Origin: Lichina pygmaea
Lineage: Eukaryota; Ascomycota; Lichinomycetes; Lichinales; Lichinaceae
Length of the DNA: 64,000 nucleotides
Assembly: GCA_963422465.1 (NCBI GenBank)
Contig: OY730174.1
Coordinates: 2,232,001 to 2,296,000 of the forward strand
Direction of reading: 5' to 3'
Of this stretch, positions 1-64,000 are shown in pieces. How positions within the stretch are numbered: position 1 is the first letter of the stretch; each line of letters begins with the position of its first letter. The notes under the pieces are model-generated. The model was given only the letters and a program-made list of their open reading frames with translations. It made no database searches and was not told the origin of the DNA. Made by a program: the position numbers and the translations under genes.

Positions 1-1289
1 CGTTGGCGCGATGCGTCGTAGTCGCCGCGATTCGGCGGTCCGCGCTGGAGGCGGCGGCGGTCCACGTCGTCCTCGTCGTCGCTGCGGTGGTGGGGCTCAT
101 GATGTTGACGGTGATAACGGCGATCGTGTCGACGGCGTCGGGGAGATCGGGCATGACCGTCGCTGTCGTCTATCAAGTGATCGTCCGAAGCGTGGCCGGG
201 ACTCCTGTCGTGGAGGCGCGGGCTCAGTGGAAGGCCGGTCGAGACCACCGGCGACATCCGGTCTCTGTCGTCCACGTACTCACGCGGTCGGCGGCCCCGG
301 TCGTGGCCGTACTCGTGGCCGTAAGCCGGGTCAGGGTGACGCGAGCGAGCCGGATTGTCGTCCTGGTGCAGCAGCACCTGTCGGCGGCCTCCCCCCAGCG
401 GGTCATCCCCACCCATCCGCGGATCGACCCGCTCGACCGGACTCTGTTGGTAGATGGCCCCCGGGACGGCGTGGCCAGCGGCAGGCAAGCCGAGCAACCG
501 ATCATGCTCACGCTCACGCTCCACACGCGGTCTGGGCTCCGGCACTCGAGGGAGACTCTGCTTCAACTCGGTCATGTCCAAGGGCAGCCGCCTGCCGGCG
601 TCGACACTATCGGCCCTGCGCCGGCCTGGCACCGGATACGGGTAGGGGCCATCCCTGCCGGCGATGATGCTGCGGCGCCGCTCGCGTCGTTCCCCAACGC
701 GACCCTCATTACGGCCGCGCTCTTCCACCGGCAGGGTCCCGGGGGCCCCGTCGTAGCGGTAAATATTTCGTCTCTGGTAGCGGGGATAGCCACCCGGGTC
801 GGGCACCCGGTTCCTGTCCGGGCGCCGCGCATGGCCACCAAGGCGGCCCCTATCAGCTTCGTCGACGCTGACGTCACTCCCGCGAGGGCGTCCTGCTATC
901 GTCGAGGGGTGACCGTAGTAATCCTCGTCAGGATCCGGGTCGCCGGGCCGCACGAGCGTTCCTGGAGGATGCACCGCTGGCCTTGCGCCCGCCATCGGCA
1001 CCGGCCTCTGCTGCTGGTCACTCTCGATCGTGGCCCGTCGAGGACGCGGGTAGGCCACCGGATATCGAGTCGGCGGCGCGCGATCACCTTGATACGCGCG
1101 CGGGGGCTGCAGCTGGTAGTCCGGAAGTCGGACAGCGCTGCTGCGGGGTGATGTCCTTATGTCCTGCATCAGCCGAGACGGCGGATGGTAGCGGTCGTGG
1201 TAGGGCATTTCGAGGGTGCCCGTGGACACCCGTAGAGGATGGGCGCCACCGACGGGCGAACTTGAACGACGATAATGGCGTTGAGCCAT
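1..1289 (-). CDS. Arg/Pro/Asp-rich hypothetical protein, 5' part; runs off left edge
   Basis: One frame stays open on the minus strand from an ATG at 1289-1287 to the left edge, at least 429 codons; a stop lies just upstream at 1382-1380. The product starts MAQRHYRRSSSP and looks disordered. The first half is rich in Pro, Arg and Tyr. The later part has charged runs (RERREHDR-like, HHEPHHRSDDEDD) and many RD/DR pairs, as in RNA-associated low-complexity proteins. I recognise no domain. The frame carries no stop over 1.29 kb, and its composition is more protein-like than the opposite frames, which give Arg/Gly/Ala-rich shadows. The C-terminus and any catalytic part would lie outside the window. 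An upstream exon is possible. Function unknown. Confidence 0.6.
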   Translation of the reverse strand, partial: MAQRHYRRSSSPVGGAHPLRVSTGTLEMPYHDRYHPPSRLMQDIRTSPRSSAVRLPDYQLQPPRAYQGDRAPPTRYPVAYPRPRRATIESDQQQRPVPMAGARPAVHPPGTLVRPGDPDPDEDYYGHPSTIAGRPRGSDVSVDEADRGRLGGHARRPDRNRVPDPGGYPRYQRRNIYRYDGAPGTLPVEERGRNEGRVGERRERRRSIIAGRDGPYPYPVPGRRRADSVDAGRRLPLDMTELKQSLPRVPEPRPRVEREREHDRLLGLPAAGHAVPGAIYQQSPVERVDPRMGGDDPLGGGRRQVLLHQDDNPARSRHPDPAYGHEYGHDRGRRPREYVDDRDRMSPVVSTGLPLSPRLHDRSPGHASDDHLIDDSDGHARSPRRRRHDRRYHRQHHEPHHRSDDEDDVDRRRLQRGPPNRGDYDASRQ

Positions 1290-1835
1290 GGCTCCGGTGG
1301 AGGATGCTCGGTACAATGGCGGGGCGTCGGACGTCGCGGGCGCACGATGGAATCGAAGTGCGGGTGGGGCCGCAGTCTTTCAGCCTCAATTCCAAGACGT
1401 TCCGACGGTGTCTCAAAGGCAGCTGAGGGCCGAAATTCCCCGCAGTGAGGCTGCAACGACTCGCACCAAGTGAGGCAATGGCTGAGGATGATTGGGCCGA
1501 GGAGGCTTCGAGGGGGACCCTTGCATCACTCGAGATCAGCACTCTCGGCGGAGGAGAGCTACTTGAGGGTCAGCCGTCGTAGGCGCAGTACATACTGTAC
1601 GTACCGTTCATGCCGACACTAGCTGGAGGCTCAAGTCGCTGCGCGAGTGTCGAATCTGAGATTTACAATCATGGTGGCCGACAACGCCGAGCAAAGATGG
1701 AGGCTTGAGATGGGACGGAAATGATGGTGGTGGATTCCGAGGCGAAACCCACCATACGCCTTCGCTAAATGCGAAACGACCGTCACGTGCATGGCAGTGG
1801 CCCCCAGACAGGCAGGAGCTGGATGGTGTTTACTC
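1290..1835. other. Intergenic, upstream of the left-edge gene
   Basis: No convincing coding frame. It probably holds the promoter of the minus-strand gene. A GTAC-rich palindromic cluster lies near 1585-1610, a pattern repeated in most intergenic gaps of this window. Confidence 0.5.
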
Positions 1836-2360
1836 GTACGGACGGAGACCCGTGCAAAAGTATTCGGAAAGATTTCTATGGAAGTGACAAAAGTTGTGAG
1901 ACAATCCAGCAATTCCCCTCTCGATCATTATCATGATTCTTGTTGTTGTCCACCACCACCCCACCACCCCTGTGGTTTGAGGTCTTGAAGTCTGAATTTG
2001 TTGAGCATCTTCTCATAAAGCTCAGTCTTCTTCCCACTTTGAGCTGTCACTATTCTCACCATTGTTGTTGCCATCACTGTTGTTGCTCTTGTCTGAAGGC
2101 CGGATGGTAGCCACAGTCGTACATGACTTGACAGATTAGATAGACTGTGCTGAAAGAAAGATCACTGAATACTTCACAGGTACGTAGGGGTACACCTTCT
2201 TCAAGAAGAGCAAGCACACATGCTTTCTGTCCAATGCTGATGCTTTCGTTACCCATGGTGATGTGGGGTCGGGTGAGGTGGTTTTGGTGGCGGGGTATAG
2301 TCTCATCACTTTTTGGTGGGATTCCGAATACTTCTGTCGCCAGCTCCCGTACTCCGTACA
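1836..2360 (-). mobile_element. Tc1/mariner-like remnant, copy 1
   Basis: About 0.53 kb bounded by imperfect inverted repeats: the left end reads acggagacccgtgc then aaaagtattcgg, and the right end is its near reverse complement (ccgaatacttctgtcgcc, then a gtacgg-type end). The minus strand from about 2260 to 2090 reads a helix-turn-helix-like stretch (QKACVLALLEEGVPL, then FSDLSFSTVYLICQ). This resembles the N-terminal DNA-binding part of the Tc1 transposase at 8992, so the copy looks like an internally deleted, non-autonomous element. Ends are accurate to a few bases. Confidence 0.6.
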
Positions 2361-2452
2361 GGGTTTCTGATACAAAACACGAAACACGTTGGTGAGAGCG
2401 AAGCATGCTGAGTGGACACGCAGGTTGACGTGTTCATCACATGATTACGGTA

Positions 2453-4283
2453 CCCGTGCCTTGGAGGTACTTCGTACCTCCCACTCCCTCGCAAGCGAGG
2501 TCGGGACACCCTTACGGAGTAAGGGTGTCCGACAGCGCAACGGTGTGGACAGCGCAACGGTCATCTTCCAGAAAATCAGCTTTGCAGTTCTATAACTTCA
2601 CAACGTAACGACTAAATTGAAATCCGATTTGCTTATCTGATTCCTCTACTTCTCTAGTATAATCCCTGAAGTTTTAGAACTCTCGTAAATTTTATAGCAT
2701 TGCTGAGAAACTGTAGTAGCTACTAGACCAATAACAGATCCTTGACAGATCAAATTTACAACAGTAATAACTTTACAACAGAGCGATAAAACTGTAGATT
2801 TTATGGGCCTATCTGATTCTACATCAGATATTCTATCAGTACCCAAGGTGTCGCCTTGTCCGGAGATTCGTGGTGTTGTTGAAAGGCTGTGGTGATTGCT
2901 GGCTCCACCATCACTAGCTCCGCTGTCGCTCACTCCTCTATCACCGGCTCCACCAATGTTGCCCCACCATGTCCCACCATCATCATCTGCATTGCTTTCT
3001 TTGCTGTCTTTGCTATCTCTTTTGCTATCTTTACATCTTCCTTCACTTTAGCTGCTGCTGCTTTCTCTGCTTCTTTCACTGCCTTTACTTCCTCCTTTGC
3101 TCTAGCCACTACTGCCTTGTCAGCTGGACAGGGCTTCCTGTTGGCTGGAATCTTGCCACTTCAAGAAGGAGTTCCCTTGAGGTGACTTTCAAGACATCGT
3201 GCAGGAACGTTGAATCTGCTAGCTATTCTGGGATTGAGAACTCTGTGTCAGGAAGAATGGAACCAAGAGCTTCCTGGATATGATCCTCAGCCTCAGTGTA
3301 TGATTTGACCATGTTGTTGAGAAGTTATGGTGGTTTGAAGATGGTCGACACCAATTCAGCTTAATTTTGTGTGGGACTGTTGCGCTGTCCACACCGTTGC
3401 GCTGTCGGACACCCTTACGGAGTACCCGTGCCACGGGGGGCTACACCCCCTCCTCCCGCACCTCCGGTACGTCCGGAACACCTCTCTATCCAGAGAGGTG
3501 TCTAACACCGGAATGAAAGTATCAGCGGTATGAAAGGTTTTCTTGATAGAATCAACTGCAATGCCTATAATTCCACAACACAATGACTACATGAAAATGT
3601 AACTAGCCCATTTGATTCCTCTACTTCTACACTATCATTTCTGAGGTTGCAGGCCCTTTTACAAGCCATGAAAGTAATATATCTACAAAACAAGGAAGAG
3701 TGACCAAAAGATCGCATGTCTGAGAGAAGCGAAGCGGACGACTCAAGTTTCTATGGTAGCTAACGTGGCTATGGTAGCTACAGTAGTTACTCAGCAATAC
3801 CAGCAGAATCTGGGAGAGCCTGAAGCATCAGGGATGATAGTAGAAGAGTAGGGGAATCAGATAGGCACATAAAAATTATCACTTGTCTATCTAGTTGTGG
3901 AGTTGTAGGTGTTTCAAATTGATGTTGTCAAGAGCCTGTTCTGTGAGTGACGACTATCATGACTTCTCAACAACACCACAAAAATCTAGAGAAGTCTATG
4001 TCCTCAAGGATGATAGTAGAGAAGTAGGAGAATCAAATGAGCCGGTTACATTTCAATTCAGTCGTTGTTTTGTGAAGTTATAGATGTTGCAGCTGACTTG
4101 CAACTGAAAACCTTTCATACCGCTGATACTTTCATTCCGGTGTTAGACACCTCTCTGGACAGAGGTGTTCCGGACGTACCGGAGGTGCGGGAGGAGGGGG
4201 TGTAGCCCCCCGTGGCACGGGTAAGGGTGTCCCGACCGAGCTAGCGAGGGGAGGGGAGGTACGAAGTACCTCCAAGGCACGGG
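2453..4283. mobile_element. Inverted-repeat DNA element C (outer), interrupted by element B
   Basis: The left end begins cccgtgccttggaggtac and the right end is its reverse complement. The terminal inverted repeats are unusually long, about 180 bp. The right copy is continuous (about 4107-4283). The left copy is split, 2453-2519 then 3418-3542, by the insertion of element B. Without B the element is about 0.93 kb. TA flanks both ends (2451-2452 and 4285-4286), possibly a TA target. No coding capacity was found, so it is MITE-like. Confidence 0.6.
2520..3417. mobile_element. Inverted-repeat DNA element B, inserted in the left arm of element C
   Basis: Perfect or near-perfect terminal inverted repeats of about 40 bp: the left arm opens taagggtgtccgacagcg and the right arm closes with its complement at 3417. 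The flanks repeat at least CGGAG (2515-2519 and 3418-3422), up to about ten bases if the end bases are shared. Sequences just inside the arms (about 2586-2680) resemble subterminal sequences of element C (about 3555-3650, and inverted at 4085-3990), so B and C are related families. No transposase frame is visible. Confidence 0.6.
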
Positions 4284-4308
4284 GTAGCTTTTCGATTGGC
4301 TTACGTAT

Positions 4309-4834
4309 GTACGGAAGCTCGCGACGAAAGTATTCGCAATCATTTGTATGGGGGTAACAAAAGTCGTGAGATACTCCCGCATTTCTTGTCCCAATCTCAG
4401 TCCTCGTCGCTATTGTTGCTGTCCCCTTTCTCCACCACCAGAATTCTTGAGTCTTGAGTCTTGTGACTAGTCATCTGCCTAATCTGAGCTCTTGTCACTC
4501 TGCTACTCCTCTTCTTCTTCTGGTACCACTACATCCTTGGGTCCTCATGAAGACCGCATTCATGACAGGACTGTAGCTATACTTGTACCGTACACAAGTT
4601 GACGAATTCAATGGATAGTGCTGGAAGAAAGACCTGTGAGGTTGATGATATACCTCACAGGGACACCCTCCTTAGGAAGAGCAAATACACATACTTTCTG
4701 CAAAATTCTGATGGTTTTGTTGCCCATGGTGTCAGTGATTTGGGTGGTGTCAGTGGGCAGGTTTGGGCGGTGATCTACAGTCTCGTCACTTTTTGGCGGG
4801 ATTGCGAATACTTTTGTCGCGGGCTTCCGTACTC
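4309..4834 (-). mobile_element. Tc1/mariner-like remnant, copy 2
   Basis: Same family, length and orientation as the remnant at 1836-2360. The left end reads tacggaagctcgcgac then gaaagtattcgcaatc; the right end (about 4790-4834) is the near reverse complement. The middle keeps recognisable matches to copy 1, including the segment for the transposase N-terminal helix-turn-helix, but is more decayed and has no useful open frame. Confidence 0.6.
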
Positions 4835-6576
4835 GTAGGCGACTCTTATAGTGTTAGCGCGTGACTTTTTTTCTCTGTTGTCGTAGAAGGCGTAAGTCAT
4901 CATTGTCGCCGTCGCGTTGTGGAAAAACTCCGAGCAGGAAAAGGTCTCTAGATTGAATTGAGTCGCTACTTGACTGGTTAGGGGATCATCATACTTCCGT
5001 ATGATGCTGTCAACGGACAAGGAGATAATTTTCCATCTCACGTGACCTGTAGTACCGTACGTACGTAGGCACGAGAATCCCTTCCGAGACCTTCTATCGT
5101 CCGAGTAGCCATGTAAGCGTGTTTCGACCGGTTCCACAGAGGGACGTACGGCAATGTAAGAATCAAGTCGAAGTATTCGAAAGCGTGAAAAAGAGAGCAC
5201 ATTCGCTACTCGAATCTGAGGGCCGGAGCGGCAACGTTCCATATCTTGGTTCGTAGACAGGAGGGCAGTGGTAATCAAGCACAGGACGTGTAGCCATACA
5301 ACCTAACCACCGAGGATCTTGCCTGGGACTGACCTTTGACTCTATGTATGGCAAGGAACGATATGACCCAAGCCAACAAAGGCACAGGACTCGGCGTTCA
5401 GGCTTGCTGTATGGTCTTGCCACAGGGGGGATAGGGCGAGACCGAAATTGTTCGGATGCTCTTCTTGGATCAAGTGCCACCATGTCAGAGAACATCTGAA
5501 CATGATATGAGCAGACCGATAGCGTATAGCACAAGGAAGCTGTCATCACTGAGCTGAAGAGTCACATGCGAGTCGTACGATGTCCATACGGTAGTCGACC
5601 AAGAAGACAACTACGTTACCTACAAGAGAAATCCGCCAGGTTAAACCTTGGACTGAATGACGAACAGTGAGTGCGTTGCTAATGACATCATCGGCGTCTC
5701 ATAATCCGTAAATACAACAAATCCTTGCGACCAACGACTGTCTTGTTCATGCGCTGGTGCTCTCTGTATCAATCAATGCTAGAAATCGATCCTTGGAGTC
5801 TTCGTCCAGCTACCATCGAGGCATCTAGTAGATGGCCGCGACTTGCTTCTGCGGATCCGATAAGATGAGACAGTAGGACTGCAGGAGAAGGAGTCCTTCT
5901 CAACGATCAAGGGAACTGTCTGATTGTAGCTTCTGAGAACAACCGACTGAGCAGAGGACGGTCGTACTTCGGTACGGTACGGTGCAGTGCCATTCACCAA
6001 CCGCGTGTACGTACGGAAGTACGGAGTACAGTAAGTACATACGTACCAGTATCACCGTTGAGCCGCAGAGAGTCTCAAAACACGTGACGTGCGACAATTC
6101 AAAGCAAATTTCTGCGAAAGCTGTGTCGCCGAATTCAATCAGATATTTGAACGAAAGAGCTTGATTAGACATGAGCAGTTTGATATCGAGATGGGATGTT
6201 GAAGAGGTGGAAGACGTCACGTGAACAAGCGGTTGGGCCGCAAGAGCATTTGTTGACACCGTGACAACAAAGCCGACAGGCGGGCCTCAGCAATAATTAG
6301 GCGCTGCTTTAGCGGGCCGAGAGCTCGGCCGGGTGGGTGTCGGTGTTTGTTGTGCCCGCCTCTTCTCTCCCGCTTTCTCTCCCCTTCCATCTCGCCTGCT
6401 CTCCCTGCATCTCTTGACCAGCTTCGATCCACCTCAATTGCTCGTGAAAAGCCCGCTTCGGTCTACAATCTAAACCGCCTTCAACTTTCAAGAGCCGTTT
6501 GAATTCAATACATTACGAACTGGCTTGAGCCCACAACGGTCGGACTTGGATCCACCCTTTAAACCCCCCTATTTGG
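4835..6576. other. Intergenic, hex1 upstream region
   Basis: No convincing gene. Two GTAC/TACGTA-rich clusters lie near 5050-5070 and 5970-6050. A pyrimidine-rich tract at about 6355-6430, followed by CAA-type sequence, is typical of strongly expressed fungal promoters and probably belongs to hex1. Confidence 0.5.
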
Positions 6577-8157
6577 ATGTACCGTCAGTCTCTTCTTCGT
6601 ACCTCTCGAATCGTGGTTCGACAGGGCTTCGAGAAGAGACGCCTCGTTTGAACAGTCAAACTGGACTTCGACGCCAAAGTCCCCATTCCGTTCAGCGTCT
6701 TCCCCTCCTCATACCGAAGCGACGGCGCCGTCCTTGAGGGGACTCGCGTGGAAGGAGAAGTCGACCATTCGGGAGCTTCGCGCGTCGGCCGGGAAGATCG
6801 CTACAGCTCCGTATCCGCCACATCACCGTCTCGCCGACGCAAGGAGGACGGTTCGCGCCACGAGGAGTTTGAAGAGAACTTCACCGTCTACGCCGAGGAC
6901 GACGCACCGCGAGGCGATCGTCAGTCTCGCGTTTCTCGTCGGAGGGAGGAAGCGACCGTCTACGAGGGCGAGAGCCGGCATTCCCACGCCGGTGGAGACC
7001 ACGTTCTCAACGTCGACATCTCCCGGGACCGGTAAGCCTGATATGCCCTCCCCGGTGATCTTGCATCGGGCACGGTGTCTCCGGGCAGGTCCCAGCGCCA
7101 AAGCTACCCGCCGACTGACCCTTCTCCGCGTTCAAGTCGCCGAGAAGACCACGAACCTCACCGCCACTACGCCGAAAGCCACATCGAGGTAGATCGGCCT
7201 TCAAGGACTCGCACCGAGACCCACATCGACATCGAGCGTCGTCCGGGATCGCACGCGGAAGCTCACATCGAGGTCGACCGACACCCGATAGCCCACTCGG
7301 ACGCCCACCTCGGACCCGGACGTAGCCACGGCCATCGTTCCCACTTGGCCGAGTCTGAGATCGACGTCACCGAGCGCGAGTATCGTCGACGGGTGCACCA
7401 CGGTCCGACGGTCCACTTTGAAGACGACTTCCAACCCGAGCACCACCAACACCACCACCACCGGTCCACGCACGTCGGAGCAACCGTAGAGCTTCCCGAC
7501 CACCACCGATCGAAGATGGGTTACTACGACGACGACGGCCATTACCACTCGTTCCGCCAGGGCTTCGAGCGCGGCGTCGATCGCCTGCTGCACCCGCACC
7601 ATCATCGCAGCACCGTGCGTGAGGAGGTGCATCTCGACGACGAATTCGATCGCCCTCGTCCGAGCCGGGCCGTGCGCGAGAGCGTCCGCGTCGTCGAGCG
7701 CGGCCGTCCGCCCAACACCATCACGATCCCTTGCCACCACATCCGCCTCGGCGATCTCTTGATCCTCCAGGGCCGGCCGTGCCAGGTCATCCGCATCACC
7801 ATCTCGAACCAGACGGGCCAGTACCGCTACCTCGGCGTCGATCTCTTCACGAAGCAGCTGCACGAGGAGTCGAGCTTCGTCTCGCACCCGTCGCCTTCGG
7901 TCGTGGTGCAGAACATGCTCGGACCCGTCTTCAAGCAGTATCGCGTGCTCGACATCCGCGACGACGGCCGCGTCGTGGCCATGACCGAGACGGGCGACGT
8001 CAAGCAGGGCCTGCCCGTCATCGATCAGGGCGGGCTCTGGAACAGGCTCAACGATGTCTTCAGCGACGGCCGCGGTAGCGTTCGCGTCTTGGTCATCAAC
8101 GACGGCGGTCGCGAGCTCGCCGTTGACTACAAGGTCGTTCACGGATCGAGGCTCTAG
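6577..8157 (+). CDS. hex1: HEX1, Woronin-body core protein, with long N-terminal isoform
   Basis: The C-terminal 213 residues from ATG 7516 match the HEX1 family: start MGYYDDDGHYHSFRQG, then an eIF5A-like fold (IPCHHIRLGDLLILQGRPC, TGQYRYLGVDLFTKQL, ETGDVKQGLPV) and the C-terminal peroxisomal signal SRL. HEX1 self-assembles into the crystalline core that plugs septal pores after hyphal damage. The frame stays open upstream through an intron at 7032-7088 (57 nt, GTAAGC...CAG), which joins a Ser/Arg/Glu-rich exon (6656-7031) to a segment with repeats of the type HIEVDR / HIDIER and a His-rich stretch. The only nearby in-frame ATG is at 6577, needing an intron at 6599-6655; this first exon is a guess. 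Long and short isoforms by alternative splicing or start choice are known for some HEX1 genes and likely here. Identity is certain; the 5' end is not. Confidence 0.9.
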
Positions 8158-8867
8158 ATCGGCTCGATCCAGCTCGTCGTCGGGTAAAGATCCTTGCACC
8201 GAGGAAGGGGCAATCTCGGTGCGGCTGAGGCTGGATATAGTTTCGGAGAAGGAGGACAATTTGTGCACATGCAGCTTGGGTTTTCTCGTCTGGCCGGGTT
8301 GGCTCCGTCCATCATCTTGTTGACAATGCTCTCGTCGCAGGTAGCATCCGTGGTGGCCAATGCGTCTGATAATAGCCAGCCAATTCGGTCCTATATTGCT
8401 TTCTCCGTTTCCGTCTTGCATAGCGTGACATGCAGTGATATGCAGTACATCCCGTGACTTCGTACCTGTCTCTTAACCGTCGTCGTCGACACCTTGAACC
8501 TCAGTCCAATGCCACATCCGGTTCTTGCTCCTACGAACGAGCCTCGTAATCCGTACACCGCCAACACGGCGTACAGCACAGCACAGTACGTGCCACGCAC
8601 CTCATCAGCAGCCTAGGGTAGATCAGTTGCGGGAGCTGTCATCCATTGCTTGGCCGATCGAGGCCGATGTCCAGTACGTACAGTACATACATACCTTGCA
8701 CCTCTTCATGGCTCCACCAGTACGAGTACTTCCGAAACGAATTCTTCCGTCTCTCCGTTTCTCCGTCGTTGGGCAGGCGTGGGACAGGCGTGACAGGGTA
8801 CGATTACGTACTTGCGTAAAAATTACGTGAGTACGAGGCGTATAGCAGAAATAACGTTGAGTAAGTA
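8158..8867. other. Intergenic, 3' of hex1
   Basis: No gene seen. GTAC-rich clusters near 8660-8700 and 8800-8867. Its right edge is the TA target (8866-8867) of the Tc1-like element. Confidence 0.5.
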
Positions 8868-8991
8868 CGTAAGTTCGTTCGCAAAGTTTTGCCGGCTCAA
8901 CACTTTTGGTGGTCTCATGAATTTTCGGGTAAACCACGGTAGAAAGCTGATCCTCGACCGACTCGACCAACTCGATCAACTCACCCACAAA

Positions 8992-9976
8992 ATGCCGAAG
9001 ACAAAGAACTACACTGTTGCAGACCGAGTCCAGGCTCTTACTCTGGCTGAAGAAGGCAAGTCTTATGCTGAAATCAGCAGTATTACTGGAATATCCTTGT
9101 CGCAGATCACACGACTCTGCAGAAAGGCCAGGGAGCGAGGATTCGACCCATCAGTTTCCAAGCAGATCACAGCAGAATATGTGCAGGATGCACCAAAGAC
9201 TGGCTGGCCTGAAGTGATAGACAAGGAGAAGGAGAAGCAGATGCTGGAGCTTGTACAAGCAACCCATGAATCCCAAGAGATGTCAGCAGCAGAAATTGCA
9301 AGGGAGATTGGAGTTAGAACAACCACTGCGTATAAGCATCTGAAGAAGAAGAAGATGGGTAAATAGAAACCTATCTATAGACCTGGTATAATAATATCTC
9401 TACTATCTACAGAAGAAGAGTAACTGATAGCTGTGTACGTACGTATAGGTCTTACTCCAAAATGCGCAAAGCTCATCTTGAGTTTGTGTTCATTAAAGTA
9501 CAGAGACAAGTCTATGGAGTGGTGGAAGAATGTGATCTTCTCAGACAAAACAGGGATTGTGCTAGGACAGTGGTGGCACAAGAATCAGATCTGGAGACAG
9601 ACTTCAGAACAGTTTGAGAAGACCTGCATATGTCAGTGTTGGAAGAAGTGTACAGAGTTCATGTTCTGGGGTAGTTTTTTGTATGACAAGAAGGGACCCT
9701 GCCATATCTGGAAGACTGAGACAGCCAAGGAGAAGAAGGAAGCAGACACAGAGCTTGAAGCTCTGAATGTGTCTCTGGAGCCTGCAGCAAAGGAAGCCTG
9801 GGAACTAGACATGTGGATGTCATGGTTGAATCTCTGATGAAAGTCTGCAGGACAGACACCCCAATGGTGCTTCACAGCCAAAAGAGGTAAGGTTATACAA
9901 TAAGGCAAAGGAGGAATTGATTGGTATCGATACAGCAAGATTATCCTACACCAGAAGCTTCTACTCTTCACTCAGG
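8992..9976 (+). pseudogene. Tc1-like transposase, 5' part
   Basis: From ATG 8992 a 124-codon frame reads an N-terminal helix-turn-helix (VADRVQALTLAEEGKSYAEI, then SLSQITRLCRKARERGFDP) and a second winged-helix-like segment (AAEIAREIGVRTTTAYKHLK), then stops at 9366. A further frame (about 9433-9837) carries the start of the DDE catalytic domain (VIFSDKTGIVLG holds the first catalytic Asp) and a WGSFLYDKKGP segment. At least one stop or frameshift lies between the two, so this half is already dead apart from the retroelement insertion at 9977. Confidence 0.75.
9972..9976. repeat. Target-site duplication TCAGG, left copy
   Basis: TCAGG directly precedes the left LTR; the same five bases follow the right LTR at 28158-28162. 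Five bases is the usual Ty3/gypsy duplication. Confidence 0.9.
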
Positions 9977-10330
9977 TGTTAAGGCCTAGGCCGGAACAGC
10001 CCAGGTAAGCGAGGGAGGAGTGTTAGTCATACGGAACAACATCCGACCGATCCGGTGGACGAGCAGTCCCTAAGCGAGGAGCTCGTCCACGCAAAAGGAT
10101 GATACCCCTCAAGGAGACCCCCCCCTCGGGGCATCTGTATAAAGACCCCCCAAAGAGCCCGGAGGGATTAGCTCTCCAGGCTGAACACACATGCACACAT
10201 CGTACTGAGACAATAGCATAGGAGAGTTACCCCACCTGTCTATTCCTCTACCGAGTCCCTGTCTAGAATCCGCCCTGCGAAGCAGCAAGACTGTACCGGC
10301 TTCTGTGTGAACCCGGCCCGGCCTTTAACA
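9977..10330 (+). repeat. Left LTR of element 1 (354 bp)
   Basis: Begins TGTTAAGGCCTAGGCCGG and ends GGCCTTTAACA. A TATAAAG box at 10138-10144 is the likely sense promoter. It matches the right LTR apart from a few substitutions and the absence of a 35-bp duplication. Confidence 0.9.
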
Positions 10331-10620
10331 GTTTCAGCCTCTAACATACAGGACACTGACTCGATACGATGGTGGATCCACAAAGCCCTACCCCTTCCCA
10401 GGCGGCTCAAGCCCAAGCTGCTCAGGCGGCTCAGGCCCAGGCTGTCCAGGCGGCACCTATTGTTAACCTACCCCCGAAGCCCTTGAAGGTAGGTACCCCG
10501 AAGAGGTACGATAGATCCAGGGGAGGACTGGAGTTGTTCTTCTCACAACTGGAGCTTTACTATAGGTTCAACACAGTCCAGTTCCCGACAGACCAGGAGA
10601 AGGTGCTATTCGCAGCCTCC

Positions 10621-10895
10621 TGTGACGAGGCAATGGCAGAGCAGAACTCGAGCCTAACTGATTCGGTAACCTTGACCTGACTTGGCTTGAGACTTGAGAC
10701 TTGGATTGATGTACAAGACGAAAGACGAGGAAGGAAAAAAAAAGAGAAAAGAAGAGAAGAAGCTGGGGAAGCAGGAGAAGTTCTTATAGGCAGGGGATCA
10801 GGCAACGGCGGAGCAAACAGGCAACAGTGCAGATGGAACTTCCCGGCAAGGTGCGTGACTTGTGCCAGATATGCAACTGGGCCAGAACTGTGACA
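10621..10895 (-). repeat. LTR of element 2, left (its 3' LTR)
   Basis: On the plus strand it begins TGTGACGAGGCAATGG and ends CCAGAACTGTGACA. It is preceded by CCTCC. Confidence 0.9.
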
Positions 10896-13800
10896 TTACC
10901 CCCCTCCTTCACATCGCGAACTCCTGTGAGCCTCAGGCCGCTCGTGGGCGTAGTTCCGTGGCCGTGGTTTCCTTGGGTATTTCTCATGGAAGTTGTAGAT
11001 GGCGTCTTTGGCGTTGTCAAGATGCTCAATAGGCTCTTCAGTGGCATCTTCAATTGGCCATCCAGACCATTTGACCAGGTACTTGAACTTCTGTCGAGAC
11101 GTTGCTGGCTTGGAGTCAAGGATTTCTTCAACCTGGAACTCTTCATCTGTGTCTTGACTAATGACAGGGCCAGGGTGTTCATTTGATTGGCCAGGGATAG
11201 GATTAGCAGGTGTCAGACGTAGAAGGGAAACGTGAAAGACAGGGTGGATCTTGAGAGTGTGTGGAAGCTCCAGATGGCAGGCACGGCTTCCGACTGTCTT
11301 CAACACCTTGAATGGTCCAATCCACTTGTCGTCAAGCTTTTTGCATGGGCGGCGTGTCCTGATGTTCTTGGTATTCAGCCAAACAAGATCTCCAGTTTGA
11401 TAGGACGGTGACGGGACTCGATGCAAATTGGCGGCGTGAGCTTGAGCTTCCTGGGATAGTCGGAGTTCCGCTTGCAACTGCTCCAGAATCTGCGTCATTT
11501 CTCCAGAGATTTCCATAGCATCTTGGTTGCAGGCTTCACTCGTGGGTGTGATGCTGAGCCGTGGATGGAACCCTTTGTTGGCAAAGAACGGTGACATGCC
11601 AGAGGAATCAGACTGGGAGTTGTTCTACGTGAACTCTGCCAGAGGAAGCCATTGGACCCAGTCATCTTGGAGATAGTTGACATAGGATCTCAGGTAGCGT
11701 TCAAGCTCCTGATTCTCTCGTTCTGTCTGACCATCTGTCTCTGGGTGGTGTCCTGAGGATAGTCGTAGCATGACATCAAGATGGGCACAGAGTGCTTTCC
11801 AGAATGAGCTGACAAACTGACCTCCTCTGTCTGAGACAATGCTCCTGGGCAAGCCATGGGTACGGACAACAAACTGGATGAACATCCGGACAAGATGCGA
11901 GGTTGTCATCTCGGCACATGGCACAAAGTGGCGTTCTTTGGTGAGACGGTCAGTGATGACCCAGATGTGCTTGGCACCAGGGAAGCAGGTATCTCTTGAC
12001 TTGGGCAAGTCAGTAATGAAATCCATAGCCAGATCCTGCCAACGTTGCTGAGGCACGGGAAGAGACAGCAGCTCTCCTTGGCGATCACGGGCAGGCTTTG
12101 CTCAAGAGCAGACATGACAATTCCTGATGTACTGCTGTATGATGTTCACCATCTTTGGCCAATAGTACCAACGAGACAGAAGATTGTGAGTCTTGGCAAT
12201 CCCAGTGTGGCCAGCCATTGCTTGGTCATGGGCTTCTTGGAACAGGCGTAGGCGTAGCTCATCGTTCTCAGGGATCCAGAGTCGGTTCTTGTAGAAGAGA
12301 CGGTCATTTTCCAAGCTGCAGTCTGAGAGAGACACTTCTTGACTGTGCCTGACACCATCCCTTAGCATCTGTGACACTGTTGCCACTGGATCACCTTCAG
12401 CAAGGTTGTTATAGGCAGCTTGGATGATGTCTGAAAGAGGTGTAGCATCAGGTTCAGTGTCAACTGGTGCAGCTTCTGAACGTCTCAGGATCCGGATGGG
12501 CTTGACTTGAACCTCTGAATGTGCAAGATTCTTGGGCTTGAGGACGACTTGCTCCCTGAAGTCTTGACGGGGATCACTGTCTGACGGGAGGTCTTGGGAA
12601 CGTCGAGTGAGGGCGTCGGCCTTGCACTGACTGCCTGGACGGTAGCTGATCTTGAAATTGAAGCGTGACAAGAACTCGCTCCAACGGGCTTGACGGCGGG
12701 AAAGGCGCTTTGACGACATGAAGTACTCCAAGTTCTTGTGATCAGAGATCACTTTGACAGGTTCTGGAGATCCTTCAAGCTCTGCTCGCCATTCTTCAAA
12801 GGCACGGACAATTGCCAGCAACTCTTTGTCGTAGATCTCGTAGTTGTATTCTGCCGGCAGGTGGCGGCGTGACAAGAAGGCAACAGGGCGTAGAACTGCT
12901 TCATGATCTGGCTGTGACAGGACAGCACCAGAGACGTAGTCAGAAGCGTCAGTCTCAACAACACACTCCTTCTCCGGATCAAAGTGCTGTAGGATGGGTG
13001 CAGTGCTGAACGCCTTCTTGATGCTTTCGAACAAGCGCTGCTCTGGGGTTTCCCACTTGAAGGCAACATTCTTCTTGGTCAGAGCTGTGAGCGGGGATGC
13101 AAGCTTGGCAAAGTCTTTGATGAACCGGCGGTAGAAGTTTGCAAAGGCAATGAAGCTCTGCACTTCCTTGAGACTGGCAGGAGGATTCCACTCCTTGATG
13201 GCGTCGGTCTTGGCTGGGTCCATGCTCACAGATCCGGGTCAGCCATCTTCAGTGGCAGACTGAATGATGAGGCCAAGGTACTTGACTTGATGCACTTCAA
13301 AGTCACACTTGGAGATGTCAACTTGCAGGCTTGCGTCTCGTAGTCGACTGAGAACAAGCTTGACGTGCTTCCGGTGTTCCTTGAGTGTCTGACTGTAGAC
13401 AAGGATGTCATCCACATAGGCAGTGCCAAAGATGTCAAGGATGTCAGGTCCCAAAACATCATTGATGTAGTTCTGGAACGTGCTTGGAGCATTGGCAAGA
13501 CCAAAGGGCATGACAAGGTATTCGTAGAGGCCTGAGCGTGTGCGGAACGCAGTCTTCCATTCTTCACCTTCCTTCATCCGGATACGGTTGAAGGCACCAA
13601 CAATGTCAAGCTTGGTGTACCACACAGCTTTGCAAAGCTGGTCCAACATCTCCCGGATCAGTGGTAGGGGGTAACAGTTCTTGATGGTGATGGCGTTGAG
13701 TGCTCTGTAGTCTACACAGAAACGCAATCCACCTCCTGGCTTCTTGACAAAGAGGACTGGTGCAGCAGCAGGTGATGAAGATGCTCGAATGAAGCCCTTG

Positions 13801-15671
13801 TTCAGGTTCTCTGTCAGGTACTTCTTGAGAACTTCAAGTTCTTCTCTGCTCATGCCGTACAGAGGTCCAGAAGGTGCCTGGGTTCCTGGTTCCATCTTGA
13901 TCTTGTGGTCAACTCCTGGGCGTAGAGGAGGAAGCTTGTCAGCGTCATCCTTGCTGAAGACGTCCAGGAACTCGTGGTACTGAGCAGGGAGAAGTGTGGC
14001 AGGATCCACGCACTTCTTTGGCTTCAACACCTGCTCAATGTCTCTCAGAGAAACACTGAACACCTGGTGATCTGGCTTGGCAGCAAGGAGAGAAAATGCG
14101 GCAGCATTGATAGGGATTGGCGTGGCAGAAAGGGGCTTGGGATCCTGAGGCTTTCCAGCAGACGTCTTGGCTTCAAGATCCAAAGAGATTGGATAGCCAT
14201 TGTTTGACTTGAGGCATGCGGATCAGCAGTGATCTGACTTGAACATGATTGAGGTGTTTGTCCAATCAATGTGTGGCCCGTGCTTCTGGAGCCATGGCAT
14301 CCCCAGAATCACATCATAGTGAAGACCAGGAGACACAAAGAGAGAGACTTCCTCCTGGTGCACGCCATGTGCCATGGTCATGATTGTCTTGGCGAGATGC
14401 GTGGTTTGTGACATCTTGCCATCGAACGATCGCAATGTGCGTGGGTAGGGGAGAGGTTCTTGGTGAAGAGATTGCGCAAAGGAAGCACCAATGCAGCCAA
14501 ATGCTGAACAGCCAGAGTCAATAAGAGTATTGCACTTGAATTTCCTATCTAGGATACAAGGAAGAAACAAGCACTTGCTGTCCAATCGCTGGTCTGGAGA
14601 CAGATAGCCAACATGGAGGTCCTTTTCATGTCCTTGGGCGCGATGATGACCAAGGACTACTTGTTTTCCGACTCTGGAGTAGTCTCAACAGTGGCAGACT
14701 TGGTGGTGGTCGTGGTGGTGGCAACAACAGGCATGCTTTTCACTGGACAGAAGGTTGAGACATGACCCTGGTTCCCACAGTAGAAGCAGAGGCCTTTGCT
14801 TCGGCGATGTTCTTGCTCTTCTGGCGTCAGCTTAGAGCGGCTGAGATCCATGGTAGGACTTGGTGGCTGTGGCGTGAAGGCTGGCTTGATGAACCCTGGA
14901 CGCAGAACTGAAGCTCCTGACTGTGGAACTGAGGCTTGGGTGGGAGGTGTTTGACGTGGACAGTGAGAGTTGGCAGAAGTGGCACGCAACTGGTTGTCCT
15001 GCAGCTGGCATTCCTCAACAAGCTTCTGATAGCTGATGTCCTTGAGGTTGATGCTGACAAGCTGCTTGGCAAGCTCTTCAGAGACAGCGCATCGAAGATG
15101 GCACTTCAAGGCCTTGTTGTTGAAGCCTGTGCGTGGAGCATACTGATTGAACTCTGTGAAGAACTCAGCAAAGGAACGGTTGGCCTGACGCAAGGTGATG
15201 AGCTTCCTCTGAGCTAGGAACTCTGGGTCTGGGTCGGAGAAGGCGTTCTGGAGATCTTGGACAATGTCGTGCCAGTCAATGTACTGGCCAGCCGTGATCT
15301 TAGCTGAGATGTAGGACTGCGCAGTGCCAGTCGTGCGTGAAAAGACGTACGCAATCCGCGATGTTTCCGTGGGGTACCGGTCAGCGTTGAGCGTCATCTT
15401 GAGTGACAGTGACGTGATGAAGCTCTCAAGCTTCTCATGCGTGATTTCCGTGTTTCCGCCATCGCCACTGAAGATCTCTGGGTCAGCAGTGCGTTCGGAC
15501 TTGGACTTGGGAGTGGTGTTGGTAGCTTGAATTCACATGAACTCTGCAAACATGTTGCGAAGGAACTCGTCATTTCCAGCAACTGGCATGGCTTGGTCTG
15601 GTTGTTGAGACATGACAAGGACGTGAACGTGGCTTGGTGAAGTGTGTTATGGTTGGGTAGGTCTTTCGTAG

Positions 15672-15946
15672 TGTGACAAGGCAATGGCAGAGCAGAACTC
15701 GAGCCTAACTGATTCAGTAACCTTGACCTGACTTGGCTTGAGACTTGAGACTTGGATTGATGTACAAGACGAAAGACAAGGAAGGAAAAAAAAAGAGAAA
15801 AGAAGAGAAGAAGCTGGGGGAGCAGGAGAAGTTCTTATAGGCAGGGGATCAGGCAACAGCGGAGCAAACAGGCAACAGTGCAGATGGAACTTCCCGGCAA
15901 GGTGCGTGACTTGTGCCAGATATGCAACTGGGCCAGAACTGTGACA
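15672..15946 (-). repeat. LTR of element 2, right (its 5' LTR)
   Basis: Same length and ends as the left copy; followed by CCTCC at 15947-15951. Confidence 0.9.
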
Positions 15947-18900
15947 CCTCCTACCTGGAAGGACCAGCCTTCGCTTGGTTCAACATCTACTTAAGGGATT
16001 ACCTAGACAATCAGGCAGACCCCAAGGGGCAAGAAGGCAATACCCGACAGGTCATGGGAAGCCTGAAAACCTTTAAGACAGCCATGAGAAAGACGTTTGG
16101 GATTCTTGACAAGGAAAGAGATGTGGAACAAAAGCTCCAAGCACTGCGGCAAACAGGATTGGCATCAGAGTTCGCGGCAAAGTTCCAACAACTAGCAGTG
16201 AGAACCCAGTGGGGAGACAGTGCACTAACAGCACTATTCTACCAAGGCCTCAAGGAACAAGTCAAGGACAACATCGTGTGAGGAGACTGACCAACCGAGC
16301 TCTACGAAATAATCAAGACTGCGGCTCACATCAATGACTGACAGTTCAAGAGAGAGCTTGAGAAGTGAGGCAAGCAGACAAAACTATAGGTGAAGAAAAA
16401 ACCAACACCTGCCAAAGATAATTACAGCTTGGTACCCATGGAAATCGATGTGATGGAACCACGAAAGAAGAAGACACGGAAGTGTTACAACTGTCAGAAA
16501 GTGGGCTACCTTGCGGTGAACTGCAGGAGCAAGAAGAAGAACAAGAAGGGCAAAGGGAAGCAGTTGAATGCCACAAGCACCTGGAAAGGCAGGGAGGTGG
16601 AGGAGTCCCAGAGAGCCCCCCAAGGCACACTGCCCCACAATCACCCTGAGGCAGCACTCCTCAGAGAGGAGGACGACCTCTGACAACACGCCGAAAAACT
16701 TGAGATCATGCTTCAAGAAACCTTGGATCACCTTGACGAGGTCTGAAGGAAGGTTGACAGAATCCACTGGGAGGATGACCTGATCTCCGAGTTCGACACA
16801 ACTGGCTACATGGAGGAACAGGTTGACGACAAGGAAGCCCAGCCACCACCAGTCCCTGACAAACCTGTCCTTCAACGACAGGACACAACCCTATCAGAAA
16901 TAGGGGAGACGCAAGTGTCATGATGGGTCAACGATACCCTCAGCATCACACAGGTCAGAGACATCACCACACAAGTGGACCTACACCAGGCTACAACAGC
17001 AGCCTGCGGACGACCTTATTGGAAGGTGTGCGAAGACGACCACTGCAAGGAACACCTTCTAGAGAAAAGAAAGAAGATGTGGTTCCCAGGGTCTGAGGTG
17101 GAAGCATGATAGAATATGCACATCCAAAGAGTCAACCCTGAACAAGATGATTGCAACCAAGACCTGTGGGAATGATGCCTCACCACACGATGCAAACAAC
17201 ACGCAGTAGAGTGTCAGGCCCAGGGCCTAGGCAGCTCAAAAAACTAGCAGCGCTCTTCAAAACCGGGGTTGGAAGAGCAGGCAAGACAACACCCCGGGAG
17301 GAAGGAGTCAAGCTGAGCCTTGACACGACAGCCTGCAGCCTGCACTTTCACATCAAGATCAGAGTCAATGGGTAGTTGGCTAAGGCCATGATCAACTCTG
17401 GTGTGACTGGCAACTTCATGTCAGAAAGCTTTGCCAGAAGAAACAAGGTTCCAGTCCAAGGCAAGAAAGACTCTTACCAATTGACGGTAGTGGACAGAAC
17501 ACCACTCTCCAAAGATGAAGGACAAGTGATGAAGGAGACCAAGAGTCTGGGACTGAGTGTCCATGGCATGATGATCAGAACAGAGGAATTCGACTTGGTC
17601 TGAATACCACACGAAGTTATATTGGGACTTCCGTGGTTGGAAAAACAAAACCCAAGGATTGACTGGAAAAGAAAGCAACTAGTCTTTCTGGATAAGACAC
17701 TGGTCAAGTCAGAACCAGGAGTGACAATCAAAGAAATCTCACTGACACAGTGGAAGAAACACCACCAGCGCGGGGAGGCCTGTGTGGCCTGGATGAAACC
17801 CCGAACACAACAACTTTGCACCACGCAAGACGCTGTGGGCAAGACTCAGGCACCGCAGTTGCCAAGTGAGTATAAAGAATACCAGGAGATGTTCGAAGAA
17901 ACAGTGATCGCGACACTACCGGAACATCAAGAGTGGGACCACAAGATTCCGCTGGAAGATGGAAAAAAACCCACACACAGCCCTATCTACACTCTGTCAG
18001 CGAAAGAGCTTGAGGCCCTGAGAGACTACCTGGACAAGAACCTAGTGAAAGAGTTCATAAGACCTTCAACATCACCGGCTGGATACCCGATACTGTTTGT
18101 GCCAAAGAAAGATAGCAAACTTCGACTGTGTGTTGATTATCAGCGGCTAAATGTGATCACAGTGAAAAACTGTTACCCGCTGCCATTGATATCAGAAATC
18201 CAAGACTGGATCCAAGAAGCCAAATAGTTTACCAAGTTCGATATTCAAGGTGCTTTCAACCTGGTTAGGATGAAAGATGGCGAAGAATGGAAGACAGCCT
18301 TTCGTACGAGGTACGGGCATTACGAGTATACTGTGATGCCATTCAGCCTTACGAATGCACCGGCAACATTCCAATCACTTATTAACACTGTCCTCCGACA
18401 ATACCTGGACATATTTGTCACCGCCTACATCGACAATGTCTTGGTATACACCAATGGAACCTTGGAGGAGCATAAACAGCATGTCAAGAAGATTCTACAT
18501 GTGCTCCAGAAAGCAGGCATGAGGTTACGCCTTGATAAGAGTGTTTTCCACATGAAAGAAGTGGAATATTTGGGGTTGATCCTAACAACAGAAGGAATCT
18601 GAATGGACGACACAAAGACGGCAGCAGTACAAGACTGGCCAACACCCAAAAACCTCAAAGAAGTACAATCCTTCCTAGGATTTGCAAACTTCTACTGACG
18701 ATTTATCAAGGACTACTTGAGGACAGCAGCAGTCTTGACAGAGTTAACCAGAAAGAATGAATCTTTCAGGTGGGGGGAGAGCCAACAAGTGGCCTTCCAG
18801 GAGTTGAAGAATAAATTCATCTCCGCACCTATTTTGGCATCATTTGACTCTGAGAAGAGGATTATTTTAGAGACTGATGCCTCAGACCAAGCATTGGGAT

Positions 18901-19010
18901 CCTGCTTGTGTCAACCAGACGCTGACAACTGCTTACACCCTGTCGCGTACTGATCGAGAAAGTTCTCTGGCCCAGAACTGAGGTACGATGTTCACGACAA
19001 AGAGTTGTTA

Positions 19011-19608
19011 TGTTGCGGTCTGTACTGTACTGTCCTATCCGAGTATAGGATTAGGGCGAGAGGTGGAAGGCGGGTTGGTTCTCGCAGGAGAGGAGTGTCA
19101 AGGAGTGCGAAGGGGTTTGGTGGAACGTGGTGGTGGTGACACCTGATCACGGCTTTGTACAAAGGATTGTATTGAAGTAGATCTAGTTGTCTGGATCACA
19201 ACATGAGTTGAAGACGATTGTTCCATAAGGGAACTATCGCCAGACTATATAGTGCTGGCCTGTCGAGATGATCAAGATTGTCTTGACAGTCTTGATGTCG
19301 AGACGGGTGAGATTGTCTCGACGGTCCCACCATGTTATGCACCCTGCGTCGAGACTGGTGAGATTGTCTCGATGCATCATGCGTCATGCGTCGAGACTGG
19401 TGAGATTGTCTCGATGCTTCATGCATCATGTGTCGAGACTGGTGAGATTGTCTTGATGCTTCATGCATCATGCGTCGAGACTCCCGTGTGTGTCTTGACA
19501 GTCACGTGACTCCTTGTTGGTTGGTCACTTGACTTCCATGGTGTCCTCTTGCCTGGCCCGCGGCCTGATTGCCTATAAATAAGTGGCTCCCATCCCTGGG
19601 TCGTAACA
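19011..19608 (-). repeat. LTR of element 3, left (its 3' LTR), with internal hairpin repeats
   Basis: Begins TGTTGCGGTC and ends GGGTCGTAACA. Between about 19250 and 19500 it holds some six tandem units of about 36-45 bp, each with a GTCGAGAC ... GTCTCGA(C) inverted pair able to form a hairpin. On the plus strand TATAAAT lies at about 19573-19580, pointing into the element. Confidence 0.9.
19573..19580 (+). promoter_or_regulatory. TATA box in the LTR of element 3, reading antisense to the element
   Basis: TATAAAT lies about 80 bp upstream of the antisense ORF start at 19653, on the same strand, in the last 40 bp of the LTR. This spacing fits a promoter for that ORF. The other LTR keeps the motif. 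Promoter activity is inferred. Confidence 0.45.
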
Positions 19609-19652
19609 CTACCCTCCTCTCCTTCATTCATCGTCCTGATGAATTCTTGAGT

Positions 19653-20153
19653 ATGTCTGCAAAATCACGTGCCTCTGCTTACCGAAACCAACTGGCAGCC
19701 CAGATCCGTGATCATAACTTCGTGTCGCTTGCTCCGTGTGACTTCTGTGTTTTGAACCACAAGCCCTGCTTCCGAATGTCTGACGACAACGATAAGTTGA
19801 AGTGCGCTGAGTGCACTCGTCGGGGAAAGTCCTGTGTGTCACTTTCTTGGGAGTCGCTGAACATGACTCGGGATAACCTTCGCGAGGATTTGGCTGTCGA
19901 TGAGGCCAAGCGGGATGCTTTTGTCGAGCAGCTTGCCAAGCTGCAGGCTTGTGTGTCCCGAAAGCGAAAGGTTCTTGAGGGTGCTGAGGGTCGAGCAAAG
20001 AAGAAGCTCCAGTGCCTTGTTGCTGAAATGGAGGTGGATGGTGAAGATTTGTCGGCGACAGTCATTGACGTGTCCGCGCTGCAGGCCGAGCTGTTCAGTC
20101 CTGCTCCTGCCGGAACTGCTGCAGGAGGAGCTGGCAGTTCGCGAGGTTCCTGA
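19653..20153 (+). CDS. Antisense ORF of element 3: Zn2Cys6-like cluster plus coiled coil (166 aa)
   Basis: ATG at 19653, 44 bp inside the LTR junction, reading against gag-pol and ending at 20153 over the chromodomain end (tail-to-tail overlap). Residues 29-61 read C-X2-C-X6-C-X11-C-X2-C-X6-C (CDFC...C...[11 protein letters not shown]), exactly the spacing of the fungal Zn(II)2Cys6 binuclear cluster. A helical, charged region follows (about 70-140), then an Ala/Gly/Ser-rich tail. The basic residues usual between Cys2 and Cys3 in GAL4-type proteins are few, so DNA binding is not certain. Length, position, orientation and layout match the ORF at 27139-27648. The frame is whole although the element's pol is broken. 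Confidence 0.65.
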
Positions 20154-23100
20154 GTGGCTCCCAGGTATTTTCCGAGTCTGGGTAGTCTTTCCACTTGACA
20201 AGGTATCACTGACCTTTTCTCTTCAGGATCTGTTTGGCCTCGAATTCCTGTTCTTCCTCTGGTTGGTAATGAAATGTTTCCTGCAAGGGTGTGCTCTGGT
20301 CGGCTAATTCAATCATTGAGATGTGAAAGTTTGGGTGTACCCGAGCATCTCTCAGTAGTCGCAGTCTGACGTTGACTGGTCCGGTTCTTTCTTCGACTGA
20401 AAATAGTCCAACCTTAACATAGTCCAGTTTCTTTGTTCTTGGTTTCTTGACTTTCCAATTTTTTGTGAGGAGGTAGACTTTATCCCCCTTCTTCAGCTGA
20501 GGTGCCATTTTCGATTTTTTGTCCATTTGGCGTTGCATCTTTTCTGAGGTCTCTTGAAGGTAATGCCTCATCATCGTGTGTGTTTGTCGTAGGAGCTTGT
20601 CATGTTGGAGTGCTTTCTCCATGTTTGGTGAAGCTCTGCTTAGCATTCTGATGTTTGCGTGTCGTCCAAAATTGGCAAAGAATGGCGATTCCTTTGTTGA
20701 GTCTGATCTGTGCTGGTTGATTGCCAGCTGTGCCACTGGTAATAATTGTACCCAATTGCTGTGGGTCTGGTTGATGTAATGCCGCAAATAAGTCTCCAGG
20801 ACTTGGTTTGCTCACTCTGTCTGGCCGTCAGTTCGTGGGTGATAGGCCGTAGACATCTTGGGTTTTGTTCCCATAGCTGCACTGATTGTTTTCCAGTAGT
20901 TGGATGTGAAGAGTTTGTCTCTGTCAGTAATGACCGTGATTGGAACTCCGTGGTCCCTGACCAATCTGTCCAGTAGGAGGTGTCCCAACTGCTCTGCTGT
21001 GTGAGTTTCCTTGAATGGTACTGCTATTAGGTATTTCGTGAATCTGTCCACAATCACCATAATTGAGTTGTAGGTGATTCCTGTGACTGGGTCTTTGGAC
21101 TTGGGTAGCTTTGTGATGAAGTCCATTGACACATCTTCCCACGGGCCTCTCGGTATCATGTTCGGGTGTCCTTCTCCATATGGCTTGTGTCTTCCATGCT
21201 TGTTTTTCTGGCATAGTAGACATTTGTTGATGTAGCTTGTGACGTGTTGTCAGAGATTGATGACATTGTTCCCTGCCTGTTGGATCAGGTCTGTGGTTTT
21301 GGTGATTCCTGGGTGACCATGTGCTGGATTATCGTGGTAGTTCCTTATTAGTTCTTCAGTGTCTTCTGCCGTGAGCTTGTTGATCTGTGGTTGAGGCACC
21401 AGGTTTCCTTGCTGGTCCTGCTGTAAGATCATTCCTTGGCGTTCATCATCTTCCATGTGGTTTTTTCGTCGGCTTAGTGCGTCTGCTCTCCCATTGTCTT
21501 GTCCGGGGGTGTACAAGATCTTGAACTTGTGTTGCCCTAGGAGTTCAGCCCATCTGACTTGTCGTCTGTTCAGCTTCTTGGTTGTTGTGAACGTTGTCAG
21601 ATTCTTGTGGTCTGTGAGAATAGTGAGTTCAGAACTGCTTTCCGCGTACACTCTCCAGTGTTCGAGTGCGTTGACAACTGCCAGTAGCTCTTTATCGTGG
21701 ATATCATAGTTTCGTTCCGCTTGTGTCATTTTTCGTGAGTAGTAGGCAACTGGGTGCCACTTGCTGTCTGCCTGTTGGCATAGACATACTCCCACTGCCT
21801 GATCTGAAGCGTCCATCTCGATTCGCGTCGGTTGGCCTGTCTTGAAGTTGAGGAGAACTGGTTCCTTGGCGCAAGTGTCCTTGAGCTGTTGGAATGCTTT
21901 TTGTTGTCTCTCCGTCCACCGGTACTCCACGTCCTTCTTCGTGAGTTCTGTCAGTGGTGTTGCCATCTGTGAGTAGTTCTTGATGAACTGTCAGTTGAAG
22001 TTGGCAAATCCTAGGAAGGCTTGTACTTCCTTGACTGATGTCAGTGTTGGCCATTGCTGAATCACTTTGATTTTCTCAGGGTTGATCTTGATCCCTTCGA
22101 TTCCTATGATGTATCCGAGGAATTCAACTTCCGGTTTGTTGAACTCGCATTTCTTCGGGTTGAGCTTGAGCCCTGCCTTTTGTAGACATCGTAGAACATC
22201 CTTCACATGTTTGGTATGTTCCTGTTGCGTGTTCGAGTAGACAAGAATATTGTCCAAGTAGGCGATAGCTGTTTGGTCCAGGTGTGCTCTGATGACGTTG
22301 TTGATCAATGCTTGACATGTTGCTGGTGCGTTCGTGAGTCTGAATGGCATAACCAGATACTTGTAGTGTCCGTATCGGGTTCTGAAGGCTGTCTTCCATT
22401 CTTCTCCTTTTTTCATGCGTATCAGGTTGTATGCTCCTTTCAAGTCCAGCTTGGTAAAGGTTGTAGCTTGACTGATCCTGTCTCGCAATTCGTTCGCATT
22501 TGGCAACAGATATCAGTTCTTGATGGTAATGTCGTTGAGTTTCCTGTAATCCACACAAAGTCGAAGACTTCCGTCTTTCTTTGGTGCAAATAGTATCAGG
22601 TATCCTGCTGGCGATTGAGATTCTCGAATGAAACCCTTTTTCAGGTTTTCCTCCAGGTACTCGCGAAGTACTTGGAGCTCTTTCTCTGATAACTGGTAAA
22701 TTGGTCCAAATCCTGGCTCTGTCCCTGGTTGCAACTTGATCTCATGATCCCAAGGTTGGTGCTTAGGCAACGCTGCTGTTGTTGTCTCTTCCTGAAAAAG
22801 GTTATCATACCTAGGTCGGTACTCTTCAGGGATCTCCAGAGGGTTAACAACTTCCTCTCTCTTCATCTCTGACTGTTTGGCCACCTGGTTCCGGGGTGTG
22901 CCTGTCAAGGTGGACCTCTTCTCTTGAGAGTTGTCCTTTCTGTCGGTGAGGTTCCACTGAGGACTCCTTCCCTCATCTGTCCACGCCTTCTGCGGCTGGT
23001 AACAGGTCCGAGCTGTGTTGTTAGTGCAGTTCCTAAACGTGAGTACTCCTGTCTTCCAGTTAACAACTGGGTTGTGCTTCTTTAGCCAAGGCATCCCCAA

Positions 23101-24947
23101 ATAGATATCCTGAGTGGCCAACTCAACAATATCAAGGTGGATCCTTTCAGCATGGTGTCCGGTAACCATTTCCATTGGCTGCGTCTCATGGCAGACTAGC
23201 TCTGTCTGTCCATTTGCCATCGCGAGCTGATAGGGCTGCTGCTTGCGTCTCCTTCCAGTGCCGAGGGTATCGTAAAGTTATCTTGAAATGTAGTTCCCAC
23301 TGGCTCCAGAGTCAACAAGTGCGTATGTCCGTACTGGCGTGTTGGCGTGTAGTGACACAGGCAATCACAGGTGCTTTGCGTTGCTAGGGGTCATGTTGTT
23401 GAGCTCCCGATGTCACCCCTTGACAAGGGAGTTCAGTCTTTTCCTGATCAAAGTGTTTTTCCACTGACTGGGCAATGGGTCCAGCCATTCCCATCAGTTC
23501 TGAGGAATCTGTTCATGAATTTGTCTTGCTGATGCTTGTCACATCCAGGCTTGAGGCAGTACTGCCAATTGTCGACGTAGCAGTTGTAGTTGTTGCCTTG
23601 TTGTAGGAACATGAGGTGTTCGTGCCAATCATGTGTGTGCCCGGGGAATGCGGTGTGTTGGTGTTTGTCCCAAAGATGGATCTCACACGCATCCTTCTCG
23701 CAATTGACCCAATGCTTGTGGCAGGTGGCGTGGTAGGGTGAATGTCCTCCATACCTTCGTAGTTGTTCGTGGTAGGTGCAGTAGTGCCTTGTGCAAAACC
23801 TCCACTGTAGTTCGCCGTGCCGTAGATTTCGTGGGTCCATGCTGTAAGCATAGCTTCCTTGTGGTATTTCTTCTTTGATAGACGCGGGTTCGTCTCGGTC
23901 CCTATCAGAGGTGGTTAAGGGCTCCTGTCCCTTGTCCTGACCTGTTAGTTCTGGTAGGTCCTTGCCTCCTGATGTTGCCAGTTGGTGGGCTGCTTCCAAT
24001 ATCTGATCGTAGTTGTCCCATTGTTTGAGGGATAGCTGAGCCTCTCCTGGTGGGTCCTCTGGCTTGATGACATTCCAGTCTCCGTCGAGCGTATTAAGTT
24101 GCTGTCGGTGCACCTTGTTCTTTGAACGACAGTCTTTCACCATGTGGCCTAGCTTGCCACAGGCATAGCACTTCAGTGCTTTCCCCTTTTTGTTGTTCCT
24201 TCCCTTCGTGAACCTTCCCTTGTGGTGGACTGCATCCAGTTCCATGGGTGCATAGCCATATGGATCATGTGGCAGTGCCTTGTTAGGCAGCTTGTAGTGG
24301 TTGCTCACATGCCATGCGGGGCGGCTGTATCCTCCGTCGTGGCGTTTCTCCATCGCTCGCTTGAATAGTTTGTCATCAATGTCGATTGCTTGTGCGATGA
24401 GTTCATCCAGTGTGTCGACCACTCGTCCGTCGAAGGTGATTTCATCCTTCACGTTTTCCTTGAGTCCACGTCGGTACATGACCATCAGGGCGTCGTCGTC
24501 CCAGTCAGTCAGTACTGAGTATTGTTTGAACTGCGTGGTGTACTCTGCGGCTGAGCGTTGTTTGATGTGCTGGATCATTCGTATAGCCACTTTGTCTTCG
24601 TTAGATGGTCCAAGGATTCTTTTGATCTCGTCCTTGAATCGTGTCCATTTCGTCATCCATTCCGATGTGCCGTCGTGGTCTCCGTTTCCTGAGAGATGTT
24701 TGTTGACGTAGGGCTTGATCCATCGATAAGCATTGCCTCTCATGTAAGTGGTTGCAAAGAGTGGCCACTTTTCTTTAGGCAGCTTCGTCTCTGGTTGGAA
24801 TTGAAAGTAGACTTGGAGTTGCATGAGCCAATCATCGACCTTGTTCCTTTCGCTGTAGAACAGGTCTGGCTTGGCGACGCTAATCTTTCCATCTGGGAAG
24901 TTGGGGTCGGTTGCTCCTGAGGTACTCATCCTTGAGGGTCTTCAAAG

Positions 24948-25545
24948 TGTTGCGGTCCGTACCGTACTGTCCTATCCGAGTATAGGATTAGGGCGAGAGG
25001 TGGAAGGCGGGTTGGTTCTCGCAGGAGAGGAGTGTCAAGGAGTGCGAAGGGGTTTGGTGGAACGTGGTGGTGGTGACACCTGATCATGGCTTTGTACAAA
25101 GGATTGTATTGAAGTAGATCTAGTTGTCTGGATCACAACATGAGTTGAAGATGATCGTTCCATAAGGGAACTATCGCCGGACTATATAGTGCTGGCCTGT
25201 CGAGACGATCGAGATTGTCTTGACAGTCTCGACGTCGAGACGGGTGAGATTGTCTCGACGGTCCCACCATGTTATGCACCCTGCGTCGAGACTGGTGAGA
25301 TTGTCTCGATGCATCATGCGTCATGCGTCGAGACTGGTGAGATTGTCTCGATGCTTCATGCATCATGTGTCGAGACTGGTGAGATTGTCTCGATGCTTCA
25401 TGCATCATGCGTCGAGACTCCCGTGTGTGTCTCGACAGTCACGTGACCCCTTGTTGGTTGGTCACTTGACTTCCATGGTGTCCTCTTGCCTGGCCCGCGG
25501 CCTGATTGCCTATAAATGAGTGGCTCCCATCCCTGGGTCGTAACA
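24948..25545 (-). repeat. LTR of element 3, right (its 5' LTR)
   Basis: Same 598-bp length, ends and hairpin-repeat block (about 25190-25440) as the left copy; followed by TGTTA. Confidence 0.9.
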
Positions 25546-27138
25546 TGTTAGCAATCGTCAACGTATTCCAAGAATGGAGGCCTTACTTGGAGGGGGTGAA
25601 ATACACGGTGGACATGTACTCAGACCACAAGAACTTAGCTTACTTCACGACAACGAAGAAGCTAAACTGACGACAAGTTTGATGGGCAGAGTTGTTGGCA
25701 TCATACAACTTTCAAATCCTCTACCGGAAGAGCACTGAAAATACTCAAGTGGACGCACTCAGCAGGCGACCAGACCTGATGGACAAGAAAACAACAGAGG
25801 AACACCCAATCCTAGCGATGAAAGGACAAACCCTGGTCTATGCCCAACCCCAACTGGCAACAACTGAAACAAAAGGTCCACTCCTTACCCTTGGCCACAA
25901 GGTGGCAAACAAAAAGGAAATTGTGCCAGAAAGAGCACAAGAGGAGGTGATCCGGAGGCACCATGACAGGCCTTTGCACAGACACCCCGGGCGAGATAAA
26001 ACCTTGGAGAAAATCCAAAGGAACTACCGCTTCGACAGAATGAAGTGCAAGGTGACAGAGTTCATTCGCAACTGCGAACAGTGTGCGAAGAACAAACCAT
26101 CAAGACATAAGCCCTACGGGCAGGCACAGCAAATGGGCCTACCCGAGGCACTATGGGAAACTATCATGATGGATTTCATGGTCAAGTTGCCAAAGTCAAT
26201 AGACCCAGCAACAAAGGTGGTATACGATAGCATTTTGGTGGTTGTGGACAAGCTTACCAAATACGCTCACCTGGTCCTGTGGAAAGAGTCAGGAACCGCG
26301 AACAAACTCGCAAATGTTCTACTCAAAGAGCTGGTAAGCCACCGAGAGCTACCAAAAATAATCATCTCGGATCGAGACAAACTCTTCACCTCGAAATTCT
26401 GGAACATGTGGACAAGGTAACTTGGCATTGATACAAGGATGTCAACAGCCTACCACCCACAAACTGACAGACAAACTGAGCGGACAAACCAGACGATGGA
26501 GCAGTATCTACAACACTACATCAACCACCAGCAGGATAACTGGGTGGAACTGCTACCAATAGCACAGTTTGCGTACAACAACCAGCAACACAGCGTGACG
26601 GGGACAACACTGTTCTTTGCGAACTACGGAAGAAACCCCCGATGGCAGGCAACAGCAGGAGGCAATGTTGTCAATGTTGATAAACTTGCTGCTATGCACG
26701 AGATGATGAAAACAACAATCGACCGTGCCCAGAACACCACCACCCGCCGATTACACGACAAAAGGTTGAAGGGACCAACCCTGGAAAGGGGGGATAAGGT
26801 CTACCTATCAACAAAAAACCTGCGCTCAAAGCGACCGAGCAAAAAGCTGGACCACGTACGAATCAGACCATTCGAAATCGAGAAGCACACTGGGAAAGTC
26901 AACTATCAACTGAGACTACCACGAAAAGCAAGGATACACCGAGTATTCCACATCTCGCTACTCGAACCAGCACCCAGCGACGCAGAGATCAAGACAGAAT
27001 GGAACTTCAAGAACGACGAAGAAGAGTATGATGTTGAAAGGATCCTGGATAGTCGGAGAAACAGACAGAAAACTGAGTACCTGGTGAAGTGGTTAGGTTT
27101 TGACGAAGAGGAGAATTCGTGGGAACCAACCGAGAACT

Positions 27139-27648
27139 TCAGCCCTGCGATGAACCAGAAGCTGGTGGATTACCACCGAGCAAACCCGCAGCGACCAGGT
27201 CCGACAGCGACAACAGCTCGAGAGGAGCCAAAGTCTCTGAGGAGAAGACGTCCTCAAAGGATGGTGGAGCAGCAGCCTGACTGGCCTCCCGTTCGCGAAT
27301 AACGCGGAGAGTCTCCTGCTCCTGAGCATCGAGGGACTCTTGATCCTCGATGGCCGACAGCTCACGACGGATGGCATCAGCCTCTTTCTGAGAGAGATGA
27401 CCCAGCTGCCGGCGGAGGTGGATCTGCCGGGGAAGCAACTTCGACAATTGGTCATTGGTCTCTCGCAGCTGAGCCTCGAGCTGCTCGCACTCAAGTTCCA
27501 TCTTCTTCCATTCTGATTCCGAGAGATGAAGGTTGCAGCGACGACCCTTCTCAACACACCGACAACAAAAAGATGATGCGGAGCTCACGACACACTTGGC
27601 GTGGTCACGACGATAAGCACCGCATGTGATTTTCGATTCCTTGCCCAT
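27139..27648 (-). CDS. Antisense ORF of element 1: cysteine-cluster plus coiled-coil protein (169 aa)
   Basis: This ORF reads against the element, from an ATG at 27648 near the 3' LTR towards the integrase, and overlaps the end of the sense pol frame tail to tail (27139-27302). The N-terminus is Cys-rich (CRCVEKGRRC preceded by two more cysteines). Its spacing recalls the fungal Zn(II)2Cys6 cluster, though less completely than its counterpart at 19653. A long heptad-like Leu/Glu/Arg region follows (about residues 45-125), then an acidic, Leu-rich tail. Seen: open frame, Cys layout, helix-forming composition. Inferred: a DNA- or nucleoprotein-binding accessory protein. Function unknown; it belongs to a dead element. 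Confidence 0.55.
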   Translation of the reverse strand: MGKESKITCGAYRRDHAKCVVSSASSFCCRCVEKGRRCNLHLSESEWKKMELECEQLEAQLRETNDQLSKLLPRQIHLRRQLGHLSQKEADAIRRELSAIEDQESLDAQEQETLRVIREREASQAAAPPSFEDVFSSETLAPLELLSLSDLVAAGLLGGNPPASGSSQG

Positions 27649-27768
27649 TTTGCCAATGTGACAAGAGAACTGCGATGACAAGTTCGAGTTGTCTGATCTC
27701 GGTTCATGACAAAAGAGGAGCAGGAACGAAAAGGATCTGGGGACAGAACCCTTGGAGGGAGGGGATAG

Positions 27769-28157
27769 TGTTAAGGCCTAGGCCGGAACAGCCCAGGTAA
27801 GCGAGGGAGGAGTGTTAGTCATACGGAACAACATCCGACCGATCCGGTGGACGAGCAAGAGCTAAGCGAGGAGCTCGTCCGGTGGACGAGCAGGAGCTAA
27901 GCGAGGAGCTCGTCCACGCAAAAGGATGATACCCCTCGAGGAGACCCCCCCCTCGGGGCATCTGTATAAAGACCCCCCAAAGGGCCCGGAGGGATTAGCT
28001 CTCCAGGCTGAACACACATGCACACATCGTACTGAGACAATAGCACAGGAGAGTTACCCCACCTGTCTATTCCTCTACCGAGTCCCTGTCTAGAATCCGC
28101 CCTGCGAAGCAGCAAGACCGTACCGGCTTCTGTGTGAACCCGGCCCGGCCTTTAACA
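27769..28157 (+). repeat. Right LTR of element 1 (389 bp)
   Basis: Same ends as the left LTR. It is 35 bp longer because a segment around 27845-27915 (GGTGGACGAGCA...GAGCTCGTCC) is tandemly duplicated. TATAAAG recurs near 27965. Confidence 0.9.
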
Positions 28158-28162
28158 TCAGG

Positions 28163-28578
28163 AATGCCAGAAAGATCAACCCGAGACAATTGTGCTAGAG
28201 GACAGAGCAACACCTCATGTTTCCCTGCATAACCTTGCTCTTTTTGGAGAGTACGACCTTGAGTGCTTGGACTGGCCAGGCAACTCACCAGATCTGAACA
28301 TCATTAAGCCATGCTGGCCATGGATGAAGTGGGTGACAACAAAGAGTAGTCCTCTGAAACATCAAGGCCCAGCAGAAGAAGTATGGCTTAAGTGCTGGGA
28401 CAAGCTCCCACAAAGTGAGATCCAGTGTTGGATTGAGCAGATCCCTCACACCATCCAGAAGATCATCAAGCTGGAGGGAGGGAACAAGTATCTGGAGACT
28501 TCAAGGTATCAGCAAGCAGTGCGATCTCCTGGCAGACCTCGAGTGTCGCTGCCGTCAGGGCTCCAAATAGCTGGATAG
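28163..28578 (+). pseudogene. Tc1-like transposase, 3' part
   Basis: It continues the catalytic domain broken at 9976. LEDRATPH (about 28195-28218) carries the second catalytic Asp, and LDWPGNSPDLNIIKPCW (about 28266-28318) is the third-residue block. The family normally has Glu or Asp where this copy has Lys (NxIE becomes NIIK), so the catalytic triad is lost. The domain ends near 28510, before the right inverted repeat. Confidence 0.8.
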
Positions 28579-28640
28579 TGTCAAAAGTAATAAGACACGC
28601 AAAATTACCGACCCGGCAATACATTGCGAACGAACTTGCG

Positions 28641-30349
28641 TACCAGCCCAAGCAAATTGTAGAGCCGCATCGTCAAAACTCTCAAGACATCTACGGTAGC
28701 TGCGCGCACTCTTGACAACTCGGAATTCCGTGTGACCCCTGTCGGCATCAATGACTGCCTGGCAACTTGCCTGCATCACGTCTATCGGCTTGTCCAATTG
28801 CTCTGGAATGATCAAGTCCCGAGCCTCATGAAGGGCTGCTGTGGCCAAATCATCAAGGAACTCGGGGGCCAGATCCACGATGCCTGGCATGCCTGCGGAG
28901 TGATCTGACCAAAGTGTTTCGACACCGTCGCTGGGTTTTCAGCTTACTAAGCGTATTTACTGAACGTCGTTCCCGCGATACACCTCGTATGTTAAGTGCA
29001 TCCCGGTACTGTACGTAACGTACTGTAGATCAGCAGCCATGCCGTCAAAGAACCTTGATCGAATGGAACTTGTGTGAGCAAGAGGGGACTGTGTCAACAA
29101 AAGGGGAACTGCCATTGATGCGCGAGAGGGACTGAAAGACCGGGAGACAAGCTGAGTGCACGATCTGGTGGGAGTCTACGTACGGTTCAGAGGCTGTAAA
29201 CCCCCAGGAGACTGCAACGATCAGAGAGGGGCTGTATGATTAGTCAACAGACACTGTTGACCCTCCCAAGAGGGACTGTATGGCCGAAGAGAGACTGTAC
29301 AGTCAACAGACACCGTTATCCCCGAGAGAATTGCACTCGCAATAGGGACTGCCATACAGTAGTCAACAGCCACTGTAGACCCCCGGCAGACTACGATGAG
29401 AGAGGGGCTGTAGACACAGCTGACAGGTACTGTGCAGTAAGCCTCTGTTGGACTGCGTCATTGAGAGGCACTGTGTGACCCGGAGAGACTGCATGATCTA
29501 GAGGAACTGGCATGATCCAGAAGAACTGGTATAATCTAGAGGACCTGGCATGATCCAGAGGAACCATCACCATCAAAGACGGCGTGATCGTGGCAGATTG
29601 CCATGACCAAAGAGAAACCGCCACGATCACAGGAATAGCTTGATTGCTGACGGGAACGGCGTGATTGCTGACGGAACTGGCTGGCATGCATATTCTGTTC
29701 CTGCAACGCTACGATGGTGGCCGGCTCGTCTGTGTGACTGACTGATTAAGATGCCCTTGGGAAGGGAGATACTTGTACAGCTCGCGGAAGAGAGATGGAT
29801 ATGGCTCGCCGGAGGGATGATGGGATCGCCTTTGCTAGCATCTGAGATTCTCGGCAGGGACATGGTAGAGAGGGAGAGCATTCATTCTCTGGGGAAAAAT
29901 TATTTTTGCTCTCGTGCGTTTTGCACTGTTCCCGCCTGTTTCAAAGAAGCATCGTGGTTTCATGCAAGGGGTATCAGTGGATAGACGGAGAAGTAGAGCA
30001 AAACGAGAGAAGAGCAGTACGAGGAGGAAGAAGAAGAAGAAGAAGAGAGGAAGACTTGGAGAGATGGAGAGATGATGAGAGAGAAAGGATTGGAAAGAGC
30101 AAAACGAAGGAAGGAACAGAAGAAGAGAAGAACAGAGGAACGGAAAAAAGAGAAGATGCTCGCAGGCCATCGCCATCGGCGAGTCAGGAGGACAGCTCTT
30201 GCGTCGAACAGGAGACGAGGAAACTTTTTGGGAGACGAGATCCGGAGGTAGAGGATGAGGAACAACGAAACGATCGAGCAGTCACCGACTGACAACACAC
30301 AAATGACAAACAAAGATAAGAAATAAGAGAAGAACCCCCGAAAAAATCA
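28641..30349. other. Intergenic between the transposon nest and SPT8
   Basis: No convincing gene. It contains a GTAC cluster (about 29000-29025), a degenerate minisatellite (29080-29680) and a purine-rich tract on the plus strand (about 30000-30150, AAG/GGA repeats). Confidence 0.5.
29080..29680. repeat. Degenerate minisatellite
   Basis: Imperfect units of about 60-70 bp built on GTCAACAGACACTGT...GACCC...GAGAGGGACTGTA recur from about 29080 to 29450. They pass into shorter units of about 18-20 bp (CATGATCCAGAGGAACTGG type) to about 29570. The units vary too much for a clean consensus by eye. Confidence 0.55.
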
Positions 30350-32440
30350 TCAGCAATTAATCTCGTACCCGAGCAACACCTCCGTCGTATGTCCTTCCCA
30401 GCCACGATTGCCCGCGGCCGAGATGAGGTAGCGGCACGTGGGGTCGGTGTACAGGGTCGAGATGACGCCGCCTCGATGGCCGGGGATGATCAGGAACGGA
30501 ACGGTTGAGTGTCTCGACGCCGTCGAAGCGTGTGGGTGTTGGGGGTCTTTCAAGTCGTACAGCCGGAGAATGTCGAAGGAGGCACTACATCGAGCGGGCT
30601 TACAGTTAGCGGATGAAAATCTCTCTTTGCTCGGCTTGACGTCGATTTGAATGGAAAGGGGGGAGGGTAGACGGCTTCGTGGAACGGCTGTCATCGACCG
30701 GAAGAGCTCTTCCCGATCCAGATGAAATAGAACAAATCCACATACCACACGAGATGTCGCCCGTTGGGCATCGCCTTGACAGTGCTCACGGGGCCGCTGC
30801 CCTGCGGAAACTTGAAGATGCGTTCGGGCTCTCGAAGGCCCCTGTGCAGGCTGTACTCCTCGACCGTGCCGTTGCGCCGTCCCGCGTAGATCGTGTTGCC
30901 GTCCGGAGACCAGCACGCGTTCATGCACCACGGCGGCACGTTTCGAGGCATGATCGTCGCCACCGGGTTCGGTTGCCGTCGATCCCAGATGCGAAGCGTG
31001 CCGTCGATGGATGCCGCGAGGAAGGTCGTGTCCGACGCAGCACCTGTACCGGCAGCGGCGGATGACGAAGGGGCGGACGAGGCCGTTGGCGACATTGACC
31101 GAGCCCGGCCGCCGTGGCTTGGGTGCCCGTTCGGCTCCAGGACGGCGTGCGGGGCTGCATCGGTGGGAGCACCGTCGGCGGCAGCGTCGGGAAGACCGTC
31201 GACGAGCATGCCGTTGGATGGCTCGACAGCGTTGGCTAGAGTCGCGTCCGAAGCGCCCTGAGAGCCCGCTGCGACAAAGGGGTCTGCGTCGTGGCCGTCG
31301 AGCGTCTCGCTGGTCTGGTCCCGGGCCTCCACGTCGATCATGGCCGAGCCGTTCGCGGCGGCCTCGTTGTCCTGCTGCTGGAAGCCGTTGGCGATGGCGC
31401 GCGAGAACTCGTCGTCTTCGTCGTCCGAGAACGTGCTACCCGGTAGGCCGCCGACACCGCCGGACTTGTCGTCGTAGTCCCCGAACAGGGAGTCGGCCTC
31501 GCTCAGGGGGGTTTGCGCAGGCGAGCCGCGGCCGACCAAGGCTCCGTCCCCGTCCGGAAGGACGATCGAGCCCTCCGAGTCGTCCCTGAGATCGGCCACC
31601 AGGCCGTTCGTCAGCCTGGGCGCGCCCCCACTCGCACGGAAGGTCCCGTTCGTCTCTGGCTCGTCCTCGACCACGGCAGGCACCGGTACGCTCGAATCCG
31701 GCCGCCGCTCGATGGACGACACCTGGCCACCGCTCCCGAGGAACGCCCGCCGGATCTGGCTCGTGTTGAGATCCCAATCGTAGACGGCCTTGTCCCAGCT
31801 GCCCGAGATGACCGACTTCTCATCCTCGGCGAGGGCGAGCACCGAGACGGCCGACGTATGCTTCTTGAGGCAGTGGATCCGCTTCCCTTCGTCGTGGCGC
31901 ACCGATTGCAAGTTGATGCCACCCGACTCCAACCCGGAGAGCAGCCACAGCGCCTGCGAATGCGCGGCCAGCGAATACACCGGCGACAACGACAAGTCGT
32001 CGTCGGCCTGCTGCATGACTGGGGTCTTGGCTGTGCTCGAGTCAGCCGTGATCCGAGTCCTTCGAGACTGTGTCGACGTGGGCGGGTGGATGCCAGCAGG
32101 CAGTCGAGAGTATGTACTCACGTTGAGGCTCCTCGTTCTCCCAGTAGCTCAGCAGCACCCCGGCCTTGGTGACGCTGTCCACGAACGGATGCCGTTGGGC
32201 CACGGTCAGCATGACCTTGCCGTTGGCCGATTCGACCCAGTCGAACTTCCTGATGTAGCCATCAGATCCGCCGCTGAACACCCATCGTAGATCGGGCGTG
32301 GCGGTGATGGCATTGATCGAGGTGCCGTGTGGGGCAGCGATGGTTGGCACGATGTCGTACGAACTTGCTGCTATCACCTCCGGCCGCACCATTCTCTGCG
32401 GGCGTCCGGGTGTTGGTGGAGTCTCTTCTTGGATGGCCAT
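30350..32440 (-). CDS. SPT8: SPT8, WD40 subunit of the SAGA complex
   Basis: Three exons: 32440-32122, 32018-30746, 30584-30350 (608 aa); introns of 103 and 161 nt with GTGAGT and GTATGT donors. WD40 repeats begin at once (INAITATPDLRWVFSGGSDG, IRKFDWVESANGK). The Spt8 signature SPVYSLAAHSQALWLLSGLE and SGGINLQSVRHDEG follows exon 1. A long acidic, Asp/Ala/Gly-rich insert (about residues 190-360) precedes the last repeats (TTFLAASIDGTLRIWDRRQP, SASFDILRLYDLKDPQHPH). In yeast Spt8 contacts TBP and regulates its delivery to promoters, in the nucleus. The ATG at 32440 fits the family, whose N-terminus is short before the first blade. Identity is strong; the size of the acidic insert is typical of fungal copies. 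Confidence 0.93.
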
Positions 32441-33300
32441 CTCAGGCAGTCTTCCTTACAGTATCTCGCTTGGAAAAGAGAGAAAAGAGGTTTGGTGGTG
32501 GTGGTGGTGGTGGTGGTAAACACGGGTGCAGAGGGTCTGCACCGGTCTCGCAGGCTAAGAAGACCTGCGTGTTAGAGCCAGAGGCTCTAACGAATTGAAT
32601 GGCCCCGCTCCTCGCTGGGTGGTATTCTCGCGCCGGGCAAGAGCACCCAACAGCCTCGACTCCCTCATCGAGTCGGTATGGCGGTGATACACTGTCCTCG
32701 ACCAATATACCGCTATGTGCGTCACGTACGTCGGCGTAGTGGGCATGGATGGGATACCCATCGGCCGTGAATAGGGGTGAAAGTGGCGTCGCTTCAGCCC
32801 CGTGACCCAAGATCCCGTGATCTTCGCTTAGCGTCGGCTTAGCTTCGGATCATCTTATATCCGCCTCGCTAGGCGACTGTCGTGGTATATCCGTACTTAT
32901 ATAGGCAGGACACGTCAATTAACGTCCTAAATTCAGAATCTAAACAAACTGATCTGTCGCCATCTTCTCCATCTCCTCCCTCCGTCACCTCACCGTCTGG
33001 CGTTGATACCGATCTTATCAACATCGACATCCAGTCTCTGCACCCTCGGTGTCTTCCCTCTTGATTCGGCCTCTTCCATCTCCTCCCAGTCGACTTCTGA
33101 GCTTGCTCGACTGTCGCGCACGCCGCGATCGGTCTCTGGTCGCTCGGTGGTGGTGACGGATCCGCCCCTTCGGCAAGGAGTCACCATCGTACGAAGCCTC
33201 CTCCCAGCACATCGAGCAGCGGACTCTCGTCCAGGGCTTTGGCCATCAGAGCAACTGGTAAGCGCTTTCTATAAGGCATTTCACATCGTTCCTTGGTGAT
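32441..33300. other. Intergenic, SPT8 promoter side
   Basis: Contains the TGG microsatellite. No convincing coding frame; short open stretches lack family resemblance and codon pattern. Confidence 0.4.
32493..32517. repeat. (TGG)n microsatellite in the SPT8 5' flank
   Basis: About eight uninterrupted TGG units, just upstream of the SPT8 start codon on the opposite strand (CCA repeats in the likely 5' UTR). Confidence 0.8.
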
Positions 33301-35790
33301 GTCTCGGCCATCGCGTGGGTGAGCTGTTAGCCCAGATTCAGCCTCCGCCGCTTATCTTCACTCCGGCCGAATGAGTGGCCGAAGCCCTGGGTCTCCGGCT
33401 TCGCTTCCTCCGAAACGGCTTCTTTAATTTGCTCCGCAGCTGTCACCGGCTTGCGAGGAAAGCTGTTGCCTCTCTGTACAGCAAGTTGTCCGATCTTTCT
33501 TCAGACGTTCGCTGTCACTGTGATCTCTGCGCGCGATGACGAGAATTCTCTCGCAGCAGCCATCGTCGGTCGATTCTTCTTCTTGGCTCCAGAGCTGTTT
33601 CTTTGTGGCTCTGTTTTCTCGTCTTCTCTGCAGCCAGGTGATCCGCTCGCCTGTCCCTTGGGACGGGTGTGGGCGAACGGGTGTGTTGCGGCAGCTATCG
33701 CTGCCCATTTCTCCTTTTGGCCTTCAGAGCAGTTCTCTGTGGCTATGTTTATTTCGTGTTTTCCACCGCCTTCAGCGGCTTACGAGGAGAAGCTCGTGTT
33801 GCTGCCAAGCAACACGCCCGCCTCTTCCTCTCGAGTCTTCGCTTTATCGTCTTTCCATCGGAGAACAGGGGCAGCTTGCGACAGACGCGGCGATCGCGGG
33901 CCTCTTCCTCTTCTGCGCCCCTTGCCACTGAGGAGTTCTAGCGGCTACTCTCAGGTCTCGCACCAAGGATTTCTTCGGCTCCGCTCGCGGGTTCGGCCGC
34001 AGACGAGGTGGCGGTGTTCTTGCAATGCCTCGAGTGTCCCTCCTCTTGTTTGTTGGCGTGTTTGGAGGGACCCTGGGCGTGCATTGACTCCAAACGTCGT
34101 TCCTTTTGTTTGAGAGCTCTTTTTCGTTTTCTCCCGACGAGCATTGCTTGATCGTTTGCGGTGGATCTCGGTCACGCTAATCTGAATAACAGTCTACGCG
34201 CTCGAAAGATTGCGGGACGTGGTGTCGACGCCCAGCTTGGGACTGTTGACTGTCCCAGCGCAATCTGGGCGTCGCCTGCGATACTGGATCAGCTCCTGAT
34301 GCAGCGAGAGAAGCAAAGGAAACGTACGTGTGTCATTGTTCCCTTACGTCCATAGGAGCTCTATCGACAAGACCGTTGTGACAGTGGCGAGTATTCCATC
34401 AACAGCTTGACTGATACTGACCTGTTTGGAAAGGCACATTAGCTCGCGATCGAATCATACAATACACATGTTCAGCAATCAGAAATACCTGTCGAGCCTG
34501 AGTGGCCCCCGCCCTATGTGCACGCTGGTGTCGACTTTTCGACAGTCGACCCAGTACGTGCTAAGCTGAGCACGTATTCTGGGATCTGCTCTGTGCCACT
34601 GCCTCGCCACGAGGATGTACGACTGGGTACTCCAGGCATCTTGGAATACCGCTTGCTAACACTTGCTCGATCACCAGTATTTGCTGATTCGATCCTGGTC
34701 GTCGACATCGCGATATTTTCGCTCTCGAAAAACTCGTCGGCTGCCATTTTCCCCAGGCCTGTGACCGCCTGCAGACACTGGTCCGTCTGCGGCCGTCTGA
34801 CCGCACGTCTTCTACGTCTCCCATCTTGGGCACACTCCACACCGAAGGCAACACCCTGAGGCTGTGGTGGCGTGGTCCTGTCGACAAGGACACGGACCTA
34901 AACCGCTTGATCAGCCAACTCTCAAAGTCTCGAGTTCCACTCGACGTCCATGAAAAGCAAAGGCTCGAGCTGCATACCACAGTTGGCCGAGGTTACTTCT
35001 CCACCTCTGTGATTTCGACGGGCACAACACCGAACCCCGTGAAGTGAGGTACGGAAGAAGACCACTTCACCGGGGTCGGGCGTGGCTCAAGAAGCCACGG
35101 CCGGTTTGCAGAGTCCGGCCGTGAACGCCGATTCTGTCGTCCAAAATTCTATTGGCCTCAGTCCTATTTCAAGGGCAGGAGGTTCATGAAGGATCAACTG
35201 TCGATCGCTGCAGACCTCCGGACACGCTACCACAGTTTGTGGATGCTGGGTGCACACTGCAACGGAAGTAGAACATAACTTCCTTGAAGATAGGATTTTC
35301 CTATCTTCGCATCCCGCACCGCGGGCTCTGCGTATTCAACCTCGAGGTTGATCCACCCCCAAGTGGTGTGGCCCCGAAGTCGAGGACCGCAACCCCTAAA
35401 CGTCCTGGTGGAGTTGTCAACTTAACGTGGTAAGAGATGCTGTTTGTTTGGTGCATCTCTTACCGTCCGCTAACCCGCTGGTGAGCTATGCTGCGAAAAT
35501 GTCGGCCACCGTTGCAAGGTGGCCGGAGTCTGAGAGTAGAGCGCCCTTATGGAAGGGGGCTCTTCAGCCAAGGAGTCCTAGGACAGAGCACCTTGGCTCG
35601 AGCGACCTGGTCATGGAAGAATGACCAGATCTCTTGAATCTGCTCATCATTTGAGATGATGAACAAACACTTGATTTGATCAAGTTTTTTTTGTGTTGTC
35701 TGATGCTAGAGTACTTTGGTACTCTAACGTCTCTATTGATATTCCCAGATATCACGGGGAACGCCGAATTCGGCGGCTACACGCGTGATA
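33300..35790. other. Hairpin-dense tract without a recognised gene
   Basis: Perfect or near-perfect stems follow one another with short loops. Examples, arm/arm: 34227-34235/34265-34273 (GACGCCCAG), 34555-34562/34569-34576 (TACGTGCT), 35097-35104/35115-35122 (ACGGCCGG), 35286-35295/35299-35308 (GAAGATAGGA, loop TTT), the 16-bp palindrome 35336-35351, 35429-35440/35453-35464 (GGTAAGAGATGC), 35503-35510/35518-35525 (CGGCCACC), 35566-35573/35591-35598 (AGCCAAGG), 35607-35614/35621-35628 (CTGGTCAT), 35644-35650/35656-35662, 35669-35675/35679-35685 followed by a T run, 35707-35714/35719-35726 (TAGAGTAC). At least 20 such stems lie in 34.2-35.75 kb, and similar ones extend leftwards to about 33.35 kb (for example GTGTTGCT/AGCAACAC near 33800). 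Coding-like traces occur near 34450-34700 and 34700-35047, unrecognised. Confidence 0.6.
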
Positions 35791-35912
35791 TTACCCCGTG
35801 CGGTTCCCCCGCCAAAACACCTTATATATCAACCCCACCCCAAATCTTTTTCAACTCTCCTCCCACAACTTCCTCCACACACCACATCGGAAAAAACATC
35901 TAACGTCTACCG

Positions 35913-38900
35913 ATGTCGTCAGCAGGACCGATGGGGAAATCAAAGTCGAAGGCAATGGCCAAACGGTCCATGTTGCCAGCCACTTCGACCGATGACCGGG
36001 CACCCGCACCCGGGCGAGCGAACGAGCTCGTTCGCCAGTACGCGTTGTCTCCGGCTCATCCGGAAGACGTGGACGAGGATTCGTGGCTTCGACGGCCAGA
36101 GATTCCCGACGCCCGTGAGATCCTAGGCGCCGTCGGCGAGACCGAGGACAACAACGAGAGTGAAGCCGTCGATGTGCCGGTCAATGTGATCCGCGGTCCG
36201 TGGGGCAGCAAGGAGGACTACCTCCGATCTCATTTTGAGCTGCTCCGTGAGGACGTCGTCGCACCACTCCGAGACGCCGTCGGGGAGGTCAGGAAGTCGC
36301 CGGGGATGAATGACAGCGAGGTCGCTTGCATCTACGACAAGGTATGGCAGGTGCCTCCCTTGCCCTACGAAAATCACCCGACTCACCTTCGATGTACTTC
36401 GGTAGGTGCACGTTATCGGCTACACGTTCTCTCATCAGGGACCAGCCGCTCGCGTAGTCTTCTCGACCGCTCGGGCGGGAAAAAAGATTGTGTGGGAGCA
36501 GACCAAGAGGCTGCTGCCCGGAACACTCGTCGCCATCACTTCAGCGGCGGACAAGTTTCAGTCCGTCTGTAAGGTGGCCGTCATCGCAGCCCGCCCGTTG
36601 GGTGGTGTGCAGGCGAACCCCCCGGAAGTGGACGTCCTCTTCTCCGACCCTCTCGAAGTCGACATCGATCCGCTCCAAGAGTGGCTGATGGTCGAGGCAA
36701 GATCGGGCTACTACGAAGCGGTCAGGCACACTCTGACCGGCCTGCAGAGGCTGCAGGGTGAGAGGTATGCCGTCATCCAGTCCCTCCTATCCTCAGGTTC
36801 ATGTTCCTTCCTGACACGGGTCCGCCTAGGTTTCCGCTCTCAAACCATCTGGTTGGCGCACAGAATAAAGTCGGTGCTCCGGATTACGTGCAGCGGAGCC
36901 CATATCTCGACCTCTCGTCCTTGTCCACGGACGAATCTGTCGCGGCGTCCCTCGAAAGGGTCAACGTGCTGCAATGGGCCCCCCAACCGCTGGGGACCAC
37001 CCTGGATCCGTCCCAGCTGGAAGCCATCAAGAGAATCCTCACCAAGAGGCTGGCCGTAGTCCAAGGCCCTCCAGGTACGGGCAAGACTCACGTCTCTGTG
37101 ACTGCCCTGAGGATACTCTTGAATGCGGCCTCGGAAGGGGACCCCCCGATCGTAGTGGCGTCTCAGACGAACCACGCTCTCGACCAGATCTTACGCCATG
37201 TGTCCCAGTTCGAAGAGAACTTCATCCGCCTTGGTGCGCGGACGCTCGACGAAGACGTGATAAAGAAACGAACTCTCTTCGAAGTCCGGCGCCTGGAACG
37301 CCTCTCACCCGTCACCGGCTCCATGAGACGGCCGGCGCTGATGAAGTTGCGTCGGATAGAAGAGCACATGGCACGCCTCCTCGACCCGCTGCGAGATCAG
37401 CAAGAGCCCTTCTCGGGCGAGCTCCTCCATACTTACGGTCTCCTCACCGACGCCCAGAGAAACAGTCTACAACGAGGGGCGAAGGACTGGGTCCAGGCCG
37501 ACGGTCCCGATCGCCCCTCCGGTGCGATGGCTGCTTGGCTCGGCGAGGAGTTGGTCGAGGCCCAGTACCGAAACAAGGAAACACATCTTGATCTTGAGTT
37601 CGAGGAAGAGGACCTCGAGTTCGAACAGCTGAGGGAGATGGAAGCCGAGGCTCGATCGAACGACGACGAAGGCACGGACTGCCTTCTCGGGCAATGGATT
37701 CCCATCGCGCAGCGTTACACCGCTCGTCGGCGTCACGGAGCGACCAGTCAAGCTGTCGAGCGAATGTCGAAGACACAGAACCTGTGGGCCGTACCCCCTC
37801 ATCTTCGAGGACTCGTCTACCTTCAATTCGAGAAGACGGTCAAGGAGACCATCCGAGACAATTTCAGAAGGTATAGCCGAGACTACATGAGAGTCGCGAG
37901 AGAGCTGCGCGTCGGGAAATGGGAGCAAGATTCGGTCATCCTGAAGAACTCGAAGCTCATCGGCATGACCACGACGGGCCTCAGCAAATACAGGCCGTTG
38001 ATTGCCAGCCTGAGACCGAGAGTCTTGCTGGTCGAGGAGGCTGCAGAGACGTTGGAAGGGCTCGTCACCACGGGCTGCGTCGAGTCGCTGGAGCACCTGA
38101 TTCTAGTGGGGTATGACTGTCTTTTTGTCGGCATGAACGAGCTGCCCTGCTAACGGCGTCCTACAGCGATCATAAGCAGCTGCGAGGGCATTGCTCGGTC
38201 AGTGAGCTCGAAGGCGAACCGTTCAATCTCGGAGTCTCTATGTTCGAACGTCTGGTCAACAACAACGTGGAGTTCACCACGCTCAAATGTCAAAGGAGTA
38301 AGACATGGGACCCACAACTGTGGTCTAAGCAGAGGGCTAAGACCATCTAGGGATGATACCGGAGATCCGCAAGAATCTCATGACGATATGTAGGTTTCCC
38401 ACCATGTTCGGGTTCGGGCGCACGACTAACGGCCTCGGTAGATGACGACCTGATTGATCATCCCTCGGTCTTTTCGAGGCCGTCCGTGCCAGGAATGGGT
38501 GGTGTCAATGTTAGTTCAGCAATCCGCATCAGAGTGAATCGATCACTGACCCTACCGCAGTCATTCTTCTTTGCTCACTTTTGGCCTGAAAGCCGCGACG
38601 AGTATTTCTCCTGCTGCAACGAGAGGGAGGCTCACATGATCGTTGCCTTCTATCACCACTTGATTCGCAACGGGGTCGGATCGTCTCACATCACCGTACT
38701 GACCCTATACAATGGACAGCGGAAGCTGATCCTCAAGAAGCTCAAGTATCATCCGGATCTGCAAGGGCATATCTTCAATGTGAGGACGGTGGACTCGTAT
38801 CAAGGTCAGCATCCATGTTTCAAAGCAGCCCGTGACGGTTTTCTAATTTCAACTCGACACAGGGGAGGAGAGTGGGATCATTCTGCTGTCGCTCGTCCGC

Positions 38901-39953
38901 AGCAACCCTCACAACAGCATAGGCTTCCTCTCAGTATGTCTTCCGCGCAGATGACTGTCGCAGTTTGCACCAGACTTACCACGTGCCCGTAGGATGAGCA
39001 TCGTATTTGCGTCGCTCTCTCGGTAAGTATCTTTTACACGATTAGTAGGATATTGCTGACGTCGTCGATAGCGTGCCAAACTCGGCTTCTACCTCTTCGG
39101 CGATGCCGTGATGCTCTGCAAGACCAGTCGCCTGTGGTGGGCCGTGGTCAAAACCATGGCGAAGGAGCCACGCAGGGTTGGATTCGCTTTGCCTCTCCAG
39201 TGCGTCAGCCACCAACATCGCACGTGGATCAAGGGTAGGCGCTCGTGCTCCGGCGAGTCAGACCATGTCTGTTAACGGTGCTGCAGAACCGGAAGATTGG
39301 GCAGGCCTGACGGGCGGATGCCACAGTAAATGCGGCGGTCGCTTCTCCTGCGGACATGTTTGCAACTTGAAATGTCATCCGTGAGTACCTCGCCTACCAC
39401 TCGCTGGTACCGTCGCTGACGCTGCAACAGGATCCCTCATGAGCGCATGGCATGCCGTTTAAAGTGTCCCAAGACGCTATCGTGCGGCCATCCGTGTCGT
39501 CTCCTATGCTCGCAGCCTTGTTCCTGTGATTGCAAGCAGTGGACGGAGACTTCGAAGGCAGTAAGAGTCGCCACAGGCGCGTCTAGTCGACCAGTCGTCA
39601 AAGCCAAACGGACCCGCCCAGACGCTCGCGGTGCGGCAGCCAAGGGAAAGAAAGCTGTTGCTCCAGGCCGATCCTCAGACGACAAGGACGACGTTCTGAT
39701 CGACCTGAGCGTTCCGGACGAAGACGCTTCCGAAAATAACACGTCGGCCGGCTCCGGTTCGGCAAACAAACCGGCAGACCAGACGAACACCAAGAAAAAG
39801 GGAGCTGCCTCGCTGGGTGTCCCCAAAGGAAAGGCTCGGAATCGGTGGACGGACGTGGTGTCTTGGAGCGCAAAGGACGGCGTCACCAGGGATCCCAATG
39901 TAGACCCCACGCCGGCCGAATCAAGGGCCCCACCATCCAGCCTGTTGGACTGA
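35913..39953 (+). CDS. NFX1/ZNFX1-type zinc-finger RNA helicase (superfamily 1), RNAi-related
   Basis: Twelve exons: 35913-36341, 36406-36764, 36830-38110, 38167-38297, 38351-38389 (39 nt), 38442-38509, 38561-38804, 38863-38933, 38993-39022 (30 nt), 39072-39234, 39287-39380, 39431-39953; 1143 aa, phases consistent. An N-terminal ZNFX1-like region (VIGYTFSHQGPAARVVFS) precedes the SF1 helicase core: Walker A GPPGTGKT at about residue 341, later LVGDHKQLR, a TVDSYQGEE block and RICVALSRAK. The C-terminus carries two NFX1-type Cys/His clusters (about residues 950-1000), then a basic, disordered tail. Relatives are human ZNFX1 and fission-yeast Hrr1, which acts with Argonaute and RNA-dependent RNA polymerase in RNAi heterochromatin. 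Human ZNFX1 has many more zinc repeats, so this copy is short at that end. Family assignment is strong; the RNAi role is inferred. Confidence 0.9.
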
Positions 39954-41384
39954 TCAAGCCACTGCATCGCGGGCTCTGGAACCTTTCGCCTCGCCAACGA
40001 CCGGTCATGGCGATGCCTGATTTCGACTTGCCCGGATGATCCTCATGCAACTCACCTTTTCGGTTGGAGGTCTGAAGAGCGAGCTTGCGTCGGATAGAAA
40101 GGGGATGGCGCATCTTTATCGCCGGCTAGCCCTGGACTGCACACTACCCGGATCATATCGTCTCCTCCCCTTTTCGTCTGGCTCTCTATTGAGCATGTCA
40201 TCCTTGACCGAGCAGCACTCGTCAGGGCCATCCCTCGGGTTGCTCTCCTCTAGTCTCACTGCCACTTCTTGCCCTTTCTCTTTCTCTTTCTCCGGCCCCT
40301 CTTCCTTGATCACCACACTGATATCCCGTCAATCCAGTCTGTATCAGCAGCAGTCAATCAAAATTTATCAATCACATCCATTCGTCCAACCGTGCTATCC
40401 ATGCCGTTCACCAATTACAGTATCTAATTCGTGTTTGACGTTGATCCTGCATGGTGCCGCTGACCCTGCATAGATCCTGCATGGATCCGCCTAGTGCCTT
40501 CTAGGAGCGTCCAGTGCCTTCTAGAGCCGTCCCCAGCTCTAAGGCAAACAAAGGCTTCGTGTCTACATATAGTTGATTAGCTAGTTCTCCCTAATCAATC
40601 AATCAGTCGTCATCTCTTCTCCCCGCTGCTTGCGACAGCGTTCCTAGTCGAACAATTCGAACCCCCCCCCCCCCCCCCCCCAACTTTCTTCAACACAACA
40701 CAATAGCTCCTGATCTACTCCGTACAGTAGTAGCCATAGGTGTTCTCTAACGGCCCCTTGATCTACTGAAGTAGCCTCCATTGAACCGTACTCTAGTTCC
40801 TTCCCCCCCTCTCCCCCCCCTCCCCCCCCCTCCCTCCCTATCTGTCAGGTCTGAGCCACAACTAATCAACAGATCCATCCCCAGAGCGAATTCATCCACA
40901 GTACCCTAACTCGTACAGAAAAGTCCCTTGGCACTGCTTGATCAATTACCGACTAGAGCGCTCTCGCATCATCATCATCATCATCATCATAAAAGTACGA
41001 TACAGTAAAGAACCTCGCCCTCGGAGCCCTCGTTCACTCTACTCTACTCTACTCTACTCTATATCGAGTGCTTTGAAACCTGCTGGCACAATCCCCTCGT
41101 CGTGATTCATCTCCTTGCGTCATCGGCCGGACGTTCTACGTACAGTATCGGACAACCGACAACCGACACCGGACACCGGACCCCATTGAACTTTGTCGTA
41201 CTGTAGGGTACTTTTGTACGGTAGCAAAACTCACAAAAGGTCCTTGTTCGAGGCGTATCTGATAAGTCTACGTACAGTACGTAACCGTTTGGTCGTTCAG
41301 GCGTTCACCTATTGAGTCATCCATCCAGCGATGAACTAATCTCTTCACATATTCCATTTTATCCTAGCTTACCCTCAGCTCGCT
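39954..41384. other. Intergenic with simple repeats
   Basis: No gene seen. Poly-C at 40662-40681, a second C-rich block at about 40801-40838, (ATC)n at about 40967-40990, (CTCTA)n at about 41034-41061, and a GTAC-rich stretch at 41130-41290. It lies between the 3' ends of the helicase and DOA1 genes. Confidence 0.6.
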
Positions 41385-44055
41385 TCAACCTCCCTTGCCC
41401 CTCCCCAAAATGCCCTCGATTTCGACGACGACCTCCTTGATCCTAGGCTCGGCGATGGCGACGCTGGCTTTCTTGGCCAGGTCCAGGAGGCCGAAAACCT
41501 CGGTCGCGGCGCTCTTCACTTCTTCCACGTCCATGCTGACCAACGTGCCTGCTGCGACGAGAGCGCGGTACGTCACCTCGGAGTCACTGTCGGCCTTCTT
41601 CAGTATCGCCGTGAGCGGCTCGAGGAGCGTGAGCGCTCGGTTGGCTGCGCTGCCCGTCGTGGACGGCGCGTCAGTGGGGTTGGCAGAGGTGGAAGAAGAC
41701 GTCGTAAAGAGAACTGAGAAGTTGATCAAGAGGGTCGTGTAGGAGATTTGTAGGTTTCGGTTGCTTTGTGCTGCCGAAGATGGAGCGCTCGAAGTTAGGC
41801 TATGAATCTGGTGGTGCATGGCGGGTTAGCAGAGGATCCGTGTTTCAGAAGGAAGGTGGGGCCGATCCATGCAGTGAGGAAAAGGCGTCTGGAAGAAGGA
41901 ATACCTTGTCAAACTCGGAGTCAACCAACGCACGCCCCTCGGTCGTCTCAAACAAGTTGACGAACATCCGAACAGCTAGCATGATGTCGTTGCTCCGGTC
42001 CCCGTCGTCGAAAACCCCGGAGCGCTCTAGTATGTCCACGAGGTTCTCGCCGTTGCGAGCCTTGTATGCAGCCAGCGCCGTCGTTTGCGCGGCCAACAGT
42101 CTCAACAGATCCAAGCCAGGTAGCCGCTGGGCAGGCGGCCACACCGTGACGATACGGATGACCACGCCCAAACCGTTGTTGATCGCGGCGGCGGCGGCGG
42201 CCGGCTTAGACGGCTCAGACAGGGTGCCTCCTTCCAGGTGCTCAACAAGCGTGCCAAGAGCCGCAACGTCGGACGGATTCAGCGAGACGTCTTTCTGCCC
42301 ACTGGAGATGAGCTCGTCGTTCAGATCTTCAATCTTCTTCCGGATGACCTTCAGGTTGGCCTGCGTGATCGAGAGGTACGACTTTTGCGGTAGCCTCCTT
42401 GGCGCTTTTGCGGCAGACGGAGGAGGCTGCGGTGCGCCGTCACCTGGCCGGTACCGCGACTCGGTTCCGAACGGATCCGGTCCCTTTTCTTGAGGTTGTT
42501 GGTCCTGGCCGATCGTGGCGCCTCGGGTGTTCGTGACGATGAAGTTCGCGACTTGATCCAGATATCCCATCGGGAGCTCGTTGTCCTGTAAGAACTTTGT
42601 GGCTGCTTCGTATGGGTTTTGTGACAGGTTGTACGGAAGCTTCAGCGGTGGCGAGCCCTCCTTGATGTCCACGTCGAAGACGTAGTCGTAGTCTTGTCCC
42701 AGATAGTCGCGCTTGCGTCCGCTGCTACCGACAGCGTCCACGACCGATCCGACGTTGATCCACTGCTTCGTCTGCATCGACCACTGGTGTGCGCTGACGT
42801 TGCCGTTGTCTTCTCGGATCATGACCACCTGGCCTTCCTTAGATCCCGACTTTCGCTGGAGAAAGTCGGGGCCCGGGAGGTTTTCCTTGTTGATATCGCC
42901 AACTTGCTGCTGTGGGATTGAGGATGACTTGACCGACTCTTCGAATTCCTTGAGGACCTCTGCGCTTGCATGTCGCTTCTTGGCTCGGGTGAAAACCCGA
43001 GCTTTACGGTCACTGGCGCCGCTGACAAAGTCCCCATTCGCTGCGCAGGCCGCGACACACCATACGGAGATGGCTGGATGAGTAATAGTCTGAACGCAGG
43101 TTGTCCCTTGCCACACTCTGACAGTCCGATCTTCCCCAGAACTGACGAGTTCCCCACTCGGCAAGCTTGCAAGCGAGTAGATGAAACTGTCATGCCCTCG
43201 TAGTTGGCCGACTTCTCTACCGTTGAGCGTCCACAGGCGTATAATACCGTCATTGCTTGCTGACGCTAATTGGGCTTCCGAGGGATGGCTTTCAGGGACT
43301 CTACAGAGGGCTCGAATGACCTCGGTGTTGCCATAGAGAGTGCGCAGCAGCTTGCCCCGCACATTGAAGACCCGGATCAGCTTATCTGCGCATCCTAACC
43401 TCCCGATATCCAATCAGCGGCAAGATAAAGTACATCTAGAGCAACACCTACCGGTCACAACCGTATCCGAGTCCCAAAACATAACAGCCCAAACGCTGCC
43501 CTGATGCTCCTCAAGTACGGCATCGCACTCCCATCTTCCTACATGCCACAATCTGGCTTGGCCATCCCAGCTCCCACTGACTATCCACTTGCTGGCTGGA
43601 TCCACATCCAACGCGCACACGTTGTGGCTGTGCCCTATGAGAAGGGCCTCGGCATTGGCTCCCGGCGACTCGTCTGGCTGTCGTACTTCAATGATCGTGT
43701 CTTTGCCGCCTGATACGACGAGGCCTCTGGGATATGAACTGCTGGGTGGAATGTAGGTAACGGCATTAACGAAGCTCGTCCCATGTGACGAAACTGTAGC
43801 GTCATATGTGGGAGGATCATCCGAGGTGAGGCTCCACATGCGTACCGAAGCGTCCCTCGAGGCAGAGAAGATGAAACGAGGGTCTGGATACACCACGTCT
43901 CGGACCTGAGTAGTCAGATAGTCAGCAAGATGGACGGGTACGTCAAAGAGTACAGGTTCTGAAGATCGAGCAGGCATGAACGAATAGGTTATTGGTCATC
44001 CACTAACATCATCTCCGTGGCCTTCCAACGAGGCAGACAATTTGAAGTCGTCCAT
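41385..44055 (-). CDS. DOA1: DOA1/PLAA (Ufd3/Lub1), WD40-PFU-PUL ubiquitin adaptor of Cdc48
   Basis: Four exons: 44055-44008, 43905-43452, 43394-41905, 41807-41385; introns 102, 57 and 97 nt; 804 aa. The first exon gives MDDFKLSASLEGHGDD and splices to VRDVVYPDPRFIFSASRD, restoring a normal first WD40 blade. A later ATG at 43977 lies inside intron 1 and is not the start. Seven WD40 repeats fill about residues 1-300. A PFU domain follows (about 370-480, around QWINVGSVVDAVGSSGRKRD and YVFDVDIKEG), then the PUL domain (about 530-804), Armadillo-like, which binds Cdc48/p97. The protein binds ubiquitin and supports ubiquitin recycling and Cdc48-dependent degradation. Its gene diverges from STRAP across about 0.8 kb. 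Confidence 0.93.
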
Positions 44056-44861
44056 TGCTGAAGCGCCCTCGTGGAGCCGTCTGTTTTGATCTGGGTCTAA
44101 CATTTATTCCACGCCCACATATGCTATCGGCTTGATAGTGCAGAACACGTCCATGGCCGCAGACAGGAGGAACAACTAGGCATTCACATTTTACGTCAAC
44201 GTTCAGTTGGTCGGTTCAAGGTCGGAATCCGGATTATCTTACTGCCGATGTCACGTGTCGCGCGGCCATAGCAAGTACAGTACCGGTACGTATATACCAC
44301 AGGTACAATAAGCATGTACGGAAGTACAAGTACAGTATGACTATGTACCCTTCGTGCCTTCCACCCTTCCGTACAGTACGTACGGTACGTACGTACTGTA
44401 CATTGGCCCGATGTGCAGTGGGGAGCAGCCCATGAGCTTGAACTCGGACAAGGCATCATGAGACTGACTGATTTCCATTGTGCGTAATGTATCAAGGGTG
44501 ACCACTCTTGATAAGTTCAGCTAGCCATCTCTCATGAGAAGATTGCTGATGACCCATATGTCCAGTCGTTTTAAACTGGCCCTTTATACTGAAGCTGACG
44601 AAACCGATCTAGCATACCATGACCTTCGTGATGACTTCCTAGCTTGAGAGCTGATCTCTATACTAATCAGAAACGTTCGTTGGTCGAGGGAGGGTTAGTC
44701 TGGCTCTGAAACTGGCCAGCGACTGCTTGTCGTCGGCCATAGCATTCCAGTGACCTTCTTTGAATTCTTTTCCGGACTGGCATATTACCCTTTTGGATCC
44801 TACTATCGGTAGCCAAGACGAACGCTTTATCTTCTGCTTTCTCTTCCATCTTGCCTTCGCG
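44056..44861. promoter_or_regulatory. Divergent promoter region between DOA1 and STRAP
   Basis: About 0.8 kb separates the two start codons. It contains the densest run of GTAC/TACGTA palindromes in the window (about 44270-44405). Confidence 0.5.
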
Positions 44862-46364
44862 ATGGCATCCGGTACGTACTTTGCATCGCGCATGGTCAAA
44901 TTCCTCTACTGGGCTCTCGTGGTGGACAGGTGATGCATCATGAAACTGATCTCGATCCTGACCAGAACCCTCGAAAGTGGTCCCATTGACATGCCACGGC
45001 CACTCGAGACCCGTCACTCATCTTGATTTTTCCTCTACTGTCGACGACGACCAATACTACTTGATGTCCGCTTGCAAAGGTGAGCGGCACGTCCGTTGGG
45101 TGGGTGGCTCTGTCTCACCGTTCCCAGACAATAATCCTATGCTCCGAGATGGAATCACTGGAGACTGGTTTGTGAGACGCATCTGCTAGGTTGGGCACAC
45201 TGCTCATGTTCATCAGGATTGGCACCTTCGTCGGGCATAAAGGCGCCGTATGGCAAGCTCGGATCTCTTCTGATGCAACCCTGGCAGTGACCGGTTCTGC
45301 CGATTTTACCGCGTTAGTCCTCCCACTTCGTCGGCCCAATCAACCATGGTTCGACTGGAAGCTGACCACAACCCTCGCTCTCTACAGGAAGGTCTGGGAC
45401 ACCCATACTGGAGAGAATCTCCACACCTTTCAACACGCACACATAGTCCGGGCTGTAGCCCTTCCCAGCCAGCCACGCCCCAGTATCGTGGCTACCGGTG
45501 GCGCGGAGAAGAAGCTTCGGATCTTTGATCTGTCGGCTGCCAGCCGTCCTGCCAGCCCTAACAGCTCTCTCCCCAACGGTAGTGCTGTCACCAATGGGCA
45601 CGTCAATGGCGTCTCTGACAAATCAGCTGCAAGCTATGAAATCGGCCCTGGTGTGCACGGGGGTACAATCAAGAGCATAGTATGGACCTCGGATCCGAAT
45701 GTCTTGGTCACCGCAGCCGATGACAAGAAGATCCGGTGGTGGGACCTACGAAGTCGATCTCTTATCTGTGAATTTGAACTCGACGGCGTAGTAGGCTCGT
45801 GCGAGCTGAACGCTGCTGCAACGGTAAATCCTCCGAGTACAGCGTCTCTGTTGGCCGAGGCGGCAAACCCAACCTCGGGTATCAACGGCGTCAATGGGAG
45901 TCATGGCGGTATCAACGGGACAGATCGTGCCGCCAGCGGCGGCGGACCGGTTCTTAGCGTGGCAGCAGGCAAACGCGTTTATTTCTTCGACGGCCTCGAG
46001 CCCAACAGACTGGCCAAAACCTTTGAGATGCCATACGAGGTGGCCAGTGTCGCGCTACATCCTGATCAGCAGCGGTTCGTCACGGGTTGTTCGGGTGATA
46101 CGTGGGTTCGTATGCACGACTTTGAAGACGGCAAGGAACTGGGTGCGTTCTGCAGTCTCTCTCATTGCTGCTCTCCACGCTCTTTCTCTTGAACCTACAG
46201 AAGGGAGCCTTCCATTAACGAAGACAGAACTTTCCAAGGGCCACCACGGCCCGATCTGGTCTGTCAGTTTTTCTCCAGACGGAAAGCTGTACGCCACGGG
46301 CTCTGAGGACGGTACGATCAAGCTCTGGAAGTTCTGCTCGGTGCCGTATGGGCTATGGCGATAG
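44862..46364 (+). CDS. STRAP: STRAP / Unrip-like seven-bladed WD40 protein
   Basis: Six exons: 44862-44871, 44966-45079, 45128-45167, 45217-45312, 45388-46142, 46201-46364; 392 aa, all phases agree. The ten-base first exon (ATG GCA TCC G) joins VVPLTCHGHSRPVTHLDF, matching the start of animal STRAP (PLTCSGHTRPV). Later blocks also match: MLRDGITGDW/IGTFVGHKGAVWQA, ADFTA/KVWDTHTGENLHTF, and the C-terminus SEDGTIKLWK..YGLW. In animals STRAP/Unrip is a scaffold with roles in the SMN complex, cap-independent translation and TGF-beta signalling; the fungal role is less clear. A Ser/Asn/Gly-rich insert (roughly residues 145-180) and another (about 240-270) lengthen the loops. Identity strong; first exon likely. 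Confidence 0.9.
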
Positions 46365-47160
46365 CTAGTCTTTCCCTTTCCTTCTCTCCATCCTAGTTTC
46401 TTCCTTGCATCTCTTCTTTTTGACACGCCTTTCAACTCTCATTTGATGCTTCCCACTCCGTCTCCCACCCCTTGCCTTTTCTCTTCATCTTTCGTCTCGC
46501 CCATCACTTTCGACGTGCAAACAAAGCCATCTCGAAATCCTCTTAGAAAAGAGACGACAACGCAGACTGGGAGGAAGACCAGGAAAGACTACACGGGACG
46601 AAGCGGAATGTCTACGATTCCACGTGTCCGACGCAATCACGGCGTGTCTACTCTACGCTGCTCTCGTTCCCCGCGTAAGAATTATAGCTATGAGATTGGA
46701 TTCCACGCGTAAAAAGTACAGTCATGATAATGGAACGGAACATCCTGAACGTCCTCTGTATGACTCGTTCGCTCTCTTTCTTTCTTCTCACTTTGCGTAC
46801 TGTGTGTCACACACCACCCACTACTACTCGTAGCTAGTGTGCTCGTCGGGCAGGCAGATACTGTATGTACTGTACGTAGACGTCTCCAGTCTGGACTCTG
46901 CTAGCAGGTCAAGTGTAGCTCGGTAGATGTGTCGCGGGGCGGGACTTGTCGTGGCTTATTGCTACCGCTACTGTTACTGCTACATGAATATTATGCTGCT
47001 TTTGCTGTTGCTCTATTCCTTTCCGTTCTGGAGCTTCTACTTCTTCTACTTCTGCTACTTCTGCCACTTCTGCCACTCCTGCCACTATAGTGGATCCACC
47101 GCTTTTGAGGAGCACTACTGGTTCTACTGCTGCCACCACCACCGCCGTCACCACCACCGT

Positions 47161-47222
<62 letters not shown>

Positions 47223-48188
47223 TATCTTCTCCTGCCATCCCGCTAGTCTCTCCCTTGACTCCATCTTGAGCTGTAAGTGACTTTTTCAGATAACAGAGAT
47301 GGCTCACCCCGTGTTCATTCTGTTCTTGTACATGGGCGCAGCTACTCTTTTGCGTCGGAACATATTGAAGTGCTCCTGGAGAGACGAGAGCAACGAGGCA
47401 ACAATGAGACTAGGGATGTGTAGTGGTGGTTGAGGGAGTATGGATGATAGATGATGAATGATGGATGATGGATGGTGGATGATGGATGATGGATGATGAA
47501 TAAGAGATGATGGATAATGAATAAGAGATGAGGGATGATGAATGACATAGGATGAATGAGAGCCCACAGATCAACCACGACAAAGACAAAGAGCAGAGGT
47601 GGCGCAAGAGAGATGTACACAGACAGGTGTCCAACAGACCAGAACTTTCTTTTTACCAACCGGGAATAAAGGGCAGAGTGGAGATATTGTGTTTCAGTAT
47701 CACACTGCTTCCTATCTGAAACTTGTATGTGGACCATGACTACTCGATAGGGAGCGGTGGGGGCAACGACGGTGGTTTCGGCAATGGTGGTGGTAGTGGT
47801 GGTGGTGATGGTCGAAACAGCAGTAGCAGTAGCAGTAGTGGTGGAAACAGCAGTAGCTACGGCAGTAGTGGTGGAGACAGCAGTAGTGGCAGCCGTAGCA
47901 GTAGCAGCAGTAGTAGCGGCAGCAGTGGCAGTAGTAGCAACAGTAGCAAGCACTATTGGAGGATGCTTACAAGTAACCAACGAAGCCACGGAAGGACATG
48001 CTCCCCCTCCCGTCGATAGATAAGAGACCGCATTTAGTATTACTCTTGATAAGAAAAGTAGCCAAAGGGAGTAAAGAGGGAAGGAAGCAGAGGAAGGGGG
48101 GAGGAAAAGTAAAGGAGGAAGGGGGCAAAGGAGGGGGAAAAGCAAGATAAGATAAAGAGGAAGGAAGCAAGCAAGCAGTACTGTGTCG
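46365..48188. other. Intergenic, microsatellite-rich
   Basis: Between the 3' ends of STRAP and the ALY/REF gene. (ACT)n of about 20 units at 47161-47222 with TTC/CTT-type runs just before; degenerate GATGGAT/GATGAAT repeats at about 47438-47550; mixed GGT and CAG/AGT triplets at about 47755-47960; a purine-rich stretch at 48040-48175. Long open frames here are low-complexity artefacts. Confidence 0.6.
47161..47222. repeat. (ACT)n microsatellite
   Basis: About 20 perfect ACT/CTA units in tandem. Confidence 0.9.
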
Positions 48189-49499
48189 TTACTCAATCGT
48201 CATCTCAACGTCCTGATCTGGCATGAATGCCGCCGGAGGGTTCTGTGTGACCACCTCGCTGGGAGATAGCTGCTGCTGCAGAGAGTCACCTCCATTCGTC
48301 GATGGTGCTGCGGTGCCGCCCATCTGAGAATTGTCTCCGGAATCACCGACTCCCTTGCTTCCCCAGTAATCCTCCATCTCCGCATCCAACTCGCCTTGCG
48401 TCTTGCGCGGTCTGCCGTCTCGGCTGTCGAACCGACCAGATGTGTGGTTGTTCCCATCTCGTCTACCAGCACCGCCGCCGCCGCCATTGCCGCCTGGACG
48501 ACGGCCGTCACGGAACGAGTGGTCGTCTCGTCGGCCGTCGTATCTCCGACCACCGTCTCTCGCTCCCCCTACTCCTCGGACGGCGTACCGGCCTGAAGAC
48601 ACTGGGGAGCGTGACCGGTGCCGGTACCCTTGCCCCGGCGTGTACCGATCGAGATACTCCGGCCCATGCCTGGTGACGTCGCTCGGTCGATGGCGTCCTG
48701 AAGAGACGGATCGATGACGGTGTCGGTGTTCTGATGGGGCTCTCTCGGGGTCTGAAACTCCCGAGATACGGTCGAATAGACTCCGTGCTGGTTTCGTGGC
48801 GGTGTCGAATGGATTGCGTGGACGCGCCGCCGGTGCGCTTGGAACAAGCGTCAAGCTTATGGGCTGCCCGTTGGCGTTGGCGCCGTCGTACTCGCGGATC
48901 GCAGTCTTCGCGGAGGACAAGTCTTCGTAGATGACGAACGCCGTGCCAGAGGATCGGCCGGCCCGGTCATACCGGATGCTTGTTTTCCTGACGCGGCCGA
49001 TGCGGGAGAAGAGTCCCTAACAGTCGTTCCAATGTCGTCAGCGAGGTTGCCCTAGATGTACGAACAGCAGCAACACCGTCTTGAACGCACCTCAAGATCC
49101 TCCTGAGTCAAGTCGTAATGCAAGTTGTCGATGCGGATTTTAGCGCCTGGCGGGTCGCTTGATGTAAACTTTCATCAGCAAAAGTCCGCAAGACCGGGGA
49201 AAGAATGCACTGACTCGTCACGGGTTGCCGGGGTCCGCTCCTCATAGGTGAAATAAGTCGGCCGACGACGTCCACGAGCTGCACCGGCCAATGCTCAGCT
49301 GAGCACTTCCAAGATCAGGCAAGGCTACCCTTACGCTCATCGCTGTCGTCGAATCTATCATGCACCCAGTCACTGCATCAAGCGCGTCAGTACGACTCGC
49401 CACACTGTGACATTCCGCCTTGAGAGAACGAAAGTGGACCTACCGATCGAAATCCCTGTACTCCTCTTTTGACTTTGACTTGAGTCGGCGAGATAGCAT
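48189..49499 (-). CDS. ALY/REF-type mRNA export adaptor (Yra1/Mlo3-like RRM protein)
   Basis: Five exons: 49499-49444, 49372-49335, 49293-49215, 49157-49091, 49016-48189; 355 aa, phases consistent, introns 58-79 nt. One RRM (about residues 80-155): KIRIDNLHYDLTQEDLEGLF, then SGTAFVIYEDLSSAKTAI, then the REF-like ANGQPISLTL edge. The N-terminus is charged (RDWVHDRFDDSDE); the C-terminal half is RGG/RD-rich and disordered; near the end lies KTQGELDAEMEDYW, the conserved UAP56/Sub2-binding motif of ALY/REF proteins. The family couples splicing and TREX to Mex67-driven nuclear export. The extra C-terminal tail after the motif is longer than in yeast Yra1. Family strong; which paralogue it is (Yra1- or Yra2-like) is open, and an earlier start exon cannot be excluded. 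Confidence 0.85.
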
Positions 49500-50834
49500 T
49501 GTGAAGCGCGTTAGCTGAAATCATGCCACATCATTTCATGTTTCCTGGTTCCGCCTGCTCGCACACGAAGGTATCTCGTAGGATCGACAGGTCGAAGGGT
49601 CGAGAGGTTACGGCGCCGAGCAACCAAAGGGAGTGAGGACAGGAGGGATAGTGATGAAGAACCTGATGAGACGGTAATCAGTCGACTGTGCCTCACCCAT
49701 GACCAGTTCGCGTTGGACAAGGATCGAGTTGAGACCACGTAAGAACCCACCAACCTTTCTGATGCCGTCGCGCGGACCGGTACTATGACGACGGGCCCTC
49801 GACCGCGGAACACTCGACCGCTGTGTTTGAAGGAGTCAATCGCTGGCTCAGTTCCAGAGGTCGGCAGATCGTGCACGTACTTGACGATCTACGATCCTCT
49901 CCTCTAGAGTGCGATCCATGTCGGCGACGCTGGGGTCTAACTATCGATAGACGTATTTCTGGTAGACCGTCTTAAGGAATAGTCGCTGTTGACCGTAGCC
50001 CTTATGATGAGATGGGTCTACGAGACTGCTGAGAGCACAATATCAGAGGTAGTGCGCCACATCGGAGAAACGCCCTAGCTCTGACCTTTGTTCAAGATGA
50101 TGCGAGAAACGTGTACGGATGGTACGTCTGATTTCAACGCTTTGCGGCGGAAGCAGGATGTTTACGGTGGAAGGCTGTCGCAAAGCTTCGAGTACGTACT
50201 GTTTATGACTAAGTTGTGCACAATTTTCTCAGCCGATCTAAGGAGCCAGGTGTCGGCTGCCAAACAAGAGCCACGGCATCCTCTATGTTCAGCACCGAGA
50301 AATATTTCGATAGACCCGTCGCCATCACAAAAGTGGAGCATATTCATGGACATGATATGGTGCTTGTTACGACAAAGGTCGTGAATTGCGGCTATTGCTG
50401 CTGAGATTATATGCTATGCAGGACTAAACAGTGATAGAGATCTCAGACTACCAAAAGCTTGGCCCATCCGCCGATGGACGCCCGTCCCCCTTCTTCCGAA
50501 GCCCAATCGCTGGAACCAGCGCCGTCTGGGCTGTAATACCTATTGCCCCAGAAGGGCCACGCCCAGATCAATGCTCTTGCTCCTGCCAAGTATGCCGACA
50601 TGACCACGCCCGGCTGATCTCATCCGATCCTGTTTGCCCCAAATAGATAAGTCGCATGAGAGCCAGTGCAAGTGGTCGACACCTGTATGTGAAACGTGAC
50701 GGATGTGCACGACTGCTGTCCTTGTGTCGCGGAGTAGGTCATAGGAGAATGAAAACGCGTCATCGTGATGCAAGGCATGCAGATGCCAACATCCAAGTGT
50801 GCAGTGTGGAAACAGCACGAGAGAATCAGACCAG
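49500..50834. other. Intergenic between ALY/REF and the Red1-like gene
   Basis: Holds the ALY/REF promoter and the 3' flank of the Red1-like gene. No ORF with family resemblance or fungal codon pattern; no tRNA or other RNA gene recognised. Confidence 0.4.
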
Positions 50835-53800
50835 CTACGCTGTTTTACCAGCGGACTCGTTCTGAGGATTCAGAACCAAGACTCGAGAAGGGTCCTGAAG
50901 AAATGTCGAGCGGTAGGCGGAAATTGCAGCCGCGACGGTTGAGAAATCCGTCTGCTTATTGGAGCGTAGTTCCTGCAATGTGTGCCTGAGACCGGACATG
51001 AACTTGGCATTCTCGCCCGGCGAACGGTCATCTGTTACAGAGCTCAGCTGAAACAGGATGATCTCATCTGCGGCGTTAGCGGGATACACAGAGTCAGCAA
51101 TAGACCATCGTCCCCCCGAAACTAGTTCGAGCAACAGACGCCGGACATTCAGACAGAGTAGACCGAGGTGGACCATGTCAGACCGATACGCACCACTGAT
51201 TTCCATGTCCCGAAAGTGCTGCCCGTCGCAGGACTGGTCATTACAGATGCCCCCGACCGCCTCGAATCGACACAGAGGCTTCATAGGGTCGATCCTATGG
51301 CTGTATGTCAGAGAACGGAAGCCCTGCGAGACAGTCTCAAGGTAGTTGGAATGATAGCGATAAGAGTGAAACCAGTTCAGCGGACTAGAATACGCCGTGA
51401 AGCTGCTGCGTTGACGGACTGGCGATCCAGTCTTGTCCTGCATTTCGTCGTTAGAGCGCCCTTGTAGACGGCAAGCACTACTTACCGGGTCATCCACGAT
51501 GCTGACAGCGGGCGCCTCATGCGCCTCTGGTGCAGAGATGGTTGCAAGTGGCAATGTCTGCGCAAAATGCTCTCGAGCTGACCCGCTGACAGAGCCGACG
51601 GACTTGGGGCTGAAAGGGGGCGAGTCATCAGCTTCGGCTGGGAGCGGAGGAGATGGAGCCACCCTCTGATTACTCGGGATGAAAAGCGGCAGGTCCTCAG
51701 GTGGCTCATATGCATCAGAGTCAGTCGACGTCTCACTATCTGAAGTCACTTCCCCGTCCTCGTGTTCCTCGGTCGTGAGAGCTTCATCAGTCTCGGCTGA
51801 TGCAGTACGTTCTGCTGCAGCGGTGACACGGGGACTCTGATGACTTCGTGGCGTTTCGTCGACGCTGCTGGTAGTCTGGCTGTTTCTGCGCTCCCTAGCC
51901 AGCCCAACGAACACCTTGCGACTCAAGCAAAATTGACCGGAGAGCAGATTAATGGCCGCCCGGGAGTCTGCTTGCGTGTGGAGCGTCACAAAGGCGTATC
52001 CGGCGAGGCGGTGTCTTTTGGGATTCACGGGAATATTTATGTCCTCCCTGTTGCGAAGCGGTGAGCATTGCTCATGTCCAGAGAAAAAGCAAAGGACGAG
52101 ATGAGAGACTGCTCGCTTGGATCCTCAACTAATACGTACACCCGAAACTCCTTGAAGAGCTTTTCCAAATCGTCCGCAGTGGCTGCATGGTCCAGATTGC
52201 CAACGTAAAGCCGTCTGCCTTCCGCAAGGGCGTTAGATTCCTGACCATGGGTTGCTTCAACATGGTCTGTGTCATCGATGCTATGGTCCAGCTGTTCCGC
52301 GCCGTCATCCACGGCAAGAGGCTCTTTGTCCGGCTCCACAACTTTGCGTGCCGTCTCGCCATCAACCTCCATACCCGTTGCCGCTAGACCAGGAAGTGAA
52401 GATTTTCGAGGTTCTTGCTCCTCAACGTCCATTAATTCCGGTAGGTGTATGGTTTGAGAAACATCGGTAGATTGGGGCCCAGGTTGCAAAGCCCCATCTT
52501 CATTCTCCGATGCTCTCGTAGATTCCCCAGGGTTGGTCGGGAGACACTGTGGTACCGCAAGGGATGCGGACTCTCCCGAAGGAGCTTCTACGGGTGCCGT
52601 CAAGGCCTGCTGAGTATCCTGCGCTGTGGTGGCTATCACTTGGTATGCGGCATCCTGAGGGGCCGCATCCAGGCTTGATGGGACCGAAGCTGTGCCTACA
52701 CAAGCTAATAGTCAGGACAAGACTCTCACCGTAGAGTTAAACACATGATGCAGCAGGTCCCCAATGAACGGAGAAATTTTCGAAGTTGTCAAAGAGCACT
52801 TACTGACGGGGACCCCGTTCCTTTCAGCTTCTGGGACCAACATGTCCAAAGAGCCGGGACCACCTTGGGGCGTTCTTTGCGAGTCGTGAACGTCCAGGAG
52901 GAGCAGCTCCTGTTCCAGCCGCTGCCTTCTCAGCAAAGCTTGTTGTACGGAAATCTCGCGCTGTTCACGCTCGGCTTTGAGCTCCTCGAGTCGCCTGTTT
53001 TCCTGCTCCATCTCGGCCGCCATCTGTGATAGGCCACTTTTTATCTCTTTGCGCCGACGGATCTTTTCCTCCGTCTTCATCTGTTCCAACCGCTGATTCT
53101 CTCGTCGCTTGGCAGACTCTGCAGCGGCGGCGGCGGCGGCGGCGGCGGCAGCGGCAGCTTTCTTCCTTTCTTCCGCTGCTAGATCTTCCTGCTGGCTCGG
53201 CTCAGTCCTGGACGAGTCACGATGATCGGATTCCGTGACGTGAATGGTCAGAACTTTAGCAGGACTAAGCAATGTGCTTGGCCTCGTGGGTGTCTGGGCT
53301 CGACTCTTGGACAGCGTCGCCTTCCGGAGCTCGTATTCTGCGATCGTCTTCCGCATAAGACGGATCTCCTCTTCCCGACGCTTGAGATCCTCTTGAGCGA
53401 GCGACTTGCCTCTGGAGACAGTCCCGTCCGCTACTGGAGTGCCGGCGCCTGAAGTGCGCGTAACACTGTCCTTGTGTTTGCGAACGGTCCTGTTGCTCGG
53501 TGGAAAATCGAGTAAGGGGGGCATGTCTCGAATCGAGATTCGTTTCCGGACCGGTTGGACCAGGCCTTGCGAGCTCTGGCCGGCCGATACTTCGCCGTCA
53601 GAGAGTTTGCTCGGGTCGCCTGCAGCTTCGTCGCCGGTATCTTCGTCGTCGCTGACGTCGATGACCAAAGATTGCTGCCTCCTGAAGCTTCCAAAAGGCC
53701 TCTTCGCAGGCGAACCCCCCGGCGGTGGCTCGCTATCGAAGTCCGCAGCAACGAGACGCTTGCGAGAGGCGAGACGTGTTGGCAGCGGCACATTCGACGC

Positions 53801-55829
53801 CAGCGGTGGCTCGCTATCGAAGTCCGCAGCAACGAGACGCTTGCGAGAGGCGAGACGTGTTGGCAGCGGCACATTCGACGCCAGCGGTTGATTGAGTTGG
53901 ACGGGCACTCCCTCAGGTGCCGAAGCAACAGTCATGGACAGACCTGGTATTGTTGTGACGGTGGCCGATTTCTCCGGAAACTCTTTCCGCTCCTGGAGGG
54001 TGCCTCGGCCAAGAAGCGGCAATTCTGCCAAAGATGGCCCAGTCAGCGCTGCGGCTCCGGCTGCTGCCCCTAGAGACGACGAGACGGCGCTAGATTGCCT
54101 TTGGCTGGGATGAGTGTGTTCCGGTAGAGCTACCTTCCCGGGCGGTAGCATCACACGGTTATCCTTCGGTGACGCACTCGGGCGACGGCCGTCACTTGGG
54201 GCAGAGTTACTAACGGCCGGGAGCGCTGCCAGTATCGTATCGGCCACGGCGCGCACGTCGGCCGCAGAGGCAGACTGCTCCGGTTTGTCCAGCAGGCTAG
54301 GTGTTCCACGTGTCTCTGACTGTTCAGTCGTTGGCTGGCTGTCGAGGGGTGTTGTTTTCAGGTAGGCAGCTTTGGACAACGTCTTCGTTGCCGACCTCTG
54401 AGGGAGACTGATTCCACCTTTGGCCGCCAGTTTCGCTAGAATAAGATCCTTGCGTTCCACGTGGGATTCGCTAGGTTTCATCTTCTTAGGTACGCTTGAT
54501 ACAGGACCTTGATCGTGGGTCTGCTTCGCCGTCTGCGCCGGCATGGCCGGAGCGGTCGATGGGGTGCTGCTCTGTCGACTATGCTCCCCGCCAGAACGTG
54601 TCTGGCGCATTTCCGCGGCCGCCTGCAACGGCTTGCGGGCGGTATCCACAATCCTGCCACCAGGCAGGCCGCTCTGGTTCAATCCATTCATTTGAGGTTG
54701 GTGACGTTCCCCTTGGGAGATGCCATTGCTTGGGCCGCCATGCGCGGCGTGTCCTGTAGTAGTTGAGATCTTTGTTCCTTCGAGCAGTGATCGTTGACTA
54801 TCTTTCCGGGGTGGTACGGGCAGGCCTAACTCTTGAAAGAGACTAGCCAGCGTCTCGCGATCAATGCCTTCGGATAAGTAGTGCTTGAAATCGATGTCGT
54901 AGCTTAGCATATCGCGGATAGCGCTTAATGCCATCCCGCGGACCTCGGAGGGGTTCTTTTCGGGGGGAGGCCTGCCCTCCGCTGGCCGGCCCATAGGGCT
55001 CTCGAGAGCTTGCAGATTGGCTGACGGCGTCGAAAATGACGATTGTCTTGGTCTTGTGGTGGATTTCTTCGGCATCGTTCGAGACAGATGCGGGGAACCT
55101 GTATGTGAGTCAGATTGAGATGACACGTTTGCTGATTTGGCTAAGCTACATACCAGAGTGCGCAGGCGACTTGATATTTTCGGGTTGGTCTTGAGAAGAA
55201 CCCGAAGCATACCCGTTGGCTGCATCATCCTTGTGCGTGAACGGTCGCGAACCTTGGCTCAGGGGAGTTTTTACCGACAGTGAGGATGTTGGGCTCCGTA
55301 GAGACGCCACGGAGCGAGGATTGGACGGTAAGATTCTACCGTTTCCGTTTCTAGTTCGTTGCTGGCCGGTAGGAAAACCACGGGTTGGTTTCGCATCAGA
55401 GGCCACGAATTCAACATCGCTTAGCTCGCCTTCTTCGCGTTCCGCGCTGCCGGGCCCTGCAACACCAACCGTTGCACCAGTGCTTTGGCCATCTGTAGAC
55501 GGCGGACCGAATGATGAAAGCCTTGCAGGCTGGGGTAGCGCAAAGTTGGGTGACGGAGCCGTGAGGAAAGGTGGGAAAGGTGACGGCCGTAAAGTCTGTC
55601 TGGCGACAGCTTGGAAAGGGGACTGCTGGAGTGGGCCTGCTGAAAATACCATCGGGCTGGCAATTGCGCCACGAGGAGTAGTCTGCATCTGTTGCGTCCC
55701 AAAGTTGGGATGTTGAAAGCCAGAAAAGGCTTGCGTACGGGCCGATGCGGTCGCCGCTGGATCAAACACCGCGTTAGGATCGGCGTCAAAAGCCATGTTG
55801 TCACTCGGAATCCGAGGATGGGAGGCCAT
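50835..55829 (-). CDS. Red1/ZFC3H1-like nuclear RNA-decay protein with RRM and C-terminal zinc finger
   Basis: Five exons: 55829-55154, 55098-52804, 52695-52140, 52047-51486, 51437-50835; 1563 aa with consistent phases. Order: disordered N-terminus (to about 220), a segment LSAIRDMLSYDIDFKHYLSE, a long disordered part, a coiled coil (about 770-960: RREEEIRLMRKTIAEYELRK, a poly-Ala run, then EMEQENRRLEELKAEREQ), an RRM (about 1120-1200: RRLYVGNLDHAATADDLEKL ... LAGYAFVTLHT), an acidic Ser/Glu stretch, and near the end LCRFEAVGGICNDQSCDGQHF, a C-X8-C-X4-C-X3-H zinc finger of the zf-C3H1 type found in fission-yeast Red1 and human ZFC3H1. Those proteins scaffold MTREC/PAXT, which feeds unwanted RNA to the nuclear exosome. 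I infer the same role; the internal RRM is not a part I know from those proteins. Confidence 0.8.
51438..51485 (-). other. 48-nt in-frame intron of the Red1-like gene
   Basis: GTAAGT donor, CTAAC branch site and AG end, but length divisible by three and no stop, so retention would add 16 residues between DDP and DKTGSP. Splicing is favoured because all three signals match consensus. Confidence 0.6.
53125..53163. repeat. Poly-alanine-coding GCN repeat
   Basis: GGC/GCC triplet run (plus strand GGC) encoding about 13 consecutive Ala on the minus strand, at the end of a coiled-coil segment of the Red1-like protein. Confidence 0.75.
53722..53883. repeat. Perfect tandem duplication (2 x 81 bp) inside the Red1-like coding sequence
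   Basis: Units 53722-53802 and 53803-53883 appear identical and repeat 27 codons (the block around LASNVPLPTRLASRKRLVA). Identity with no silent changes implies a recent event or, less likely, an assembly artefact. Confidence 0.85.
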
Positions 55830-56955
55830 CCTGATCGGCCTCAGGCTTGAAACGCCTATCCTAGCCTGTGTGTCTGGCGGAGGTTGAGTTAATCAGTGGG
55901 TTAGTCGCGCAGGGCAGAACAGACGACAGCTCAACAAGACGAATAGCAGGGAAGTGAAGAGCCACCACCGATACCAGGGCTACCAAGAGGAACGACTTGG
56001 GCGGACAGGAGGGAGTACAGCAGATCTGAGAAGGTGCTATATGAATCTTGTCGCCACCACTGTTAGTGGAAGGATCTCGGGTGGAAGTGTAGCCAGCACC
56101 CAGGCCAAACACTTCTTTCCAAGAGAAAGCAGTGCATGTCCTTTCCTTTCTGCTTTGATTTATACGCTCCTCCTCTTTCTATTAGGTCTGGTGATATGAG
56201 ATGTAGATGAATGGTTGTTGATGCAATCTCAGGGGTGTTCTTACCGGAATGAGCGAGATGGAAGAGATTTGAGCGGTTGGGTGAAGCCGGTCATGTGATG
56301 TAAGTGCCCGTCGCGCCAACGGCGGCAGAGGATCAGAGTTTTCTAGACGACGGTGCTCTCTGTACCTTTGTACTTACGTATCGGTACCAGAAGCTCTCCT
56401 CATACCCTTGTATAATACATGACATAGTCGTATGTGCGGAGTATACTGATGGAATACGTGACGCACCAGGGTAGCACGTTTCGTACGTCACGTGGTACAT
56501 ACAGTAACGTACTGCGGTGAGTGTCTGGTCTCGCACATACGTATCAGTACGAAGTACTTCCGTACCTCTATCGGTACCTCCTCGCTCAGGCCCCTTTGCG
56601 CAGCGTCACGTGAGCCACGATACCAATACTCGGGAACCCGCCTTGGCGATCACACTATTACATAAAGGGTAATGAGTAAACAAACACCAGCATCCGGGAG
56701 GCGCCCTGGAGTGAGCTCTCGCCAATGAGCTACTTCCATACGTTCCGTACTTCCAGTTGGATTCACTGTTTTCGTTCTGTCTTTCGACATTCGACAGCCA
56801 GCTGAGGTCCTTTTCAGTCTGCATACCTTCGCCTTACTTCCCATCGAACTCGTACTCGGGGATGTTAATGCTTCGCTGCTGAGTCCGCTTCTCTGATCAT
56901 AACCGTTGGATGTGTCATGAAACACTCTTCTAGAACCGTGTCGAGTTGAACCACC
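55830..56955. promoter_or_regulatory. Divergent promoter region between the Red1-like and myosin genes
   Basis: About 1.1 kb between start codons. A GTAC-rich cluster lies at about 56370-56580. No convincing coding frame. Confidence 0.5.
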
Positions 56956-59900
56956 ATGGCAGCCTCGACAGGCTCGACTTTGCGTGGAAACCCGTTTGCT
57001 CGAAATACACCATCGCCGTCGTCAGGATCACCTAATGGAAACCCCAGACCAAGATCGGCACTAATATCATCACCACTTTCGGCACCCCCACCTGGCGTAC
57101 ATGGTCGGAACCAATCCATGTCGGCGCTTCTGGGCACGTCCAGCGGCCGAACGAGGGCCAACTCGAGGACCAACGCACAGTGCACATCGAACACCTTCGC
57201 GCCGCAATTCATCAAGTCAGAAGAGGGTCGAGGAGGGGTGGAAGATGTGCGAGGCATCGAAGGCGAGAACGACTTCTCCGGTCGACGTTACGTTTGGTTA
57301 AAGGATCTGGAAAATGCATTCGTACGAGGATGGGTCGTCGAGGAGACGGAGGCAGGTCGACTGCTCGTCCAGTGCGACGATGGGACCGTACGCAGTGCAC
57401 CTCTCGGAAACTGGGGATTCGCGCTGACTTTTGTGGATGAACAGCAGAGAGGAGTCGACCCTGGTGATGTCGACAAGGTCAACCCGGCCAAGTTTGACAA
57501 AGCTGGCGACATGGCGGAGTTGACGCATCTCAACGAGGCGTCTGTCGTACATAATATATCCACGAGATACCAAGCAGATCTTATCTACGTAAGTTTGTCC
57601 TTGACGTTGCAAAGGGAAGAAGTATCTGGCGCTGATCACATCAGACTTATTCCGGACTCTTCCTCGTCACCGTCAACCCGTACTGCTCGTTGCCCATATA
57701 CAGCAATGAATACGTTAGGATGTACAAGGGCCGGGCTCGGGAGGACAACAAGCCTCACATCTTTGCGATGGCGGATGAGGCCTTCCGAAACCTAGTGGAA
57801 GAGGGAGAAAATCAAAGTATCCTGGTGACGTCAGTCTCCATTCTCCATCGTCGGCACAGAAGACGGCGTGTTGACGGTTGATTGCAGCGGCGAGTCGGGT
57901 GCGGGCAAGACGGAGAACACGAAGAAGGTCATTCAATACCTGGCCGCTGTGGCCACGTCAGACTCGCCAGGCGCAAAGTCTGGAAAGAGGTTATCGGACT
58001 TGTCTCAGCAGATTCTACGTGCCAATCCCATCCTCGAAGCATTCGGCAACGCCCAGACCGTGCGTAACAACAACTCGTCTCGATTCGGCAAGTTCATTCG
58101 GATCGAGTTCAACCGGGGTGGCCAGATTGCTGGCGCATACATCGATTGGTATCTTTTGGAGAAGTCGCGTGTGGTGCGGCTCAACTCGAACGAAAGAAAC
58201 TACCATATCTTCTATCAGCTTCTCCGAGGCGCTGATCGCGGGACGAAGGAAGCCCTATGTTTACAGGACGCCGACATCGAAGACTTCGCCTACACCCGGG
58301 ACGGCAACGACGTGATTGCGGGCGTATCTGACCGCGAGGAGTGGAACTTCCTGCTGGAAGCGTTCAGCGTCATGGGATTCTCGGAGAACGACCAGTTGTG
58401 CATTCTTCGGACCATCGCCGCTGTGCTACATCTCGGCAACATCCAGGTGATCAAGGAGAGTGCTCGTGCCGATCAAGCACGCTTGGACCCGGCCGCGCAA
58501 GCGCAGGCAGAGCTGGTCTGTCAAGTCCTCGGCATCCCCACAGAGCCATTCATTCGAGGATTGCTCCACCCTCGGGTGAAAGCTGGAAAGGAGATGGTCG
58601 AGAAGGTACAGACACCAGAGCAGGTGCGGCTTTCCATCGACGCGCTGGCGAAAGGCCTTTACGAACGCTGCTTCGGGGACCTCGTTGGCCGCATAAATCG
58701 CCGGCTGGACCGCTCTGGCGCAGGTCTGGACGATGCTCATTTTATTGGTGTGCTGGATATCGCTGGCTTCGAGATCTTTCAGGATAATAGCTTCGAGCAG
58801 CTATGCATCAACTACACGAACGAGAAACTCCAGCAGTTCTTCAACCACCACATGTTCGTCCTAGAGCAGGAGGAATACGCTCGGGAAAAGATCGAGTGGA
58901 GGTTCATCGACTTTGGAAAGGACCTGCAGCCGACGATCGACCTGATCGAGCTTCCGAATCCTATTGGAATCTTCTCGTGTCTCGACGAAGACGCCGTGAT
59001 GCCCAAGGCAACCGACAAGTCCTTCACTGAGAAGCTACACTCGCTCTGGGATCGGAAGACTCCGAAATACAGGCGGTCCCTCCTCAAGCAGGGTTTCATG
59101 TTGACTCATTACGCGGCAGAGGTGGAATACACGACGGAGGGATGGCTAGAGAAGAACAAGGACCCGATGAACGACAATCTCACCAGGCTCCTTGCCAAGT
59201 CAAACGACAGGCACATCGCTCACCTCTTTGCCGATTGCCTGGAGCACGAAGAGGAACTTGGAGCCTCGAGGAGTCGGGTGAAGAAGGGTCTCTTCCGCAC
59301 CGTCGCGCAACGTCACAAGGAGCAACTGAGCAGCCTGATGAACCAACTGCATTCGACTCACCCACATTTCGTTCGCTGCATACTTCCAAACCACAAGAAG
59401 CGCCCGAAGATATTCAGCGCCCCGCTAGTCCTGGATCAGCTGAGATGCAACGGTGTTCTTGAGGGCATACGCATTGCTCGTACTGGCTTTCCCAATCGCC
59501 TGCTGTTTGCTGAGTTCAGGCAACGGTACGAGGTCCTCTGTCGCAATATGCCCAGCGGCTACCTCGAGGGTCAGGCCGCAGCTCGAACCATGCTGGAGAA
59601 GCTCAACCTAGATCCATCGCTCTACCGAGTCGGGCTGACCAAGGTGTTTTTCCGAGCCGGTGTTCTGGCCGAGCTCGAGGAGCAACGAGATGCATTGATC
59701 CGTGAGATCGTCGCCAAGTTTCAGTCAGTCGCTCGCGGCTTCACGCAACGGCGAACTGTACAGAAGCGGCTATATCGAGCAGAAGCTTCGAAGATCATAC
59801 ATGGAAACTTCAGGACTTATCTGGATCTATGCCAAAGTCCATGGTGGTCCCTTTACGTTCAGATGAAGCCTCTGCTGGGCGCGACCAGAACATCAGGCGA

Positions 59901-62900
59901 GGTCAAGAAGCGCGACGAGACGATCCGAAAGCTTGAGACAAAGCTGCAGAAAGAGGTCTCGGATGTCCAGCGCCTGGAGGACGAGCGACGAAGAGCGGAT
60001 TTCGAGGTTCAGCGTATTCAGCACACGCTGGAGAGTGAACGTGCCCTTGCACTGGACAAAGAAGAGATCTTCACTAGGCTGCAGCAAAGGGAGACAGAGC
60101 TTGCAGACAAGCTCGCCGAGGCCGTATGCGACCAGGAACAGCTAGAGGACCAGCTAGACCAGCTCCTTGCTGCGAAGAAGAAGGCGGAAGAAGAGACCCA
60201 GGCTCGACGTGAGCAGCTTGATCACGCGGCTCAGATCATCTCGACCCTAGAGGCATGCAAACTTACATATGAAGAGAGAATAAATGCTCTGGAGCAGGAG
60301 CTGGAAGAGGTGGGCCGAGCCAGCTCTGAGAAAGATGACCGGCAGGACAGCCTTTCCCAGGAGATCAAGCTCTTGAAGAGCCACGTCAGCCTCAAAGAGC
60401 GAAAGCTGCAAGAGCTAGAGACCAAGCTTTTACGAACCGACCAGGATCTCGACTTGAAGCTCGCCAGCGCCACCAAGGAACTTCAGGTGTCGGCGAAGCA
60501 AGTCAAGGATCTCCTCGATGAGAATCGCCAGGTTCGCCACCAGCTGTCCGAGCTGTCGTCCACTTCTACCGACTACGAAGACATGATTGCACGCAAAGAG
60601 AGCGAACTTTCCATCCTCCGGTCGGATGTGAAGAAGCACGAAACCGAACAGAAGGCATTCGACGAAGAGCGACGATCGCTTTCGGCAAAGCATGATCATC
60701 TGCAAAAGCACCTTCGCGAAGCCCAAGCACAAAGGGATGCGATGCAATCTCAACACTCGCAGCTTGAACGGGAAGCTACAGACGCGAAGGACATACTGGA
60801 AGCGAAAATCTCGGAAAATGCCAGATCTGGCGAGGGTCGAAGGATCTTGGAGGAGCAGATGAAGGACCTCAAAGCGGAGCTGTTTCAGGTGCAAACGGAG
60901 CTCAGTCGCGAGAGACAGTCCAGAGACGACGTGCACATGCTCGGAGAACACAGGTACTCTACTCTTAAGCGCGAGTACGACGCCCTGACCGATTCGAAGA
61001 TTACCATCGAACGCGAGCTGTACATGCAACAGGACAACCTCCGGAGCATCATGGAGGCGAAGACGTCGACAGAAAAGGAGCGGAAGGAGCTCCAGAATGA
61101 GCTACGCAAGCTTCGGGAGCGGTTCAGCGCCAGCGAAAGGTCCAGGCTCGACACCGAAACAGACATGGAGAGGACATTGTCCCGGCAGGTCAAGGAGAGG
61201 CAAGCTGGTCTTCGTCGCGAGCTCGATGCGAAAGGGGCTGCGCTGGCCGAATCGGAGGCCGAGCGCGCCCACCTTTCGTCTCAAGTCCAGCAGCTGACTC
61301 AAACGATCGCGGACTCGGACATCTTCCGGCTCGAGCACGATCAGCACAAAGAGCGTCTCGAGAGGGAGCTCGTCACCGTCAAAGGACGCCTCGCCGCCTC
61401 CGAGAACGACAACCGCGCCCTCATGAATAAGATCCAGCAGAAGAACCTGGACATTGCTAGGTCGAACTCCAGGGCCGGCGAGACCCAGCGGTCGCGCCTC
61501 CTGGCTCTCCAGACCGACAAGACAAAGCTTGAAGGGGAGAACAAGAAGCTGCAGAAACAGCTTGGGGATGCTCAGATGTCGATGACGTCGCTCGAAAGGG
61601 CCAAGGAGAAGCTTTCGCTGGACCTCGAGGATCTTCAGCATGAGGTGGCGCGCGAACACAAGACGAGCCGCAACGCCGAGAAGGTAACCTCGACGTTCAA
61701 CATCCAGCTGGCAGAGGCGCATCGAAATCTTGAGACGGAGAAGCAGCTTCGGGCCCAAGCGCAGGCCAACACGCGTCAGGTGCAGGCCAGTCTCGATCAG
61801 ACCAACGCTCAGCTCACCGAATGCCACAGCCAATTGATGCTCCTACAGAAGGTGTTCAACCCGAATCGAGAGGTGCCAGCGGTGTGGGAACCTGGCAATC
61901 GGGATCTCGCGAGGACGGTCGACCTCGCCAAGAAGCTCGAGGAGGCTCAGCAGGGGCTTCGGGTGTCGACTGAGAGATGCTCTCGGGCCGAGACACAGCT
62001 AGCAGATCTCCGACGCCGGTACAAGGAGGAGATTTCCGAGATCGACGAGAGGCACTTCTCGTCGAAGCGCAATCTCTTGGAGGAGCTCGACCAGAACAAC
62101 CTGCACAACTCGCGCTCGCCCAAGAACTTCAGAGGCGGACATGAGGCGAACCGATGGTCGAACACGTCCACACCGACCCGCCGCCAAATTAGCAACGCCA
62201 CCGACGCGACGCACGACTCCAGCCGGTCCGACAAGACCATCGACACCATCACCTATCACAAGCGCATGGATCTAGCGGCCGAGCTCGAGATGGTCCAGAA
62301 CCAACTGCAGATGACGGAGATGCAGAACCGGCATCTGCAGAACCAGATCGGACGTCTGACTCCGCTGCGGGACAGCTGGCAGGACGAAAGCCCGTCGCTG
62401 CGACGAGTGCAGAAGCTCGAGCGCGAGAACAACCGTCTGCACGACATGTTGGACAATTCGGCCAAGAAGGTGTCGGCGCTCGAGAAGTCGATCCAGTCCG
62501 GCGAGTTGACGCTGAGAGACGTCCAGACCCAGTCTCACGAGGAGCTGTACGACCTCATCAACTCGCAGGAGCGGTCTCGCAAGTCGTTGTTGCAGATGCA
62601 CAATTCTACCGTGGCAGAGCTGGCCGAGGCCAAGACGCAGTTCGATGGCTTGAAGCAGGCGCGGGAGGCCTTGGAGATGGAACTTCGCGACGCTCAGTCG
62701 GAGATGCAGGAGCTGGCCGCGGGCCGAGATCAGGATGCCGTGGGCCGGAGCCACCTGCTGCAGGAGCTCGCGGACGTGCAGATCCGCTTGGACGCCGAGA
62801 CGTCCCGGGGCGCCGACCTCAACGACAGTCTCAACCTGTATCGTGCGAGGGCCGACGAGTACTTCAACAAGCTCGAGCAGGCCGAGATCGCGGTGCTGAA

Positions 62901-64000
62901 AGCGAGCCGGGCCGAGCAGTTTGCGAAGTCGCAGGCCAAGGAGGCCGAGGACACGTGCGCCACCATCATGGCCGAGCGCAAGCAGACGGACTCCTTGATC
63001 GAGGATCTCCAGCGGCAGAGCCAGAATCTGGAGGGGCGGGTCGAGGACATGTCGGCCGATCTCGACGGCGCCTTGCAGGCGAAGAAGCGGCTGCAGCACG
63101 AGCTCGAGGACTACCGGAGCCAGAGGGCGATGGATCTCGAGGACAAGGAGAACTCGATGGAGCAGACTCGCAGGAAGTACCAGACGGAGCTGTCGGCCTT
63201 GACCGGCGAACTCGAGATGGAGCGGGAGAATGTGGTTGACGTCAAGTCTGAGAATACGTATGTCTCACCCCGGTTTTATTGTCTCTGGAAGAACGTGAAC
63301 GAAAGAAGTCTCGGGGTTTTCTGGTTCGAGAGAGTACTGACGACGACCGCCTCAACTCCAGACACTTGCGCGAGGAGTTGGAGGACCTGCGGTCCAAGTG
63401 GGACGACGAGGTGCTCAACAGCTCGACCTGGGCCAAGGAGAAGTCTCGTCTGGAGATGACCCTGCAGGACCTGTCGACGTCGCGCGACGAGGCCGTGTCG
63501 GCGCACAACGAAGCGCAGGGCAAGATCGTGTCGCTGCTCTCGCAGGTGCGCAGCTTGCGGACATCGGTCGACGACGCCGCGGCCGAACGAGACGGGCTCT
63601 TGAAGGAGAAACGCGGGCTCGAGGCGCGGTTGGCCGAGGCCGGCGAGCGGCTCGAGGAGCTCGCGCGCGGCGAGAGCCCGTCGATGCGCAACGCCGCCGG
63701 CATGGACCGGCAGCTTCTCGAGCTCAAGTCGAGCCTCGCGCAGCAAGAAGACATCGCGGCGGCCGCGGTCGGCAAGATGCGTCGGGCCGAGGCCCTGGCG
63801 GCCGAGCTGCAGAAGGACATCACGAGCCAGCGCGAGGCCAACGGCCAGCTGCACAAGGACAAGATGGGCCTCGAGAAGACGGCCAAGGATCTGCAGCTGA
63901 AACTGGTGGACCTCGAGACGAAGAGCTATTCGGCGTCGGCGAGCCAGGACGTGCGGTTCCTGCACGGACGGATCCAGGAGGTGCGTGTGCCGGTGTATGC
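56956..64000 (+). CDS. Class II (conventional) myosin heavy chain, 5' part; runs off right edge
   Basis: Exons 56956-57588, 57645-57829, 57888-63257 and 63362 onward (a possible donor GTGCGT at about 63981); introns 56, 58 and 104 nt. A Ser/Pro-rich N-terminal extension precedes an SH3-like region (about 115-160: [19 protein letters not shown]). The motor follows: P-loop GESGAGKT at 274-281, switch [11 protein letters not shown] near 333, switch [10 protein letters not shown] at 563, actin-binding and converter parts to about 860. A single IQ-like stretch lies near 877-905 ([14 protein letters not shown]). From about 915 the tail is one long coiled coil over 1000 residues to the edge, which marks class II. 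In filamentous fungi this myosin forms the contractile ring at septa. The C-terminus is outside the window. Confidence 0.95.

Follow-up and report, generated by a model that had tools for sequence, protein, structure and literature searches.

An antisense gene for a Zn2Cys6-like protein between pol and the 3′ LTR of Ty3/gypsy elements in Lichina pygmaea

The antisense genes and their elements

The window analysed here, 64,000 nucleotides of the genome of Lichina pygmaea, contains nested insertions at 9976–28157, where an outer element on the plus strand (element 1) holds elements 2 and 3 (Table 1). Element 3 is a Ty3/gypsy element with two LTRs that are 97.7% identical and with TGTTA beside both outer ends. 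Its pol and gag ORFs are located on the minus strand; therefore, the plus-strand ORF that begins at 19653 (ORF1; family 1, subfamily 1a) is antisense to them and lies between pol and the 3′ LTR. A second antisense ORF (ORF2; family 2) occupies the same slot in element 1, the LTRs of which are 98.9% identical over 355 aligned bases. The original prediction had placed ORFs of 166 and 169 codons in this slot of both elements, and both have been found there. They also share the predicted plan, consisting in each case of a Cys cluster, a predicted long helix, and an Ala/Gly/Ser-rich tail. In ORF1, a six-Cys cluster at residues 29–61 is followed by the predicted helix (about residues 66–148, with limits taken from the predicted model of its relative P0003) and by the low-complexity tail; in ORF2, the cluster covers residues 9–38 and the predicted helix about 44–126, as placed by the predicted model of its relative P0064. 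The Cys spacing of ORF1 is exactly C-X2-C-X6-C-X11-C-X2-C-X6-C, as had been claimed for these 166 codons from an ATG, and the pattern C2C6C(5-12)C2C6C appeared in 0 of 200,000 shuffles of the ORF1 protein. The claim of a comparable cluster in ORF2 holds for the family rather than for the window copy, which has lost one of the six Cys (CGAY); the full C-X2-C-X6-C-X8-C-X2-C-X6-C is present in 27 of the 30 family-2 copies fetched.

The description of both elements as chromoviruses is upheld for element 1, whose pol gives a Pfam Chromo hit, as does the comparison element 2, but not directly for element 3. No Chromo hit was obtained from Pfam in its last pol ORF (20206–20787), in which only SH3_Tf2-1 was listed and the frame of which ends just beyond this domain; the missing Chromo domain has been read as a frame interruption in the window copy. 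In family 2, the pol end and the antisense ORF end overlap tail to tail over about 160 bp (window 26439–27648), and on the pol side the overlap begins in the last part of the chromodomain match. Thus, both strands are coding there.

Table 1. Positions in the window of the antisense ORFs and of the surrounding element features.
Feature	Position	Strand	Remarks
Element 2	10621–15946	−	nested within element 1
Element 3	19011–25545	−	nested within element 1
3′ LTR, element 3	19011–19608	−	U3 part is the end adjoining the antisense ORF
Candidate sense TATA (TATATA), element 3	19246–19251	−	far side of array
U3 tandem array, element 3 3′ LTR	19337–19482	.	42-bp unit × 3.5
Antisense TATA box TATAAATA, element 3	19574–19581	+	35 bp before inner 3′ LTR edge
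Antisense ORF, element 3 (ORF1, subfamily 1a)	19653–20153	+	166 aa, ATG start
pol 3′-end ORF piece, element 3	20206–20787	−	SH3_Tf2-1 domain, no Chromo hit
Other pol and gag pieces, element 3	21250–24929	−	RNase H, RT, gag with zinc knuckle; several ORFs
5′ LTR, element 3	24948–25545	−	
Same 42-bp array, element 3 5′ LTR	25274–25419	.	
Integrase/SH3/chromodomain end of pol, element 1	25692–27302	+	two ORF pieces
Antisense ORF, element 1 (ORF2, family 2)	27139–27648	−	169 aa; last codons opposite pol end
3′ LTR, element 1	27768–28157	+	partner LTR 9976–10330
U3 tandem array, element 1	27843–27915	.	35-bp unit
Family-2 dyad GTGGACGAGC-N16-GCTCGTCCAC	27882–27891 / 27908–27917		arms of the dyad
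Candidate sense TATA (TATAAA), element 1	27965–27970	+	

TATA boxes and tandem arrays in the LTRs

The antisense TATA box of element 3 has counterparts at the matching place, 33–34 bp from the LTR edge, in subfamily 1b (TATATAAAG, at L077:44) and in the LTR beside a copy of subfamily 1c (TATAAAAG, at L085:330, minus strand); these distances, and that in element 3, were counted by hand. The U3 sequence beyond the box differs among 1a, 1b, and the 1c-adjacent LTR. In the LTR of element 1 (family 2), no antisense TATA box was found, the only box there being the sense TATAAA. An antisense promoter in the 3′ LTR has been described for HTLV (PMC7264820).

The tandem U3 array of family 1, which contains dyads, is bracketed by the opposed TATA boxes. 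The dyad of the 1a array is TCGAGAC-N10-GTCTCGA (as listed for the 5′ LTR copy), and the 1b array, read in one copy, consists of a 50-bp unit repeated 3.8 times with GTGAGC/GCTCAC inverted repeats. The LTR of element 2 shows one 7-bp inverted pair only (a single negative), and the pol frame of this element reaches its 3′ LTR, so that there is no space for an antisense ORF. The value of the dyads as strong independent evidence was weakened by dinucleotide shuffles, which reached the dyad in 221 of 2000 cases for the 1a unit and in 361 of 2000 for the 1b consensus unit, compared with 10 of 2000 for the family-2 unit and 8 of 2000 for the first 1b unit. The dyad of a single unit therefore carries little weight in 1a and in the 1b consensus unit, and more in family 2 and in the first 1b unit.

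Copies and relatives

Copies were searched for in the genome from which the window was taken (8 contigs, 32.5 Mb). With ORF1, the best 150 of 517 candidates were scored and all were 84–100% identical; with ORF2, the best 150 of 277 were scored, at 76–100% identity. The original prediction called for homologous antisense ORFs in other copies, and these exist in the hundreds, with the best 150 matches scored per search. A relative from the protein database, P0003, is 71% identical to ORF1 and matches this genome at 78–100% identity (best 150 of 511 scored); therefore, a second subfamily, 1b, is present in it. One of these 150 scored matches (L080), 79% identical to P0003, represents a third type, 1c. 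In the case of P0007, the best matches reach only about 64–66% (best 150 of 509 candidates scored), and thus this protein presumably comes from a different genome. The stop-free type-1c copy adjoining an LTR is found at L080 and L085 (C7:1388400–1389881), and since this LTR is inverted relative to the ORF, the copy is a rearranged one. Locus L011 has unrelated sequence upstream of the antisense ORF.

The six Cys are kept in all 29 oriented family-1a loci (30 were fetched, one of which was not oriented by the script), in 26 of the 29 listed family-1 relatives of at least 140 aa, in 7 of 9 family-2 relatives of at least 160 aa, and in five full-length relatives that share 40–48% identity with P0003; one partial relative is recorded as coming from a Watsoniomyces MAG. 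An ATG, a frame without stops, and six Cys are combined in 12 of the 29 oriented family-1a loci and in 18 of the 30 family-2 loci, fractions that are upper estimates because the loci were chosen as best protein matches. Many family-1 copies contain TGA stops, and the stops listed there are mostly TGA; those listed in family-2 copies are mostly TAG. Many of the variants among family copies are CpG transitions. The TGA stops of family 1 and the CpG transitions would be in accordance with a RIP-like or methylation-driven decay.

Selection on the antisense frame

The ratio of nonsynonymous to synonymous change (omega) was obtained from Nei-Gojobori counts in stop-free copies. Comparison of 1a with 1b gave dS values of 1.19–1.30, dN values of 0.18–0.19, and omega values of 0.145–0.15 (3 pairs); omega was 0.12–0.13 for 1a versus 1c (2 pairs) and 0.19–0.31 for 1b versus 1c (4 pairs). 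Pairs within a subfamily gave 0.64 (1a, with 9 differences) and 0.27 (1b). Of the five other frames, used as controls in two pairs, four showed omega values of 1.25–1.57. The differences are distributed over the three codon positions as 32/29/78 in one 1a–1b pair (chi-square p 8.5e-8), 27/23/80 in a 1a–1c pair, and 18/20/52 in a 1b–1c pair. Along a 1a–1b pair, codons 1–65 of the ORF have a dS of 2.06 and an omega of 0.12, and the last 46 codons a dS of 0.46 and an omega of 0.43, with dS saturated in between.

Variation within the 30 fetched copies has been taken as a secondary test, since these are best protein matches and carry many CpG changes. In family 2, the non-CpG variants common to at least 4 of the 30 copies were 13 synonymous to 3 nonsynonymous (p 2e-4 versus the expectation from transitions) in the part of the ORF outside the stretch opposite pol, and the singletons were 8 synonymous to 12 nonsynonymous plus 2 stops. 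No synonymous excess was detected in the family-2 stretch opposite pol (4:7) or among shared CpG-type variants (8:15 plus 4 stops in 1a, 13:16 in family 2), and the shared non-CpG variants within 1a (3 synonymous, 2 nonsynonymous) are too few to tell.

The suggestion that this is an accessory gene kept by selection has been confirmed by the homologues in hundreds of copies together with omega values between subfamilies of 0.12–0.31 rather than 1; a chance ORF is ruled out by omega and by the conservation of the Cys. The antisense gene is genuine, occurs in many copies, and evolves under purifying selection. In fact, the case for selection is stronger than originally stated, and that for the identity of the domain is weaker.

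Nature of the cysteine cluster

The rule for Zn(II)2Cys6 domains is C-X2-C-X6-C-X5-12-C-X2-C-X6-8-C. This spacing (PF00172) was found in ORF1 of the window, in each of the 29 oriented family-1a loci, and in 27 of the 30 family-2 loci. Zn_clus was listed by Pfam for 6 of the 22 proteins scanned, always below the gathering cut-off of 21 bits, the best scores being those of P0070 (20.0 bits, E 7.6e-4) and P0166 (18.7 bits, E 0.0019). The related search result for DUF3716 (PF12511; cut-off 22 bits) was a sub-threshold score for P0003 (13.8 bits, E 0.055), and this family was not listed by Pfam for any other of the 22 proteins; no bZIP was present among the Pfam hits of either ORF. Since the curated cut-offs are not reached, the antisense proteins are not assigned to either Zn2Cys6 or DUF3716, and both are described as "Zn2Cys6-like". 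The original link to Zn2Cys6 is supported in part, by the exact spacing and by recurring Zn_clus hits that all fall short of the cut-off (20.0 versus 21 at best).

It is a feature of Zn2Cys6 domains that the stretch from Cys 2 to Cys 3 contains basic residues, as it did in the 8 such domains compared. Family 2 has the basic RRDHAK at this place; family 1 has the weakly basic VLRGRP or VLNHKP, without a basic run. By hhalign, small early alignments of family 1 matched Zn_clus with an E of 2.1e-3, weaker than in later runs. Shuffles in which the Cys were kept scored as high against Zn_clus in 2 of 24 cases for family 1 and in 1 of 24 for family 2, so this match is due largely to the Cys spacing. 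The family-1 profile matches DUF3716 better than Zn_clus, and 0 of 24 Cys-kept shuffles reached that score, which indicates a fit beyond the Cys spacing. DUF3716 was rejected as the identity of family 1 on account of its score below the cut-off, and it stays as an alternative relative. The predicted likeness between ORF1 and ORF2 turned out to be weak: with small alignments, the single-pair E of hhalign was 0.012 (probability 3.5), and with a wider alignment it was 7.6e-4 (probability 25), a score equalled by 1 of 24 Cys-kept shuffles.

Direct sequence search of PDB chains gave nothing meaningful for either ORF alone. With the family-1 profile, GAL4 (E 1.6) was fifth of 8 weak hits, the remaining 7 being, by reading, mostly coiled-coil proteins. 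The structural side of the Zn2Cys6 link holds in part for family 2, where the weak matches are mostly of this class, but not for family 1. With the family-2 model, 4 of 6 PDB matches were PUT3 (two), GAL4, and LEU3 (best E 2.0), and a second look returned HAP1 twice. With the family-1 model, on the other hand, the best matches were KAP1 coiled-coil domains; PUT3 appeared at rank 3 in Foldseek with no other Zn2Cys6 protein, and none was listed in a second look with VIA-align. The Cys cluster was modelled at a pLDDT of about 47–62 in both families. Overall, the antisense proteins resemble Zn(II)2Cys6 factors such as Gal4, Put3, Leu3, and Hap1 (PF00172) in the six-Cys spacing, in a cluster followed by a helix, and in weak profile and structure matches; they differ from them in their sub-cut-off scores, their small size, their location in a retrotransposon, and, in family 1, the lack of the basic run. 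DUF3716, a fungal domain, shares the six-Cys layout, and its first part resembles family 1 at the profile level, but its Cys 2 and Cys 3 are further apart (X9 in 3 of 4 aligned domains).

There are 9 DUF3716 matches in the window's genome. In those at L071, L073, L074, and L075, the domain lies at about 1500–1780 and leads into a tail that is charged and helix-like. L071, L074, and L075 have 474–872 bp of DNA in common at 91–97% identity, and similarity to the gag and chromodomain-end pieces of element 2 was seen in the flank of L074. A DUF3716 gene may therefore exist in another repeat family. As further antisense ORFs these loci were rejected, because a flank like the gag or pol of the window was found in only 1 of 8 (L074; 1.5-kb flanks).

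U3 and the antisense gene as a recombining block

Over 100-bp bins, the identity between the window element and a 1b copy amounts to 97–98% in the first 200 bp of the LTR, 66–76% across the remaining U3 and most of the ORF, about 86% near the ORF end and the pol tail, and 90–99% from 20411 on. In pol (20451–21150), three 1b copies are 93.6–94.3% identical to the window and fall inside the distribution of 28 1a copies (median 94.05, range 91.2–98.3; the 28 oriented of 29 other fetched 1a loci). The R/U5 of one 1b copy is 97% identical to that of the window, compared with 78% for the ORF (two copies). Alignment of U3 to the window extends over at least 254 of 305 bp in 27 of the 28 1a copies, versus 48 nt in the 1b copy. 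Along a 1a–1b pair, dS rises from 0.106 and 0.211 in two pol pieces to 0.555 over the final 66 codons of pol and to 1.30 within the ORF.

Family 2 shows that pol is 74–80% identical between backbones and the ORF and LTR end at least 86%. Taking L040 as reference, pol identity is 79–80% in 15 of the 30 copies (L046 or copies 96.5–99.1% identical to L046), and 14 of the 30 are either 91.6–95.5% identical or L040 itself; the remaining copy, L065, has a pol that is 77% and 74% identical to those of L040 and L046, respectively. The ORF is at least 89.5% identical to that of L040 in all 30 copies. In L042 and L060, one pol backbone is paired with an ORF nearer the other type.

Family 1 thus has two very different blocks on one pol backbone, and family 2 has one block on at least two pol backbones; these patterns imply that U3 and the antisense ORF recombine as a unit relative to pol. 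It is improbable that rapid divergence, and not exchange, has produced the family-1 block. The stepwise rise of dS from pol through the pol end to the ORF could also be produced by a gradient of rates, but the ORF exceeds the two inner pol pieces of the same molecules six- to twelvefold in dS with omega still at 0.15, the R/U5 on the far side is 97% identical, and in family 2 the situation is reversed, with a conserved ORF and a diverged pol. Recombination explains both patterns. The antisense gene is inherited with the adjoining U3, and the block has recombined relative to pol; this behaviour of U3 and antisense ORF as a recombining block is new. The linkage between ORF and U3 could result from adjacency alone.

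Relation to known antisense genes

As is characteristic of antisense accessory genes of LTR retroelements, the present ORFs run antisense to gag–pol in the slot between pol and the 3′ LTR; they are also conserved from copy to copy and subject to selection. Boty-like Ty3/gypsy elements of Botrytis cinerea and Sclerotinia reportedly carry such a gene, brtn, said to be described by Zhao et al. in 2011. Boty brtn is described as an antisense gene in the pol/3′ LTR slot of a fungal gypsy element (PMC7264820, PMC8365987), and similarity to BRTN is reported for a Monilinia transcript (PMC5987419). The suggested novelty in fungi does not extend to the slot, which Boty brtn already uses; a fungal gypsy element with an antisense gene was known before the one described here. 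As described, Boty is likewise a chromodomain fungal gypsy with an extra antisense gene between pol and the 3′ LTR, and brtn has been likened to the present genes by slot and orientation, from description only; by contrast, the U3 block and the analysis of selection come from the present elements.

In plants, the antisense ORFs of gypsy elements (Grande gene23, RIRE2, Retand TRP28, and PvRetro13) agree with the present ones in slot, orientation, and conservation among copies, and DNA binding, a nuclear product, or an own promoter has been suspected in some of them; they encode other protein domains (TRP28, SMC-like), according to PMC7264820 and PMC11963269. The word "zinc" is absent from the main text of both papers, where the function of retrotransposon antisense genes is stated to be unknown. 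A zinc-cluster antisense gene or a repressor/operator block in an LTR element was not recognised in literature titles and abstract openings, and a literature search for DUF3716 yielded no paper.

Possible functions

The antisense gene of HTLV-1 is HBZ, which encodes a bZIP protein. As an analogy, the present genes might work in a similar manner, HBZ being an antisense gene expressed from the 3′ LTR with a DNA-binding and coiled-coil plan and with its own LTR as a target; it differs in having a bZIP instead of a zinc cluster and in belonging to an infectious retrovirus, and no homology is claimed. The recombining block of U3 array and antisense gene, together with the opposed TATA boxes of family 1, makes a self-encoded regulator of the LTR the likeliest explanation. 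With moderate confidence, the antisense product may thus be viewed, from sequence features, as a dimeric DNA-binding protein transcribed from the 3′ LTR that would act on its own LTR. The control of LTR transcription suggested in the original prediction is compatible with the block and with the family-1 arrays between opposed TATA boxes. Each Ty3/gypsy family encodes a small antisense protein with a Zn2Cys6-like cluster and a predicted coiled-coil-like helix. In family 1, transcription would start from the U3 edge of the 3′ LTR at the antisense promoter (TATA 33–35 bp before the edge); the protein would dimerise via the long helix, and the dimer would bind the tandem U3 arrays with their dyads. 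Through this binding, the protein would determine how active the sense promoter, and probably its own promoter too, is in every copy in the cell. Because the arrays lie between two opposed promoters, feedback repression, serving copy-number control, is slightly favoured over activation. If a regulator has to remain together with the sites that it binds, a tight link between the protein gene and U3 would be expected.

Alternatively, the protein might be a selected accessory factor of the replication cycle that does not act on transcription, perhaps involving nuclear import, targeting, RNA or Gag binding, or antagonism of host silencing, by means of a treble-clef/RING-like or DUF3716-like zinc module plus a coiled coil and linked to U3 by adjacency only. 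This possibility is considered less likely. It would account for the family-1 fit to DUF3716 beyond the Cys spacing, for the KAP1 RBCC as best match of the family-1 model, and for the weakly basic stretch between Cys 2 and 3 of family 1, and for the antisense ORFs of plants a nuclear function, or some other accessory one, has been proposed (PMC7264820). Against it stand the exact Zn2Cys6 spacing in both families, the recurring though sub-threshold Zn_clus hits, the predominance of Zn2Cys6 proteins among the weak structure matches of family 2, and the U3 arrays adjoining the gene.

It is very improbable that the antisense RNA is the functional product, either by forming dsRNA or by interfering with the sense transcript, and that the ORF has no role of its own. 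Antisense transcription of transposable elements has been documented in Blumeria, with 823 lncRNAs from their antisense strand (PMC10648671), and dsRNA roles have been proposed for plant elements (PMC7264820); but omega values of 0.12–0.15 between 1a and the other subfamilies, and Cys conserved across relatives at 40–48% identity, indicate that the protein itself is selected, and RNA as the sole explanation is largely refuted. Least probable is a sense-strand extension of pol (env-like) with the antisense frame held open by codon bias, since the only other frame of low omega, the fifth control (a reverse frame that shares its third codon positions with the ORF; 0.24–0.25 in two pairs), has 2–5 stops in each of 10 copies checked and a higher omega than the ORF in both pairs (0.254 versus 0.148; 0.24 versus 0.194), the antisense frame has no stops in these copies versus at least one per copy in each other frame, and the Cys motif, ATG, and TATA box belong to the antisense strand.

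Returning to the LTR regulator, a more speculative version of it, put forward tentatively, is an exchangeable module resembling phage immunity, in which an antisense zinc-cluster dimer would act on a binding array between opposed U3 promoters. In phage immunity regions, such as that of lambda, a repressor is encoded together with its operators. By analogy, the block described here may be likened to them as a regulator gene beside an array of sites between opposed promoters that is exchanged as a block; it differs in that it is part of a eukaryotic retrotransposon and its regulation is putative. If this were true, repression by resident copies would extend to all elements that share their module, which amounts to copy-number control, and a swap of the module by recombination at the 3′ end (as between 1a and 1b on one pol backbone) would allow escape, as in heteroimmune phages.

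The biological significance of these genes lies in the combination of three features: a small antisense protein with a recognisable layout of DNA-binding type, purifying selection that has been measured, and a defined candidate target region that is exchanged together with the gene as one block. Whether LTR retrotransposons encode a transcriptional regulator of their own can thus be tested directly, for which a few purified proteins and three U3 arrays would suffice, and the coexistence or replacement of element families is offered a genetic explanation.
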